Part shown: positions 1 through 64,000 of the stretch, in pieces
Numbering within the stretch: position 1 is the stretch's first letter
How the letters are laid out: each line of letters starts with the position of its first letter
Origin: Sandaracinus amylolyticus
GTDB taxonomy: Bacteria; Myxococcota_A; Polyangia; Polyangiales; Sandaracinaceae
Length of the DNA: 64,000 nucleotides
Assembly (NCBI RefSeq): GCF_021631985.1
Contig: NZ_CP070225.1
Span: 3,286,001 to 3,350,000 of the forward strand
Direction of reading: 5' to 3'
Program-made: the position numbers and the translations under genes
Notes under the pieces: generated by a model
What the model saw: the letters and a program-made list of their open reading frames with translations, nothing else
What the model was told of the DNA's origin: nothing
The model's database searches: none

Positions 1-74
1 TGCTTCCGCACGAGCTCGTTCAGCTCGGATACGAACTTCTCGATGCGGGCTTCGATCTCTTGCGTAAGGCTCAT
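1..74 (-). CDS. N-terminal fragment of an unidentified small helical protein
   Basis: An ATG at 74 on the minus strand opens a reading frame that runs off the window edge. The 24 visible codons begin MSLTQEIEARIEKFVSEL and continue NELVRK. This is an amphipathic, charge-rich helix of the kind found at the start of small DNA-binding or histone-like proteins, but too little is visible to assign a family. The frame is open and the composition is coding-like. A sigma-70-like promoter lies about 150 bases upstream on the same strand. Whether the protein is nucleoid-associated is inference only. Confidence 0.5.
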   Translation of the reverse strand, partial: MSLTQEIEARIEKFVSELNELVRK

Positions 75-219
75 CTGCGCTCCGTTCCGTCGCCGCGACT
101 CCGAGCTCGATTCGGCTGCTCCCGGTATTCGCCGCTCACTGGGTCGACACCGTTTCGTCCGGAGCGGCCGCCCTGCTCGGGGGTTGTGTCCGTGAGTACG
201 CGAATCGCGACGATTTCCC

Positions 220-247
220 AAGTATTCGATTCGAGAGTGCTTGTCAA
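220..247 (-). promoter_or_regulatory. candidate sigma-70 promoter for the minus-strand gene at the window edge
   Basis: On the minus strand a perfect TTGACA (247-242) is followed after 16 bases by ATACTT (225-220), or after 17 bases by TACTTG. The -35 is ideal, the -10 is weak. It points toward the ATG at 74, giving a leader of roughly 140 bases. No other gene-like feature was seen in 75-308. Confidence 0.3.
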
Positions 248-308
248 TGTGCCAGCGTAGGAGTCGTGTGCGACTGAAAGCCCGTTCCGGCCACGCTATC
301 CTCGTCTC

Positions 309-734
309 ATGCGTTTCCTGCACACGATGCTGCGCGTTCGAGATCTCGACGCTGCGTTGGATTTCTTCGTCACCAAGCTCGGCCTGCGCGTAGTCCGGCG
401 CAGCGATCACGAGGCCGGGAGATTCACGCTCGTCTTCCTCGCGACCGGCGCGGAAGGCGACTCGGCGCAGATCGAGCTGACGCACAATTGGGATCAGGAG
501 GAGCCCTATCCGACCGGGCGGTTCTTCGGACATCTCGCGTTCGAGGTCGACGACATCCACGCGACGTGCGCCCACCTGCGCGACTCCGGAGTCGTCATCC
601 ATCGTCCGCCGCGCGATGGGCGAATGGCGTTCGTGAAGTCGCCCGACGGGCACTCCGTGGAGCTCTTGCAGCGTGGTGGAGCGCTGACGCCGATCGAGCC
701 CTGGAAGTCGATGTCGAACGTCGGGGAGTGGTGA
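309..734 (+). CDS. gloA: lactoylglutathione lyase (glyoxalase I)
   Basis: A 141-residue single-domain VOC-fold protein. Glyoxalase I converts the methylglyoxal-glutathione hemithioacetal to S-lactoylglutathione in the cytoplasm. The four expected metal ligands are visible at His5 (FLHT), Glu56 (QIELTHNW), His75 ([11 protein letters not shown]) and Glu118 (SVELLQ), spaced almost as in the short nickel-type bacterial enzymes. The length is normal for that class. The stop is followed one base later by the ATG of an alpha/beta hydrolase, so the two are probably one transcript. Assignment by motif is strong; the metal preference is inferred from the short length. Confidence 0.9.
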
Positions 735-735
735 C

Positions 736-1614
736 ATGCCCGAGATCGTCTCGAACGGGCTGACGCTCCACTACGACACGTTCGGCGACTCGCGCGATCC
801 CGCCGTGCTCCTCGTGATGGGGCTCGGGACGCAGATGATCGCGTGGCGCACCGAATTCTGCGAATCGCTCGCGTCGCTGGGCCTGCACGTCATTCGATTC
901 GACAATCGCGACGTCGGGCTCTCGACGAAGATCCACGGCGCGCCGCTGCCCTCGATTCCGCGCACGCTGATGCTCCGGCCCTGGGGCTTCGCGCGCTCCG
1001 CATACACGCTCTCCGACATGGCGCGAGACGCGGTCGGAGTGCTCGACGGACTCTCCATCCGCGCTGCGCACGTGGTCGGAGTCTCGATGGGCGGAATGAT
1101 CGCCCAGACGCTCGCCATCGAGCATCGGAGTCGGACTCTCTCGCTCACGTCGGTCATGTCGAGCCCGGGCGACTACCGACTCCCGCCTCCGACCCACGCC
1201 GCGCGCACGATGCTGCTGCGCCCGGCGCCGCGATCGCGCGAGCAGGCGATCGATCAGGTCGTCGCGCTCTTCCGCGTGATCGGGAGTCCGAAGTACTTCG
1301 ACGAAGCGCGGGTGCGCGAGCGAGCGGGAGAGTCCTACGATCGCTCGAGCTATCGCCTCGGCACGGCGCGACAGCTGGATGCGATCCTCGCGTCGCGGCC
1401 GCGCTCACCCGCGCTCCGAGAGCTCCGGATCGCGGCGACCATCGTGCACGGCGCGCTCGATCCGCTCGTCCCGATCGCGCACGGCCTCGCCACCGCGAAG
1501 GCGATCCCGGGCGCAGATCTGCACGTCATCGACGATCTCGCGCACGACCTGCCCGAGCCGAAATGGCCCGAGCTCGTCCGCGCGATCTCGAGAACGATCG
1601 AGCGCGCCGCCTGA
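736..1614 (+). CDS. alpha/beta hydrolase
   Basis: A 292-residue alpha/beta hydrolase starting one base after the glyoxalase gene. The oxyanion strand region LLVMGLGTQMIAW, the DNRDVGLS loop and the nucleophile elbow GVSMGG (Ser117) are all present. The acid lies in the GALDPLVP segment and the catalytic His in the LAHDLPEP segment near the C-terminus. The sequence pattern resembles the large group that includes haloperoxidase-like esterases and aclacinomycin methylesterase RdmC. No signal peptide is seen, so it is cytoplasmic. The substrate cannot be read from the sequence. The 102 bases after it up to the next stop codon hold nothing obvious. Confidence 0.85.
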   Translation: MPEIVSNGLTLHYDTFGDSRDPAVLLVMGLGTQMIAWRTEFCESLASLGLHVIRFDNRDVGLSTKIHGAPLPSIPRTLMLRPWGFARSAYTLSDMARDAVGVLDGLSIRAAHVVGVSMGGMIAQTLAIEHRSRTLSLTSVMSSPGDYRLPPPTHAARTMLLRPAPRSREQAIDQVVALFRVIGSPKYFDEARVRERAGESYDRSSYRLGTARQLDAILASRPRSPALRELRIAATIVHGALDPLVPIAHGLATAKAIPGADLHVIDDLAHDLPEPKWPELVRAISRTIERAA

Positions 1615-1716
1615 CTCGCAGGCGACGCGCTCGCGCTCGAACGTCGGAGTCGAAGACCGTCGAACATCGGCTCGCCGGCGGTCCGGGACCCGCGGGACGA
1701 GCACTCCGGCGAGGAG

Positions 1717-4167
1717 TCAGCCCGGAAGACGCTTGCGCGTCGTCCAGAACTCCGCGACCGGGCCGACACGATCCGGGCCCTTCGCCGACTCCTCGTCGGC
1801 ACCGACCACGAGGAAGCCGATCGCGTCCTCGCGCCCGAGCCGCACCTGGAGCTTCACGAGATCGGCGGGCGAGAGCGTGCCCTCGCGCACCAGCACGATC
1901 ACTCGATCCGCGAGGCGCGCCGCGCGGCGCAGCGTCGGGCCTTCCATCGCGCCGGTCCACGCGAGCGCGACCGCCTGCTCGTGCGGCGCACGCGACTCGG
2001 TCGCATCGATCGCGCGGTGCTTCGGCGGACGCGCATCGAGGATCGTCGCGCGACCGACCTCGGGATCGACGTCGCCGAGGATGCGCATCGCGAGCATCAG
2101 CACCGCGTCCTGCTTCGCCGGCGCCTCGGCGCGGACCTCGAAGGGCTGCGGCGCGCCACGGCCGTCGTCGACCGTGCCGCTCACGTGGATGGTGCGCTGC
2201 TCCGCGCTCGCTTCGGCCGGCGGTCGCGTCCACACCGCGGCCGCGGTCTGCACCGGATCTTCGCCGACGCGCACGATGCTCCCGACGCGCACGTCGGGCC
2301 CGACGAGCACGGTCGGCGCGCTCAGCGTGAAGCGACCGGAGATCTTCTTCGAGCGCGGTGCCTCGGCGACCACCGGCAGATCGCTCGACGGCGCGCTCGC
2401 GGGCGGGTTGGCCATCATCAGCTGCACCGTGGCCCGCCGCACCCGCGTGGACGGATCGCTCTCGCTCGCGCTCGCCGCGTCGGCCGGAGCCGGCGTCACG
2501 ATCATCGGCATCGGCAGCGTCGGGCGATGGCCGGGCATGCGCACGTTGTCGGCGAGCAGCTGGCGCGACGGATCGGTGCGCGGCGCCTCGTCGACGTCGA
2601 GCACGCCCGCCGCGAGCCACGGCGCCTCCGCGAGCTTGGCCGCGAACTCCGTCGCGAGGTCCTTCTCGTTCGGCGTCGCGGGCACGACGAGGGTGCGCCC
2701 CGCCGCGTAGCTGCCGAGATCCTCGAGCTCGGCCACGAGGAGATCGAGCGCCTGGGGATCGCGCGGCCACGTCGTGGTCCCGATCACCGGCGCGTGGCCC
2801 CACCACGCGACCTCCGACGCGGTCTGCGTGCGCGGCCCACCACGCTCACGGAAGAACACGATGCCGAAGGCCACCAGCATCGAGAGCAGCGGCGGCAGCA
2901 CCCACGCGAGCAAGCGGTTCTTCGACGGCAGCGGCGAGTCCGCGAGCGCGCCGCGGGCCGCCACGTGGTAGCCCGGAGGCGGATCGCCGAGCCGATCCTC
3001 GGCCTCCGCGATGTCGCGCCGCAGCTCTTCGATCTGCGTCTCGCCGATGCGCACCGCGGCGAGGAGCAGGCTCGCCTGGCCCTCGAGCTCGGTCAGCTCG
3101 CGCACCCGCTCGCGCGCCTGCTCCGCGAGGCGACGCAGCCCTTCCTCGCGCTGCTCCGCCGTCGCGCGATCGGCGGCCGCGATCGCGACGTTGCCCTCGA
3201 GCTCGTCGCGGATCGGGTTCGTCGACGTCGTCGCATCGGTGCGCACCGCGCGACCCCCGCGACGGCGCTCCTGCTCGAGCGTCGCGACGCGCGCCTCGAG
3301 GCCCTGCACCGTCGGATGATCCTGGGTGTAGCGGGCCCTCGCCCGCGCGAGCTCGGCGCGCGCCTCCGCGAGCTCCGACTGCACGAGATCCGTACTGCTC
3401 GCGCTCGACGTCGTCATCGCCGGCAGGCGCCGCGCCTCGCGACGCAGCACGTCCATGCGCGCCGCCGAGCTGATCGCGGCGACACTCTCCTCGTCCGCCT
3501 CCGAGCTCAGGCGCGCCGCCTCGGCGATCGCGGCCTCCTGCTGCGCGGTGAGGTCGCTGATCCCGTGCCCCTGACGGAACGTGTCGTACTCGGCGCGCGC
3601 ATCGGCGAGCTGTTGCTCCGCCGACGCCAGCTCGAGCCGGCGCAGGCGCGCACGCTCGGCGAGGCGCGCGCGCTCGCTCTCGCGCCGCAGATCGAGGAAC
3701 GAGTCCACCATCGCGTTCGCGAGGGTCGCGGCCCCTTCGCGCGATCCGTCGCGCGCGGTCACGCGGATCACGCCCGCCTGGCGATCTTCCTCGGCCTCGA
3801 GGCGCCGCGCGAGCGCCTCGACCGTCTCCTCCGCGCCCACGCGCGCCCGAACGGCCGCGAGGGTCGAGGGGTGCATCATCAGCTCGGCGCCCTCGCTGAG
3901 CGCGTTCTGCGACGCCCAGGGGTCGGCTGGATTGGTCTCCACGTCGGCGACGACGATCGCCTCGCTCTCCCAAGTCGACGGAATGAGCAGCATCGCGACG
4001 ATGCCGCCGGCGACGAGACCGCCGAGCGCGGCGGCACCGAGGACGCGCCATCCGCGTCGAAGCATCCCGAGGATCCACGAAGGATCGATGGGCGTCCCTG
4101 CGCGCTTGGGCGCTTCTCTTGTGGCCTCGTGCCTCACGGTCGCGGTCGAGAGTGCTTGCATAACCAT
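1717..4167 (-). CDS. Wzz/GumC-type polysaccharide co-polymerase fused to a degenerate BY-kinase-like domain
   Basis: About 816 residues from the ATG at 4167; a second in-frame ATG lies at 4161. A transmembrane helix near residues 41-63 is followed by a long coiled-coil periplasmic region (about 90-400), a second helix near 419-439 (LLAWVLPPLLSMLVAFG) and a cytoplasmic tail of about 375 residues. This is the topology of chain-length regulators of exopolysaccharide export. The tail looks like a bacterial tyrosine autokinase, but the Walker A position reads VVPATPNEKDL rather than a GEGKS/T loop, and the Walker A-prime region reads AAGVLDVDEAP. The C-terminal ARLADRVIVLVREGTLSPAD pattern is typical of the family. 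No polysaccharide biosynthesis gene adjoins it. The longer frame upstream of 4167 has non-protein-like composition and was not used. Confidence 0.8.
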   Translation of the reverse strand: MVMQALSTATVRHEATREAPKRAGTPIDPSWILGMLRRGWRVLGAAALGGLVAGGIVAMLLIPSTWESEAIVVADVETNPADPWASQNALSEGAELMMHPSTLAAVRARVGAEETVEALARRLEAEEDRQAGVIRVTARDGSREGAATLANAMVDSFLDLRRESERARLAERARLRRLELASAEQQLADARAEYDTFRQGHGISDLTAQQEAAIAEAARLSSEADEESVAAISSAARMDVLRREARRLPAMTTSSASSTDLVQSELAEARAELARARARYTQDHPTVQGLEARVATLEQERRRGGRAVRTDATTSTNPIRDELEGNVAIAAADRATAEQREEGLRRLAEQARERVRELTELEGQASLLLAAVRIGETQIEELRRDIAEAEDRLGDPPPGYHVAARGALADSPLPSKNRLLAWVLPPLLSMLVAFGIVFFRERGGPRTQTASEVAWWGHAPVIGTTTWPRDPQALDLLVAELEDLGSYAAGRTLVVPATPNEKDLATEFAAKLAEAPWLAAGVLDVDEAPRTDPSRQLLADNVRMPGHRPTLPMPMIVTPAPADAASASESDPSTRVRRATVQLMMANPPASAPSSDLPVVAEAPRSKKISGRFTLSAPTVLVGPDVRVGSIVRVGEDPVQTAAAVWTRPPAEASAEQRTIHVSGTVDDGRGAPQPFEVRAEAPAKQDAVLMLAMRILGDVDPEVGRATILDARPPKHRAIDATESRAPHEQAVALAWTGAMEGPTLRRAARLADRVIVLVREGTLSPADLVKLQVRLGREDAIGFLVVGADEESAKGPDRVGPVAEFWTTRKRLPG

Positions 4168-4251
4168 GCCCCATCGCAAGCTCAGCAAGAAACGGGCAAC
4201 CCTCGTTCGTGATGGCCGGCGTGGTACCGTCTCGCGCGTACGGAGGGGGCG

Positions 4252-4680
4252 ATGAGCGAGAAGACGAGCTCGGGGACCGACCGCGAGATCACACAGCGCA
4301 CGATGCGTGTGGGGATGCTCGCCCTGATCGCGGCACTCTGCGTCGCCTCGATCGCGGACTGGATCCACCACGATCTGTCGACGATGTTCGTGCTGGTCAT
4401 CGCGCTGATCGGCATCGGCACGCGCGGCAGCGTGCTCGACTCCGTCTTCGTGGTCGCCGTGGAGGCGGCCGCCGTCGTGATGCTCGCGGTCGCGACCTTC
4501 ACGTCGTCGGACGCGTTCCTGCACGCGGCGTCGTCGGCGGTCGCGGTGATCGCGATCGGCAAGATCGCACTGCTGCAGATCGTCGCGCCCGCGCCGACCG
4601 ACGGAACGAAGAAGGAGCGACCCGTCTCCGCATCGGCTCCGGAGACCGCGGCCGCTCCTCCCGGTCGCGACGCTGCGTGA
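4252..4680 (+). CDS. small integral membrane protein of unknown function
   Basis: A 142-residue protein starting at an ATG preceded by GGAGGGGG. Three hydrophobic segments are visible: about residues 20-40 (MLALIAALCVASIADW), 44-57 (TMFVLVIALIGIG) and 62-82 (LDSVFVVAVEAAAVVML), with a further weakly hydrophobic stretch near 90-110 and a Thr/Ala/Pro-rich cytoplasmic tail. It is transcribed divergently from the polysaccharide co-polymerase and converges on the peroxiredoxin gene. I do not recognise the family. Membrane location is read from the sequence; no role is proposed. Confidence 0.65.
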   Translation: MSEKTSSGTDREITQRTMRVGMLALIAALCVASIADWIHHDLSTMFVLVIALIGIGTRGSVLDSVFVVAVEAAAVVMLAVATFTSSDAFLHAASSAVAVIAIGKIALLQIVAPAPTDGTKKERPVSASAPETAAAPPGRDAA

Positions 4681-4705
4681 TCAGGCGTTCACGCGCGCGT
4701 CGTGA

Positions 4706-5344
4706 TCACTTGTTGGGCTGAGGAGTCATGCGCAGGTAGGGGCGCAGCTCCTTCCAGCCCTTGGGGAACTTCTGCTTCATGACCTCGGGGTCCTTGAGCG
4801 ACGGGACGATCACGACGTCGTCTCCGTCCTTCCAGTTGCCCGGCGTCGCGACCGAGTGGTTGTCGGTCAGCTGCAGCGAGTCGAGGACGCGCAGCACCTC
4901 GTCGAAGTTGCGCCCGGCGCTCGGCGGATACGTGAACGTCGCGCGGATCTTCTTCTTCGGGTCGATGAAGTAGACGGAGCGCACGGTGATCTTCGGATCG
5001 CACTCCGGATGCACCATGTCGTAGAGCTTGCTGACCTTCTGATCCCCGTCGGCGAGGATCGGATAGTTCATCTTCACGCCCTGCGTGTCCTCGATGTCCT
5101 TCACCCAGCCGAGGTGCGAGTCGACGGGGTCGACGCTGAGCGCGATCACCTTCGCGTTGCGCTGCGCGAACTTGTCCTTGAGGCGCGCGACGAGGCCGAG
5201 CTCGGTGGTGCAGACCGGCGTGTAGTCGGCGGGGTGCGAGAAGAGCACGACCCACTTGTCGCCGGCCCACTCGTGGAATCGAATGCGGCCCTCGGTGGAG
5301 TCCTGCTCGAAGTCGGGCGCCGTGCTGCCGATGTGGAGACCCAT
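4706..5344 (-). CDS. peroxiredoxin, Prx6/1-Cys type
   Basis: A 212-residue AhpC/TSA-fold protein that reduces peroxides in the cytosol. The peroxidatic motif reads HPADYTPVCTTELG with Cys45, and the long C-terminal extension (after about 160 residues) matches the Prx6 subfamily in length. A second Cys is seen in HPECDP but not in the classical resolving position. The ATG at 5344 is preceded by a strong AGGAGG. The intergenic region holds a perfect GGATCC-centred palindrome at 5399-5415 that may be a regulatory site. Confidence 0.92.
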   Translation of the reverse strand: MGLHIGSTAPDFEQDSTEGRIRFHEWAGDKWVVLFSHPADYTPVCTTELGLVARLKDKFAQRNAKVIALSVDPVDSHLGWVKDIEDTQGVKMNYPILADGDQKVSKLYDMVHPECDPKITVRSVYFIDPKKKIRATFTYPPSAGRNFDEVLRVLDSLQLTDNHSVATPGNWKDGDDVVIVPSLKDPEVMKQKFPKGWKELRPYLRMTPQPNK

Positions 5345-5398
5345 CGTCGTTCCTCCTGCGTCGAGTGATTCTCGACCTATCCGATGTGGAAATGTCGC

Positions 5399-5415
5399 GA
5401 GGATCCTGGATCCTC
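5399..5415. promoter_or_regulatory. perfect palindrome upstream of the peroxiredoxin gene
   Basis: Eight-base arms GAGGATCC and GGATCCTC are separated by one T. It lies 55 bases upstream of the peroxiredoxin ATG and just downstream of a TTGACG hexamer (5432-5427, minus strand) that overlaps the stop of the preceding gene. A repressor or activator site is possible. A terminator is less likely because no T-run follows on either strand. Confidence 0.3.
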
Positions 5416-5428
5416 AACCATTCCAACG

Positions 5429-6436
5429 TCAAGAGCCCTCGGGAAATCCCTCGAGGTCGAGCTCCAGGAGCTCCGACGGCGCGTTCGGATCGTCGCGATC
5501 GACGACGACCAGCGCCCGTCGTCCCGCGGCGCCGGGCGCCCACGCGAGGCCCTCGCACTTGCCGACGAAGGGCACGCCGTCGGGCGTCGTGATGGGCGCG
5601 TAGCGCGCGACGCCGTGCGCATCGATCACGCCGATCGCGACACCGACCACGACTCCGTCCTCGATCGCATCGGGCGAGGCTTCCGCCGCCGCGAGGTACG
5701 CGATCGATCCGTTCGGGGCCGGGCACGCGTCGGTGAACGTGAGGCGCACGCCGTCCATGCGACCGAGATCCCACTGCACCACGTCGCGCAGCGCCGGCAC
5801 CGCGCGCGTCGGATCGTCGATCCACGCGAGCAGCGCGCGCAGATCGAGATCGCCCGTCGCGTCGAGCGGCACGAGATCGCCGTGCGGCGCGCCGTTGCCG
5901 CGCTGGAAGAGACGCACGCGGTCGCCGCCGATCATCGTCGCGCCCTCGATGTTCATCTCGCTGCCCGCGAACTCGACGTGCTCGCGGAGATGCTCGTAGA
6001 GCGGCCTGGCCTCGACGACGCGCGCGCGATCCGCATCGCGTTCCAGCACGACGAGCCGCTCGCGCGGCGCGAGCGATCCCGAGCCCCACGCGACCAGGAG
6101 CTCGCGCCCGTCGCACGCGAGCACCGAGCACGCCTCGAGATCGATCTTCTGCTTCTTGTTGCCGCGGACGTTGTCGAATTGCCGCGCACCGTCGACGACG
6201 TGATCGAGCGTGATCGACGAGACGTGCGCGAGCGATGCATCGAGCAGCGCGAGGAAGCTCGCGTCGTCCTGCGCGATCACCAGGCGCGAGCCGAGCCACG
6301 CGAGCCCCGAGCCCGAGCGCACGTGCGCGGGTCGATCGAGCGAAGGGTCCGCGCCCGCGTCGTAGAAGAGCTCGCGCTGGGTGCGCACGACCGCGCGCAT
6401 CGAGGGATCGAGCCGTGCGACGCGACGCTCGGTCAT
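5429..6436 (-). CDS. beta-propeller-like conserved protein (resembles the DUF6929 group)
   Basis: 335 residues from the ATG at 6436 (MTERRVARLDPS). The chain is a run of short beta-strand-like repeats such as GSGLAWLGSRLVIAQDD and GKCEGLAWAPGAAGRRALVVVD, consistent with a propeller fold, and it has no signal peptide. It resembles, from memory, a family of uncharacterised propellers (DUF6929). No catalytic motif stands out. The gene ends 84 bases before the peroxiredoxin start and begins 8 bases after the stop of the YhhQ transporter gene, so it is likely co-transcribed with the transporter. Much longer frames running through 8299 on this strand are composition artefacts. Confidence 0.7.
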   Translation of the reverse strand: MTERRVARLDPSMRAVVRTQRELFYDAGADPSLDRPAHVRSGSGLAWLGSRLVIAQDDASFLALLDASLAHVSSITLDHVVDGARQFDNVRGNKKQKIDLEACSVLACDGRELLVAWGSGSLAPRERLVVLERDADRARVVEARPLYEHLREHVEFAGSEMNIEGATMIGGDRVRLFQRGNGAPHGDLVPLDATGDLDLRALLAWIDDPTRAVPALRDVVQWDLGRMDGVRLTFTDACPAPNGSIAYLAAAEASPDAIEDGVVVGVAIGVIDAHGVARYAPITTPDGVPFVGKCEGLAWAPGAAGRRALVVVDRDDPNAPSELLELDLEGFPEGS

Positions 6437-6444
6437 GGGGCGCC

Positions 6445-7131
6445 CTACTCCGCCGGCATCGCCGCGAGCTCGCGCTCGTCGTGCGGCGCGGGCTCGATCC
6501 CCATGCGGCGCGTGATCAGATCGTGCGCGACGTAGACGAGCGGCGTGAGCAGCACCGCGACGACGATCTTGTAGAGATAGCTCGTCCCGAAGATCACGAG
6601 GATGTCGCTGGTCGAGCGCAGCCCGAGCAGGCACCCGAACGTGACGACGAACGTGTCGACGACCTGCGAGAGCGCGGTCGATCCGATCGCGCGCAGCCAG
6701 AGGTGCTTGCTCTCCGTGACGCCCTTCACGAAGTGGAATGCGTGGATGTCGACGATCTGGCTGATCAGGTACGCGACCAGCGACGCGACGAAGAGACGCA
6801 TGCTGATCCCGAACACCGCGTCGAACGACTCCTGCCCGACCGGGCTGCCGGCGGAGACCGGCAGGGTACGCGACATGTAGATCAGCGAGAACGCGACCAC
6901 GAGCATCGCCATCCCGATGCCGGTCATCATCCGTGCGCCCGGTCGCCCGTAGTACTCGTTGACGATGTCGGTCAGCAGGAACGCGATCGGGAAGGTCACG
7001 GTCCCGACCGACATCTCCAGCGCGCCGACCTGGAAGTACTTGCCGGCCACGATGTCCGCCACGAGCAGGCACGTGACGAAGAGCGCGACCAGCACGAGGA
7101 AGAGCTGGTGTCGGGTCGAGAAGCGCAGCAC
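6445..7131 (-). CDS. yhhQ: queuosine precursor transporter, YhhQ/VUT family
   Basis: A 228-residue membrane protein with six or so hydrophobic helices, starting at a GTG. Diagnostic segments include the N-terminal LVADIVAGKYFQVG, the TFPIAFLLTDIVNEYYG signature, and HAFHFVKG and ALSQVVDTFVV in the second half. The family takes up preQ0/preQ1 for queuosine synthesis; E. coli YhhQ is the reference member. Length and motif order match the family. No preQ1 riboswitch could be recognised upstream. It is divergent from the TerC gene. Confidence 0.88.
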   Translation of the reverse strand: MLRFSTRHQLFLVLVALFVTCLLVADIVAGKYFQVGALEMSVGTVTFPIAFLLTDIVNEYYGRPGARMMTGIGMAMLVVAFSLIYMSRTLPVSAGSPVGQESFDAVFGISMRLFVASLVAYLISQIVDIHAFHFVKGVTESKHLWLRAIGSTALSQVVDTFVVTFGCLLGLRSTSDILVIFGTSYLYKIVVAVLLTPLVYVAHDLITRRMGIEPAPHDERELAAMPAE

Positions 7132-7258
7132 GGAGCGAGCACGCTAGGGCGATGCGTGGCGAGGCGCAAGGACCGTGACCGGGGCCGCGGAACCTGCTCG
7201 AACGGAGGGCTCGCTGGCCTCGCGGGGCGAACGAGCACACGTGACTTTTCTGTGCGAA

Positions 7259-7288
7259 GGTACCCGCCGAGCCGGATCGGCGGGTACC
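7259..7288. promoter_or_regulatory. perfect 12-bp inverted repeat in the yhhQ-terC divergent region
   Basis: Arms GGTACCCGCCGA and TCGGCGGGTACC flank a six-base loop. The element ends 42 bases before the TerC start codon and could be an RNA hairpin in the TerC leader or a dimeric protein-binding site. TerC-family genes are often under the yybP-ykoY manganese riboswitch, but its conserved loops are not visible here. Confidence 0.4.
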
Positions 7289-7330
7289 GGCGTCGCGCGA
7301 GAGAGCGCGGCCGGATAGGAGTCGTCGCGG

Positions 7331-8338
7331 ATGTTCGAGTCGCTGGAGATGCCCGTGCTCTGGGCGGGCTTCCTCGTGTTCATCGGAGCGATGGTCGCGA
7401 TCGACCTCGGTGTGTTCCACCGGACCACGCGCGAGGTCACGTTCCGCGAGGCAGTCGCGTGGACGCTGGTCTGGATGGCCTGCTCCGCGGTCTTCGCGGG
7501 GCTGCTCTACTTCCTGCCGGGCTTCGGAGCGCGCGCGACGGGCGAATACCTGACGGGCTACCTGCTCGAGCTCGCCCTCTCGGTCGACAACATGTTCGTG
7601 TTCGTCGTCATCTTCAGCACCTTCGCGGTGCCGAAGGCGTACGAGCACCGCGTTCTCTTCTGGGGCATCGTCGGCGCGGTCGTGCTGCGCGGGCTCTTCA
7701 TCGGGCTCGGCGCCGCGATCATCGCGCGCTTCCACTGGGTCCTCTACATCTTCGGCGTGATCCTGCTCTGGACGGGCGGGCGCCTCCTCTTCGCGGGCGG
7801 CGAGGACGAAGAGGCGGACATCGAGCAGAGCGGCGCCGTGAAGCTCGTGCGGCGCGTGCTCGGCAACCGCATGACCGACACGTATCGCAAGGACCGCTTC
7901 TTCGTGCTGGAGAACGGGAGGCGCCTCGCGACGCCGCTGCTGCTCGTGCTCTGCGTGATCGAGCTCTCCGACGTGGTGTTCGCGCTCGACTCGATCCCGG
8001 CGATCTTCGCGGTCACGACGAACCCGTTCATCGTGTTCACGTCGAACATGTTCGCGATCCTCGGGCTGCGCTCGATCTACTTCGTGCTCTCGGTGCTGCT
8101 CCCGATGTTCCGGTTCCTGAAGACCGGCGTCGCGCTCGTGCTGCTCTTCATCGCGGTGAAGATCCTGTCGATGGATCTGATCCATCTGATCGGCTGGGAT
8201 CACTTCCCGACGTCGATCTCGCTGACCGTCGTCGCGACGCTGCTGATCGGGTCGATCGTGCTCTCGAAGCTCATCCCCGCGAAGCCGAAGAAAGAGCACG
8301 AGTCGAAGAGCGACGGCGAAGCGCGCGCGAGCGAGTGA
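7331..8338 (+). CDS. TerC-family integral membrane protein, probable manganese exporter
   Basis: 335 residues from an ATG with an upstream AGGAG. Seven to nine transmembrane helices are visible. The family-defining acidic motifs are ELALSVDNMFVFVVIFSTF in the first half and DVVFALDSIPAIFAVT in the second. Length and the charged tail after the last helix (KPKKEHESKSDGEA) match the Alx/YkoY/TerC group. Members in other bacteria export Mn2+ and help metallate secreted enzymes; that role is inferred here. The leader holds a perfect 12-bp inverted repeat. Confidence 0.9.
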   Translation: MFESLEMPVLWAGFLVFIGAMVAIDLGVFHRTTREVTFREAVAWTLVWMACSAVFAGLLYFLPGFGARATGEYLTGYLLELALSVDNMFVFVVIFSTFAVPKAYEHRVLFWGIVGAVVLRGLFIGLGAAIIARFHWVLYIFGVILLWTGGRLLFAGGEDEEADIEQSGAVKLVRRVLGNRMTDTYRKDRFFVLENGRRLATPLLLVLCVIELSDVVFALDSIPAIFAVTTNPFIVFTSNMFAILGLRSIYFVLSVLLPMFRFLKTGVALVLLFIAVKILSMDLIHLIGWDHFPTSISLTVVATLLIGSIVLSKLIPAKPKKEHESKSDGEARASE

Positions 8339-8341
8339 CGC

Positions 8342-10420
8342 TCACTCGCTCGCGGGTGCGAGACCGGCCCCGAGCGACGCGCGCACGATGCGCCTGAGCG
8401 CGCCGCGCGCGTCGGAGTCGGGGCGAGGCACGCAGCGCACCTCGATGCCCTCCGCGGCGCAGCGCGCCTGCGGAGGGTCGTCTCCGATGCGCGCGAGGTG
8501 CGCGGCTTCTTCCTCGCTCGTCGCGCGCACCACGAGCTCGGGCGGCGGGAAGAGACGTGCGCCCATCGCGCGCAACGGATCGGCGAGATAGCGCTCGATC
8601 GCGGGCCAGTCGTGGCGCGCGATCCACGCATCGCCGCGTTCGATGCGCACCCGGCCCACGCCGAGCTCGCCCTCGAAGCGCAGCGTGCGCTCGACCGAGG
8701 GCGTCGAGATCGACGTGAGCACGACGTCGATCGTGATCGGCCCGGGCGCGAGGGCGGACTCGATCGACGCGCCGAGGTGCAGGAGCGCATCGATCGACGC
8801 GCCGCTGCCCGCGAGCGTCGCGCGATCCGCGAGGTGCTCGAAGCGCAACACGCGCGCTTCGTCGGGCGCGTCGTGGCCCGTGACCGCGCGGGTGCCCTCG
8901 GCGAGCGTCGCGCGCGCGACGACGAACACCGAGAACGGCCCGGGATCGCCGCCGAGCTCGGCGAGCCACGCGAGCGTCGCGGGGAGCGCGGCGATCGGGA
9001 CGCCGGCGCCGCTCGGCATCGCGCGCAGAGAGATCGCGCGGCGGGTCACCGCGCGCGCGTGCGTCCACGCGCTCTCCGCGAGCTCGTGGGTCGCACCGGC
9101 CGCGCGCAGCACCGCGAGATCGAGCGCCGCCGCGCGCGCCGTGGTGTCGTCGGGGGCGAGGCCGTCCTCACGCAGCGCGCTCGCAGCATCGGTGAGCGCG
9201 CTCGTCTCGTCGGGGCTCGCGAGAGCGCGCGCGAGCGATGCGATGCGCGCTTCGCGTCGCAGCCCGCGCCACGTCTCGCGCGGGGCGACGCCGGTCGCGA
9301 GCGCAGCGTCGATCGTCTGCGATGCGCCCGCGGGATCGTCGAGCTCGTCGAGCTGCACGCGCACCAGGCGACGCGCGAGATCGAGCGCGTCTTCGGGACG
9401 GGTCGCGAGGTGACGCATCGTCGCGGCCGAGAGCAGCGCGGCGAGCTCCTCGGCCGCGCGCCGCCGTCCTTCGCCGTGCAGACGCGCGAGGCGCTCTTCG
9501 CGGAGCTGCACCTGCTGCCGCACGAGCGGCAGGCTCTCCACGTCGACCTCGTCGAGCGCGCGGGTGCGCCGCGCTTCGTCGCGGCGACGATAGGCTGCGC
9601 GCTCGATGCGCTCGTCCTCCAGCAGGAGCTCGAGCTCGGCCCACGAGATCGAGCGCAGCGTGACCACGGTCGCGCCTCGACGATCGACGTCGATGCCGCC
9701 CTCGAGCCCCGGCACCAGCCGCAGCGACTCGAGCGCGCGCATCGCCGCGCGCTCGCTCCCGAGCGAGTCCTCGACGCGCTGTCGCAATCCGTCGTCGGTC
9801 GGCTCGAGGATGCGGCGCTGCGTGCAGCCCTCGCTGCGCGTGTCCTCGCAGTCCTGTCGCGACACGTCGAGCTCGACCGCCGAGGGCCACGCGATCGCGA
9901 GATCGACACACGGCGAGTCGCCCGCTCGTGCATCGCTCGGCGCCCCGCGCTCGATGCGCAGCGTGCGCGCATCGAGCATCGATGCGCGCGGGAGATCGCA
10001 CTGATCGGCGCGGCACGGCTCGCCCTCCCACCGCACGCGCAGCGGCAGCGACGCCTCGAGCTCGTCGCGTCGCTCGCCCTGCCCGCCCGCGAGGCTCAGC
10101 AACGTCACGCTCTGCGCGCGACCACGCTCGTCGAGGCGTCGCGCGGACGCGTACGCGACGATGCGCAGATCGCGCGACCACGCGAGCACGTCGCCCTGCG
10201 ACGCGTGGAGGATCAAGGGGCGCCTTCGATCCGCGACCAGCGAAGGTCGCGCGACCGAGCAGCGATCCGCGCTCGAGGGCAGGAGCATCGCGAGGCGCGC
10301 GGCCTCGTCCAGCGACGCGGTCTCCTCGCGCGCGGTGGTCTCGTGCTCGCCCTGCGCTCCGGCGCAGCTCGCGACGAGCGCGAGCGCGGCTCCGAGCACG
10401 GCACGGACGACGCGGACCAC
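8342..10420 (-). CDS. large secreted lipoprotein of unknown function
   Basis: 692 residues if translation starts at the GTG at 10420, giving a compact lipoprotein signal (RAVLGAALALVASCAGAQ). The in-frame extension up to 10477 crosses a strong ndk terminator and is rejected. The mature chain has a beta-rich first third (LLSLAGG, WEGEPCRADQCDLP), a helical TPR-like middle rich in Arg and Glu (about 250-450) and a C-terminal region with paired Cys (ARCAAEGIEVRCVPRP). I recognise no family. It is the last gene on this strand before the convergent TerC gene, whose stop is 3 bases away. Envelope location is well supported; the role is unknown. Confidence 0.7.
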   Translation of the reverse strand: MVRVVRAVLGAALALVASCAGAQGEHETTAREETASLDEAARLAMLLPSSADRCSVARPSLVADRRRPLILHASQGDVLAWSRDLRIVAYASARRLDERGRAQSVTLLSLAGGQGERRDELEASLPLRVRWEGEPCRADQCDLPRASMLDARTLRIERGAPSDARAGDSPCVDLAIAWPSAVELDVSRQDCEDTRSEGCTQRRILEPTDDGLRQRVEDSLGSERAAMRALESLRLVPGLEGGIDVDRRGATVVTLRSISWAELELLLEDERIERAAYRRRDEARRTRALDEVDVESLPLVRQQVQLREERLARLHGEGRRRAAEELAALLSAATMRHLATRPEDALDLARRLVRVQLDELDDPAGASQTIDAALATGVAPRETWRGLRREARIASLARALASPDETSALTDAASALREDGLAPDDTTARAAALDLAVLRAAGATHELAESAWTHARAVTRRAISLRAMPSGAGVPIAALPATLAWLAELGGDPGPFSVFVVARATLAEGTRAVTGHDAPDEARVLRFEHLADRATLAGSGASIDALLHLGASIESALAPGPITIDVVLTSISTPSVERTLRFEGELGVGRVRIERGDAWIARHDWPAIERYLADPLRAMGARLFPPPELVVRATSEEEAAHLARIGDDPPQARCAAEGIEVRCVPRPDSDARGALRRIVRASLGAGLAPASE

Positions 10421-10434
10421 GAACGAACAGAGTA

Positions 10435-10470
10435 GGACGCGGAGGGTGGCGTCGCGAGCCCTCCGCGTCC
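10435..10470 (-). terminator. rho-independent-type terminator after ndk
   Basis: A perfect 12-bp stem (GGACGCGGAGGG / CCCTCCGCGTCC) with a 12-base loop lies 8 bases after the ndk stop. On the minus strand it is followed by TACTCTGTT, a modest T-rich tail. It separates ndk from the lipoprotein gene that starts at 10420. Confidence 0.7.
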
Positions 10471-10477
10471 TCGTCAC

Positions 10478-10894
10478 TCACACGTCGTAGCCGGGGAAGA
10501 ACCAGCCGATCTCGAACTTCGCCGTGTCGGGGCCGTCCGAGCCGTGCGTCGCGTTCTCGCCGACGTTCGCGCCGAAGAGCTTGCGCACCGTGCCCTCCGC
10601 GGCCTTCGCCGGGTCGGTCGCGCCCATCAGCTCGCGCCACTTCGCGATCGCGTTCTCGCCCTCGAGCACCATCACGACGCACGGTCCGCGCGTCATGAAG
10701 TCGACGAGCTCGCCGAAGAACGGACGCGCCTTGTGCACGTGATAGAAGCCCTCCGCGATCGGACGGCTCATGTGCATCATGCGCGCAGCGCGGATCTTGA
10801 GCCCGTTCTTCTCGATGAGCGCGAGGATCGCGCCGATGTGATTCTTCTCGACCGCGTCGGGCTTGACGATCGCGAACGTCTTCTCGGTGGCCAT
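10478..10894 (-). CDS. ndk: nucleoside diphosphate kinase
   Basis: 138 residues from the ATG at 10894 ([15 protein letters not shown]), close to the usual 140. The enzyme transfers the gamma phosphate from ATP to NDPs through a phospho-histidine. The catalytic His lies in NATHGSDG, and the nucleotide-site [11 protein letters not shown] and [14 protein letters not shown] segments are intact. An AGGAG lies upstream, and the 17-codon extension upstream is not family-like. It sits downstream of sucD but is separated from it by a terminator. Ndk and succinyl-CoA synthetase are known to associate in Pseudomonas, so the order is suggestive. Confidence 0.96.
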
Positions 10895-10945
10895 TGTGAG
10901 CTCGTTTCTCCTGGATTTTCGGCCGCGCCTATAGCGCAAAAGCAA

Positions 10946-10980
10946 CGAGGCGTCCCGTCGTAAATCGACGAGACGCCTCG
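10946..10980 (-). terminator. terminator of the icd-mdh-sucCD operon
   Basis: On the minus strand, CGAGGCGTCTCGTCG pairs with CGACGGGACGCCTCG (one mismatch) around an ATTTA loop, followed by TTGCTTTTGC. It lies 32 bases after the sucD stop. Confidence 0.8.
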
Positions 10981-11012
10981 CGTGTGTGAGCAGCTGAATC
11001 AGCGATACGCGA

Positions 11013-11900
11013 TCAGAGCAGCGACTTCAGCGTCGCGCCCATGTCGCTCGGAGTCGGCGCGATCTTCACGCCGGCTTCCATCAGCGCCTTCTGCTTCTCC
11101 GCCGCCGTGCCCTTGCCGCCGCTGATCACGGCGCCCGCGTGGCCCATGCGCTTGCCCGGAGGCGCGGTCACGCCCGCGATGAACCCGGCGACCGGCTTCT
11201 TGAAGTGCTTCTTGATGTACTCGGCCGCGCGCTCTTCCGCGCTGCCGCCGATCTCGCCGATCAGGATCACGCCGTGCGTGTCGGGATCCGCGTTGAACAT
11301 CTCGAGCACGTCGACGAAGTCGGTGCCGTTCACCGGGTCGCCACCGATGCCCACTGCCGTGCTCTGACCGAGCCCGAGCGACGTGAGCTGGTGGACCGCC
11401 TCGTACGTCAGCGTGCCCGACTTCGAGACGACGCCGATGTGCCCGGGGCGGTGGATGTGGCCCGGCATGATGCCGATCTTGCACGCACCCGGCGTGATGA
11501 TGCCGGGGCAGTTCGGACCGATGAGGCGCGTCTTCTTCTGCGAGTCGAGGACGCGGCGCACCTTCAGCATGTCGGTGACCGGGATGCCCTCGGTGATGCA
11601 GACGACGAGCTCGACGCCCGCGTCGATCGCCTCGAGGATCGAGTCCGCCGCGAACGGCGGAGGCACGAAGATCAGCGAGCAGTTCGCGCCCGTCTTCTCG
11701 ACCGCGTCGACCATCGTGTCGAAGACGGGCGCCTTCTTGCCGCTGGTCTTGCCCTCGAACGTCGTGCCGCCCTTGCCGGGCGTCACGCCGCCGACGATCT
11801 TCGTCCCGTAGGCCATGCACATGTCGGCGTGGAATCCACCCGCCGAGCCCGTGATGCCCTGCACGACGACGCGCGTGTTCTCTCCGACGAGAATCGCCAT
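11013..11900 (-). CDS. sucD: succinyl-CoA synthetase alpha subunit
   Basis: 295 residues from the ATG at 11900 ([15 protein letters not shown]). It forms the CoA-binding and phospho-histidine subunit of the TCA-cycle enzyme making ATP or GTP from succinyl-CoA. The N-terminal [17 protein letters not shown] CoA-fold, [11 protein letters not shown], and the active-site [14 protein letters not shown] with its phosphorylated His are present. The length is standard. The start lies two bases after the sucC stop (TGAAGATG), so translation is probably coupled. Confidence 0.97.
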
Positions 11901-11902
11901 CT

Positions 11903-13080
11903 TCAGCCCTTCCCTGCGAGCGCGACGATCTTCTGCGCGCCGTCCTTCATGTCGTTCGCAGGCGTGATCGCGAGGCCCGACTCCTCGAGCATCTTGCGAC
12001 CGAGCTCCACGTTCGTGCCCTCGAGGCGCACGACGAGCGGCACCTTGAGACCGACCGCCTTGGTCGCCGCGATGACGCCCGCGGCGATGACGTCGCACTT
12101 CATGATCCCGCCGAAGATGTTCACGAAGATCCCGCGGACGCTCGGGTCCTTGGTGATGATCGTGAACGCCTCGGTGACCTGCTCCTTCGTCGCGCCGCCG
12201 CCGACGTCGAGGAAGTTCGCGGGCTCGCCGCCGAAGTGCTTGATGATGTCCATCGTCGACATCGCGAGGCCCGCGCCGTTGACGAGACATCCGATGTTGC
12301 CGTCGAGCGCGACGTAGCTGAGACCGGCCTGCTTGGCCGCGGTCTCGACCGCGTTCTCCTCGCTCGCGTCGCGGAGGTCTTCCCACTCCTTGTGCCGGAA
12401 GCTCGCGTTCTCGTCGAAGTTGACCTTCGCATCGAGCGCGACCGCGCTTCCGTCCTTCAGCACGCAGAACGGATTGACCTCGACCATCGAGCAATCCTCG
12501 GCGACGAACATCTCGTAGAGCTTGCCCGCCATCGCCGAGAACTGATTGAGCGTCTTGCCGCTCAGACCGAGCGCGAACCCGATCTTGCGCGCCTGATAGG
12601 GCATCAGGCCGGTCGCCGGATCGATCCACACCTTGAGGATCTTCTCGGGCGTCTCCTCGGCGACCTTCTCGATCTCGACGCCGCCTTCCGTGCTCGCCAT
12701 GAAGAGCACGCGGCGCACCTCGCGATCGACGAGCATCGCCATGTAGATCTCGCGCTCGATCGCGAGGCCCTGCTCGACGTAGAGGCGCTGCACGACCTTG
12801 CCCTTCGGGCCGGTCTGCGGCGTCACGAGCGTCGCGCCGAGGAGCGCCTTCGCCGCCTCTTCCGCCGCCGCCGCGCCCTTCACGACCTTCACGCCGCCCG
12901 CCTTGCCGCGACCACCTGCGTGGATCTGCGCCTTGACGACGACGACCTCGTTGCCGGTGTCGCTGATGAGCTGCTTCGCCGCCGCCGCCGCCTCGGGCAC
13001 GGTGAACGCGGGAATGCCCTTCGGCGTGGGGACGCCGTAGCGCTGGAAGATCTGCTTTCCCTGATACTCGTGGATGTTCA

Positions 13081-13081
<1 letters not shown>
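11903..13081 (-). CDS. sucC: succinyl-CoA synthetase beta subunit
   Basis: 392 residues from the ATG at 13081 ([16 protein letters not shown]). It is the ATP-grasp subunit that binds nucleotide and succinate. The ATP-grasp strands [16 protein letters not shown], the central [11 protein letters not shown] and the phosphate-loop region [15 protein letters not shown] are seen. The start overlaps the mdh stop by one base (TGATG), and the stop is two bases ahead of sucD. This is the third gene of a TCA-cycle operon. Confidence 0.97.
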
Positions 13082-15335
<2,254 letters not shown>

Positions 15336-15576
15336 CGGATTCCTCCTCGGGAATGCTGTCGTCGCGTCGCGGCGCCCGCGTGAGGGCGGCGCGGCGAGCG
15401 TGAGGGCGTGATGGCGCGCGCGCCGCGGGCCGGCGCGCGGGCCGCCCTTGTACCACGAACCAGGCCGCCGATCGTGCGACCCGGAGCGCGCGCCCCGAAG
15501 GCTTGGCCCCATTTGTGAGCGCTGTCACGCGAGACCACGATTTTTCTCGCGTTTCCCGGAAGTTTCGAGCGCTGGA

Positions 15577-16470
15577 TCAGCCTCGCGGATGGTAGCGGCG
15601 GTGCATCGACGAGAGGTGCTCGCCGGTCACGTGCGTGTAGACCTGCGTGGTCGTCACGTCGGCGTGCCCGAGCATCGTCTGCACCGCGCGCAGGTCCGCG
15701 CCGCCGAGCAGCAGGTGCGTCGCGAACGAGTGCCGCAGCTTGTGGGGGCTGATCGGGCGCGAGATGCCCGCGGCGAGCGCCCAGTGACGCACGCGCGCGA
15801 AGAAGTTCTGGCGCGTCATCGGCGTGCCCGCCTCGGTCACGAAGAGGAAGCGCGACGAGGCCGGCGCCCAGCCGCCGCGGACCTCGCGCTTCCAGCGCTC
15901 GATGCGGCGACGCGCGGGCGCGCCGAGCGGGACGATGCGGCGCTTGCGACCTTTGCCGAACGCTTGGACGAAGCCGGTCTCGAGGTTCACGTCGCCGAGC
16001 TCGAGGTGCACCAGCTCGCTCACGCGCAGCCCCGCGGCGTACATCGTGTGGAGCATCGCGGCGTCGCGGATCCCGAGCGGCGTGTCGTCGAGGTCGGGCG
16101 CGCCGAGCAGCGCGAGGACCTCGTCCTTCGAGAGCACGACCGGGAGCTTGCGCGGCAGTCGCGGTGAGTCGACGAGCTCGGTGGGATCACGCGCGACGTG
16201 CTTCTCGGAGAGCAGCCACTTGTAGAGGCCCCGCAGCGAGGAGAGATATCGCGCCTGCGAGCGCGCCGAGAGATCGGACCTCGAGAGCGCGTAGAGGAAC
16301 CCGCTGATCGCCGGACCATCCGCGGCCGCGACGTCGAGCGACTCCGACTCGAGGTGTCGCGCATAACGCGCGAGATCGGTCGCGTACGCCTGGATCGTCG
16401 CGGCGCCGAGCCCGCGCTCGACCTTGAGGTGCGTGAGATACGCGTCGACGAGCAGGTCGCTCTCGGACAT
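15577..16470 (-). CDS. xerD: site-specific tyrosine recombinase
   Basis: 297 residues, the normal XerC/XerD length. An N-terminal SAM-like core-binding domain (about 1-90) precedes the catalytic domain. The catalytic set is visible: Arg in AGLRVSELV, Lys in AFGKGRKRRIVPLG, HxxR in ISPHKLRHSFATH, the second His in MLGHADVTTTQ and the nucleophile Tyr in QVYTHVTGEHL. XerD resolves chromosome dimers at dif with XerC. No mobile-element features surround it, so it looks like the housekeeping copy. The choice of XerD over XerC rests on overall pattern (SHKLRHSFATHLL-type) and is less certain than the family. Confidence 0.9.
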   Translation of the reverse strand: MSESDLLVDAYLTHLKVERGLGAATIQAYATDLARYARHLESESLDVAAADGPAISGFLYALSRSDLSARSQARYLSSLRGLYKWLLSEKHVARDPTELVDSPRLPRKLPVVLSKDEVLALLGAPDLDDTPLGIRDAAMLHTMYAAGLRVSELVHLELGDVNLETGFVQAFGKGRKRRIVPLGAPARRRIERWKREVRGGWAPASSRFLFVTEAGTPMTRQNFFARVRHWALAAGISRPISPHKLRHSFATHLLLGGADLRAVQTMLGHADVTTTQVYTHVTGEHLSSMHRRYHPRG

Positions 16471-16514
16471 CGCGCCGATCGTCGCACGCGGCCGGACGCG
16501 ACAAGAAGAATTGA

Positions 16515-16554
16515 ACCGCAGAGGCTTTCCGCTCTCTGTGGCGTCCTCTGCGGT
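16515..16554. repeat. inverted repeat of the CCGCAGAGG type between xerD and the crotonase gene
   Basis: Ten-base arms ACCGCAGAGG and CCTCTGCGGT flank a 20-base spacer rich in pyrimidines. It lies in the divergent region and carries a TTGAAC just upstream. Elements built on CCGCAGAGG occur repeatedly in many bacterial genomes, so this may be one copy of a dispersed repeat. Confidence 0.45.
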
Positions 16555-16568
16555 ACCTTCCGCGCGCC

Positions 16569-17258
16569 ATGATCGAGATCACGCTGCAGGGCCGCGGTCC
16601 CAACACGATGTCGCTGGCGATGCTCGAGTCGTTCGAGCGCTCGTTGGATCAGGCGCACGAAGAGCCGCTGATGATCACCGGTGCGGCCGACGCGTTCTCG
16701 GCGGGGCTCGATCTCGACGAGCTGCGCGTCGCCGATGCAGCGCACGTGACGAAGCTGCTGATCACGATGGAGCGCGTCGTGCGGAAGCTGTTCCTCCACC
16801 CCGCGCCGACGATCGCGAAGGTCAACGGGCACGCGGTCGCGGGTGGGTGTCTGGTCGTGCAGTGCTGCGATTGGCGCGTGTGCGCCGACGATCCGAGCGT
16901 GCGCATCGGGATGACCGGCGTCGCGATCGGGCTCACCTACCCGCCCTTCGTGCCCGCGGTGTTCGCGCAGCGCGTGCCGCCGCCGCACGTCGAGACCGTG
17001 CTGCTCGGTGCGGATCGCTACGCGCCGAGCGATGCGCTGCGTCTCGGTCTGATCGACGAGCTCGCGCCGCGCGAACGGCTCCACGAGGTCGCGAGCGCGC
17101 GCCTCGATGCGCGCGCGAAGCTGCCCCGTCACGCGTACGGATCGACCAAGCGCGCGCTGCGCGAGCTCGCGTATGCGGTCGCGGAGACGCAGCGCGAGCG
17201 TTTCGAGAACGAAGTGCTGCCCGCGTGGACCGGGCGGCTCGCCGGGCGCGCTCAGTAG
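16569..17258 (+). CDS. enoyl-CoA hydratase/isomerase family protein (crotonase fold)
   Basis: 229 residues, slightly short for the family. The crotonase oxyanion-hole segments are present: FSAGLDLDEL for the first and NGHAVAGGCLVVQCCDWRVC for the second. The loop that normally supplies the first catalytic Glu (a PE pair followed by Gly-Leu-x-Pro) reads GMTGVAIGLTYPP, so that acid is missing. Such proteins can be isomerases, thioesterase-like or of changed activity. The gene ends 7 bases inside the convergent outer-membrane gene. Cytoplasmic; the substrate cannot be read. Confidence 0.8.
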   Translation: MIEITLQGRGPNTMSLAMLESFERSLDQAHEEPLMITGAADAFSAGLDLDELRVADAAHVTKLLITMERVVRKLFLHPAPTIAKVNGHAVAGGCLVVQCCDWRVCADDPSVRIGMTGVAIGLTYPPFVPAVFAQRVPPPHVETVLLGADRYAPSDALRLGLIDELAPRERLHEVASARLDARAKLPRHAYGSTKRALRELAYAVAETQRERFENEVLPAWTGRLAGRAQ

Positions 17259-19981
17259 TACTGATCGACCGAGATGTAGAAGCCGAACGGAGGGCGATCA
17301 TCACACTCGCCGTTCGCGAAGGCGCACGGCGGGTCGCCCTGGATCCAACGCCCGAACGGCACACCGAAGTCGAGCGCGAGCACGCCCGGCTGGATCCCCG
17401 CGTACTCGTAGTGGACGCGCACGCCGACGCCCGCTTCGGCCGCACCGACGACGTCGCGACCATCGCTCGTGCCGAGCACCATGCCCGCGCCGAGCCACCA
17501 CGCGAGCTGCAGCTCGCGCGCCCAGATGCCGTGGAAGACGTTCCACGCGAGATCGGTCACCGCCGTGAATCGATGCTCCGCGACGCCGTACACCACGCTC
17601 GTCCCGAGCAGCTCGTCGGTCGCATATCCGCGCAGTCCGTATCGACCACCGATCGACTGTCGATTGGCATCCACCACCGGATTGATCGACACGCCCGCAT
17701 GACCGACGAGCACGATCGCGTGGAGGTTGCCGATCCCGATCGTGCCCGAGAATCGCGCGCTCACGCGCCCGGTCGCGCCGAACGTTCCGTCGTCGAGGAA
17801 CGTGGCAGTCGCCTGTCCCTGCACCAGCACCGACAGGCCCTCTCGCCAGTCGTAGAGATAGCTGCGCGTGTCGAGATAGAGCGAGAGATCCGCGTCCGCC
17901 GCCCAGCCGCCCGGCACGTCCGGGCCACCGAAGCCGGCGTGCACGTTGTAGAAGCCGATGCCGCCGCCGACCGTCACCGAGCGACGATTCGTGTGCACCT
18001 TGGGCCCGACGCCCTGCAGATATCGAATCCGTCCTCCGGTGCGCGCGGCCGTGCGCAACAGACGCAGATTGAACGTGTGCTCGAGATCGTATCGCTGCCT
18101 CAGCACGACATCGATCAAGCCGGTCACGTTCGCTTCGGTCGCGAGGATCTCGAACGCGAACCCGGTGAACACCGGAGGCCGCCACGGCTGATCCGTCGCG
18201 TCGTCGGCGCGTGGATGTCCGTCGGCGATCGCCGCGCTCTGCGGGAGGCGCTGGCGCGGATCGATCGTCACCGAGCGTCGCTCGCCCTCGGTCTCGATCA
18301 CGACCTCGCCGCGCTCGCCCGGCGCGTCCCACACACCGATCGTGCGTGCGCCCGTCGCATCCTCGACCTCGACCTGCACCGGCTCGACGCGGGTCGCTCC
18401 CTCGCGCAGCACCTCGATCACGTGGCGCCAACGACCGTCGGGAAGGCGCTCCGAGCGCATCGCGCCGAGCCGGTAGTTCGTCTCGAGGCGCGGCGTGTCG
18501 AGCCACGTCGGCAGGCGCAGCAGCGCGGCGGGATCGACGCGCTCCAGCGCCGCACGCACCGAGCGCCGGCCGTTCGCGATCATCGCGACGAATCGCTCGA
18601 ACGCGCGCGGCTCGAGCACGTCGCGCGCGCTCTCGAGCAGACGCATCCCACGCGCGTGCGGAACGCGCGCCCGGCTCGGCTCGTCGCGATAGGGATCGGG
18701 CTCGTCGATCGCCGAGAAGTACACGTCCTCGAACGCGATCTGCGGCGCGTAGAGCAGCTGATCGATCGCCGGATGGAACGCGAACGCGGAGAGCAATTGC
18801 TGCGGCGTGCGCGCCTCCGACGAGCGACGCACCTCGTCGAGCTCCAGCAGCACCGCGCCCCGCAGATCCTCGGTCCACCCGCGATCCGCGATCGGATCGA
18901 TCGCATCCGCGATCGGCTGCGCGAGCAGCGCGAGCACCGCGCGACGCAGCGCGCGCAGATGGAACGCCTGCACCACGTCGACCGGGAACACCTGCGCGAA
19001 TCGATCGGAGACGATCACCACGCCCGGCGCGGTCGCCGCGAGCTCGGTGCGCGTCGGCACGTCGAGCAGATCGATGCGCGCGGGCAGCGCGATGCGGAGC
19101 CACCGCGCGGTCGCGATCGCGGGCTCGAGCGCCTGCCGCATGAGCCCGATGCGATCGACGTGCACCAGATCGGCGAGGCCTGCGGCGCCGGGCACCTCGC
19201 TCCGGGGCGCCACGTAGATCGGCTCGAACGAGGTCCACGCCACGTCGACGCCCGCGATGCGCGCGGTCCAGCGATGCAGGCGCGACGCGAGCAGCGCGGG
19301 AACGTACGGCACCTCGCGCTCCACGCTGGTGCGACCGCGCGCGACCTGCCCGCCGAGCCAGAGCTCGCCGTCGTCCATCTCGATCGACACGCGATGCGGC
19401 ACGACGAAGCGCCATCCATCGTCCTCGCCGACGACCAGCGGATACCAAGGCCCCGCGAGCGCGACCGTTCCGCCGTCGCGCCCGAGACGACCGAAGCGCG
19501 CGGGCACGCGCAGCCGCATCGCGATCACGATCTCGATCGTGCGCGCCGCACCGCTCGTGATCGGGATCACGAGATCGCCACCGCGCGCATCGCGCCCGCG
19601 GTCGCCGCCCTCCTCGCGATCCCAGCGCGGCTCGATCTCGGCGCCATCGATCGACACACGATCGATCGCGACCTCGCCGTGCTCGACATCGCCCGGATAG
19701 AGCCAGCGCCAGGTGCGCTCACCGAGCGCGCGCGGCGCCACCGACAAGCGATCCGCGTACACCCAGAGCCGCACCTCGTGCTCGCCCTCGGCGACCCGCA
19801 CCGTGACGCGCTCCTCGATCGCGAGCGCGCCTGCATCGCGATCGACGCGCGCGCTCACGTTGTAGCGCTCTGGCTCCGCGGCCTCGGCGATGCCGGCGCT
19901 CCACGCGAGCAGCGCGATGGCGACGAACCACGTGCATCGCGGCGCGCGTGGTGCGAGGCTGGTCGTGCGCAGATGAACCAA
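17252..19981 (-). CDS. Omp85-type beta-barrel protein with an N-terminal M1-peptidase-like domain lacking the zinc motif
   Basis: About 909 residues if translation starts at the TTG at 19981; no ATG or GTG precedes the signal peptide (FVAIALLAWSAGIAEAA) in a reasonable position, so the start is uncertain. Residues about 35-300 form a beta-sandwich that looks like the N-terminal domain of M1 aminopeptidases (YNVSARVDRDAGALAIEE). A helical section follows (about 300-600) with no HExxH or GAMEN. The C-terminal 300 residues are a beta-barrel with the Omp85 signature GGRYGLRGY near residue 775 and a terminal aromatic (VDQYY). This predicts an outer-membrane protein. Known Omp85 proteins insert or secrete proteins or lipids; the partner here is unknown. 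Confidence 0.75.
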   Translation of the reverse strand: MVHLRTTSLAPRAPRCTWFVAIALLAWSAGIAEAAEPERYNVSARVDRDAGALAIEERVTVRVAEGEHEVRLWVYADRLSVAPRALGERTWRWLYPGDVEHGEVAIDRVSIDGAEIEPRWDREEGGDRGRDARGGDLVIPITSGAARTIEIVIAMRLRVPARFGRLGRDGGTVALAGPWYPLVVGEDDGWRFVVPHRVSIEMDDGELWLGGQVARGRTSVEREVPYVPALLASRLHRWTARIAGVDVAWTSFEPIYVAPRSEVPGAAGLADLVHVDRIGLMRQALEPAIATARWLRIALPARIDLLDVPTRTELAATAPGVVIVSDRFAQVFPVDVVQAFHLRALRRAVLALLAQPIADAIDPIADRGWTEDLRGAVLLELDEVRRSSEARTPQQLLSAFAFHPAIDQLLYAPQIAFEDVYFSAIDEPDPYRDEPSRARVPHARGMRLLESARDVLEPRAFERFVAMIANGRRSVRAALERVDPAALLRLPTWLDTPRLETNYRLGAMRSERLPDGRWRHVIEVLREGATRVEPVQVEVEDATGARTIGVWDAPGERGEVVIETEGERRSVTIDPRQRLPQSAAIADGHPRADDATDQPWRPPVFTGFAFEILATEANVTGLIDVVLRQRYDLEHTFNLRLLRTAARTGGRIRYLQGVGPKVHTNRRSVTVGGGIGFYNVHAGFGGPDVPGGWAADADLSLYLDTRSYLYDWREGLSVLVQGQATATFLDDGTFGATGRVSARFSGTIGIGNLHAIVLVGHAGVSINPVVDANRQSIGGRYGLRGYATDELLGTSVVYGVAEHRFTAVTDLAWNVFHGIWARELQLAWWLGAGMVLGTSDGRDVVGAAEAGVGVRVHYEYAGIQPGVLALDFGVPFGRWIQGDPPCAFANGECDDRPPFGFYISVDQYY

Positions 19982-20206
19982 CTGGATCTCGTCTGGCCCG
20001 GCGTGGTGGTCGTGCTCTCGGTGGCGGGAGCGATCGTCGTGCGTGTCGTCGCGATGCAGGCAGAGCGCGCCGCGAGGGCGCGGCATCGCCGTCTCATCGA
20101 CGAGGTGTGGCACGAACGTCGTGGTGGTGGCGATCGCGAACGTGCGACGGATGCCTCCACGAGCGCGCAGGATTCGTCGACGAACGTGGGCTCGCCGCAG
20201 CGATGA
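19973..20206 (+). CDS. small single-pass membrane protein
   Basis: A 77-residue open frame from the ATG at 19973 to a TGA at 20206. It opens MNQLDLVWPGVVVVLSVAG, one clear transmembrane helix, then a basic helical cytoplasmic region (ERAARARHRRLIDEVWHER) and a Ser/Thr-rich tail. It is divergent from the Omp85 gene, and the two starts overlap or nearly abut. The protein-like composition (hydrophobic helix plus positive-inside charges) supports coding, but no family is recognised. Confidence 0.5.
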   Translation: MNQLDLVWPGVVVVLSVAGAIVVRVVAMQAERAARARHRRLIDEVWHERRGGGDRERATDASTSAQDSSTNVGSPQR

Positions 20207-20390
20207 TGCTTGACGTTCGGCGACCGGTGGAACCAAGGTTGCTAAGATCGCGATGGCCTCGAACGAGGCTCTTGCGTCAGAGGTCTCCGAGACGGAGCGC
20301 TGGAGACCTCGTCGTGAACGAACGCGCGGCTCGTGCGCTGCACGATCCGACGCTTCGGATCCGTCCACCCCATCCCCCCGGAGGAAGCGT

Positions 20391-21179
20391 ATGGGACGTC
20401 TGATCGGGTACATGGCGAACCGGACGGACCGCCTCGCGGACGCGCTCACCGAGGAGAGGATCGCCGTCGGTCCTGCGTCCGACATCGATGCCGACGCCTG
20501 GGGCATCGGCTTCTATCAGGGCGGCGAAGTCCTCCACAAGAAGCGGCCACGGTCGGACCGTGACTCGCTCGCCTGGAGCGAGGTCGCGGGGAACGTGCGC
20601 AGCGATTGCGCCGTGATCCACTTCCGCACCGCCACCGTGGGCGACTACCGCTCCGAGAACACGCATCCGTTCCGGATGCGCCAGTGGATCTTCGCGCACA
20701 ACGGCACGGTCAGCGGCTTCGACGCGGTGCGCCAGGCGATGCTCGAGCCGATGCCGGACTTCCTGCAGCGGAACATCCGCGGCACGACCGACAGCGAGCA
20801 CGTCTTCCACGCGCTGCTCTCGTTCCTCCACGACCGCGGCCAGCTCGACAACCCCGACATCGACTCGAAGATCGTGCTCGGCGCGATCCGCTCGACGATC
20901 GCGCTGGTCGATCGCCTGGTCTCGGAGATCGGCGCCCCGCCCGCGACGCTCGGGTTCGTGCTCACCAACGGCCGCCAGATGTACGCGGTGCGTCGCGGCG
21001 GTCCGATGCACTTCGTCGAGCGCGATCTGCTCGGTGAGGCACGCAGCCCGGCGAGCACGTTCCGCTACGTGATGGTCGCGAGCAACGGGCCCGAGGCACC
21101 GCCCGACTGGCGCGCGCTGAAGGAAGGCCAGGCGCTCGTGATCGGGCGCGATCTCTCGACGTCGACCGTCGATCTCTGA
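20391..21179 (+). CDS. class II glutamine amidotransferase-like protein lacking the N-terminal Cys
   Basis: 262 residues from the ATG at 20391, preceded by GGAGGAAG. The Ntn glutaminase core of the YafJ/EgtC type is clear: GIGFYQGGE, VIHFRTATVGDY, NTHPFR, WIFAHNGTV and GTTDSEHVF. The family works through an N-terminal Cys exposed after Met removal, but here the protein begins MGRLIGYMANR, with Gly at position 2. No alternative start exposes a Cys. The fold is therefore supported but classic glutaminase activity is not. The downstream patatin gene follows after 82 bases on the same strand. Role unknown. Confidence 0.85.
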   Translation: MGRLIGYMANRTDRLADALTEERIAVGPASDIDADAWGIGFYQGGEVLHKKRPRSDRDSLAWSEVAGNVRSDCAVIHFRTATVGDYRSENTHPFRMRQWIFAHNGTVSGFDAVRQAMLEPMPDFLQRNIRGTTDSEHVFHALLSFLHDRGQLDNPDIDSKIVLGAIRSTIALVDRLVSEIGAPPATLGFVLTNGRQMYAVRRGGPMHFVERDLLGEARSPASTFRYVMVASNGPEAPPDWRALKEGQALVIGRDLSTSTVDL

Positions 21180-21261
21180 GCGAGCTTTTCACCACGGCGC
21201 CCGAAAAGCGCGCCGGTTCGTGGAGCGATGCCCCCGAATCGTGATAGGACACCTCGCTGAC

Positions 21262-22185
21262 ATGAGCTCGACACCGCGCGTCGCCTTCGTGGGCTCCGGG
21301 GGAGCGACCAAGGGCATCGCCCACCTGGGCGTGCTCAAGGCGATGGAAGAGCTCGGCCTCGCGCCAGACGTCTTCGTCGGCGCGAGCACAGGCGCGATCG
21401 CGGGCGCGTTCTTCGCGGAAGGCTTCACCGCGGATCAAATGGTCGACTGGCTGCGTCCGTTCTGGATGCGCAACGACAAGGACGGAGCGCTCAAGGGCCG
21501 CTACTTCCTCGGCGCGCCGAACAAGGATCAGTGGCGCTCGCCGGGGTGGCTCACGAGCGGTCTCTTCTCGATCGATCGCTTCGAGCGCTTCCTGCGCGAG
21601 CGCCTGCCGGTCAACGACTTCCGCAAGCTCACGCGCCCTCTGCTCGTGACCGCGACCGACGTCGACGGGCGCGGGCGCGTGGTGTTCGGCAAGGGCTACC
21701 TCGACGACGTGCCGATCAGCCAGGCCGTCGCGGCGAGCTCGTGCGTGCCGGTGCTGTTCCGGCCCTATCGCATCGGCGATCGGTACTACATGGACGGCGA
21801 GCTGGTGCGCACGCTGTCGATCGATCTCGCGGTCGAGGCGGGCGCGGACGTCGTCGTGATCTCGAACGTGTACCGCCCCCACGTGACGCGCCCCGGCGAG
21901 ACGTCGCTGGTGCACGGCGGCGTGGGCGCGATGATCCGCCAGACCGCGAACGTGATCCTGAGCGAGAAGGAGAAGCGCGGGATCGATCTGATCCATCGCC
22001 TCTATCCGCACCTCACGATCCTCAACGTGTCGGCGGACCTCGGTCGTTATTCGTTCCTCGATCGCGGCAACGCGCGACACCTGCTCCAGCGCGGCTATCG
22101 CGAGGCGCTCAAGGTGCTCGCGGCGGCGAAGCAGCGCGGCGTGTTCGACGTGCGCTCGAACGTGCGCACGATCGGCAAGGCCTAA
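21262..22185 (+). CDS. patatin-like phospholipase
   Basis: 307 residues from the ATG at 21262 (MSSTPRVAFVGSGG); the frame extends 14 codons further up without family character. The Ser-Asp dyad is visible: the oxyanion loop GSGGATKG, the nucleophile elbow GASTG with Ser42, and the Asp in YYMDGELV near residue 177. Members of this bacterial RssA/NTE-like group hydrolyse phospholipid acyl esters. No signal peptide is seen, so it is cytoplasmic or membrane-peripheral. The 3' end overlaps the convergent cutA stop by 4 bases. Confidence 0.92.
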   Translation: MSSTPRVAFVGSGGATKGIAHLGVLKAMEELGLAPDVFVGASTGAIAGAFFAEGFTADQMVDWLRPFWMRNDKDGALKGRYFLGAPNKDQWRSPGWLTSGLFSIDRFERFLRERLPVNDFRKLTRPLLVTATDVDGRGRVVFGKGYLDDVPISQAVAASSCVPVLFRPYRIGDRYYMDGELVRTLSIDLAVEAGADVVVISNVYRPHVTRPGETSLVHGGVGAMIRQTANVILSEKEKRGIDLIHRLYPHLTILNVSADLGRYSFLDRGNARHLLQRGYREALKVLAAAKQRGVFDVRSNVRTIGKA

Positions 22186-22502
22186 GCGGTCTCGCTCGCG
22201 ATCCACGCGAGGTACGCGTCCGATCCGCGGATGATCGGGAGCGCGACGATCTCCGGCGTCTCGTACGGATGGCTCGCGAGCACGTGATCACGCACACGCT
22301 CGAAGAGCGATGCGCGCGTCTTGATCAGGCACTGCGCCTCGGCGTCGATCTGCACCTCGCCCTTCCAGCGGTAGATCGAGCGAAGGCCGGGGATCACGTT
22401 CACGCACGCGGCGAGGCGCGCTTCGACCAGCGAGTGCCCGAGCGTCTCGCCCACTTCGACGCTCGGCACGGTGCAGAGGATCACGATCGCGTCGTCGCTC
22501 AT
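22182..22502 (-). CDS. cutA: divalent cation tolerance protein CutA
   Basis: 106 residues, the normal size for this trimeric ferredoxin-like protein. Signatures are VEARLAACVNVIPGLRSIYRWKGEVQ, the LIKTRASLFERV helix and HPYETPEIVALPI with the terminal YLAWI. CutA was linked to copper tolerance in E. coli, but its general role is unsettled. It is the last gene of a TPR protein-lipoprotein-cutA run on this strand, 9 bases after the lipoprotein stop. Confidence 0.95.
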   Translation of the reverse strand: MSDDAIVILCTVPSVEVGETLGHSLVEARLAACVNVIPGLRSIYRWKGEVQIDAEAQCLIKTRASLFERVRDHVLASHPYETPEIVALPIIRGSDAYLAWIASETA

Positions 22503-22511
22503 GCGCGCAGA

Positions 22512-23114
22512 CTATCGCGCGATGACGCGGGGATCTTCTCCGGGCCGCACGATCAGCGCGCCGTGCCCTTCGTGCGTGAGATCGACGAGCGGGTCGCGCC
22601 CTGCGCTCGTCAGCTCGAAGTGCATCACGAGATCGCCGGGCTGCAGCTCGGACGCGAGCGGCTCGCCCGCGATGCTCGTGGCGATCGGCTCCACTCGGAT
22701 CGACTCGACCTCGACGAGATCCTCGAAGCGCGCATCGGGCGGCAGCCGCGTCATTCGGGCTCGCGTGAGCAGCTGACCGGCGAACGCGCTGCCCGAGGTC
22801 CGCGTCCGCGTGCGCCCCGCGCGCAGCGAGCCGCCGTGGAAGACCTCCTCACCGAGCGTCGCCTCGAGGGTCTCGCGATCGCCCTCGACGATCGCGGTGA
22901 CGAGCGCGACGAGCAGCTCGCGCGCTTGATCCTCGCCGCCCGCCGCGACCACGCCGACGAGCTCACCGGTGCTCGGGGCGCTCTCGGGCGCGGGCACGTG
23001 CGCCGGTGGATCGCGATGGGTCGAGGGCGCGCTCGGAGCGCGCACCGGAGGCACGCTCGGCGCGCAGCCGACGATCACGAGCCACGCGATCGCCGCGCGC
23101 CCTCGCGCGAGCAT
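22512..23114 (-). CDS. lipoprotein of unknown function
   Basis: 200 residues from the ATG at 23114, which overlaps the upstream stop by one base (TGATG). The N-terminus MLARGRAAIAWLVIVGCAP is a lipoprotein signal with lipobox VIVGC, followed by a Pro/Ser/Ala linker to about residue 50. The domain that follows begins LVALVTAIVEGDRETLEATLG and contains GGSLRAGRTRTRTSG; it looks like an NTF2-like or SnoaL-type alpha/beta fold, which is an inference from the pattern. It sits between a TPR membrane protein and cutA. Confidence 0.7.
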   Translation of the reverse strand: MLARGRAAIAWLVIVGCAPSVPPVRAPSAPSTHRDPPAHVPAPESAPSTGELVGVVAAGGEDQARELLVALVTAIVEGDRETLEATLGEEVFHGGSLRAGRTRTRTSGSAFAGQLLTRARMTRLPPDARFEDLVEVESIRVEPIATSIAGEPLASELQPGDLVMHFELTSAGRDPLVDLTHEGHGALIVRPGEDPRVIAR

Positions 23115-23998
23115 CAGTCCGGGGGAGCCGAGCCGCGCATCGCGCGACGGTTCAGATCCGAGAGATGACGGCGGACGTCCGTCGCGAACGCCGCGCGCGG
23201 CCAGCGCCGGAGGTACGTGCGCATCGCGGCGCGCGCCTCGTCGATCTCGCCGAGGCTCTCCGCGCACTGCGCGAAGAGCAGCAATCCGTCGTCCTGCAGC
23301 TCGCGGTCGACCGTCTGCTCCGCGACCTCGGCCGCGTACTGCTTGGCGAGCGTGTCGTTGCCGAGGTGGCGCAGCGCGCGCGCGAGCTCGAGGCGCACCG
23401 CCGGGATGTGCGTGCCGTCGTCGTCGAGACGGATCGCTTCCTGGAAGACCTCGGCCGCTTCTTGGTACCGTCCGGTGCGGACGAGATCGAGACCGTTCTG
23501 GTACGCTTGCACCGAGAGGTCGACTTGGAACCGGTCGATCATGTCGCGGAAGAACGCGGACTCGGCGGGCGAGAGCTGCTCGCGACGGATCTCCGCGTAC
23601 TGCTCGACCGCTTCGGCGCGCCTGCGCTCGCGGATCAATCGGTAGAATTGCGCGGCCTGGACCTCGGCGTGAGCCCGTCGCTCGGCGCGCTGGCGCTCTT
23701 CGTCGATCTCGCGCTGGAGCGCGTCCACCCGCTCCTGCAGCTGCGCCGACGTGGTCTCGTACTCGCCGATGCGTGCGGACGTCGCGAGGTACAGCCCGCT
23801 GAACGAGAGCACGGCGAAGAGCACGTACGCGACCCACGAGTTCCAGTTGAACCGGCGCTCGTACCCGGCCTGGCGCTTCGCGATCGACTTGATGTCGGCG
23901 GCGAGCGAGTTCGTGAGATTGCTCGTCTTGATGACGAGCCCTCGCGACTCGATGATCTCGCGCTTGATCTCGCGGATCTCCTCGTCGACGTCGGCCAT
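23114..23998 (-). CDS. TPR-containing single-pass membrane protein
   Basis: 294 residues. An N-terminal coiled coil (DEEIREIKREIIE) precedes one transmembrane helix (WVAYVLFAVLSFSGLYLA, about 55-72). A second coiled coil (IDEERQRAERRAH) and three to four TPR-like helical repeats follow, for example YQNGLDLVRTGRYQEAAEVF and LARALRHLGNDTLAKQYA. The protein would present the TPR region on one face of the membrane and could act as a scaffold. It heads an operon with a lipoprotein and cutA. The family is not recognised. Confidence 0.75.
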   Translation of the reverse strand: MADVDEEIREIKREIIESRGLVIKTSNLTNSLAADIKSIAKRQAGYERRFNWNSWVAYVLFAVLSFSGLYLATSARIGEYETTSAQLQERVDALQREIDEERQRAERRAHAEVQAAQFYRLIRERRRAEAVEQYAEIRREQLSPAESAFFRDMIDRFQVDLSVQAYQNGLDLVRTGRYQEAAEVFQEAIRLDDDGTHIPAVRLELARALRHLGNDTLAKQYAAEVAEQTVDRELQDDGLLLFAQCAESLGEIDEARAAMRTYLRRWPRAAFATDVRRHLSDLNRRAMRGSAPPD

Positions 23999-24158
23999 GA
24001 GGAGCGCGGGTTAGCGTCTCTGGCCGGCCGCTGCAAGCCCGACACCGACTCCGCGTGTCGCCCCGCGAGGGGCGCCATGCGGTCATTGCCAACGCTTGAC
24101 GCTCTTTCGGAGCGGGCGTAGAAGCGCCCGACTCGAGAGAGAAGGAGAACCGCCGAAC

Positions 24159-24584
24159 ATGCTCCGTATCGCTCGCTCTGCCCTCCTCGCCATCGCCTTC
24201 ACCACGCTCGCCGCGTACGCCGCGGGCTGCGGTGGCGCGCGCAACTACACGGTCCGCGGCTCGCAACGAGACCCCGGCGCCGACGGTCGCGTGCAGGTCG
24301 AGCACATCGACGGCGGCAACAACCTGATCACCTTCTCGGGCACGAACATGACCCCGCCCGATCGGCTCGGGTCGGGCTTCACGCGTTACGTGCTGTGGGT
24401 GCGCACGGGCTCCGCGCCGGCCTCGATGGAGGCGAACGTCGCGTACGACCCGAGCTCGCGCACCGGCCGCGCGACCGCGACCACGCCGCACCAGCGCTTC
24501 ACCGTCATGATCACCGCCGAGCGTGCGACGGAGACGTCGACCCCGAGCGACACGGTGATCTTCCAGCAGAACGTCAGCCAGTGA
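24159..24584 (+). CDS. small beta-rich lipoprotein
   Basis: 141 residues from the ATG at 24159, with GAAGGAG upstream. The signal peptide ends in lipobox AYAAGC, followed by GGARNYTVRG. The mature part is beta-rich (FTRYVLWVRTG, NVAYDPSSRTGRAT, RFTVMITAERATETS), suggesting a small immunoglobulin-like sandwich. It is an envelope protein with no recognised family. Next downstream on the same strand is efp, with a hairpin between. Confidence 0.7.
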   Translation: MLRIARSALLAIAFTTLAAYAAGCGGARNYTVRGSQRDPGADGRVQVEHIDGGNNLITFSGTNMTPPDRLGSGFTRYVLWVRTGSAPASMEANVAYDPSSRTGRATATTPHQRFTVMITAERATETSTPSDTVIFQQNVSQ

Positions 24585-24598
24585 CGTTCTGATCGCGG

Positions 24599-24627
24599 GC
24601 CTCGCGGGGGTTAGATCACCGCGAGGC
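24599..24627 (+). terminator. probable terminator between the small lipoprotein gene and efp
   Basis: A 9-bp perfect stem GCCTCGCGG / CCGCGAGGC with an 11-base loop starts 15 bases after the upstream stop. The trailing sequence is pyrimidine-rich (CTCGCTCTCGACTTCTCTCTC) rather than a clean T-run. Confidence 0.5.
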
Positions 24628-24666
24628 CTCGCTCTCGACTTCTCTCTCAGCCGCGGAACGCCAGCC

Positions 24667-25230
24667 ATGTACGACACGTCCGACATCCGGAAGAACCTCA
24701 AGGTCATCCTCGACGGCGCGCCCTGCGTCGTGATCGACTTCCAGTTCGTGAAGCCCGGCAAGGGTCAGGCGTTCACGCGCACGAAGCTGCGCAACATGCT
24801 CACCGGCAACGTGCTCGAGCGCACGTTCAAGAGCGGTGAGAAGCTCGCGAAGGCGGACCTCGAGGTGCGTCAGATGACGTTCCTCTACCCCGAGGGCGAC
24901 CGCTACGTCTTCATGGACATCGAGAGCTACGAGCAGAGCTTCCTCACGGCGGAGCAGCTCGGCGACAGCCGCTTCTATCTCGTGGACAACATGCAGGTCG
25001 AGATCCTGCTCTGGAACGAGAAGCCGATCGGCGTGACCCCGCCGACGCACGTCGACCTGAAGGTCGTGGAGACCGAGCCGGGCTTCAAGGGCGACACCAG
25101 CACGAACACGCTGAAGGCCGCCAAGATGCACACCGGCGTGACCGTGATGGTCCCGCTCTTCATCAACGAAGGCGACCTGCTGAAGATCGACACGCGCACC
25201 GGCGAGTACGTCGAGCGCGCGAAGAAGTGA
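24667..25230 (+). CDS. efp: elongation factor P
   Basis: 187 residues, three-domain EF-P. It relieves ribosome stalling at polyproline. The modified tip loop reads KPGKGQAF with Lys32 at the position that receives beta-lysine in E. coli. Domain II contains EVRQMTFLYPEGD and domain III the ETEPGFKGDT and HTGVTVMVPLFINEGD motifs. The gene is followed after 4 bases by an EpmA-like ligase gene, which fits a lysine-type EF-P. The Lys tip and the neighbour agree with each other. Confidence 0.97.
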   Translation: MYDTSDIRKNLKVILDGAPCVVIDFQFVKPGKGQAFTRTKLRNMLTGNVLERTFKSGEKLAKADLEVRQMTFLYPEGDRYVFMDIESYEQSFLTAEQLGDSRFYLVDNMQVEILLWNEKPIGVTPPTHVDLKVVETEPGFKGDTSTNTLKAAKMHTGVTVMVPLFINEGDLLKIDTRTGEYVERAKK

Positions 25231-25234
25231 TCGG

Positions 25235-26449
25235 GTGCGCGCGACCGCGCGCGTGATGATCGAGGCGCTGGCCCGCGTCGCGGCACCGAGAACGGTGCTC
25301 GTCGCGGGCCGCGTCACGTTCGTGGGCCCGGATCGCGTGCGCGTGGAGGACGCGAGCGGCGCGATCGGGATCGCGCTCGGCGAGTGCGCCGCGCCGCCCG
25401 ACTACGCCTGGGTGCGCGTCGAGGGCGAGTGGGACGGCTCGCAGATGCGTGCTCTGAGCATCGATGTGCTCAGAGCACCGATCGGCGAGCGCTGGCGCGT
25501 GCACGGCGAGTGGGTGCGCACGCACCAGGACGAGCGCCGGCGCATGACGCTGCTCGTTCAGCGCGCCGCGATCCTGCGCGCCGTGCGGGCCTGGCTCGAC
25601 GGCGCGGAATTCGTCGAGGTCGAGACGCCGAGCGCGGTGCCGAGCCCGGGGCTCGATCTGCACCTCGACGCGTTCGCGCTGGGCAACTCGCGCGAGCCGC
25701 GCTGGCTCATCACGAGCCCCGAGTACCAGATGAAGCGCCTCCTGAGCGGCGGGCTCGAGCGCATCTACCAGCTGTGTCGCTGCTACCGGCGCGGCGAAGA
25801 GGGCTCGCGTCATCAGCCCGAGTTCACGATGCTCGAGTGGTATCGCGCGCTCGCGAGCTCGGACGACGTGATGCGCGACACCGAGGAGATGGTCGCGCAC
25901 GCCGCGCGCACCGTGCTCGGCACCACCCGCGTCGAGGGTGAGCGCGGACCGATCGAGCTCGCGCCGCCGTGGGAGCGGCTCACCGTCGACGAGGCGTTCG
26001 AGCGCTACGCGGGCGTCCGCGTCGCGGACGTGCTGCCGGACGAAGAGCGCTTCTTCCGGATCCTCACCGAGACCATCGAGCCCGAGCTCGGTCGCGCGCG
26101 CCCGGTGTTCTTGATCGAGTGGCCCTCGAGCATGGCGTCGCTCGCGCAGCTCTTGCCGAACGGGCGCGCCGATCGCTTCGAGGCGTTCGTCGACGCGATG
26201 GAGCTCTGCAACGGGTTCGGCGAGCTCACCGATCCGATCGAGCAGCGCGCGCGCTTGCAGCACGATCAGCGCGCGCGTGACGCGCGTGGTCTGCCGGTGT
26301 ACCCGCTCGACGAGCGCTTCCTCGCCGCGCTCGAAGAGGGCATGCCGCCGAGCGGAGGCAACGCGCTCGGCGTCGATCGTCTCGTGATGTTGCTGCTCGG
26401 TGTGCGCGACATCGACGACGTGGTCGCGTTCTCCGCGGCGCGCTTGTGA
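25235..26449 (+). CDS. epmA: EF-P lysine ligase, EpmA/GenX-like, with an extra N-terminal OB-like domain
   Basis: 404 residues from the GTG at 25235; an ATG at 25256 is an alternative. EpmA attaches (R)-beta-lysine to EF-P. The class II synthetase core has motif 2 as CRCYRRGEEGSRHQPEFTML followed by EWYRA, and motif 3 as GGNALGVDRLVMLLLG. The specificity signature ELCNGFGEL is also seen. E. coli EpmA (about 325 residues) lacks an OB domain, but here residues about 15-85 (VLVAGRVTFVGPDRVRVED) look like an OB-fold. It lies 4 bases after efp and is almost certainly co-translated with it. A true lysyl-tRNA synthetase would be about 500 residues with a full anticodon domain. Confidence 0.9.
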   Translation: MRATARVMIEALARVAAPRTVLVAGRVTFVGPDRVRVEDASGAIGIALGECAAPPDYAWVRVEGEWDGSQMRALSIDVLRAPIGERWRVHGEWVRTHQDERRRMTLLVQRAAILRAVRAWLDGAEFVEVETPSAVPSPGLDLHLDAFALGNSREPRWLITSPEYQMKRLLSGGLERIYQLCRCYRRGEEGSRHQPEFTMLEWYRALASSDDVMRDTEEMVAHAARTVLGTTRVEGERGPIELAPPWERLTVDEAFERYAGVRVADVLPDEERFFRILTETIEPELGRARPVFLIEWPSSMASLAQLLPNGRADRFEAFVDAMELCNGFGELTDPIEQRARLQHDQRARDARGLPVYPLDERFLAALEEGMPPSGGNALGVDRLVMLLLGVRDIDDVVAFSAARL

Positions 26450-26519
26450 TCTGCGCTCCGACATCCGCGATGAAGGCGAGCGCTCCTGGTGGCCATCCCG
26501 TCTTCACCAGGAGGTTCGT

Positions 26520-26816
26520 ATGCGTGGAGTCTCGCTTCGTGTGCTCACGATCGTGCTCGGTGTCGCGCTCACGTCCGCATGCGGCGTGACGGTGGTGCGA
26601 GGCAGGAGCGCGGGGCACACGACGACCGTCGATTCACGTCGCGGCGAGAGCCCGCGTCGCGTCGGCGTGCCCGCGGACTCGCGCTCGCGCAGCGGTCGTG
26701 GTGAGAGCCCGCCCGGACACGCGCGGCGCGACGACGATCACGGCCGCTCGCGCAGCGATCGCGGGCAGAGCCCGCCCGGTCGCGGTCACGGTCGCGGCGG
26801 ACGCGACGATCGCTGA
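26520..26816 (+). CDS. Arg/Gly/Ser-rich small lipoprotein with repeats
   Basis: 98 residues from the ATG at 26520, preceded by an excellent AGGAGG. The lipoprotein signal (RVLTIVLGVALTSACGV) has lipobox TSAC. The mature part is a low-complexity, strongly basic chain with three variants of the unit RGESPRR, RGESPPG and RGQSPPG separated by Asp/His/Arg-rich stretches. It is probably disordered and surface-held. The repeats could bind nucleic acid or anionic polymer, which is speculation. No family is recognised. Confidence 0.65.
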   Translation: MRGVSLRVLTIVLGVALTSACGVTVVRGRSAGHTTTVDSRRGESPRRVGVPADSRSRSGRGESPPGHARRDDDHGRSRSDRGQSPPGRGHGRGGRDDR

Positions 26817-26894
26817 TCCATCGTCGATCGCACGGAGGTCACACCCAGGGCAGCGAGTTGTAACGCCGCGGCGTGCGCCACACGATGGATCGTC

Positions 26895-27926
26895 GTGGCC
26901 TCGAAACACAGCGACGTGGTCGTGGGGATCGTCGCGCTGCTGACCTGCGGGTGTGGGGGCTCGCTGCAGGTCCGCGCGACGGTCGAGACTCCGCCAGAGC
27001 TCCCGATCCGCGTGTTCCCCGAGGTCGCGGTGGTGCACGGCACCGCGCCCGAGGACTTCGACGTCGCCGATGCGCTCGCGCATCACCTCTCCGCGAGCTC
27101 GCAGGACGGGCTCCGGGTGGAGCGCGTCGACGAGGACGGTCTCGAGCGACGCCGCGGCAGCGGCGCGTTCGGCCCTGCGAGCGCGGTCATCCGCGTCGAC
27201 ACGCACGTGGTCGAGACCGCGCGCCCGACGTTCTTCTCGCGCCCCGACACGGTGTGCACGACGTGGGGGTGCAACACGGTGCGGCGATCGGTGGTCGAGG
27301 ATCTGCCGGTCGTCGTCGGGCGCGTGATGCTCCGCGTGAGCGAGGCGCGCACCGATCGGCTGCTGCAGGAGCTGACGATCGAGGAGCGCGAAGAGGGCTC
27401 CGACACGCTCGCGATGCGCATGCGCGTCGTGGATCGACTGCGACGTCGCGTGATCGGCGCGGTCGATCCCGGCGAGCGACAGCTCGACGTGGAGCTCGTC
27501 GACGTCGACGACGCGGAGGTGCGCGCGGCGCTGCAGGCGGTGCGCGAGGGACATCCGCGCGAGGCGCTCGCGACGCTCGAGCGCGTGGTCTCGCGCCGTT
27601 CGTTCGAGCAGCGCAGCGAGGAGCAGCGCGCGCGTGTGATGTTCGATCTCGGTCAGGCGCGTCGTCTCGCCGCGCGCGCGTCGGGCGAGCCCGATGTGGA
27701 CTCGCGCCTCGAGGTCGCGGAGCGCACGATCCGCGACGCGCTCATGCTGCACCCCGAGGCGACGTTCGCGCGCGCGCTCACGCAGCTGCGCGAAGAGCGA
27801 ACGGCCCGGGAGCGCATGCGCGCTCACCGGGCCGCTGCTTCGCACAATTTCGCGCTCGATCGTGGACCGGCAGTGCCTCCGGCCCCGCCGGGCTACACCG
27901 CGATCGCGCCGGCGCGACCGCGGTGA
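26895..27926 (+). CDS. lipoprotein of unknown function
   Basis: 343 residues from a GTG start. The signal VVVGIVALLTCGCGGS carries a lipobox (LTCGC). The first half is an alpha/beta region (VFPEVAVVHGTAPEDFDVAD, ALAHHLSAS) with a loop containing two Cys (VCTTWGCNTV). The second half, after about residue 205, is helical and TPR-like (LQAVREGHPREALATLERVV). The tail is Pro/Ala-rich. It converges on the copper monooxygenase gene with only 7 bases between the stops. Family not recognised. Confidence 0.7.
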   Translation: MASKHSDVVVGIVALLTCGCGGSLQVRATVETPPELPIRVFPEVAVVHGTAPEDFDVADALAHHLSASSQDGLRVERVDEDGLERRRGSGAFGPASAVIRVDTHVVETARPTFFSRPDTVCTTWGCNTVRRSVVEDLPVVVGRVMLRVSEARTDRLLQELTIEEREEGSDTLAMRMRVVDRLRRRVIGAVDPGERQLDVELVDVDDAEVRAALQAVREGHPREALATLERVVSRRSFEQRSEEQRARVMFDLGQARRLAARASGEPDVDSRLEVAERTIRDALMLHPEATFARALTQLREERTARERMRAHRAAASHNFALDRGPAVPPAPPGYTAIAPARPR

Positions 27927-27933
27927 AGGTCCA

Positions 27934-29283
27934 TCAGAGCCCGGTCGAGATCACCGCGTAGAAGAAGTTCAGGCACATCTCGTCCTGCGTGCCTTCACCC
28001 CACGTCACGGTCCCATCGCGATCGCTCGTGTCGTACGTGCACGTGATGCGCATCGAGTCGAGCGTCGAGATGCGGATCGGCTCGTCGTAGAAGTACGCGA
28101 GCTGCCAGTTGAAGTCCCAGCGCGGCACGTCGACGAGGCACTGCTCGCCGCCGCCGTTCGCGATGTGATCGACCTGCAGCTGCCGACCGAGCGTGTGCAT
28201 GTGCGGGAACATCCCGTAGATCGTGACCGGCAGGTTGATGCCGCGCGTGAGGTCGCTGAGGTTCTCGGTGTGCGAGGTCGAGACCGACGACATGCGCGGC
28301 GCGAGCGACATGTCGTAGTCGCCGAGCGGGATGATGCGCGCGCGCGTCGCGCGCGGTGCGGTCTGCAGATCGACGCTCGTCTGATCGGGGTCGCTGCCCG
28401 CGAGCAGGTTGTAGTGGACCTGGATGATCAGCGGCAGCCCGCCCTCGAGCTGCACGCCGGTGCCGTCCGGGAAGAGCGTCGCGCCGCCGCCCGGCGCCCA
28501 GAGCACGACCGGGAACGCGCTGACGTTCGCCGCGCCGAAGCACGTGTAGCCGGGGCCGTCCTCGTTCGCATCGAGCTGGCGCGCCTGGTCCGCCGCGCCG
28601 GCGCTCGTGGGCGCGTACACGATCACGTGGTGCACGATCGGCGCGTTGCCGGGATGCACCTCGTAGCCGGTGAGGAACGTGGTCGCCGCGGGACCATCGA
28701 CGACGAAGCAGCGATAGTCGTCGGTGCGCGTCGAGTCCGGCGTGTAGACCTCGGTCTCGATCGTCGAGACCGTGCCATCGAGCTCGGGCAGCGGCGGCAC
28801 GGTCGGCGGCGGCGTCGCGGGGTCGCCCTCGGGCTCGCCCTGCTCGTCCCAGGCGGCGAGCGTCGCGATCTCGCGGTTCGTGAGCCAGCGCGCGTCGCGC
28901 CACGTGTGGCACTCGCCCGAGTTGTCGGCGAGGAACGGCGGCATGATGCGATCGCGCGTCACCTCCGCGATGCGCGTCGCCATGTTCTTCGCGATGTCGT
29001 AGGTGTCGAGCGGGAACGGCCCGACGCCGCCCGCGACGTGGCAGCTCACGCAGTTCTCGGCGAGGATCGGCCGGACGTGCCCGTAGTAGGTCACGTCGCC
29101 GATCGGACCCGCGTCTTCCTCGACCGGCGCGCCGCCACCGTCGATCATCGTGCTCGTGCCCGAATCGACGCCGTTGCCCGCGTCGGTGTCGGTGCCGCTG
29201 GTGTCGTCGTCACCGCCGCACCCGGCGAGCGCGAGCAACGAGCCCGCGACGACGAAGGTCGATCCCACCCTGAGCCAAGTCAT
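27934..29283 (-). CDS. lipoprotein copper type II monooxygenase (PHM-like) with an N-terminal heme c motif
   Basis: 449 residues from the ATG at 29283. The signal ends in lipobox LALAGC and is followed by an Asp/Gly-rich linker. A cytochrome c-like segment contains CVSCH near residue 78 and a candidate axial Met in RIMPPFLAD. The rest matches the two-domain peptidylglycine/dopamine monooxygenase core: a HH pair in APIVHHVIVYAP (about 217) for the first copper, HYN, HMH in FPHMHTLGR (about 361), and a Met in LDSMRITCTYD for the second copper. This predicts an outer-surface or periplasmic Cu hydroxylase supplied with electrons by its own heme. The substrate is unknown. Confidence 0.85.
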   Translation of the reverse strand: MTWLRVGSTFVVAGSLLALAGCGGDDDTSGTDTDAGNGVDSGTSTMIDGGGAPVEEDAGPIGDVTYYGHVRPILAENCVSCHVAGGVGPFPLDTYDIAKNMATRIAEVTRDRIMPPFLADNSGECHTWRDARWLTNREIATLAAWDEQGEPEGDPATPPPTVPPLPELDGTVSTIETEVYTPDSTRTDDYRCFVVDGPAATTFLTGYEVHPGNAPIVHHVIVYAPTSAGAADQARQLDANEDGPGYTCFGAANVSAFPVVLWAPGGGATLFPDGTGVQLEGGLPLIIQVHYNLLAGSDPDQTSVDLQTAPRATRARIIPLGDYDMSLAPRMSSVSTSHTENLSDLTRGINLPVTIYGMFPHMHTLGRQLQVDHIANGGGEQCLVDVPRWDFNWQLAYFYDEPIRISTLDSMRITCTYDTSDRDGTVTWGEGTQDEMCLNFFYAVISTGL

Positions 29284-29319
29284 CGCCACCTCCACGTACC
29301 CCACGCGCACGCTAGAGGA

Positions 29320-29336
29320 GTTGAAGGGTGTTCAAC
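29320..29336. promoter_or_regulatory. small inverted repeat between divergent genes
   Basis: GTTGAA and TTCAAC arms are separated by GGGTG. The element lies 37 bases upstream of the copper monooxygenase start and 66 bases upstream of the FG-GAP gene start. It may be an operator shared by both; evidence is limited to symmetry and position. Confidence 0.25.
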
Positions 29337-29402
29337 AAGGCTCCGAGGTGAGAGACCGTCGAGACGTGGCGACGAAACTCGCGCTGCGATACGAAGGCCG
29401 CC

Positions 29403-30836
29403 GTGAAAGCCGTGCGCGCGACGCTGCAGACCCTCGCGGTGCTGCTCGGTCTCTGGGTGGTGCTCGCGGTGGTCGGGCTCGTCGCGGGCGTGCTGCCGAT
29501 CCCGGGGCTCGGTGGTGGCGCGACGAGCGAGACGCCCGCCGAGAGCGCGGACGCGGGCGTGGCCGAGGTCGACGCGGCGAGCGAGGTCGATGCCGCGGCG
29601 CTCGACGTCGATGCGTCGGTCGCGACCGATGCCGGTCCGCCGGTGCCCGAGGTGCCGCGCTTCCGCCGCGATCGCTGGATCGTGTGCCCCGAGCCCGCGA
29701 TCGCACCGTCGCTCGCGGCGATCGATCTGATCGGCGACGCGCACGCCGAGCTCGCGGTCGGGTGCGGCGATCGCTGGGAGATCATCGCGATCCAGAACGA
29801 CCTCCCGGTGCGCGTCGCGCGCGTCGACGCGCCCGCGAGCGACGCCGAGTCGGCGCCGATGGCGGGCGCCGCGCTCGCCGCGGACTTCGACGCGGACGGC
29901 GCGCGCGATCTCGTCCTGCCGCTCGCGTTCTACGGCGCGGGCAGCGCGACGCGCGGCGGCGGTCTCTACGTCGTGCCGCGCGATCGATTCGGCGGCTTCG
30001 AGAATCCGCGCGTGCTCGCGCCGATCGCGGCGGTCGGTGTCGTCGCGGGGCTGGTCGACGAGGGCGACGCGATCGATCTCGCGGTGGTGCATCGCGCGAA
30101 CCCGTTCGCGCGGCTGCCGAGCGAGGTCTGGGTGTTCGCGGGCGGTGCATCGCCCGCGCGACGCGCCGTGCTGCGCACCGCGGTCGGCGCGCAGAGCGCG
30201 GGCCTCGTCGATCTCGATCGCGACGGGAAGCTCGACGTGATCGTGACCTCGCCCGACGAAGGGCGCGCCGACGTGTTCTTCGGGAGCGGCACCGGGCCCT
30301 TCCCGCGGCACCACACGCTCACGATCCCCGGCGCGTCGGGGGTGGCGATCGGAGACGTCGACGGCGACGGCGCGAACGACGCGCTGATCGAGGCGAGCGG
30401 CATCGTGCTGGTGCGCGCACGACGCGCGAGCGAAGGCGAGCTCGAGGTGACGCGCATCGACGCCGCGCCCGCGAGCGCGCGCGAGGTCACCACGGCGCAG
30501 CTCGACGACGATCCCGCCGCGGAGATCGTCGCGTGGGATCACCCGCGCCTCGTCGTGATCGACACCAACGCGGAGGGCGCGTTCGAAGCGCTCACGCGGA
30601 TCGAGCTCGGCCCCGGCGAGCTCGGCCCGCGCCGTCACGTGCTCGCCGATGTCGATGGCGACGCCACGCCCGAGCTCGTGCTGCTCGGCGTGAGCGCGAT
30701 CGACGGAGTGCGCTCGCTCGAGCTCGTGGTCGTGCCGAGCGCGGAGCGAGGCGTCGTCGACGTCGGCGATCGCCGCGACGTGATCGACGCCCCGCTGCTC
30801 CTGCGCGTCCCGCTGCCCGACGCGCAGGCGCCGTGA
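29403..30836 (+). CDS. FG-GAP/VCBS repeat protein with an N-terminal membrane anchor
   Basis: 477 residues from a GTG start. A hydrophobic N-terminal helix (LAVLLGLWVVLAVVGLVAG) is followed by an Asp/Ala/Glu-rich linker. Repeated calcium-binding loops of integrin-type propellers follow: DFDADGARDLVL, DLDRDGKLDVIV, DVDGDGANDALI and DVDGDATPELVL. Such propellers usually bind ligands or serve as adhesins outside the membrane. The stop abuts the convergent sugar-dehydrogenase-like gene with no gap. No enzyme motif is seen. Confidence 0.8.
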   Translation: MKAVRATLQTLAVLLGLWVVLAVVGLVAGVLPIPGLGGGATSETPAESADAGVAEVDAASEVDAAALDVDASVATDAGPPVPEVPRFRRDRWIVCPEPAIAPSLAAIDLIGDAHAELAVGCGDRWEIIAIQNDLPVRVARVDAPASDAESAPMAGAALAADFDADGARDLVLPLAFYGAGSATRGGGLYVVPRDRFGGFENPRVLAPIAAVGVVAGLVDEGDAIDLAVVHRANPFARLPSEVWVFAGGASPARRAVLRTAVGAQSAGLVDLDRDGKLDVIVTSPDEGRADVFFGSGTGPFPRHHTLTIPGASGVAIGDVDGDGANDALIEASGIVLVRARRASEGELEVTRIDAAPASAREVTTAQLDDDPAAEIVAWDHPRLVVIDTNAEGAFEALTRIELGPGELGPRRHVLADVDGDATPELVLLGVSAIDGVRSLELVVVPSAERGVVDVGDRRDVIDAPLLLRVPLPDAQAP

Positions 30837-32153
30837 TCACTCCGCGGCGACGATGCGGAGCACTTCACCGGTCACGAGATAGACCATGTAGAGCTCGCCG
30901 TCGTTGTCTTCCCCGAACGAGACGAGCCCGTAGCTCGGCAGCGTCGAACGCTCGAGGCCCGGCACCGCCTCGGGCCCGCGCGTGACCTCGCCGTCGCAGA
31001 CGCGCAGGCCGCGCACGTAGTCGTCGGCGCTCGAGTCGCCGTAGAAGTACACGCCGCGCAGCGCGGGGATCGCCGAGCCACGGTAGACGTAGCCGCCGAC
31101 GATCGAGACCCCGTCTTCGTGCGTGTACTCGGCGATCGGCGGATGGTGCGTCGTTCCCGCGACCAGGTTCCGGCCGTTGCGGTTCGGTGACTCGCGGGAG
31201 CCCTCGTAGATCGGCCATCCGAAGTTCACCCCGGATGCGGTCTCTGCGGTGACCACGCTGATCTCCTCCCAGGTCTCGTTGCCCACGTCGCCGACCCAGA
31301 AGTCGCCGGTCTCGCGGTCGAACGAGAAGCGCCACGGGTTCCGCAGACCGAGCGCCCAGATCTCGCTGTCGGAGAACGGATTGTCCGCAGGCACTCGCGC
31401 CTCGCCCACAACGCTCACGTCGAGGCGGAGGACCTTGCCGAGCAACACCGACAGATCCTGCGCGCGGTTGTTGGGATCACGCTGCAGCCCGCCGTCGCCG
31501 ATCCCCGCGTACAGATAGCCGTCGCGGCCGAACGCGAGCATGCCGCCGTTGTGATTGCCGGCGTCGTCCGCGACCGTGACGATCGGCGTGACCTCGTCCT
31601 CGGCCACGTCGGGATCGTCGCTCCGCGTGCCCTCGGCGATGATGTTCCGCCAGGGCGAGCCGTTCGGCGTGTACGCGATGAAGAAGCGACCGTTGGTCTG
31701 ATACTGCGGGTGGAACGCGAGGCCGAGCAGGCCCCACTCGTTCCCGCCGGTGGGAGCGCCGTTCAGCAGGCCCGAGACGTTGAGGAACGGGGTCTCGAGC
31801 ACGTCCCCGTCACGCACGATGCGGACGCGCCCACCACGCTCGACGACGTAGAGATCGTCGGAGCCCGGCGGCTGCGTGACGTAGAGCGGTGACGAGAAGC
31901 GCTCGGTCGTCACCTCGACCATCGTGAGCGCGGGGATCGGCGCATCGCACGCGACCACGGGAAGGCCCGAGTCCTCGTCGCCCCCGCCGCCACCATCGCT
32001 GCGGGCGGCATCGGCGCCGCCACCGTCGAGCATCTGCGAGCCCGAGTCCGCGCGTTGGCCGCCGTCGGTCTCCGTGCTCGCGTCGTCGTCGCCACATCCT
32101 GCAGCGAGCACCATCGCGAGCGTCGCCGCTCCCACCATTCGAAGTCGTTCCAT
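30837..32153 (-). CDS. PQQ-dependent sugar dehydrogenase-like lipoprotein (glucose/sorbosone dehydrogenase family)
   Basis: 438 residues from the ATG at 32153. The signal ends in lipobox VLAAGC with a GDDDAS linker. The six-bladed propeller carries family features: PLYVTQPPGSDDLYVVERGG, GLLGLAFHPQYQTNGRFF, the catalytic-region NHNGGMLAFGRDGYLYAGIG, ALGLRNPWRFSFDRETGD, and the Trp-Glu-Glu pattern in VGDVGNETWEEI. The homologous group (YliI/Asd) binds PQQ and calcium and oxidises aldoses. No PQQ synthesis gene is in the window. Periplasmic or surface location is well supported, substrate is not. Confidence 0.88.
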   Translation of the reverse strand: MERLRMVGAATLAMVLAAGCGDDDASTETDGGQRADSGSQMLDGGGADAARSDGGGGGDEDSGLPVVACDAPIPALTMVEVTTERFSSPLYVTQPPGSDDLYVVERGGRVRIVRDGDVLETPFLNVSGLLNGAPTGGNEWGLLGLAFHPQYQTNGRFFIAYTPNGSPWRNIIAEGTRSDDPDVAEDEVTPIVTVADDAGNHNGGMLAFGRDGYLYAGIGDGGLQRDPNNRAQDLSVLLGKVLRLDVSVVGEARVPADNPFSDSEIWALGLRNPWRFSFDRETGDFWVGDVGNETWEEISVVTAETASGVNFGWPIYEGSRESPNRNGRNLVAGTTHHPPIAEYTHEDGVSIVGGYVYRGSAIPALRGVYFYGDSSADDYVRGLRVCDGEVTRGPEAVPGLERSTLPSYGLVSFGEDNDGELYMVYLVTGEVLRIVAAE

Positions 32154-32254
32154 CCGAGTCTCCTCAGCGGAGGGTGTGCCGCGACAATGCACGAGCATTC
32201 GGGCCCCGTCACTCGTGGAGCCCGGGAGACGCAGTCGCGCTAGACTCTTCCGCG

Positions 32255-33547
32255 ATGACGCGTTCCGCGCGCGCGATGTCGTATGGCGCCGCGATCTCGC
32301 TCCTGGCGCATCTCGCGATCGCGTGGCTGCTCCCGAGGCTCGCAGCGCGCACCCACGAGCCCGACCCGCCGGAGGAGATCGCGATCGACGTGCGCTTCGA
32401 AGGCGAAGCGGGCGACGGCAGCGCGGTGCGCGTGCCCGGCGCCGCGACGCCGCTCGAGCCGGGCGGCGCCGATCCCGATCACAACGTCGACGCGCGTGAT
32501 CGCGGTCAGGGCGGCGATCGCAGCGGCGCGCAGCGCGTGATCCGCCTCTTGCCGCGCGCCGATCAGGTCACGCTGAGCGACGCGCCGATGAACGCGATCG
32601 GCGTCGGTCAGACGCAGCGCATCGAGACGGCGCGCGATCGCGCGACCCGCGAGGACCGACGCGCGACGCCGCACCCGGCCGACGATCCGTTCCTCGCGTC
32701 GGGCGACGGGGATCATCCGGAGCGCCGCCCGCTCGCACGCACCGACGCCGCGCCCGGCGCGCGCATCGCGCCCGAAGCAGGCACGCGCGGCGCGCCGATC
32801 GCGGGCAGCGAAGAGGTGGTGCTCGGCGAGTCGGGATCGACGCTCGGCGGCACTCGCGCCGGCGCGGTCACGATCGAGCCGAGCGGCGCGCAGAGCGACT
32901 CACCGGGACGCGGGATCGTCGGAGGACGCGGCGCGCGCGCATCGGAGAGCGCGCGGGTCGCGCTCGGTCGTCCGACCGTCGACGAGGCCGCGGCCGCGAC
33001 GCCCTCGGAGGCACGCGACGCGCGGGTGCGCGACGACACCGACGCCGAGCTGCTCGCCGCGCGGATGATGCAGTCGGTCGTCGAGTCGACGCAGCGCCGC
33101 GGCGAAGAAGAAGGCGCGGGTCGCGGCGGCGCGCTCGGGCTCGGCGCGCCCGGCACCGGCGGCGGTCGTCACGAGGGCGGACGCGCGCGCGCGCTCGGCC
33201 CCGGCGACGGCGCGTACGACGCGCTCGACACGAGCGACGGTCGTTATCGCCGCTGGTTCGTCGAGACGCGCCGGCGCATCGAGAGCGCGATGGTGTTCCC
33301 GCGCGAGCGCGCGATGCGGATGGATCAGGGCACGAGCGTGGTGGAGCTGATCGTGCGTCGCGACGGAACGCTCGCGCGCGCGCCGCGCGTGGTGCGATCC
33401 AGCGGGTTCGACGACTTCGACGGCGCGGCGATCGCCGCGATCCGGAGCACGGTGCCGTTCTCGCCGCTGCCCGACGATCTGGTGCCGGGTCGCGACAGCC
33501 TGCGCATCCGCATGCCGCTCGAGTTCTCGAACCCGATGGTGCGGTGA
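32255..33547 (+). CDS. TonB-family energy-transducing protein
   Basis: 430 residues from the ATG at 32255. An N-terminal signal anchor (AAISLLAHLAIAWLLPRL) is followed by a very long Arg/Gly/Asp-rich, probably disordered linker (about 40-330). The C-terminal domain of about 90 residues (WFVETRRRIESAMVFP, VVELIVRRDGTLARAPRVV, AIRSTVPFSPLPDDL) matches the TonB C-terminal fold. The linker is long enough to span the periplasm. No ExbB/ExbD or TonB-dependent receptor gene is adjacent. A membrane glycosyltransferase gene follows after 15 bases. Confidence 0.8.
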   Translation: MTRSARAMSYGAAISLLAHLAIAWLLPRLAARTHEPDPPEEIAIDVRFEGEAGDGSAVRVPGAATPLEPGGADPDHNVDARDRGQGGDRSGAQRVIRLLPRADQVTLSDAPMNAIGVGQTQRIETARDRATREDRRATPHPADDPFLASGDGDHPERRPLARTDAAPGARIAPEAGTRGAPIAGSEEVVLGESGSTLGGTRAGAVTIEPSGAQSDSPGRGIVGGRGARASESARVALGRPTVDEAAAATPSEARDARVRDDTDAELLAARMMQSVVESTQRRGEEEGAGRGGALGLGAPGTGGGRHEGGRARALGPGDGAYDALDTSDGRYRRWFVETRRRIESAMVFPRERAMRMDQGTSVVELIVRRDGTLARAPRVVRSSGFDDFDGAAIAAIRSTVPFSPLPDDLVPGRDSLRIRMPLEFSNPMVR

Positions 33548-33562
33548 TCGTAGAGTCGCGCG

Positions 33563-34969
33563 GTGCGCGTCCTCGTTCCCCTCGTCGGTGTCGCGCTCCT
33601 CGCGCTGCACGCCTCGCTCTACGCGGGCTACGTGATCGACGACGCGTGGATCTCGTTCCGCTACGCGCGTCACCTCGCGCGCGGGCTCGGGCTCGTGTTC
33701 AACGAGGGCGAGCGCGTCGAGGGCTACACGAACTTCCTGTGGGTCGTGATCGCTGCGCCGTTCGCGTCGATGCGCGTCGAGCGCGTGATGGCCGGCATCG
33801 GGCTCGCCTGCGCCTGCGCGACGCTGGTGATCGCGACGCTGCGCGCGCGCCGCGACGATCCCGGTGAGCGCTTCGCGGGTGTGCCCACTGCGCTCGGGCT
33901 CGCGTGCATGCACGGGCTCGCGTTCCACGCGGTCGGTGGGCTCGAGACGCCGCTCTACGCGCTGCTGGTGCTCGTCGCGTCCCTCGCGCTCGCCGATCGA
34001 CGCGCCCTGCCCTTCGCGCTCGCCACTACGCTCGCGTTCCTCGCGCGTCCCGAGGCCGCGCTGCTCGGGCTCGGCGGCACGATCGTCCTCGCGCGACGAT
34101 CGCGGCGCGACGGAGCGATCGCGCTCGGCGCGTTCGTGCTGCTCGTCACGCCGTACCTCGCGTTCAAGCTCGCGTACTTCGGCGCCCTGCTGCCCAACAC
34201 GCTGCACGCGAAGCCACCCGGGCTCGCAGGCGGTGCACGTTATCTCGCGCGCGAGCTGCTGCCCGCGTTCGCGCTGGTCGCCGCGGCGATCTCCGGCGCG
34301 CGCACGAACGAGCAGCATCGCGTGCTGGTCGTGATCGCGCTCGGGTTCCTCGGCGCGGTGCTGCTCGAGGGCGGCGACTGGATGCCCGGCGGGCGCATGG
34401 TCGTGCCCTGGCTCGCGCCACTGTTCATCGCGGCGGATCGCCCGATCCGCGGGCTCTTCCGCAGCGCACACCGCGCGCGCGTGCTCGCGATCGTCGCGCT
34501 GCTCGCGATCGTCCCCTGGCAGATCGCGCGGAGCGCCGAGCTCGTGGTGGGCACCCGCGCGCGCATCCCGATCGACGCCGCGCGCACCGAGCTCGCCGAC
34601 CGTCTCACGCACGAAGGCGTGCGCTCGATCGCGCTGCTCGACATCGGTCTCGTCGGATGGCGCGCCGAGCACGTGCACATCGTCGATCTCGGCGGGCTCG
34701 TCGATCGCACCATCGCCGCCTCACCGGGCGCGCACGGCGCGAAGCGCGCCGACCTCGACTACCTCGAGTCCCTCGCGCCCGACGTCGTCATCCTCACGTC
34801 CGCGCACGACGCGACGCGCGATGCCGAGGGCCACGTGCACGTCGGCGCACGCTTCGTCGCGGAGCAGCACCTCGAAGAGAGCGAGTGGCTGCGCGACCAC
34901 TACGAGCACGTCGAGACGCTCACCCCCGCGCGCGTCTATCGCATGCACGTCTTCCGGCGACGGGACTAA
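33563..34969 (+). CDS. polytopic membrane glycosyltransferase-like protein (GT-C fold)
   Basis: 468 residues from a GTG start. The N-terminus has one helix and then the motif DDAWISFRYARHLARGLGLV, FNEGERVEGYTNFLWV. This DD pair with the GERVEGYTNFLW signature is shared with actinobacterial AftB-like arabinofuranosyltransferases and related GT-C enzymes that use polyprenyl-linked sugars. Eight to ten helices follow, then a soluble C-terminal region of about 120 residues. The last bases overlap the stop of the convergent gene. The sugar and acceptor are unknown. Confidence 0.8.
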   Translation: MRVLVPLVGVALLALHASLYAGYVIDDAWISFRYARHLARGLGLVFNEGERVEGYTNFLWVVIAAPFASMRVERVMAGIGLACACATLVIATLRARRDDPGERFAGVPTALGLACMHGLAFHAVGGLETPLYALLVLVASLALADRRALPFALATTLAFLARPEAALLGLGGTIVLARRSRRDGAIALGAFVLLVTPYLAFKLAYFGALLPNTLHAKPPGLAGGARYLARELLPAFALVAAAISGARTNEQHRVLVVIALGFLGAVLLEGGDWMPGGRMVVPWLAPLFIAADRPIRGLFRSAHRARVLAIVALLAIVPWQIARSAELVVGTRARIPIDAARTELADRLTHEGVRSIALLDIGLVGWRAEHVHIVDLGGLVDRTIAASPGAHGAKRADLDYLESLAPDVVILTSAHDATRDAEGHVHVGARFVAEQHLEESEWLRDHYEHVETLTPARVYRMHVFRRRD

Positions 34970-36072
34970 CGAAGGAGCAGACGACGCCAGTCGGGCGGCA
35001 GATCGAGATAGCCCTCGCCGTGCAGGTAGTCGTAGAGCGCGTCGTTGATCGCGCCGCAGATCTCGGTGTGGATGCGCGGGTCCTGCACGAAGTGGAGCGT
35101 CGCGTCGCGGAACTGCTCGCTCGACTGCGACGCGCGCCGCGTGATCGGCTCCTGCACGTTCAGCACGAGGTGCTCGAGAAACTTGCGGTCGAACACCTCG
35201 CGGAACCCGTGGAACTTGTCGGCGGTGATCTTGTATCCGAGGTCGTGCCCGTGCGCGACGCGCGACTCGCGCACCACCTCCCAGCAGAACTCGCCGAGGT
35301 TCTTCGGGAAGACCTCGAGGAAGAAGTGCGTGAGCACCTCGCGATAGATCGCGAGCAGCCGCTCGAGCTCGGGCGTCGTCTTCGAGAGGAACTCGTTGCA
35401 GAGCTGGCGCTGGAAGCTCTGCAGCTTCTCGATCGCACGGTCGCGCACCGCGGGCTCGCTCACCGGCATCGACTCGAGCTCGGCGAGGATGTCGATCTCG
35501 TGCTGCTTGAGCGCGAAGTAGAGCGCCTGCTCGGGCCACGTCGCGGCGGGCAGCTCGCGCCCGTCCTCGGCCAGTCGCGCGTAGAGCTCGGAGTTGAAGA
35601 AGAGCTGGGTGATGCGGCGCTGCACCTCTTCGAGCTTCCGCGTGAGGAACCCCGAGCGCTTCTTCGAGAACAGCTTCTCGAGCAGCTCGCGCAGGTTCTG
35701 GATCAGCTCGATCTCGACCTCCGCCGGCGGTCGCACGCCCGTCTGCGCGCTCGCGAGCGCGCGCAGCTCGGCGACGACCTGATCGGTGATCGCGTCGAGC
35801 TCCGCGTTCGTCTTCAGCTCCGCGTTGTAGTACTGCACCCGCGCGCGCAGCTGCTCGTCGCGCAGGCGCAACGCCGCGCCGGCCTGGAGGATCATCGCGC
35901 GCGTCGAGCCCGGCGGCGGCGCCTGCGACACCGGCTGCGCGAAGGGCTGGGGAGGCGGAGGAGCGGGCGCGGCGTGCGCAGCACCACGGAGGCTCGCGAG
36001 CGGCGGAGGAGGCATCCTCGGAATGGCGCGCTGCGGGAGCGGCGGTGGCACGCGGGCGGGAGGCTTCTCCAT
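34966..36072 (-). CDS. conserved-looking protein of unknown function
   Basis: 368 residues from the ATG at 36072 (MEKPPARVPPPLPQRAI). The first 60 residues are Pro/Ala-rich and probably disordered. The remainder is all helical: a coiled coil near 60-110 (RLRDEQLRARVQYYNAELK), a basic segment KLFSKKRSGFLTRKLEEV, and well-folded helices with many aromatics (FFLEVFPKNLGEFCWEVV, ALYDYLHGEGYLDLPPDW). There is no signal peptide or transmembrane helix. The dense pattern of hydrophobic and aromatic positions suggests a conserved globular domain, but I do not recognise it. Confidence 0.7.
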   Translation of the reverse strand: MEKPPARVPPPLPQRAIPRMPPPPLASLRGAAHAAPAPPPPQPFAQPVSQAPPPGSTRAMILQAGAALRLRDEQLRARVQYYNAELKTNAELDAITDQVVAELRALASAQTGVRPPAEVEIELIQNLRELLEKLFSKKRSGFLTRKLEEVQRRITQLFFNSELYARLAEDGRELPAATWPEQALYFALKQHEIDILAELESMPVSEPAVRDRAIEKLQSFQRQLCNEFLSKTTPELERLLAIYREVLTHFFLEVFPKNLGEFCWEVVRESRVAHGHDLGYKITADKFHGFREVFDRKFLEHLVLNVQEPITRRASQSSEQFRDATLHFVQDPRIHTEICGAINDALYDYLHGEGYLDLPPDWRRLLLR

Positions 36073-36145
36073 ACGGACGCCGATGGTACATCGATGCGTG
36101 GTTGGCCCGTGCGCCTGCGCGCGCCCGCCGACAGACTTCACGCCG

Positions 36146-36439
36146 ATGAGTCGGCGTACGTCGGACATCTCGCCCGGACGCGCAGCGTCGCTGTCGCGCC
36201 ATCGCACGTTCCGCTGGAACGACGGCGTCGACGTGAACGTGTACGAGGCCGTGGAGACGTGTGACGAGGGCCTCCTCTGGTACCGCTGGTCGCATCGGTT
36301 CGGCGACTCCGGCGGACGCGGCGACGAGGCGCTGCAGACCTTCGACGCCTTTCTCCAAGACGGCCCGCTGCGCGCCGCGCCCGCGCCCACCGTCGCCGCG
36401 ATCCGCGCGTGGATCGCGGCGAACGTCGCGGACACCTGA
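36146..36439 (+). CDS. small hypothetical protein coupled to a membrane zincin
   Basis: 97 residues from the ATG at 36146 (MSRRTSDISPGRAASL); in-frame starts further upstream (as far as 36023) would add a Cys-containing leader. The C-terminal part is compact and alpha/beta-like (FRWNDGVDVNVYEAVET, GLLWYRWSHRFGDSG, AALQTF-type helix, AAIRAWIAANV). Its TGA is immediately followed by the ATG of the next gene (TGAATG), so the two are very likely co-translated. Family unknown. Confidence 0.6.
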   Translation: MSRRTSDISPGRAASLSRHRTFRWNDGVDVNVYEAVETCDEGLLWYRWSHRFGDSGGRGDEALQTFDAFLQDGPLRAAPAPTVAAIRAWIAANVADT

Positions 36440-37714
36440 ATGAGGCGACACCGGGTGAGGCTCCCGTCCGGTCTCGACGTGCGCGTCCGCGCGCCCGAGG
36501 GAGCGCTGCGCGACGACGACGTGGTCGACGGCACGCGCCTGCGCTTCGGGCGCGCGCTCGCGATCCTGCTCGAGCCGGGCACGATCGAGCCCGCGCTCGA
36601 CGTGCTCTCGCTCTCGATGCGCGACTTCCACGTCCTTCGTGATCTGCTGCTCCGCACCGGCGCGATCGCGCCCGAGCCCGAGGACGGCGCGCACTGTCGC
36701 AACTGCGACGCGCCGCTCGCGTTCGATCCGCGCGAGCTCGATCCCGTCGAGCTCGAGACCGCGCACGCCGCCGCGCCCTCGCCTGCCCTCGATCCCGCGC
36801 CGCTCCCGAGCCCGGTGCGCCTTCCGCGCGGCGGCATCGCGAACGAGATCTCGATGCGCCCCGTCACCGTCGCGGAAGCACGGCCGCTCCTCGAGGCGCT
36901 CGCGCGAGACACGCCGTATCGGGTGACCCCGCGCCTGCTCGACGCGATGGGCGTGCGCGCGCTCGGGACGCTCGATCGCCCGGTGCTGCTCGCGCGTGTG
37001 CTCGGTCGCGCGAGTGATGCGGTGTGGGCCGCGGTGGAGCGGCGCTATCTCGAGCTCAACGCCGCGCCGCCGATCGTCGCGCCGCTCGCGTGTCCTTCGT
37101 GCGGCACGCTGCACGAGGTCGTCGTGCCCACGCCCGACGAGCTCGATCCCGACGCGACGCGCACCGAGCGCGACACCCGCGCTCCGTTCCTCTCGGAAGA
37201 CGACTTCGAAGCGCTCGTCGAGCGCATCGCGCCCGCGATCTACGAAGCGCGGGGAGTGCGCATCGAGGCCGTCCCGCCGCGCGTGGAGCCCGGCGTGCCC
37301 GCCACCGACATCGCGGGTGAGCCGCTGCTCGGCAGCTACGAGCCTCGCCAGGAAGTGGACGCGGCCGGCTACACCCAGCTGGAATTCGTCGTGACGCTCT
37401 ACTACCGGACCTTCCGCCGCGTGTGGGAGGACGAGGGTCCCTACGATGTCGAGGCCGAGATCCGCGAGACGCTCGATCACGAGCTCGAGCACCACCTTCA
37501 CCACCTCGCAGGCCACGACCCGATGGACGCGGCCGAGCGCGCCGAGGCACGCCAGGAGATCCGCGCGCTGTACGGCGACCGTCGGCTCGCGAAGCTCGCG
37601 GCCCGGGAAGCCGCGCGCGATCTCCGTCAGTTCGTGCGCGTGACCTGGCCCTTCTTCGCGCTCATCGCGCTCGTGCTCGGTGTGGCCGCCACGTTCGGAT
37701 GGATTCGTTGGTGA
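36440..37714 (+). CDS. membrane-anchored zincin-1-like metallopeptidase with two CxxC motifs
   Basis: 424 residues. The N-terminal domain (VRLPSGLDVRVRAPEG) vaguely recalls phage T4 baseplate/tail-chaperone-like proteins. A zinc-ribbon-type half, HCRNCD, lies near residue 86 and CPSCG near 217; the two pairs could form one zinc site. From about 250 the sequence follows the zincin_1 (PF06262-type) pattern: DFEALVERIAPAIYEARGVR, GEPLLGSYEPRQE, VVTLYYRTFRRV and the metal motif DHELEHHLHH (HExxH near 347). One transmembrane helix (FFALIALVLGVAATFGWI) ends the chain. The predicted role is a small metalloprotease facing the cytoplasm; the substrate is unknown. Confidence 0.75.
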   Translation: MRRHRVRLPSGLDVRVRAPEGALRDDDVVDGTRLRFGRALAILLEPGTIEPALDVLSLSMRDFHVLRDLLLRTGAIAPEPEDGAHCRNCDAPLAFDPRELDPVELETAHAAAPSPALDPAPLPSPVRLPRGGIANEISMRPVTVAEARPLLEALARDTPYRVTPRLLDAMGVRALGTLDRPVLLARVLGRASDAVWAAVERRYLELNAAPPIVAPLACPSCGTLHEVVVPTPDELDPDATRTERDTRAPFLSEDDFEALVERIAPAIYEARGVRIEAVPPRVEPGVPATDIAGEPLLGSYEPRQEVDAAGYTQLEFVVTLYYRTFRRVWEDEGPYDVEAEIRETLDHELEHHLHHLAGHDPMDAAERAEARQEIRALYGDRRLAKLAAREAARDLRQFVRVTWPFFALIALVLGVAATFGWIRW

Positions 37715-37759
37715 TGTCTCGATCCCGCTGCCTCCCTCCTCGCTCACAGACGGTCGGCT

Positions 37760-37789
37760 TTGACGCTGATGCCGGTCATCGCGTACGCT
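37760..37789 (+). promoter_or_regulatory. candidate sigma-70 promoter of the hybrid kinase gene
   Basis: TTGACG (37760-37765) and TACGCT (37784-37789) are separated by 18 bases, 17 bases ahead of the start codon. Spacing is acceptable and both hexamers are moderate. Confidence 0.35.
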
Positions 37790-37805
37790 CGTACGAGCAC
37801 GCCGG

Positions 37806-39188
37806 ATGAATCCAGTGGCGGACGACTCGCTCGATTGGCTCGCCGGGCTCGGCCTCGTGGTGATCGAGGAGCGCCTCGACGGCGCGGCGCGCTCGATCGG
37901 CCCCGCGGGCGCCAGCATCGTCGAGCGTTTCGACGTCGCGCTCGCGCGTGCCGCGCACCTGACCGGCAGCGATCCGCGCCTCGGTGCGCTCATCCGCCAG
38001 GCGCGCGCGAGCGGCGCGGCGATGGTCGAGCTGGCGGGCGCGCGCATCGGGCTGCACCGGCGCGGCGAGCGACTGCTCGCGATCGTGGTCCCGCAGGACC
38101 GCACCTCCGCGAGCATCGTGCACGAGCTCGCGAACGCGCTCACCGGCATCGCCGGGTGGACGCGCCTCGCCACCACCGCGGGCCCGATGCCGGAGCGCGC
38201 GCGCTCGGCCGTCGAGGTGCTCGATCGTGCGACCAACGACGCGCTCGATACCGCGCGCACGCTGCTCGCTTCGCTCCAGGGCCCCGCCGAGATTGGAGAA
38301 GGCAGCGACGTCTCCGACGTCGTCGGCGCAGCGATCTCGATGCTGCGCCCGCTCGCGGACGACAAGGACATCGTGGTGCGCGCGAAGCTGCCCACCGGCC
38401 TGCGCGCCGCGGCGCGTCCCGCCGAGCTCCGCGCGATCGCGACGAACCTGATCAAGAACGCGATCGAGGCGCTCGAGCCCGGCGGCGAGATCGTCGTCGC
38501 GGCGGACGCGGCCGATGATCGCGTCGTGCTCACCGTCGTCGACGACGGGCCGGGCATGGACGACGACACGCTCGCCCACATCTTCGACCCGTTCGTGACG
38601 CACAAGGCGAGCGGCACCGGGCTCGGCCTCGCGCTGGTGCGCGACCTCGCGCAGGCACGCGGCGGTGACGTGCGCGCGGAGAGCGGCCGCGGCCGCGGCG
38701 CGCGCTTCGTGGTGCGACTGCCCGCGCTCGTCGATGCGCGCGCCGAGGCCCGCGAGCGACGCCAGAACCTGCGCGGCAGCGGCGTTCGTCGCCGCTCGAC
38801 CGCGCCGCTCAAGCGACCGATCCGCGTGCTGGTCGTCGACGACGACGAGTCGCTGCGCGGCATGGTGACCGCCACCCTCGAGATCCGCGGCGCGAGCGTG
38901 GTCGCAGTGCCCGGCGTGCAGGAAGCGATGGCGGTCGATCAGAATTTCGATCTCGCGCTCGTCGATCTCTCGCTGCGCGACGGACGCGGGGACTGCCTGC
39001 TCTCGTGGCTCCACGAGCACCAGCGCACGCAGCGCGCGGTGCTGATGAGCGGCGCGCCCGTGACGCCCGACGAAGTGACCCACGCCGACGAGGTCCTGCG
39101 GAAGCCCTTCACGCTCGAGGATCTCGCGGAGGTCGTCGATCGCGTGGTGCGCCCGAGCGCGAGCGCGCGCAGCAACCGCAGCCGCTGA
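37806..39188 (+). CDS. soluble histidine kinase with a C-terminal receiver domain
   Basis: 460 residues with no transmembrane segment. The first 95 residues are an unassigned sensory region. The H-box is SIVHELANALTGIAGW (His near 105). The ATPase domain shows the N box (ATNLIKNAIEAL), the G1 box (VVDDGPGMDD) and GTGLGLALVRD. After a basic linker, a receiver domain starts near 337 (RVLVVDDDESLRGMV), with its phosphoacceptor Asp in LALVDLSLRDG (about 384) and the conserved Lys in VLRKPF. The order resembles myxobacterial cytoplasmic hybrid kinases. The output partner is unknown. A bidirectional terminator follows the stop. Confidence 0.92.
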   Translation: MNPVADDSLDWLAGLGLVVIEERLDGAARSIGPAGASIVERFDVALARAAHLTGSDPRLGALIRQARASGAAMVELAGARIGLHRRGERLLAIVVPQDRTSASIVHELANALTGIAGWTRLATTAGPMPERARSAVEVLDRATNDALDTARTLLASLQGPAEIGEGSDVSDVVGAAISMLRPLADDKDIVVRAKLPTGLRAAARPAELRAIATNLIKNAIEALEPGGEIVVAADAADDRVVLTVVDDGPGMDDDTLAHIFDPFVTHKASGTGLGLALVRDLAQARGGDVRAESGRGRGARFVVRLPALVDARAEARERRQNLRGSGVRRRSTAPLKRPIRVLVVDDDESLRGMVTATLEIRGASVVAVPGVQEAMAVDQNFDLALVDLSLRDGRGDCLLSWLHEHQRTQRAVLMSGAPVTPDEVTHADEVLRKPFTLEDLAEVVDRVVRPSASARSNRSR

Positions 39189-39216
39189 GCCCCGCGCGAT
39201 CGCTCGCGCGGGGCTC
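39187..39216. terminator. bidirectional terminator between convergent genes
   Basis: A perfect 13-bp stem (GAGCCCCGCGCGA / TCGCGCGGGGCTC) with loop TCGC sits between the convergent kinase and lipoprotein genes. There is no strong T-run, so efficiency rests on the GC-rich stem. Confidence 0.65.
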
Positions 39217-39224
39217 GCTCGTGC

Positions 39225-39764
39225 TCACGGCGTGCGGAAGAGCTGCAGCCCGTACTCGCCGTAGCCCGAGTACGCGAGCGCGCGCACGAAGAACGGGCCG
39301 GTCCAGCGCGGGCAGATCGTCTCCTGTCCGACGCCGAGCACGGGGAAGTTGTCGGTCGCGGTGTCCTGCGCGATCGGGTTCCCGTTCTCGTCGACGATGA
39401 AGAGATCGAGATCGCTCATCGTCGGCCCGCCCACGCCGATCAGGCGATAACAGCGCCCCGCCTCGAGCACGGTCTGGAAGCTCTCCTCCTGACCCTGCTG
39501 CAGGTAGCCGTGATAGAGCGGCGTGTCCGGCACCATGTCGGGCGCGAACTGCGAGTAGCGAACGTTCATGTGCTGCGAGACGTAGTCGGGCGCCGCGGGG
39601 GCGCCCTGCGCCGGAGCACCGACGACGTAGACGGTCTGGCCTCCCGACGTCGCACCGCCCTGCGACACGTCGACCTGCACCACCTCTTCGGTCCGGCGAC
39701 GGCCGCAGGCCGAAGCCCCCAAGAGGAGTGTCAGCGCACCCAGCACCGTCACGATTCGTCTCAT
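39225..39764 (-). CDS. small lipoprotein with a beta-sandwich-like C-terminal domain
   Basis: 179 residues from the ATG at 39764. The lipobox is GASAC. The mature region begins with a low-complexity Gln/Gly/Ala stretch (to about 65). It then forms a beta-rich domain with SFQTVLEAGRCYRLIGVGG, MSDLDLFIVDENGNPIAQD and ARALAYSGYGEYGLQLF-like strands, resembling bacterial pre-peptidase C-terminal domains. One Cys pair (RCYR and ICPRW) may form a disulfide. Surface or periplasmic location is likely, the role unknown. Confidence 0.75.
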   Translation of the reverse strand: MRRIVTVLGALTLLLGASACGRRRTEEVVQVDVSQGGATSGGQTVYVVGAPAQGAPAAPDYVSQHMNVRYSQFAPDMVPDTPLYHGYLQQGQEESFQTVLEAGRCYRLIGVGGPTMSDLDLFIVDENGNPIAQDTATDNFPVLGVGQETICPRWTGPFFVRALAYSGYGEYGLQLFRTP

Positions 39765-39857
39765 CCGATTGCTCCCTCCTCCAGCCTCGCAGGATTCCGC
39801 CGGGACCCTGGCACGATTCTGCGATAACCTGCCCACGTCGCGGAAGCGCTCCGATCG

Positions 39858-41312
<1,455 letters not shown>

Positions 41313-41376
41313 CGTCGTCCTACACCACTGCGTGCGTCCACTCTCGCTTCACGGCGCGCACGCCTCGACGTCACTT

Positions 41377-41390
41377 CCCGCACGTGCGGG
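41377..41390. promoter_or_regulatory. perfect 14-bp palindrome upstream of the large regulator
   Basis: CCCGCACGTGCGGG is fully self-complementary and sits in the 273-base region between two sigma-54 activators. It may be an operator. The rest of that region holds only the promoter candidate at 41503-41531 and a TTGCG/CGCAA repeat near 41458-41482. Confidence 0.3.
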
Positions 41391-41502
41391 CGGACGCGCA
41401 CGACGCACGCTCTCGATTTCCTCGATGTTTCGGCGCGTTGCTCGCGGGCACGAGCGTTGCGAAGAGCGCGCGCCGTGCGCAAGTCGTTCCCACTGCGCCT
41501 GC

Positions 41503-41531
41503 TTGAACCGCCCGGAGCGGACGTCTACCCT
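41503..41531 (+). promoter_or_regulatory. candidate sigma-70 promoter of the ATPase-TPR-sigma54 regulator
   Basis: TTGAAC (41503-41508) and TACCCT (41526-41531) are separated by exactly 17 bases. The start codon lies 54 bases downstream. Confidence 0.4.
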
Positions 41532-41585
41532 CACGCCTTCGGTGAGCCGGGGGAGGCTTTCGTCTCCAAGGGCCGCGGGGTGAGC

Positions 41586-45647
<4,062 letters not shown>

Positions 45648-45654
45648 GGGACCA

Positions 45655-46116
45655 ATGCTCGACTCGAAACACGTTTGGGGAATCGTGCTCGCCGCGGCGC
45701 TCGCGGCGGGTGGCTGCGCGGTCGACGCGGCCGGCGTGTCGTCCGATCAGCTGCTGGTGGACGACGGCGCCGAGCTCGCGGAGATCGAGCCCGAGGCCTG
45801 CGAGGAAGCCGAATCCGGCTGCGAAGGCCTCCTCGCGCGCGACGTGAAGTTCGCGATCGTGTCCGCCGAGTTCGGGCTGATCGCCGCGGTGGAGTCGGAC
45901 GGCGACGTCGTCTGCATCGACACCGTCGAGGCCGTCGAGGAAGAGCTCTCGGAGAGCGGGCGCATCGAGGAGGCGCACAACCTCGTCGAGGCGTTCGAGG
46001 CGTCGCTGGCCACGCCGTCGCTGTTCGGCGTGCACGCGGGCGACCCCGACCCGGAGCCGAACCTCGGCTTCCGCCGGATCGTGCTTCGTGGCGATCCGGA
46101 TCCCGAGCCGAACTGA
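45655..46116 (+). CDS. small secreted protein with a repeated GDPDPEPN motif
   Basis: 153 residues. The N-terminus has a signal or lipoprotein-like segment (VWGIVLAAALAAGGCAV; the lipobox is weak). The middle is strongly acidic with Cys residues (EPEACEEAESGCEG) and a beta-like region around VSAEFGLIAAVESDGDVVC. The C-terminus ends HAGDPDPEPN, LGFRRIVLR, GDPDPEPN: the same octapeptide twice, the second being the exact terminus. It lies 7 bases after the giant regulator and before a strong terminator, so it is cotranscribed with it. I do not recognise the family. A signalling or surface-displayed substrate role is conjecture. Confidence 0.65.
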   Translation: MLDSKHVWGIVLAAALAAGGCAVDAAGVSSDQLLVDDGAELAEIEPEACEEAESGCEGLLARDVKFAIVSAEFGLIAAVESDGDVVCIDTVEAVEEELSESGRIEEAHNLVEAFEASLATPSLFGVHAGDPDPEPNLGFRRIVLRGDPDPEPN

Positions 46117-46145
46117 CCCCCGCCCCACCCCCGAGCTCCCATGAG

Positions 46146-46174
46146 GCCCGCGATTCCCGAGTGGAATCGCGGGC
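46146..46174 (+). terminator. strong terminator hairpin after the GDPDPEPN protein gene
   Basis: A perfect 12-bp stem GCCCGCGATTCC / GGAATCGCGGGC with a 5-base loop begins 29 bases after the stop, followed by TTCGCAATTT. It closes the regulator-small protein transcript. Confidence 0.7.
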
Positions 46175-46222
46175 TTCGCAATTTCCGGCCGATCGGCCTT
46201 GCGTCCTTGCAGCGGATCCCGT

Positions 46223-46237
46223 AGTGGTATGACCACT
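46223..46237. promoter_or_regulatory. FadR-type operator-like palindrome upstream of the GntR regulator gene
   Basis: AGTGGT-ATG-ACCACT is a perfect 6-bp inverted repeat. Its core TGGT-N3-ACCA has the form bound by FadR-subfamily GntR regulators. It lies 35 bases upstream of the regulator start codon, so autoregulation is likely. Confidence 0.55.
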
Positions 46238-46258
46238 CGACTGGCTAAACCAGTTGAG
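46236..46258. promoter_or_regulatory. second palindrome next to the FadR-type operator
   Basis: CTCGACTGG and CCAGTTGAG (8 of 9 complementary) flank CTAAA. It overlaps the first palindrome by two bases and ends 14 bases before the start codon. It may be a second, lower-affinity site or part of the same cooperative array. Confidence 0.4.
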
Positions 46259-46272
46259 CCCTCGGAGACCGC

Positions 46273-47067
46273 ATGGCCCCTGCCGATCCCCGCAAGCGCG
46301 CCGCCGTCGAGGCCGCGAACCGCATCCGCGACGAGATCCTCACGGGGCGCTACCCGTCGGGCTCGAGCCTCCCCGGTGAGCGCGAGCTCTCGGAGCAGCT
46401 CGGCATCTCGCGCCTGACGCTGCGCTCCGCGCTCGCGCACCTCGAGGCCGAAGGGCTCGTGCGCCCGTATCACGGCTCGGGCACGCGGGTGCTCGACTTC
46501 CGCGAGCACGGCGGGATCGACCTGCTGGGGTACCTCGCGCGCCTCGCGTTCGAAGGTCGCGTCGTGCCGATCGACGTGCTCGCGGATCTGCTCGAGCTGC
46601 GTCGCTCGGTCGCGGTGGACGCCGTGGGGCTCGCCGCGGAGCGCGCGACCGCCGACGAGATCCACGCGATGCGCGAGCACCTCGCGATGCAGGCCGAGCT
46701 GATGGATCAGCCGCGCGCCTTCATGCAGTCGGACATCGCGTTCGCACGACGCGTCGTGCGGGCGACGCACAACCTCGCGTTCGAGCTCATCTACAACACG
46801 GTCGCGCGCACGCTCGAGAGCAACGCCGGCCTCGAGCTCGCGTTCTTCGCGAACGCGCCCCAGACGCTGCGCGTCTACGCGCGCCTCATCGACATCGTCG
46901 AGAAGCGCGAGGCCGAGCGCGCGCGACGCGCGACGCGCGCGCTGCTGGAGCGGCTCGATCGCACGACGCTGCAGCGCGTGGAGACGTTCCTCGGGATGGT
47001 GCGCGAGGGCGCGCCCGCCGAGGCGATCGACGAGACGGATCACGAAGCGGAGGAGGAGCTGCGATGA
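46273..47067 (+). CDS. GntR-family transcriptional regulator, FadR/FCD-like
   Basis: 264 residues. The N-terminal winged helix is typical: AANRIRDEILTGRYPSGSSL, PGERELSEQLGISRLTLRSA and the wing LVRPYHGSGTRVLDF. The C-terminal all-helical ligand domain (about 95-245) starts LLELRRSVAVDAVGLAAERA, with residues such as Asp/His in QSDIAFARRVVRATHN at metal-site-like positions. FadR-like proteins bind acyl-CoA or small organic acids. Tandem palindromes precede it. Its stop overlaps the next gene by 4 bases (ATGA), so it likely regulates its own operon, which encodes a GMC-type oxidase. Confidence 0.9.
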   Translation: MAPADPRKRAAVEAANRIRDEILTGRYPSGSSLPGERELSEQLGISRLTLRSALAHLEAEGLVRPYHGSGTRVLDFREHGGIDLLGYLARLAFEGRVVPIDVLADLLELRRSVAVDAVGLAAERATADEIHAMREHLAMQAELMDQPRAFMQSDIAFARRVVRATHNLAFELIYNTVARTLESNAGLELAFFANAPQTLRVYARLIDIVEKREAERARRATRALLERLDRTTLQRVETFLGMVREGAPAEAIDETDHEAEEELR

Positions 47068-47480
47068 ACGGGTGGGCGGCGCTGGTGCTCTCGAGCTTCG
47101 CGCCCGCGGACGACGCGGGCGGTCTCGTGAAGAGCGGGGACGACATCGACTGGGGCGCGGCGTGGTCGCGCTTCACCTCCACGATGAGCGCGAAAGGTCG
47201 GCTCGGCGCGTACGCGGGGCTGGTCATCTGCATCTTCGCGCCGCTGCTCGCGATGGGCCGCTTCGCGACGATCGCGCGGGTGTCGATCGAGGAGCGCGCG
47301 CGGGCGCTCGACGTGCTGCTCGCGCATCGCTCGTTCGCGATCCGCGAGCTCACGCTGCTCCTGAAGATCGTCGCGTGCATGGCGATCTTCCGCTCGAGTG
47401 CGGCGCGCGAGCGCAGCGGCTACGATCGCCCTGCGTCGCCGAAGGTGCGCCTGCCGATGCTCTCGACGGAGGCGGCGTGA
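47064..47480 (+). CDS. small membrane protein resembling the N-terminal segment of long-chain alcohol oxidases
   Basis: 138 residues from an ATG overlapping the regulator stop, with AGGAGGAG upstream. One hydrophobic helix (YAGLVICIFAPLLAMGRF) is followed by a helical stretch ELTLLLKIVACMAIFRSSAA, RERSGYDR. Such segments occur in front of the FAD domain in some long-chain alcohol oxidase-type GMC proteins. Here the gene ends in TGATG overlap with a GMC oxidoreductase gene, so it may be the split-off anchor or subunit of that enzyme. The similarity is by pattern only. Confidence 0.6.
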   Translation: MNGWAALVLSSFAPADDAGGLVKSGDDIDWGAAWSRFTSTMSAKGRLGAYAGLVICIFAPLLAMGRFATIARVSIEERARALDVLLAHRSFAIRELTLLLKIVACMAIFRSSAARERSGYDRPASPKVRLPMLSTEAA

Positions 47481-48985
47481 TGGCGAAGCAACGCATCGAC
47501 GACGTCGCGGACTACGTGATCGTCGGCACCGGCGCGGGCGGCGCGACCGCGGCGCGCGTGCTCGCGGAAGCGGGCCTCGACATCGTGCTGCTCGAGGAAG
47601 GGCCCGAGGTGCCCCTCGCCGATCGACGCCGCGAGGCGCTCGACTCGATGAGCGTCGCAGTGCGCGACATGGCCTCGCAGACCACGGATGGAATCCATCC
47701 GATCCCGCTGCTGCAAGGGCGCGTCGTGGGCGGCAGCACCGCGATCAACTCGGGGATCATCTGGCGTCTGCCCGACGACGTGCGCCGCGACTGGTGCGAG
47801 CGCTTCGGGCTCGAGCGGCTCGTCGACGAGAACGAGATGGAGCGCGTCTTCGCGCGCATCGAGGACGAGATCGGCGTCCACGAGACCGAGGGCGAGATGC
47901 TCGGCGGCAACAACCTCCTGATGGAGCGCGGCGCGCAGGCGCTCGGTCTTCCGGGCCGACGCATCCACCGCAACACCAAGGGCTGTCAGGGCAACGGTCG
48001 TTGTCTGCAGGGCTGCCCGATCGGCGCGCGGCAGAGCATGGACGTCTCGTACATCCCGCGTGCGATCGCGGACGGCGCGCGCCTGCACTCGAGCTGTCAC
48101 GCGACGCGCGTGGTGTTCGAAGGACGTCGCGCCGTCGCGGTGCGCGGCACGGTGCACGATCCGAAGACGCGCGCGCGCGTCGGCTCGTTCGAGGTGCGCG
48201 CGCGGCGCGGCGTGATCGTCGCGGCGAGCGCGATCTGGACGCCGGTGCTGCTGCAGAACAGCGGATATCGCCATCCGCTGCTCGGCGAGCGATTCCAGGC
48301 GCATCCGGGCGCGGCCTTCGTCGGACGCTTCGACGAGCCGGTGCAGATGGGCTTCGGCGCGTCGCAGGGCTACGAGGTCCCGATGCGCGATCGCGGCTAC
48401 AAGCTCGAGTCGCTCGGGCTCCCCGCGGAGATGCTCGCGGCGCGTCTTCCGGGCGCGGGCGCGGAGTGGTCGAAGCGCCTCGCGAACCTCGGCAACTACG
48501 TGCAGTGGGGCGGCCAGGTGCGCATGGAGGCGCTGGGTCGCGTGCGCGCGCGTTGGGGCGGCGGCGTGAGCGTGAAGTACGAGCCGACGAAGCGCGACAT
48601 CGAGAAGCTCCACGACGCGCTCGTGCTCACGGGGCGCATGATGCTCGCGGCGGGCGCGAAGGAGATCCATCCCGGCGTCGCGGGCTTCCCCGAGACGATC
48701 ACCACCGAGGCCGAGCTCGACGCGTTCGCGCGCCATCCGCTCCACCGCAGCCAGGCGCACCTCGTCGCGTCGCACCTCTTCGGCACCGCGTGCGCGTCGC
48801 GCGATCCCAAGCTCGGCGTGGTGAACGACGAGCTCGCCGCGCACGGCGCCGAGGGCCTCTACGTGATGGACGCGAGCGTGTTCCCGACGAACCTCGGCGT
48901 GAACCCGCAGCACTCGATCATGGGCGTGGTGTGGCGCGCCTCGGAGATGCTCGCCGCGCGCGCCACCGGCCGCGCAGCTGCCTGA
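47480..48985 (+). CDS. GMC-family FAD-dependent oxidoreductase
   Basis: 501 residues from the ATG at 47480, which overlaps the upstream stop. The FAD-binding Rossmann motif VIVGTGAGGATAARVLAEAG opens the chain, followed by the GMC signature RVVGGSTAINSGIIWRLP. A Cys-rich stretch (CQGNGRCLQGCPIG) is typical of the long-chain alcohol/cholesterol oxidase branch. The C-terminus has the FAD pattern ASVFPTNLGVNPQHSIMGV with the catalytic His. The predicted reaction is oxidation of an alcohol, probably hydrophobic. It is the third gene of a gntR-anchor-GMC operon. Confidence 0.88.
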   Translation: MAKQRIDDVADYVIVGTGAGGATAARVLAEAGLDIVLLEEGPEVPLADRRREALDSMSVAVRDMASQTTDGIHPIPLLQGRVVGGSTAINSGIIWRLPDDVRRDWCERFGLERLVDENEMERVFARIEDEIGVHETEGEMLGGNNLLMERGAQALGLPGRRIHRNTKGCQGNGRCLQGCPIGARQSMDVSYIPRAIADGARLHSSCHATRVVFEGRRAVAVRGTVHDPKTRARVGSFEVRARRGVIVAASAIWTPVLLQNSGYRHPLLGERFQAHPGAAFVGRFDEPVQMGFGASQGYEVPMRDRGYKLESLGLPAEMLAARLPGAGAEWSKRLANLGNYVQWGGQVRMEALGRVRARWGGGVSVKYEPTKRDIEKLHDALVLTGRMMLAAGAKEIHPGVAGFPETITTEAELDAFARHPLHRSQAHLVASHLFGTACASRDPKLGVVNDELAAHGAEGLYVMDASVFPTNLGVNPQHSIMGVVWRASEMLAARATGRAAA

Positions 48986-49031
48986 TCGCACGGGAGCGCC
49001 GACCCGAGTCGGCTGATACGATCGCCGCGAC

Positions 49032-51260
49032 GTGGATCTCCGGACCCAGATCTCGCTCGTCGCGTCGATCCTCTGCTTCGCGCTCAGCGCGGTCGTGCTC
49101 CTGCGACCGCGCAAGCGCCGCGTGCACTGGCTCTTCGCGCTCTTCGACGGGACCGTCGGTGCCTGGTACCTGACGACGTTCCTCGCGCGCTTCGAGGGCG
49201 GCGGCGCGTTCTGGGAGCGGCTCAACCTCGTGTGGGCCGTGCTGCTGCCGCTCTCCGCGGTGCAGTTCTTCCGCGCGTTCCTGCAGAGCGACTCGAAACG
49301 ATCGGGGCAGCTCAATCGCACCGCGATCTTCCTGGCCATCGGGATGAGCGCGGCGATCTTCACGCCGCTCTATCGCGCGCTGCTGCTCGGCACCGCGGTC
49401 TTCGTCTACGTGTTCGTGCTGCTCGCCGCGGCGCTCGTGATCCTCTATCGCGCGGGCCGTCGTGCGCGCTCGCGCTTCGATCGCGCGCGCCTGCTCTATC
49501 TCGCGCTCGTCGGCACGTTCGCCGCGGTGTTCACGCTCGCCGAGTACCTGCCCTACGTCGGCCTCGACATCCCGCCGGTCGGCACGGTGCTCATCCTCGT
49601 GTTCCTCTACGTGCTGTCGCAGTCGATCCTCAGCTCGCGCATCCTCGATCTCTACGAGCTCGGCGCGCGGCTCGGCGTGCTGACCGCCCTCGCCTTCTCG
49701 CTCGCCGGGATCCTCTGGGTCCTCGTCGCGCTCGACCCCGGTCACTTCTTCCTGCACTCGGTCACCGCGGCGCTCGTGCTGATGCTGCTGACCGAGCCGG
49801 TGCGCTCGAAGATCGAGCAGCAGATCTCGCAGCTCTTCTTCCGCGAGCGGCACGACTTCGAGCGCATGGTGCTCGACCTGCGACGACAGCTCGCGAACGT
49901 GCTCTCGCAGGACGACCTCGTGCGCAGCGTGGTCACCGCGTTCGAGAGCTCGCGGCGCCTCACGCACGGATCGATGTACCTGCTCGATGCCGATCGTCAG
50001 GGCTACGATCTCATGGGCCACGTCGGTGGGGAGCCGGCGCGTCGCGTCGAGCTCGCGCCCGGTCGTCCGTTCCTCGATCGCATGCGGCGCGACGAGGCGC
50101 TGGTGCTCGAGAACCTCGAGCGCGAGCTCGAGGAGCGACGCGAGCTCGGCGAGGACGGCGAGGCCGAGACGCTCGCCGAGATCATCGGCACGATGGAGTC
50201 GATGCAGGCCTCGGTCGCGGTCGCGCTGCGCGGGCCCGACGAGAGCTACGGGCTCATCTGCATCCGCGACGAGCGATTGCGCGACGCGTACTCACCGGAA
50301 GAAGTGCAGCTCCTCAAGGGCCTCGCCGCGCAGGCGTCGATCGCGGTCGAGAACTCGCGCCTCTACCAGCGCATGAAGGAGCGCGATCGCCTCGCCGCGC
50401 TCGGCGAGATGGCGGCCGGCCTCGCGCACGAGATCCGCAATCCGCTCGGTGCGATCAAGGCGAGCGCGCAGTTCCTCGCCGAGCCCGCGCCGCGCGACGA
50501 GAGCACGCGCATGGACGACGGCGCGCGCGAGTTCCTCGACATCATCGTCGAGGAGGTCGATCGACTGAACCGCGTCGTCTCGTCGTTCCTCGACTACGCG
50601 CGCCCCTCGCAGCTCGGCGACGTCGCGCCGATCGACGTGAACGCGACGGTGCGCCGCACGCTGCAGCTGCTCGGACCTCAGTTCGGCCCGGGCGTGGAGT
50701 CCGCGCTCGATCTCGACGAGCAGGTCCCGCCGGTGCGCATCGACGCGGAGCGGCTGCGTCAGGTGCTGATCAACCTCGCGCTCAACGCGGTGCAGGCGAT
50801 GGAGGGCCACGGCCGGCTCGAGGTGCGCACGCGCGGCGTGTCGCGCGGCGACGAGCGCGGGGTCGAGATCCACGTCGCGGACACCGGGCCCGGCATTCCG
50901 CAGAAGGTCCTCAAGAACCTCTTCGTGCCGTTCGTGACCACCAAGGATCGCGGCACCGGGCTCGGCCTCGCGATCTCGCAGCGCATCGCGAGCGCGGCGG
51001 GCGGGCTCATCGAGGTGCGATCGAGCCCGGGGATCGGCACGACGTTCGTCGTGCGACTGCCGGCGCACGTCGAGGAGCGCGCTGCGCTGCCGGTGCTCGC
51101 TCAGGGCAGGATCGGCGCGGGCGCGACCGGGAATTCCGCGCCTGCCGCGGGCCTCGCGGGCGGCGGCGAGGGACTCGGGACGAGCGCGGATCCCGGCACG
51201 AGAGCAGAGCGCGGCGCGGTCGCGGGCGAGCGCGCGAGCAGCCTCGCGAGCAATCGATAG
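49032..51260 (+). CDS. membrane sensor histidine kinase with a GAF domain
   Basis: 742 residues from a GTG. Seven or eight hydrophobic helices fill the first 240 residues, followed by a GAF-like domain (about 270-450). The dimerisation H-box is MAAGLAHEIRNPLGAIKASA (His near 465). The ATPase domain has NLALNAVQAM, VADTGPGIPQ and GTGLGLAISQR. The last 60 residues are a Gly/Ala-rich tail. The last 160 bases overlap the 3' end of the convergent gene. The response regulator is not adjacent. It follows the GMC operon after 46 bases on the same strand. Confidence 0.92.
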   Translation: MDLRTQISLVASILCFALSAVVLLRPRKRRVHWLFALFDGTVGAWYLTTFLARFEGGGAFWERLNLVWAVLLPLSAVQFFRAFLQSDSKRSGQLNRTAIFLAIGMSAAIFTPLYRALLLGTAVFVYVFVLLAAALVILYRAGRRARSRFDRARLLYLALVGTFAAVFTLAEYLPYVGLDIPPVGTVLILVFLYVLSQSILSSRILDLYELGARLGVLTALAFSLAGILWVLVALDPGHFFLHSVTAALVLMLLTEPVRSKIEQQISQLFFRERHDFERMVLDLRRQLANVLSQDDLVRSVVTAFESSRRLTHGSMYLLDADRQGYDLMGHVGGEPARRVELAPGRPFLDRMRRDEALVLENLERELEERRELGEDGEAETLAEIIGTMESMQASVAVALRGPDESYGLICIRDERLRDAYSPEEVQLLKGLAAQASIAVENSRLYQRMKERDRLAALGEMAAGLAHEIRNPLGAIKASAQFLAEPAPRDESTRMDDGAREFLDIIVEEVDRLNRVVSSFLDYARPSQLGDVAPIDVNATVRRTLQLLGPQFGPGVESALDLDEQVPPVRIDAERLRQVLINLALNAVQAMEGHGRLEVRTRGVSRGDERGVEIHVADTGPGIPQKVLKNLFVPFVTTKDRGTGLGLAISQRIASAAGGLIEVRSSPGIGTTFVVRLPAHVEERAALPVLAQGRIGAGATGNSAPAAGLAGGGEGLGTSADPGTRAERGAVAGERASSLASNR

Positions 51261-52246
51261 AGCCGCACGTCCTCGCGCGCGATCGATCCCGGCTCCATGT
51301 CGGAGTCCTCGAAGAGCGCGTCGTACGCGCGCACCGCCGAGCCCTCGCCGCGCTCGCGCGTCGCGTCGGGCAGCAAGTAGCGCCAGGTGCCGAGATGATC
51401 GAACGCGACGCCGTGCTCGGGCGTGAACGCGCGCTCGACGAACGCCGGCGCACGACTGCCGAGCGAGCCGTCCTCGTCGAGCAGATAGACCTCGACGTCG
51501 AGCGTGCGCAGCTGCGCGTCGAGCGGCCCACCCATCGCGGCCTCGCGCTCGCTCCAGCGCTGTCGCGCCACGATCGACGCGGTGAGCAGCGCGCGCGCGA
51601 TCGAGCTCCCACGCGCCGAGCGCCAGAGCCGAGGACGCTCGCCGTCCTTCAGCATCACCATGACCTCGACGTTGCGGATGCGGCGCAGCGGCTCGGGAAA
51701 GCTCTGCACGCGCGGCGGTCGCGCCCCGCCGAGGATCGCGCGCGCCACGTACGCGAGCGCGAAGTCGTGCGGCGCGTGGAGCACGAGCCCGGTGCGCGGC
51801 ACGTAGAACGCCGCGCTCGGCGCGAGATACACGGCCTGCAGCTGCTCGAACGAGTCGTACGCGCGCAGCCGATCGCGCAGCGGCGCCGTCGCTTCGACCT
51901 CGCCCTGGGGCGCACCGCGACCGTCGGCGACGAGCCCCTCGATCCCGCTCTCCGAGAGCACACGCGCGAGCTCGGCCTCGTCGGTTCCGCCGAGCGCCGC
52001 GTCGAGCCCCGGCACCTCGCTCGCGCGCACCATCGTCGTGCCCTCGGGCCGCAGCCGCGCGAGGTCGTCGGTGCCCACGACCGCGACGCGCCCGCGGTCC
52101 TCGAGGAACCGCACGAGGTCACCGGTGCCCTCGACGCCGGGGCGCCACAGGAGGTACGCGATCACGGCGATCAGCGCGCCCACCGCGAGCACACCGAGGA
52201 CGCCGAACGCCCACGTTCGGGTGCGCCCTGCGGGGTCCTGCTTCAC
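51101..52246 (-). CDS. membrane-anchored protein of unknown function
   Basis: 381 residues from a GTG start. One N-terminal transmembrane helix (WAFGVLGVLAVGALIAVIAY) is followed by an alpha/beta chain. Notable parts are VAVVGTDDLARLRPEG, YVARAILGGARPPRV, ALLTASIVARQRWSERE and the conserved-looking block PEHGVAFDHLGTWRYLLPDA. The C-terminal 50 residues are Pro/Ala-rich and overlap the histidine kinase gene. I recognise no family. The protein would face the periplasm or outer membrane if the anchor is an uncleaved signal. Confidence 0.7.
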   Translation of the reverse strand: MKQDPAGRTRTWAFGVLGVLAVGALIAVIAYLLWRPGVEGTGDLVRFLEDRGRVAVVGTDDLARLRPEGTTMVRASEVPGLDAALGGTDEAELARVLSESGIEGLVADGRGAPQGEVEATAPLRDRLRAYDSFEQLQAVYLAPSAAFYVPRTGLVLHAPHDFALAYVARAILGGARPPRVQSFPEPLRRIRNVEVMVMLKDGERPRLWRSARGSSIARALLTASIVARQRWSEREAAMGGPLDAQLRTLDVEVYLLDEDGSLGSRAPAFVERAFTPEHGVAFDHLGTWRYLLPDATRERGEGSAVRAYDALFEDSDMEPGSIAREDVRLYRLLARLLARSPATAPRSALVPGSALVPSPSPPPARPAAGAEFPVAPAPILP

Positions 52247-52449
52247 GCGCTCGCCTCTACCCGATCCGCATCCGCGGGGCCAGCCCCACGCGCCGTGAGG
52301 TCGCTCGCGAGTTGACGCGTCGCGTCGGTCGATCGCGTGTGGATACGCGTAGTTCCCGCGCTAGATGAGAGCCGCTCCGCCGCCCTCGCGGCCACATGAT
52401 TCGGAGAGGCCGTGACGGCCCTCGATCCAGCTCACATCAGGAGGCTCCC

Positions 52450-53559
52450 GTGATCATCGGCGTTCCGACGGAGATCAAGACTCGCGAGTACCGCGTCGGC
52501 ATCAACCCGGGCGGCGTTCGCCAGCTCACCCGCGCCGGCCACGAGGTGCGCATCCAGAAGGGCGCCGGGCTCGGCGCCGGCATCGCGGACAAGGACTTCG
52601 AGGCCGTCGGCGCGCGCATCGTCCCGAGCGCCGCGGACGCGTGGGCGGCCGAGATGGTGATGAAGGTGAAGGAGCCGCTCCCCGAGGAGTACGGCTACTT
52701 CCGTCCTGGGCTCATCCTCTACACGTACCTGCACCTCGCGCCGCTGCCCGAGCTCACGAAGGAGCTCATGGCCAAGAAGGTGCGCGCGATCGCGTACGAG
52801 ACCGTGCAGAACGCCGACGGCTCGCTCCCGCTGCTCCGCCCGATGAGCGAGGTCGCGGGCCGCATGGCGACGCAGGTCGGCGCGTCGTGCCTCGAGAAGG
52901 AGCGCGGCGGCAAGGGCCTGCTGCTCGGCGGCGTGCCCGGCACGCGTCGTGGTCACGTCGTGGTGCTCGGCGGCGGCGTCGTCGGCGCGCACTCGGCGAA
53001 GATCGCGGTCGGCATGGGCGCGCAGGTGACCGTGCTCGACGTCGACGGCACGCGCATGAGCTACCTCGAGGACATCTTCGGCGCGTCGATCGAGACGCTC
53101 TACTCGAACCCCACGAACATCGAGGAGACGGTCGCGAACGCCGACCTCGTGATCGGCGCGGTGCTCGTCGCGGGCGCGAAGGCGCCGAAGCTGGTCGACG
53201 AGGACCTCATCAAGAAGATGAAGCCCGGCTCGGTCGTGGTGGACGTCGCCGTCGATCAGGGCGGATGCATCGCGACGTGCCGTCCGACGACGCACGACCA
53301 CCCGACGTTCGAGCTCCACGGCGTCATCCACTACTGCGTCCCGAACATGCCGGGCGCGGTGTCGATGACGAGCACGTTCGCGCTGACGAACGTGACGATC
53401 ACCTACGCCGAGCGCATCGCGCGCGAGGGCGTGGTGAAGGCGATCAAGGGCTCCCCCGCGCTCGCGCTCGGCGTGAACGTGTGGGACGGCGCGTGTGTCT
53501 ACCAGGCCGTCGCGGAGGGCGTGGGCGTGGAGTACACCCCGCTCGACCGCGTGCTCTGA
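52450..53559 (+). CDS. ald: alanine dehydrogenase
   Basis: 369 residues from the GTG at 52450, preceded by CAGGAGG at the right distance; an upstream frame extension is not family-like. The enzyme interconverts L-alanine and pyruvate plus ammonia with NAD. The substrate-binding lysine and EIKTREYRVG motif, the catalytic His in YTYLHLAPL, the Rossmann GGGVVGAHSAKIAVG and the C-terminal NMPGAVSMTSTFALTN block are all present. Length matches the family. It is monocistronic, ending in a strong hairpin. The 203 bases upstream hold a TTGACG hexamer but no clear promoter pair. Confidence 0.97.
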   Translation: MIIGVPTEIKTREYRVGINPGGVRQLTRAGHEVRIQKGAGLGAGIADKDFEAVGARIVPSAADAWAAEMVMKVKEPLPEEYGYFRPGLILYTYLHLAPLPELTKELMAKKVRAIAYETVQNADGSLPLLRPMSEVAGRMATQVGASCLEKERGGKGLLLGGVPGTRRGHVVVLGGGVVGAHSAKIAVGMGAQVTVLDVDGTRMSYLEDIFGASIETLYSNPTNIEETVANADLVIGAVLVAGAKAPKLVDEDLIKKMKPGSVVVDVAVDQGGCIATCRPTTHDHPTFELHGVIHYCVPNMPGAVSMTSTFALTNVTITYAERIAREGVVKAIKGSPALALGVNVWDGACVYQAVAEGVGVEYTPLDRVL

Positions 53560-53572
53560 TCGAGATCCGCAA

Positions 53573-53604
53573 CGTGCACGTGCACGTGCACCTGCACGTG
53601 CACG
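53573..53604. repeat. GTGCAC tandem repeat forming a perfect hairpin
   Basis: Repeated GTGCAC units give 12-base arms CGTGCACGTGCA and TGCACGTGCACG with an 8-base loop. It lies 14 bases after the ald stop, just ahead of the terminator hairpin. Confidence 0.6.
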
Positions 53605-53615
53605 AACGGCAAACG

Positions 53616-53653
53616 ACGAAGGGCCGGCGATCCAACGATCGTCGGCCCTTCGT
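53616..53653. terminator. terminator between ald and the convergent outer-membrane gene
   Basis: A 17-bp stem with one mismatch (ACGAAGGGCCGGCGATC / GATCGTCGGCCCTTCGT) and loop CAAC is followed on the plus strand by a TTCG tandem (TTCGTTCGTTCGTTCG). It also lies downstream of the minus-strand gene and may serve both. Confidence 0.75.
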
Positions 53654-53677
53654 TCGTTCGTTCGTTCGTCGACGAGC

Positions 53678-54712
53678 TCAGTACGAGACGCCCGCCCCCA
53701 CATCCACGCGCCACTGCCGCGGCAGATCACTCGGCAGCGACTCGTCGAGATCACTCGGCGCCAGCAGATCGAACGAGAACGCCGCGGTCAGCGCGAACCA
53801 CTCGTAGCGCACCTGCGAGCCCGCGAAGAGCCGCACCCGCGTCGAGCGCAGGCTCGGGAACACGACGTTGTGGTTGAAGTCGGTCCCGCTCCCGCGGCAG
53901 TACGGCGGCTCGTCGCTCCCGGTGTGCCCGGGCTCGCCCGGCGGGATCGGATCGGGATTGCACTCGTGGAACGCGTCGACCTCCGGCGTGAGATCGACGA
54001 GCTCGCTGTCCGCGAACACCCACGCGACCTGGCCGCCGAGGTACGGCGAGACCTCCACCGTGTCCGCCACGATGATGCGCTCGCCGATCGACACGTCGAT
54101 GGCGGGCACCGTCACGTTCACCTCGGGATCGCCGAGCAGCGTCTGCACCGAGCCGCGCACCGAGAGCGACGGGAAGTACGCCGACGCATGGCGATCGCGC
54201 AGCCCCTCGAGCAGCGACCACCGCACCTCCGCGCCGAGCGCCCAGTACGACGTGTTCACGAGGAACCCGATGTTGGTCCCGATCTCGAACCCGAAGGGCA
54301 GCCCCTTGCGCACGTTGAAGCGCGACCACGCGAGCACACCGTCGACGAAGCGATTGCGATCGCCGGAGTCGCCCTCGGTGCCGCGCGCCCAGTACTCCGC
54401 GCTCGAGTCGATCCCGCTGATCGACGACTCGACGCCGAAGTAGATCCCGCGCATCCCGCGCGTGTGCGCGGGCAGCAGGATCGGCGGGATCAGCGCGCCC
54501 GCGAACTGCGTCGCGAGCCTCCGCCACGCGTCGTCGTCCGCGCAGAACGCGCGCTCGCCGCCGCCGAAGAAGCGCGGGCACGCGCTGCCGGGTGTCTCGT
54601 CGGCTGGAACGCGCAAGCGCGAGAGCGCGAGATCCATCCGCTGTGCCTCGGCGCGCGATCCGATCGCGAGCACTCCGATCGCGACGGCAATCGCAAGCGT
54701 CCCAAGCCTCAT
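53678..54712 (-). CDS. outer-membrane beta-barrel protein
   Basis: 344 residues with a cleavable signal (MRLGTLAIAVAIGVLAIGSR, AEAQ). The mature chain has many alternating strands (FGFEIGTNIGFLVNTSYWAL, VEVSPYLGGQVAWVFADS, VRYEWFALTAAFSFDLL) and ends in VGAGVSY, the terminal aromatic typical of barrels. A loop with three Cys (AFHECNP, PPYCRGSG) may be disulfide-bonded. No porin family is recognised. The gene is convergent with ald. Confidence 0.75.
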   Translation of the reverse strand: MRLGTLAIAVAIGVLAIGSRAEAQRMDLALSRLRVPADETPGSACPRFFGGGERAFCADDDAWRRLATQFAGALIPPILLPAHTRGMRGIYFGVESSISGIDSSAEYWARGTEGDSGDRNRFVDGVLAWSRFNVRKGLPFGFEIGTNIGFLVNTSYWALGAEVRWSLLEGLRDRHASAYFPSLSVRGSVQTLLGDPEVNVTVPAIDVSIGERIIVADTVEVSPYLGGQVAWVFADSELVDLTPEVDAFHECNPDPIPPGEPGHTGSDEPPYCRGSGTDFNHNVVFPSLRSTRVRLFAGSQVRYEWFALTAAFSFDLLAPSDLDESLPSDLPRQWRVDVGAGVSY

Positions 54713-54765
54713 TCGGCGGCGACGCTATCGCCGCGCGCGCCGATGCGTCAAGCGAGGGGCCGTGC

Positions 54766-55581
54766 CTATTCGGTCGGCGCGCCGCCGCGGATCCACGCCG
54801 CGACGCGGGCGATCTCCTCGGCGCTCAGCGCGTGCGCGGCGCCCGCGTCGTCCGGCGGCGGCATGCGCTCGCCGACGATGTGGGGATCGCCCAGCAGCTT
54901 GTAGACGAGATAGCTGTCCTCGGGCCGCCCCGCGTCGCCGAACACCTCGATGCGCGTCATCCCCGCGAGGCCCGTCACGATCCCGCCGGCGCGCGGTCGC
55001 TCGCCGGTCTGTCGCGACGCCACGCGGATCGCGGTCGCGCGCACGCCCTCGGCGCTCGCGAGATCGAGCCCCAGCACCGGCGCGTCGCCGCCGTGACAGT
55101 CGCCACACGCCTGCGCGAGCAGCGGGCCGATCTCGCTCCACGGCGGCACGTCGTCGCTCGGCGCGGTCTCCGCACGCCCGGTGCGGAACACCACGACCTC
55201 GCGCGCCCCGACGATCCCGTCGAGATCGCGCACGCCCTCGACGCGCAGCTCCCAGCGCGCATCGGGATCGAGCGCGCCCTGCGGCTCGATGCGGATCCCG
55301 GGCAAGGTCGGATCGGCGCGCACCGCGATCGGCGCGACACGCGCGCCCGAGACCACCTGCACCGTCGCGGGCGACACGCTGCTCGGCGCGAGCGGCCGAT
55401 CGAGCACGACCTCCATCCGCGCGAGCCGATCGACGTCGTCGGCGCCGGGCGCGGGAACGGTCGCGATCACGAGAGGCGCCGAGCCGATCGGTGCGGTCTC
55501 GTTCGGCACGTCGCAGGCGGTGCCGAGGACGAGCGCCGCGACCGAGACCAAGAGCGCGGCTCGGCGCGTCAGGTCCGTCAG
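54766..55581 (-). CDS. lipoprotein with an Ig-like domain and a heme c motif
   Basis: About 271 residues if the CTG at 55581, which overlaps the preceding stop, is the start; a TTG at 55551 is an alternative. The lipobox is VLGTAC, with a basic n-region (LTRR) visible only in the longer form. Residues about 30-125 look like a bacterial Ig-like domain (APGADDVDRLARMEVVLDRP). A cytochrome-like C-terminal region has CGDCH and a candidate Met ligand in GERMPPPDD. This is a common layout of outer-surface monoheme lipoproteins. The function is unknown. It adjoins a small helical protein gene on the same strand. Confidence 0.65.
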   Translation of the reverse strand: MTDLTRRAALLVSVAALVLGTACDVPNETAPIGSAPLVIATVPAPGADDVDRLARMEVVLDRPLAPSSVSPATVQVVSGARVAPIAVRADPTLPGIRIEPQGALDPDARWELRVEGVRDLDGIVGAREVVVFRTGRAETAPSDDVPPWSEIGPLLAQACGDCHGGDAPVLGLDLASAEGVRATAIRVASRQTGERPRAGGIVTGLAGMTRIEVFGDAGRPEDSYLVYKLLGDPHIVGERMPPPDDAGAAHALSAEEIARVAAWIRGGAPTE

Positions 55582-55832
55582 CTCTCGCTGTACATCGAGA
55601 GCTGCTGCCGGACGACGTCCTCGCTGACGCCTTCCGGGATGTACTCCTTCAGGCAGTCGGCGAGGGTGACGAGCATGTCGTCGACGCCCTTGTCCTCGAT
55701 CAGCTTGGCCAGAAGCGCGCGCGCTTCGCGGGAGTCGTCCTCGCGCAGGAATTGCCGCACCTGCTCGATCGTGATCTCGCCCGAGAAGTCGATCTGAGCG
55801 TTCTGTAGAAGAAAGCGAGCGAGTTCCTTCAC
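55578..55832 (-). CDS. small helical protein of unknown function
   Basis: 84 residues from the GTG at 55832, chosen because GGGGAGGA sits at the right distance upstream. The sequence is a set of amphipathic helices (KELARFLLQNAQIDF, TIEQVRQFLREDDSREARAL, VDDMLVTLADCLKEYI). There is no signal or transmembrane segment. The stop overlaps the probable start of the heme lipoprotein gene. Small conserved-looking proteins of this kind occur in myxobacteria, but no function is known to me. Confidence 0.65.
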   Translation of the reverse strand: MKELARFLLQNAQIDFSGEITIEQVRQFLREDDSREARALLAKLIEDKGVDDMLVTLADCLKEYIPEGVSEDVVRQQLSMYSES

Positions 55833-55845
55833 GACGCCGTCCTCC

Positions 55846-55860
55846 CCAAAGGTCCTTTGG
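55846..55860. promoter_or_regulatory. palindrome CCAAAGG-T-CCTTTGG in the leader of the small helical protein gene
   Basis: Perfect 7-base arms with a one-base centre, partly overlapping the Shine-Dalgarno of the GTG start at 55832. It could block the ribosome site as RNA or be a protein site. Confidence 0.3.
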
Positions 55861-56048
55861 GTGCAAATCGCCTCGGTGCACCGGAAGATTCCGAGAGACA
55901 CCGACACGGGCATTAGTTTGTAGTCCCGTCAATGCGCGGATGGCAAGGAAAAGGATGTAGGATGGCGGCTCCGTGAGCCGTCGCCCCGGAGGCGCTGTCG
56001 CCGAGCGCCCCATCCCCGCGTGAGCCCGATCGTCGTCAGGAGGCTGCT

Positions 56049-57566
56049 CTGGACACCCCGCGCATCCGCGTCCTCGTGACCGCCTTCGCCGCCGTGCCCG
56101 GCTCGAGCCCGCATGGCGCGGCGCTCCTCGCCATCGCGGCAGCGGTGCGCGGCGACGTCGATCTGGTGACCGTCAAGACCGAGTCGCTCTCGCACGTCGA
56201 GCGCATCGGCGACGCGCGCATGTTCCGCGTGCCGGTCGGCGAAGCGGGCGCCCTCGAGCAGCGCGTGATGTTCGATCGCGCGGTGGCGCGGCAGCTCGAG
56301 GCCGAGCCCTACGACGTCGTGCACGTGCGCGGTCCGTTCGAGGGCGCGATCGCCGCCGACCGCAAGGACGCGTTCGGGTTCCAGCTCGTCTACGAGATGG
56401 CGACCTTCCCCGACGAGGCGCTGGGCGCCGGGGTCGAGCGGCGATGGAGCGAGGCCCACGCGAAGAGCATCGAGCACGCGGATCTCGTGCTGGTGCCGAC
56501 CGAGGCCGCGCGCCGCGCGGTGCTCGAGAGCGTGCCCTCGGACCGCGTGATCGTGCTGCCGCCGGGCATCGACGTGGGCAGCTTCGACTGGCGTCCCTCG
56601 TCGCACGAGTCGGTGCCGCGGCTGCTCTATCTCGGATCGTTCACCGCGGATCGCGATCTCGCGACGATGCTGCGCGCGCTGCGTCGCGTGGTGCAGACGC
56701 GCCCGGTGCGCGCGCTGATCGCGGGCGAGACCGATCGTCACCGCCGCGAGCAGATGCGCGCGATGGTCGACGCGTTCGAGCTCGGCGGGGTCGTCGAGGT
56801 GCGAGGCGAGCCGCCGCCGCGGACGCTGCCGAAGATCATCGCGGGCGCCGATCTCTGCCTCGCTCCCGCGAGCGAAGCGCCGCGCTTCCAGTCGCTCGGC
56901 GATCTCCCCCAGCCGCTGCTCGAGTACCTCGCCTGCCATCGCCCGGTGATCGCGGCGGGCGTGCCCGGCGTGAGCGACGCGCTGCGCGACGAACAAGAAG
57001 GTCTGCTCTATCCGCCCGGCGACGAGAGCGCGCTCGCGGATGCGATCCTGGAGATGCTGCGCGACGAGTCGCTGCGCGCGCGCACGACCGAGTCGGGCTA
57101 TCGCCGGGTGCGCGAGCTCTTCTCGAGCGGCGCGCGACGGCGGCGCATCGCCGAGATCTACGAGCGCCTCGCGCCGGGCTCGCAGAACGCCGATCCCTGG
57201 GACGAGAGCTTCGAGGACGGCGAGACCGGCGCGCTCCAGGTCGCGTCGATCTCGTCGCTCGTCACGCCCCAGACCGGCGATCGCGACGAGCCCGTGCACG
57301 AGTTGTTTGCTGATTCGCCGACTGATCGCGGCGAAGAGATCGGCGCCGACAGCGAGGAGCCGACGACCCACAACGCGCTGGTGATCGCGGACAGCCAGAG
57401 CGCGATCGAGCTCGACACGAACGAAGTGCTCGTCGTGAAGACCCAGCCCGGCGAAGAGATCACGCGCGACATCCCCGCGCACCTCGACACCGATCCCGGC
57501 CTCCTGCCGATCGACGCGATCGCGCCCGAGGCAACGCGGCGCACGACCGACACCGACCCCGGCTGA
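56049..57566 (+). CDS. glycosyltransferase, GT4-like (GT-B fold)
   Basis: 505 residues if the start is the CTG at 56049, which lies 5 bases after CAGGAGG and restores the first strand PRIRVLVTAFAAVPGSSPHG; the next GTG at 56076 would cut the Rossmann strand. The C-terminal GT-B half has VPRLLYLGSFTADRDLATML, ALIAGETDRHRRE, and the donor-site region LLEYLACHRPVIAAGVPGVS, ending with GLLYPPGDESALADAIL. About 120 C-terminal residues are acidic, low complexity and unlike the family. The stop is 1 base from the convergent multiheme cytochrome gene. Sugar donor unknown. Confidence 0.85.
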   Translation: MDTPRIRVLVTAFAAVPGSSPHGAALLAIAAAVRGDVDLVTVKTESLSHVERIGDARMFRVPVGEAGALEQRVMFDRAVARQLEAEPYDVVHVRGPFEGAIAADRKDAFGFQLVYEMATFPDEALGAGVERRWSEAHAKSIEHADLVLVPTEAARRAVLESVPSDRVIVLPPGIDVGSFDWRPSSHESVPRLLYLGSFTADRDLATMLRALRRVVQTRPVRALIAGETDRHRREQMRAMVDAFELGGVVEVRGEPPPRTLPKIIAGADLCLAPASEAPRFQSLGDLPQPLLEYLACHRPVIAAGVPGVSDALRDEQEGLLYPPGDESALADAILEMLRDESLRARTTESGYRRVRELFSSGARRRRIAEIYERLAPGSQNADPWDESFEDGETGALQVASISSLVTPQTGDRDEPVHELFADSPTDRGEEIGADSEEPTTHNALVIADSQSAIELDTNEVLVVKTQPGEEITRDIPAHLDTDPGLLPIDAIAPEATRRTTDTDPG

Positions 57567-57567
57567 C

Positions 57568-58806
57568 TCATCGACAGCGCGCGCGCAGCTCTTCCACGTC
57601 GCCGTGGCACGTGATGCACGCGCGCGCGTTGGTCTCCAGCGCGCCGCGACACGACATCGCGAAGCCCGGCGGATGCGGGCTCACGCCCGCGCCGATCCCC
57701 CGCGCGCCGTGGCACTGCACGCAGTCCTCCTCGGCGTGACAGCTCGCGCAGCTCTGCATCGAGCGCACAGCCTCGATCGCGTGCATGTTCGGCCCGCGCA
57801 CCCACACCGCGGTCGGCGGATGCCAGCGATCGCGCGTGCGCACGTCGGGCGCCGCGATCGGCGCGATGCCGAGGCGCCCGTGACACTCCGCGCAGAACTG
57901 CGAGATCGTGTGGCAGCTCGTGCAGCGCCCGCCGCTCGTGCCGAGCTCGCCGTCGCGCCGCGCGTAGACCGGATGCACGGTGAGGAAGTCGCTCGGGTGC
58001 ACGCGCCGCGGTCGCACCCGTCCGTCGTGGCAGTCGGTGCAGTCGCTCTCGGTGTGGCACTCGGCGCAGAGCGGGCCCTGATCGGCCGCGACCCAGCGAT
58101 GCCGCACCAGCCACTCGTGATCGTGGCGCATGCCCGCCATCCAGCGCGGCGGGTTCATCCAGCCCTCGGGCCAGCGCGCGTGCAGCTGTCCCGAAGGGTT
58201 CGCGACGTGACAGCCCTCGCACGCGAGCGGACGAGGCGCGGCCGGCACGTCACCGAGCCCGCTCGGCGCATGACAGCGGAAGCAGTCGCGCATCGTCGGC
58301 AGATGCGCCCGCGTCGCGAGGCGCGCGTCGGGGACTCCGGCGTGACAGTCGAGACAGGTCTGTCCCGCCTGCACGTGCGCGCGGTGCGAGAACCGCAGGC
58401 GCGCCGCGGGGACGTCGGAGACCGGCGCGATCGGCGCGCCCGCATCGCTCGGCGGAGGGACGAACCCCATGTGACAGGTGCCGCACGTCTCGATGGTCGG
58501 CGTCGCGCGATCGATCTCGCGCGCATGGCACGGCAGGCAGGTGCGCTCCGCGGGGATCAGGCGATCGGCGGACGACTCGCTGGTCGGTGCGCCGTCGTGA
58601 CAGCGCGCGCACTCGAGCTCGCGATGCGCGGGGAGCGAGTGGTCCATCCGCAGCGCGATGCGCTGCGGCGGATAGATGATCGTCGAGCGCCCGAGGTCGC
58701 GCGGCCGCGCGCTCGCGCTGCGCTGTCCGACGCTCGCCCCGCTCGTCAGCCCGAGCACGAACGCGAGCGCGATCCCGATCGCGACGACGTACTGCACCGC
58801 TCTCAT
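57568..58806 (-). CDS. exported multiheme c-type cytochrome with 13 CxxCH motifs
   Basis: 412 residues from the ATG at 58806. A signal or anchor (VVAIGIALAFVLGLTSGA) is followed by 13 heme-binding motifs, read in order as CARCH, CLPCH, CGTCH, CLDCH, CFRCH, CEGCH, CAECH, CTDCH, CTSCH, CAECH, CASCH, CVQCH and CITCH. Additional His residues (HSLPAH, FSHRAH) could be distal ligands. This is a cytochrome c3/NrfH-like type of multiheme electron carrier. The ATG overlaps the stop of an outer-membrane barrel gene by 4 bases (ATGA), so both are made from one mRNA. A periplasmic wire across or next to that barrel is the obvious inference. Confidence 0.9.
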   Translation of the reverse strand: MRAVQYVVAIGIALAFVLGLTSGASVGQRSASARPRDLGRSTIIYPPQRIALRMDHSLPAHRELECARCHDGAPTSESSADRLIPAERTCLPCHAREIDRATPTIETCGTCHMGFVPPPSDAGAPIAPVSDVPAARLRFSHRAHVQAGQTCLDCHAGVPDARLATRAHLPTMRDCFRCHAPSGLGDVPAAPRPLACEGCHVANPSGQLHARWPEGWMNPPRWMAGMRHDHEWLVRHRWVAADQGPLCAECHTESDCTDCHDGRVRPRRVHPSDFLTVHPVYARRDGELGTSGGRCTSCHTISQFCAECHGRLGIAPIAAPDVRTRDRWHPPTAVWVRGPNMHAIEAVRSMQSCASCHAEEDCVQCHGARGIGAGVSPHPPGFAMSCRGALETNARACITCHGDVEELRARCR

Positions 58807-60215
58807 CGCCACGTCTCCACGCGCAGCCACGCGATCAATCGGAACCGATTGCCCACCACCCTGCTCGCCGCGTGCTGCAGCTCGACGAGGATCGACGCCT
58901 GCTCGGTGAGATCGAAGATCGCGTCGATCGACTCGCTCACCACCGTCCCGTAGAGGTCCTGACGCAGCGGATCGTCGAAGTGCCACACACTCACGTGCAG
59001 GCCCAGCGCGATCTCGGGGATGAGCCGCCGCCGCGCGTCGATCGACACGCCCGCGACCGGACCGAGCGAGCCGCTCCACGCGAAGCCGGAGAGCCCCGCG
59101 TCGATGCGCTCGATCCGCGCGCGCGCCCATCCCTCGACGCCCGCGTCGTAGTCCTCGCCCCACGGCGCGCCGAGATCGGCGTGACGACCGCGCAGCGCCC
59201 CGCCGAGCTCGACGTCGTCGCTGAGGCGCACGCTCCCGCCGAGCCGCGCCTCGTCGATCGGCGCGGTCTGGAACCACGCCCAGATCGTGCCGGGATCGAA
59301 GCGCGGCACGTGTCGCTCGATCGAGGCCCGCGCGCTCCAGATCCCCTCGCGCAATTCGATCGCACCGAGCGCGTCGATCACCGTGATGTCGAGCAGATCG
59401 AGCACGCCGATCGCTTCCATGCGCAAGAGCGGGATCGGCTGCGACGTCGCGCTCAGCGAGAGGCGCGACAGCACCGTTCCGTCGTCCTCCCACGCGTGCC
59501 GCACGCCCGCGCCGAGCTGCAGCCACTCGCCCGGCCCGCCGCGCACCCGCGCGCCCACCACCCAGGTGTCGATGCCGGGATCGGTCCACGGCGCGACCGT
59601 CGCGTCGACGTCGCTGCGATCGACGCGCATCTCGCCCTGCGGCTCGAACGCCGGCGTCCCGAGCAGGCTCGTGCCTCGCACCATCAAGCCCGCGAACGCC
59701 TCCGCGGAGATCCACGGCCAGGGCGCGATCCGCGCGCTCACTCCGTCGAACCGCACGAACCCGATCGGATCGACCTCGAGCTGCCGCCCGACCCGCGCCG
59801 CGATCCCGAGAGGCAAGCCGTCGATCGCGACCCAGAGCATCGGCAGATCGATCAGCGATGGCGACGTGAGCGGCTGCCATCCGCCCGTCATCTCGCGATC
59901 GTACGCGCGCACGCAGAGCTCGCCGCCGACCAGGCAGTCCTCGCCGAAGTCGTGGTAGAGCCGCAGCCGCACGCTCGCCGAGAGGCGAATCTGGCGTCCA
60001 TCGGGCTCGGGCGCGCCGAGCGGCTGCACGAGCCGCAGCCCGAGGTTGGACGTGAAGCGGCGCCGCGCGAGGAACGTCGTCGTGCCCGGCGCGCGCACCT
60101 CGTAGACCTGGAAGCTCGCGTCGCTGTCGAGCTCCACGTCGAGCGCGCGCGCGGATGGGACGGCGAGCGCGAGCATCGCCGCCGCGAGCGCGACGGCTCC
60201 GATCCGCCGCGTCAC
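58803..60215 (-). CDS. large outer-membrane beta-barrel protein paired with a multiheme cytochrome
   Basis: 470 residues from the GTG at 60215 (ALAAAMLALAVPSARALD signal). The chain consists of long alternating strands separated by short turns (RRFTSNLGLRLVQPLGAP, LSASVRLRLYHDFGEDC, WLQLGAGVRHAWEDDG, RFRLIAWLRVETW), consistent with about 18-22 strands. It has no plug or Omp85 motif. GTGA overlap with the YbjN-like gene upstream and ATGA overlap with the multiheme cytochrome downstream indicate translational coupling. By analogy with MtrB-type porins, it may sheath the cytochrome; sequence similarity to MtrB was not recognised. Confidence 0.75.
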   Translation of the reverse strand: MTRRIGAVALAAAMLALAVPSARALDVELDSDASFQVYEVRAPGTTTFLARRRFTSNLGLRLVQPLGAPEPDGRQIRLSASVRLRLYHDFGEDCLVGGELCVRAYDREMTGGWQPLTSPSLIDLPMLWVAIDGLPLGIAARVGRQLEVDPIGFVRFDGVSARIAPWPWISAEAFAGLMVRGTSLLGTPAFEPQGEMRVDRSDVDATVAPWTDPGIDTWVVGARVRGGPGEWLQLGAGVRHAWEDDGTVLSRLSLSATSQPIPLLRMEAIGVLDLLDITVIDALGAIELREGIWSARASIERHVPRFDPGTIWAWFQTAPIDEARLGGSVRLSDDVELGGALRGRHADLGAPWGEDYDAGVEGWARARIERIDAGLSGFAWSGSLGPVAGVSIDARRRLIPEIALGLHVSVWHFDDPLRQDLYGTVVSESIDAIFDLTEQASILVELQHAASRVVGNRFRLIAWLRVETWR

Positions 60216-60679
60216 TCGCTGCGCTGATCGCTCGAGCGTTGCGTGCCGAAGCGCGTCGCGAGCGCGTCGTCCCAGGAGTCCGCGAGGCGGCCGATGCTGC
60301 GGATCGTGGTGTCGACCTCCGAGGCATCGAGATCGCGCAGCGCGCGCTCGGCGACCACGACCACGTCGGCGCCGAGCAGCCCGAACGCCGCGCCGACGAG
60401 CTCGCGCGCGTTGAGCTCGAGCACGTGCTGGAAGAGCGCGGTGCGCTGCGGCTCCGCCCCGGGGATCTTCACGACCGGCGCCGCGACACGGAGCGACCCC
60501 TCGCGTCCCGCCGCGGGCTCGTGCACCGCGACGACGATGCGCGCGCTGCCACGCCGGAGCACGTACGACGCGGCGCTCGCGTCGCCTGTCAGCTTCGCGG
60601 TCGCTGCGTCGATCCCGAGCCGCCCGATCGCCTCTTCCACCAGCGTGATCGCTCGCTTCGTGTCGTCGTCGGCCGCCAT
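60212..60679 (-). CDS. YbjN/CesT-like domain protein
   Basis: 155 residues from the ATG at 60679 (a GTG lies two codons earlier). The fold pattern matches YbjN and type III chaperone-like domains: an opening helix (TKRAITLVEEAIGRLG), strands ARIVVAVHEPA and GSLRVAAPVVKIPG, then ALFQHVLELNARELVGAAFG and VVVVAERALRDLD, DTTIRSIGRLAD. Proteins of this fold bind unfolded or partner proteins. It heads the barrel-cytochrome operon, so a dedicated chaperone or assembly role is possible. A promoter lies just upstream. Confidence 0.75.
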   Translation of the reverse strand: MAADDDTKRAITLVEEAIGRLGIDAATAKLTGDASAASYVLRRGSARIVVAVHEPAAGREGSLRVAAPVVKIPGAEPQRTALFQHVLELNARELVGAAFGLLGADVVVVAERALRDLDASEVDTTIRSIGRLADSWDDALATRFGTQRSSDQRSE

Positions 60680-60699
60680 CGTCACCGCTCCGCGACGGG

Positions 60700-60728
60700 A
60701 TTCGACGATGCGCGGCGATCGAAGTCAA
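60700..60728 (-). promoter_or_regulatory. candidate sigma-70 promoter of the YbjN-barrel-cytochrome operon
   Basis: On the minus strand TTGACT (60728-60723) and TCGAAT (60705-60700) are exactly 17 bases apart, 20 bases upstream of the start codon. Confidence 0.45.
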
Positions 60729-60774
60729 GGAGCGCTCGACGGCGTCGATCGCGGATGACAGAGAGAACGTCGCC

Positions 60775-61425
60775 TTGAGCCCCGAGTCGATCGTCGAGCG
60801 CGTGGTGGCGCGACTGCCGGAAGCCGAGATCCAGCGCGCGCAGGCCGAGTTCCACGCACGCACGGGGCCCTTCGCGCCGGGCGAGCCGTTCTACGAGGAG
60901 CGGGTGCGCGCGTTCCTCGACTGGCTGGTGATCGAGCGTCACGAGGGCGCCGCGATGCGCGCGTTCCTCCCCTCGCTCGCGCCTGCCGAGCAGCCGCTCG
61001 CGCGCGCGATGCTCGCGTCGATGCGCAGCCTCTTCCGCGTGACCGACCAGCGCGGCGACGATGGACCGATCGTCGATTGCCTGCTCTACGGCGCGCGCTT
61101 CGTGGCGCGGGGCGACGAGCTGCCGGGCTCGCGATTGACCGCGGGCGACGTGCTCGACGGACGCGCGATCGGGCTCGGTGGTCGGGTGATGCTCGCGCCC
61201 GGTCCGGTCTTCCATCCGCGCGAGGCGCACGAGGCGCTCGCCGCGCTGCTCGAGACCGCGCGCGCCGCGGGGCGCTGCGACGGGACGCTGCTCGATCCGC
61301 TGCTGCGCATGCGGATGCGGCTCGACCGCTTCGAGAGCATCCGCGCCAAGCACATCTACCGCTTCGACGCGCTCGACCGCACCGAGATCCTGACCGCGCC
61401 CTGGGCGGCCGACGCGTCCGGCTGA
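60775..61425 (+). CDS. hypothetical cytoplasmic protein
   Basis: 216 residues from a TTG; no ATG or GTG start is available in frame. It is a compact helical protein, including IVERVVARLPEAEIQRAQAE, FLDWLVIERHEGAAMRAFL, a central ARFVARGDELPGSRLTAGDV and a basic region RMRMRLDRFESIRAKHIYRF. It has no signal peptide. The family is not recognised. It is divergent from the multiheme operon. Confidence 0.6.
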   Translation: MSPESIVERVVARLPEAEIQRAQAEFHARTGPFAPGEPFYEERVRAFLDWLVIERHEGAAMRAFLPSLAPAEQPLARAMLASMRSLFRVTDQRGDDGPIVDCLLYGARFVARGDELPGSRLTAGDVLDGRAIGLGGRVMLAPGPVFHPREAHEALAALLETARAAGRCDGTLLDPLLRMRMRLDRFESIRAKHIYRFDALDRTEILTAPWAADASG

Positions 61426-61500
61426 ATTTCGCTGAGATCGACGCGCGCGCCGGGCGAAACCGTCGTGCCGAGCGACGGTTTGGCGCCACTCGCATCAAAT

Positions 61501-61590
61501 CGTCATTTCCTCGACAAAAAGTTCCCCAGAGGCCCGAAACGGCCATTGGGTCGCGACAAAAAGTCCAAACTCGCCCGAAATGGTCATTTC
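61501..61590. repeat. imperfect tandem repeat of about 41 bases, two copies and a partial third
   Basis: Shared blocks recur at a 40-42-base step: GTCATT or GCCATT at 61502, 61542 and 61583; CGACAAAAAGT at 61512 and 61554; GCCCGAAA at 61532 and 61573. The stretch is clearly more AT-rich than its surroundings. It lies between the hypothetical gene and the rnpB terminator, a 228-base region with no gene. A perfect 9-bp hairpin (CGCCGGGGG T CCCCCGGCG) follows at 61628-61646. Confidence 0.55.
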
Positions 61591-61653
61591 GCGCGTCTGG
61601 GGACCTTCTCGTACAGTCTCACCATCCCGCCGGGGGTCCCCCGGCGAATCGCC

Positions 61654-61692
61654 AAAAAGCGCGGAGCCCGCGGTGTCTCCACCGCGGGCTCC
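61654..61692 (-). terminator. rho-independent terminator of rnpB
   Basis: A perfect 13-bp stem (GGAGCCCGCGGTG / CACCGCGGGCTCC) with loop GAGA is followed on the minus strand by GCGCTTTTTGG. It begins 3 bases after the end of the RNase P RNA. Confidence 0.9.
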
Positions 61693-61694
61693 GG

Positions 61695-62130
61695 GTCGGA
61701 CCGGCTCGTAAGCCGAGTTCTGTTCTCTCTCCGCGTCGCCGCGAAGCGAGTGGCGATCATTCCTCTAGGACGCGCGTTGCCGCGTGCCTCCAGCGACACA
61801 CCCGGGAGCTTCGGACGGGCCGTCCTCTCGTGCCTCCGAAGACACCTTGCGGCGCCCCGGAGACACAGCGCTCCCCTATTCGGTCTTGCTCCGGATGGGG
61901 TTTGCCGTGCAGCCGCTGTCACCAGCGGCCCGGTGAGCTCTTACCTCACCGTTTCACCCTTGCCGCGATGCCTCTCTCACGAGAGGGGGCGGCGGTCTGC
62001 TCTCTGTTGCACTGTCCTCGGGGTCGCCCCCACCGGCCGTTAGCCGGCATCCTGCCCTGTGGAGCTCGGACTTTCCTCCCGCGTGCCCGCCTTTCGACGG
62101 TGCGCCGGCGATCACCCGAGCCGCTCCGAC
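61695..62130 (-). ncRNA. rnpB: RNase P RNA
   Basis: About 436 nt on the minus strand. The 5' conserved block GAGGAAAGTCCGAGCTCCAC and the downstream GTGCAACAGAGAGCAGACCG block are both nearly canonical for bacterial RNase P. The 3' end reads AGAACTCGGCTTACGAGCCGG. The two ends pair as helix P1: 62130-62117 with 61708-61695, 13 of 14 positions. The CGGTGAGGTAAGAGCTCACCG and GACAGCGGCTGC helices also fit type A. It processes tRNA 5' ends together with RnpA. Ends are inferred from P1. Confidence 0.95.
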
Positions 62131-62225
62131 AGCGGCGCACTCTGTAGCGCTTCGCGCGCGACGCAAGCGCGGACGGGCTGCGAGAAATTCGACCCGGCGA
62201 TCCCCGGTCCGTAGGGTCGGCCGCG

Positions 62226-63398
62226 ATGCGTCGCGTGCTCGCGATCGGCCTCGTCGCCTGGCTCGTCGGATGCGGAGGAACGCCCGAGGTCTCGAGCGAG
62301 ACCGACGCTGCTGCCACCGTGGTCGCGCCGGCGCCGAGCCCGCGCACGCCGCAGCCCCCCGCGACGCCGGGGCCGACGATCGCGGTGCCCGCGGGCGTGG
62401 TGCTTGCCGGGAGCACGCCGGGCACTCCGTTTCGCCGCCCTTCGCGCGAGGTCGACGAGATCCCGGTCGAGCTGCCGGCGTTCGCGATCGATCGGCACCC
62501 CTACCCCAACGAGCCCTTCGCGCCGCCGCAGCTCGTGACCAGCCGCGCCGAGGCCGCCGCGCTGTGCGAGGCCCGGGGCGCGCGGCTGTGCACCGAGCTC
62601 GAGTGGGAGCGCGCCTGCGAGGGCGACGCGCACGACCGCTTCCCCGGCGGGCGCACCTACGACGCCGATCGCTGCAGCCGCGATCGCAGCGCGTGCGCGA
62701 GCGCGCTCGGCGCGATGCGGATGGGCGAGACCGCACCGGAGTGGACCGCGAGCGATGCGGCCGAATCGCTGGTGCGACGCGGTCGCTCGGCGGTGCTGCG
62801 CGGCGCCCAGGCCGATGCCCCCGCGGACCAGCATCGGTGCGACGCGCGCGTGCTCGAGGTGCCCGAGGCCGCGCCCGCCGCGGCGTTCCGGTGCTGCCAC
62901 GGCACGGCGCCGGCAGTGCGATACCCCGAGGTCGATCGGCCGCGCGAGGTCGTCGATCTCACGGTCGAGCGCGACGCGATCCGCGCCGCGCTGCGCGGGG
63001 TGCCCGAGCTCGCGGCGTATGCCGACGACTTCGAGCCGTACGCCGAGGCCGACGGCGATCGCGCGCTGGCGTGCGCGAACGTCGACCGTCGGGCGCTCGC
63101 GGGATGGGAGCTCGCGCCGGGGCCCTTCGCGTGGTCGCCCTCGCCGGGCGAAGCGACGTGGGTGGTCGCGGGACGTGGCGGCGGCTCGTCGCTGATCGCC
63201 GTGCTCTACGTGCTGCCGGGGGATCGCTTCGCGCACGCCGCGAGCTTCGTGCTCGAGGGCGAAGACGCGCCGATCGCCGTCACCCGCACGCCTCCTTCGC
63301 GCGGCGAGCTGCAGTGGAGCGCGTGCTGGGGCCGCCCCGGCGATGGCGGCGTGGTGCGCTTCGGCGAGGACTCGATCGTGCGCGTGATCTCGCACTGA
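62226..63398 (+). CDS. lipoprotein with a formylglycine-enzyme (SUMF1)-like domain
   Basis: 390 residues. The lipobox is WLVGCGG, followed by a Pro/Thr-rich linker to about residue 52. The FGE-sulfatase-type domain begins VPAGVVLAGSTPGTPF, continues through DEIPVELPAFAIDRHPYPNE and has the family core SRAEAAALCEARGARLCTEL, EWERACEG. The C-terminal WTASD and FRCCHG segments fit the fold. The catalytic Cys pair of true FGE cannot be confirmed. A further 130-residue C-terminal beta-rich domain (VVDLTVERDAIRAALRG) is unassigned. Probably an outer-surface protein of unknown role. Confidence 0.8.
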   Translation: MRRVLAIGLVAWLVGCGGTPEVSSETDAAATVVAPAPSPRTPQPPATPGPTIAVPAGVVLAGSTPGTPFRRPSREVDEIPVELPAFAIDRHPYPNEPFAPPQLVTSRAEAAALCEARGARLCTELEWERACEGDAHDRFPGGRTYDADRCSRDRSACASALGAMRMGETAPEWTASDAAESLVRRGRSAVLRGAQADAPADQHRCDARVLEVPEAAPAAAFRCCHGTAPAVRYPEVDRPREVVDLTVERDAIRAALRGVPELAAYADDFEPYAEADGDRALACANVDRRALAGWELAPGPFAWSPSPGEATWVVAGRGGGSSLIAVLYVLPGDRFAHAASFVLEGEDAPIAVTRTPPSRGELQWSACWGRPGDGGVVRFGEDSIVRVISH

Positions 63399-63431
63399 CT
63401 CGTGCGGCGCGCTGCGCTAGCGTGCCCGGCC

Positions 63432-64000
63432 ATGCGTTTGATGCGGCTCCGCCACGGCGGGCTCGACTACTGGGCCCGCCTCTACGACGACGCGACCGCG
63501 CGGCTGTGGACCGCAGCGCCCTGGGAGGGCGGGACCGAGACGGACCGGCTCGTGCCGATCAAGAAGGGCGCGGTCCTGCCGCCGGTCGTGCCGAGCAAGA
63601 TCGTCTGCGTCGGACGGAACTACCGCGAGCACGCGAAGGAGCTCGGGCACGAGGTGCCGCCCGAGCCGCTGCTCTTCATGAAGCCGCCGAGCGCGCTGCT
63701 CGCGCACGAGGGGACGGTGCTGCTGCCCCCGCAGTCGAGCCGCGTCGAGCACGAGGGCGAGCTCGCGGTGGTCGTGGGCACGACGCTGCGCCGGGCCGAC
63801 GTCGCGACCGCGGCGCGCTCGATCGGAGGAATCACGTGCGCCAACGACGTCACGGCGCGCGATCTCCAGCGCAAGGACGTGCAGTTCACCCGCGCGAAGA
63901 GCTTCGACACGTTCTGCCCGATCGGGCCCTGGCTCGAGACCGAGCCGGGCGAGCTCGCATCGCTCTCGCTCCGCACCCGCGTCAACGGCGAGACCCGCCA
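63432..64000 (+). CDS. fumarylacetoacetate hydrolase family protein (partial, 3' end beyond the window)
   Basis: An ATG at 63432 opens a frame that runs past the window edge; 189 codons are visible. The FAH-family core is plain: VPSKIVCVGRNYREHAKELG, PPEPLLFMKPPSALLAHEG, the metal ligands in RVEHEGELAVVVG (EGE), GITCANDVTARDLQRKD and KSFDTFCPIGPWL. Such proteins hydrolyse or decarboxylate C-C bonds of 2,4-diketo acids (FAH, HpcE-like isomerase/decarboxylase). The exact substrate cannot be told from the part visible. Confidence 0.9.
   Translation, partial: MRLMRLRHGGLDYWARLYDDATARLWTAAPWEGGTETDRLVPIKKGAVLPPVVPSKIVCVGRNYREHAKELGHEVPPEPLLFMKPPSALLAHEGTVLLPPQSSRVEHEGELAVVVGTTLRRADVATAARSIGGITCANDVTARDLQRKDVQFTRAKSFDTFCPIGPWLETEPGELASLSLRTRVNGETR

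Follow-up and report, generated by a model that had tools for sequence, protein, structure and literature searches.

A barrel–cytochrome gene pair in Sandaracinus amylolyticus as a probable two-component porin-cytochrome conduit of Myxococcota

INTRODUCTION

Most of what is known about outer-membrane electron conduits comes from bacteria that respire metals or oxidize iron. Here, we ask whether an operon of Sandaracinus amylolyticus, in which a gene for a predicted outer-membrane β-barrel overlaps one for a 13-heme cytochrome, encodes such a conduit. For Sandaracinus, presumably an aerobe, neither an acceptor nor a donor of electrons outside the cell is known to us. The operon lies in a 64,000-nucleotide stretch of DNA, called the window below. 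See Table 1 for its features.

Table 1. Features of the operon (positions counted from the first base of the window)
Feature	Position	Strand	Description
13-heme c-type cytochrome	57568..58806	-	412 aa; Sec-type signal peptide (by eye); ATG overlaps barrel stop by 4 bases
C-terminal seven-heme module	57571..58194	-	7 CxxCH and 7 invariant further His; putative lumen location
N-terminal six-heme part	58195..58695	-	cytochrome c7/ActA-like; putative periplasmic end; limits approximate
Outer-membrane β-barrel	58803..60215	-	470 aa including signal peptide; GTG start; 22 predicted strands; model without separate plug domain
Conserved loop, strands 13–14	59259..59309	-	residues 303–319; P304 invariant; F306, D307, I311, and F315 at least 90%; membrane side putative
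YbjN/TY-Chap1 family protein	60212..60679	-	155 aa; facultative neighbor

RESULTS

Operon layout

Coordinates and motifs re-read from the sequence confirmed the gene triplet of the initial annotation, with 4-base overlaps at both junctions (GTGA and ATGA) and 13 CxxCH motifs in the cytochrome. No further ORF in the window carries two or more such motifs. The common promoter candidate was not recovered, as a sigma-70-type scan of positions 57400–61000 gave no promoter-like site. The core of the operon is the barrel and cytochrome pair.

The barrel is predicted to be wide and has no Pfam or NCBIfam match above cut-off

The barrel has no match above cut-off in Pfam or NCBIfam, and its family has no sequence relative in the PDB. 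AlphaFold2 predicts a barrel of 22 strands (pLDDT 85.1, pTM 0.76), and alternation of lipophilic and polar residues is seen in all 22. The initial annotation had named too narrow a lumen as an objection to a conduit; judged by the strand count of the model, the predicted barrel is wide. Structural matches over almost the full chain were obtained with wide barrels that hold proteins, namely FimD (Z score 17.8), PapC (17.3), the receptor PirA (15.5), and MtrB of the Mtr complex (14.4 over 384 residues, at 5.7 Å). The best Foldseek and VIA-align rows were porins and ushers, not MtrB. Fold similarity by itself shows no function. The barrel alignment (A1) holds 51 of 52 references plus the window; L065 was omitted, and the start of L082 was placed by hand. 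Lumen-facing positions showed no overall excess of conservation over lipid-facing ones (entropy 2.00 versus 2.16 bits, p = 0.50).

The cytochrome combines a c7-like part with a conserved seven-heme module

The window cytochrome scores 54.5 bits against the Pfam model Cytochrome_C7 (cut-off 24.8). Profile matches of its N-terminal six-heme part include 6lod_A (E = 5e-18) and the cytochrome c family protein 3ov0_A (1.3e-21). The QrcA model matches 42 of 54 cytochrome members, and the window protein reaches 21.2 bits, far under the cut-off of 180. Thus, by profile, the N-terminal part resembles ActA, QrcA, and cytochrome c7, whereas the C-terminal seven-heme module sets the protein apart from them, with weak PDB matches only (best E 5.6e-4, hydroxylamine oxidoreductase). 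The structure model of the cytochrome is weak (pLDDT 73.7, with residues 288–374 mostly below 50), and a fold search returned ActA-type proteins only, at Z scores of 4.8–5.4 over residues 32–201. A lipobox pattern, which is narrow, occurs in 3 of 54 main-family cytochromes, two of them doubtful. No cytochrome match was found among 72,556 plasmid records.

Thirteen CxxCH motifs are present in 39 of the 41 loci from the order (Polyangiales), the remaining two having 12, and in 31 of the 39 loci from the phylum, where four have 12 and four have 7; such retention places the motif count beyond chance. In an alignment of the seven-heme module (A3; 15 divergent members chosen by hand), all seven CxxCH motifs and seven further histidines are invariant (15/15), and for each of the seven C-terminal hemes there is a candidate second His ligand that never varies. 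This module is the part retained beside the barrel in all aligned loci, and in L168, L169, L171, and L182 it is all that is left there. The alignment of the whole cytochrome (A2) holds 53 of 55 references plus the window (L063 and L065 omitted). In-frame stops reported for some distant cytochromes gave no sign of recoding: the frames inspected are complete, with 12 or 13 hemes, and simply end at the stop in question.

Barrel and cytochrome occur together and appear to be inherited as a pair

Among 183 genomes of the order, 128 have both genes, 4 the barrel only, 4 the cytochrome only, and 47 neither, with 15 genomes counted as lacking a cytochrome orthologue because their best match was weak (between about 1e-8 and 1e-17). 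Counting these weak matches in gives 129, 3, 18, and 33 genomes, respectively, with the cytochrome in 147 and the barrel in 132. The initial annotation would have doubted a conduit if the cytochrome were regularly found without the barrel. This is seldom so: in the order, 4 of the 132 genomes whose cytochrome match is strong lack a barrel match, and, among the matches listed, 17 of 146 phylum genomes do, at least two of which (G247 and G308) nevertheless carry a barrel next to the cytochrome. The phylum comparison uses 146 of the 150 barrel rows listed; where a gene gave a second segment, that segment was passed over.

Of the 129 phylum genomes with both genes among the matches listed, 120 have the barrel directly before the cytochrome on one strand; in the other nine, the two lie on different contigs. 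Adjacency in 41 of 41 order loci (40 plus the window) is not independent evidence, since the 40 were picked from genomes with both genes. The NTGA stop/start overlap is open and in frame at most loci: 53 of 56 from the order (37 ATG, 13 GTG, 3 CTG) and 30 of 36 from the phylum, the 36 being those of the 39 loci that could be examined. As any base before TGA was scored as a possible start (ATG, GTG, TTG, CTG), what is informative is that the frame is shared and that ATG and GTG are in excess. Furthermore, five order families with at least four members each, labeled by hand from match tables, form single clades in the barrel tree as well as in the cytochrome tree, and distances in the two trees correlate at 0.92, as expected for a jointly inherited pair.

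A rival reading, improbable in our view, gives the two proteins unrelated roles: the barrel would be a common channel for solutes or export, and the cytochrome would carry or store electrons in the periplasm on its own, with co-expression as the only tie. The porins and ushers among the best structural matches, the c7/ActA-like N-terminal part, and the lack of excess conservation in the lumen would all fit such a division of roles. Against it stand the gene order and overlap kept across the phylum, a 22-strand model with no separate plug domain, and the retention of the seven-heme module at every aligned locus.

The YbjN-like protein is an optional neighbor

The third gene encodes a YbjN-like protein above Pfam cut-offs (PF10722, 35.4 bits versus 22; TY-Chap1, 37.9 versus 27). 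The source genome has five YbjN matches only, so its adjacency here is unlikely to be due to chance, and the 4-base coupling is found in the window and in the closest relative. Of the 41 order loci, 13 have a clear YbjN match, and of the 39 phylum loci, 2; we therefore dropped YbjN as a core component.

An additional YbjN profile round gave partial matches only (about positions 65–136 of 146) in six loci. In L079, L089, L092, L102, and L104, these were read as antisense frames, because just upstream of the barrel a kinase-like gene runs in the opposite direction. The match in L082 shares one stop-free frame with the barrel and was set aside.

The initial annotation had also suggested a heme-protein assembly module, and one could imagine an operon for assembling heme proteins or barrels in which YbjN would act as the chaperone. 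Family membership in YbjN/TY-Chap1, the coupling, and the rarity of YbjN genes in the source genome speak for this. Set against the scarcity of clear YbjN matches at the other loci, and a neighborhood in which no heme-assembly gene was recognized (by inspection rather than a family-by-family search), we find it very hard to credit, and the assembly module is unsupported. The YbjN-like protein is better described as an optional neighbor that may assist and that most of the examined loci do not carry next to the pair.

Distant relatives carry further cytochromes

In five distant loci (L173–L177), an ORF with 26–34 hemes lies upstream of the barrel on the same strand, a layout as in three-part conduits. 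A lipobox pattern matched four of these five giant cytochromes and missed that of L174, although MAGC is visible. Additionally, paralogous clusters (L179–L181) contain a 12-heme relative and further multiheme ORFs. A search of the source genome, run without a positive control, did not find the giant cytochrome of these relatives. The distant loci with an upstream multiheme gene strengthen the reading of the pair as a conduit.

DISCUSSION

Comparison with known systems

The barrel–cytochrome pair shares with MtrAB, MtoAB, and PioAB a barrel and a multiheme cytochrome that would sit inside it, and versions of those systems without MtrC exist. None of the marks of MtrAB (a PF11854 barrel, 26 strands, a decaheme cytochrome) is found here. 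PF11854 (MtrB_PioB) does not match the window barrel (E up to 1), any of 52 barrel members (E up to 0.01), or the source genome, and a generic OMP_b-brl model matches 2 of the 52. The barrel has 22 rather than 26 predicted strands, and the cytochrome follows a 13-heme plan, c7-like plus seven-heme, in place of a decaheme one. The decaheme MtrA/DmsE-type model TIGR03508 matches 17 of 54 cytochrome members (best 2e-8), the window protein not at 1e-3, and 6r2q_A aligns with the cytochrome over about 60 positions (E = 2e-4). The initial annotation was thus right that the parts are not MtrB or MtrA. In the accessible text on MtrAB (PMC7198977), the first four of 26 strands make no contact with MtrA, so 22 strands could in principle enclose such a cytochrome.

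The available part of Shi et al. (2014; PMC4245776) describes two-gene pcc clusters in Anaeromyxobacter, with a porin and a 12- or 14-heme cytochrome of 338–344 aa, and gives 18–22 predicted strands and 5–14 hemes for Pcc systems in general, ranges that include our 22 strands and 13 hemes. Here too a porin-like gene adjoins a multiheme cytochrome gene. The gene for an outer-membrane multiheme cytochrome, which most but not all published Pcc clusters contain, is missing from the window and lies upstream of the barrel in distant relatives. The Geobacter-type Pcc and Oet systems (OmbB-OmaB-OmcB, OetABI) share the logic of porin plus cytochrome, and distant members of our family likewise have an extra upstream multiheme cytochrome, whereas the window has no third gene of this kind. 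Our best reading is that the layout is closest to the Anaeromyxobacter clusters, compared by layout, not sequence: as described in the same source, they too come from a myxobacterium and pair a porin-like barrel with one multiheme cytochrome and no outer-membrane cytochrome, but have 12 or 14 hemes in 338–344 aa against 13 in 412 aa. The layout is therefore not wholly new, as the initial annotation had considered possible, although the parts differ from MtrB and MtrA. Secreted multiheme proteins are reported in some Myxococcota MAGs in the part of PMC11495043 available, and within the open-access text at hand we found no description of the pair in Polyangiales.

Proposed function

We conclude that the pair probably forms a two-component porin-cytochrome electron conduit through the outer membrane, representing a Myxococcota family; the link between the two proteins is inferred from gene order, co-occurrence, and geometry. 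The conduit role proposed initially has gained from the wide predicted barrel, the rarity of the cytochrome without the barrel, and the distant three-gene relatives, and has lost its YbjN part and its claim to a wholly new layout. In the proposed mechanism, the seven-heme module would be an insulated wire within the lumen of the barrel, and the N-terminal six-heme part would extend into the periplasm and swap electrons with periplasmic carriers or a quinol-oxidizing complex, for which alternative-complex-III-like genes about 32–38 kb away are candidates. Since the operon has no extracellular cytochrome gene, electrons would be released (or taken up) at the surface of the cell, either directly or via soluble mediators.

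The same conduit might run inward, with Fe(II), reduced humics, or mediators as the electron source; this has been proposed for iron oxidizers whose two-gene mtr-type clusters lack the outer cytochrome. We regard this direction as unlikely. An operon with no extracellular cytochrome is compatible with it, and according to the available text of PMC4245776 mtrC is absent from some mtr clusters, in particular those involved in Fe(II) oxidation, but the distant relatives have upstream lipobox multiheme cytochromes, as in reductive conduits.

For the conduit in general, we are evenly divided on a wider reading: an old Myxococcota family that has a barrel family and a seven-heme lumen module of its own, has been passed on vertically within the order at the least, and serves, in relatives of aerobic predators, a purpose other than classical metal respiration. 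If true, the purpose might be redox contact with prey or minerals, with surface enzymes, or with redox-active secondary metabolites. Given its small size, and with the cytochrome cut to seven hemes in some lineages, the pair would offer structural biology and engineering a minimal wire. A conduit kept in many Myxococcota, among them relatives of aerobic soil myxobacteria, would put redox exchange at the cell surface into a very different lifestyle.

Organization of the operon

Three minus-strand genes in the window encode a YbjN-like protein, an outer-membrane barrel and a multiheme cytochrome; the window corresponds to G000:C1:3286001-3350000, and the genome carrying it measures 10.96 Mb on two contigs. 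The short overlaps between the genes reported in the initial annotation are GTGA (YbjN-like/barrel) and ATGA (barrel/cytochrome), and a motif count confirmed the 13 CxxCH sites of the cytochrome. A shared promoter candidate was also proposed at that stage, but a sigma-70-type scan of the operon region found none. The intergenic region of the operon is common to a divergent ORF. Between the cytochrome and a small conserved protein (VKELARFLLQ...) lies an opposite-strand glycosyltransferase gene. The gene after it encodes, as judged by eye from LGTAC, a likely lipoprotein, which could be a surface partner.

Coordinates of the operon genes and neighboring features
Feature	Position	Strand	Remarks
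YbjN-like gene	60212-60679	minus	
Barrel gene	58803-60215	minus	GTG start
Cytochrome gene	57568-58806	minus	13 CxxCH motifs
Divergent ORF	60775-61425	plus	no Pfam match; kept in 4/41 order loci (cluster 35)
Small conserved protein	55578-55829	minus	no Pfam family over cut-off; relatives in 28/41 order loci (cluster 1)
Putative lipoprotein	54766-55551	minus	one CxxCH; no Pfam match; relatives in five loci (cluster 20)

Co-inheritance of the barrel and cytochrome

Among 183 genomes of the order, the barrel was matched in 132 (E ≤ 1e-3) and the cytochrome in 147 (E ≤ 1e-8). If 15 weak cytochrome matches are treated as paralogues, both genes occur in 128 genomes, only the barrel in 4, only the cytochrome in 4 and neither in 47; counting the weak matches in gives 129, 3, 18 and 33. 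Profile searches of a sample of 377 Myxococcota genomes matched the barrel in 138 (E ≤ 1e-3) and the cytochrome in 164 (E ≤ 1e-20). Among the matches listed, 129 phylum genomes have both, 3 the barrel only and 17 the cytochrome only, although in at least two of these 17 (G247, locus L177; G308, locus L182) a barrel does adjoin the cytochrome. Cytochromes without the barrel, whose regular occurrence would, according to the initial annotation, speak against a conduit, are scarce in the order under the stricter count and more frequent under the looser one. In 120 of the 129 listed genomes with both, the genes are adjacent on the same strand, barrel first; in the other 9, the matches lie on different contigs.

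In 53 of 56 order loci (37 ATG, 13 GTG and 3 CTG starts) and 30 of 36 phylum loci, an open cytochrome frame starts within a 4-base overlap with the stop codon of the barrel gene. In trees of 52 barrels and 54 cytochromes, all five families with at least four members (f1, f3, f4, f7 and f11) are monophyletic in both, and tree distances correlate at 0.92. The two genes have thus been inherited jointly in this order. Of the triplet originally singled out, these two genes are kept together across genomes and the YbjN-like gene is not: it is outside the conserved unit, lying beside the pair in 13 of 41 order loci and 2 of 39 phylum loci, and is dispensable for the pair. Its place in the window is unlikely to be chance, as only five YbjN matches, four of them above cut-off, occur in the whole genome.

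Structure of the barrel

The window barrel matched no Pfam family above cut-off, and a generic barrel model matched 2 of 52 members. AlphaFold2 (52-row alignment) predicts a wide barrel of 22 strands with a pLDDT of 85.1 and a pTM of 0.76, falling below 50 at residues 19–22, 95–117 and 183–195. Lipophilic and polar residues alternate in every predicted strand. By a standard geometric formula, the backbone radius is estimated at 19–21 Å for 22 strands versus 23–25 Å for 26. VIA-align scores were 17.8 for FimD, 17.3 for PapC, 16.8 for OccK3 and 15.5 for PirA; MtrB of 6r2q aligned with Z 14.4 (384 residues at 5.7 Å). In MtrAB, according to PMC7198977, the first four strands make no contact with MtrA. 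Lumen-facing positions showed no overall excess conservation. Strong conservation marks the loop that joins strands 13 and 14; four diverged barrels show a similar stretch, readable as P-x-F followed by S-I-F-N-L-F.

Modules of the cytochrome

Outside the CxxCH motifs, ten His and Met172 are invariant across 54 cytochromes, and one further His column reaches 81%. The six-heme N-terminal part resembles c7, ActA and QrcA proteins. In the C-terminal part, seven CxxCH and as many further His are invariant in 15 of 15 members aligned across the phylum, so that all seven C-terminal hemes may be bis-His. Its PDB matches are weak, and its Pfam matches mostly of Cytochrome_C7 type (13 of 15 members, E ≤ 0.01). 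At four family f28 loci (L168, L169, L171 and L182), the cytochrome consists of this module alone, with the barrel beside it; a fifth locus of this family, L170, has 13 hemes. Retention of the lone module suggests that it is the part working with the barrel. In the AlphaFold2 cytochrome, residues 288–374 are too weak for judging module shape. By eye, the reduced cytochromes of L169 and L182 have a lipobox-like site.

Relatives with an apparent third component

At the five distant loci L173–L177 (families f26 and f30), a 26–34-heme ORF precedes, in the same orientation, a diverged barrel gene and then a 13-heme gene. The L173 barrel is below the locus annotation threshold, yet has a profile match at 4496–4660. 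The giant ORFs of L173, L175, L176 and L177 carry a lipobox pattern; L174 missed it, with MAGC visible. The two scanned, L175 and L176, match Cytochrome_C7 and MtrC/MtrF domains over cut-offs. At L172, an 8-heme ORF is cut by the contig end. L173–L177 apparently encode three-component conduits. Three order genomes that carry the main pair elsewhere have paralogous clusters (L179–L181) of a 12-heme relative, a neighboring 12-heme ORF, with a lipobox in L179 and L180, and 27–34-heme ORFs. Such layouts are those of three-part Mtr/Pcc conduits and offer the best indirect evidence for reading the pair as a conduit.

A probable two-component conduit

According to Shi et al. 2014 (PMC4245776), the pcc clusters of Anaeromyxobacter and Candidatus Kuenenia comprise only a porin gene and one for a cytochrome with 12 or 14 hemes. 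Our pair fits their broad definition, porin plus multiheme cytochrome. However, MtrB_PioB, strand-number and MtrA tests separate it from Mtr conduits, bearing out the earlier impression that its parts are unlike MtrB and MtrA. By comparison with the published descriptions of Pcc clusters, we consider it a probable two-component conduit of the porin-cytochrome kind. Searches of the open-access literature turned up no account of the pair from Polyangiales. Sandaracinus amylolyticus is described as aerobic (PMC5010890).

Most likely, the barrel would insulate the seven-heme module, which would serve as the wire inside it, and the six-heme part would provide contact on the periplasmic side. About 32–38 kb from the operon (L194, G000:C1:3379000-3392000), a pentaheme ActA-like gene has Fe-S and NrfD-like neighbors; we read this cluster as a putative alternative complex III, which could be one possible source of the electrons.
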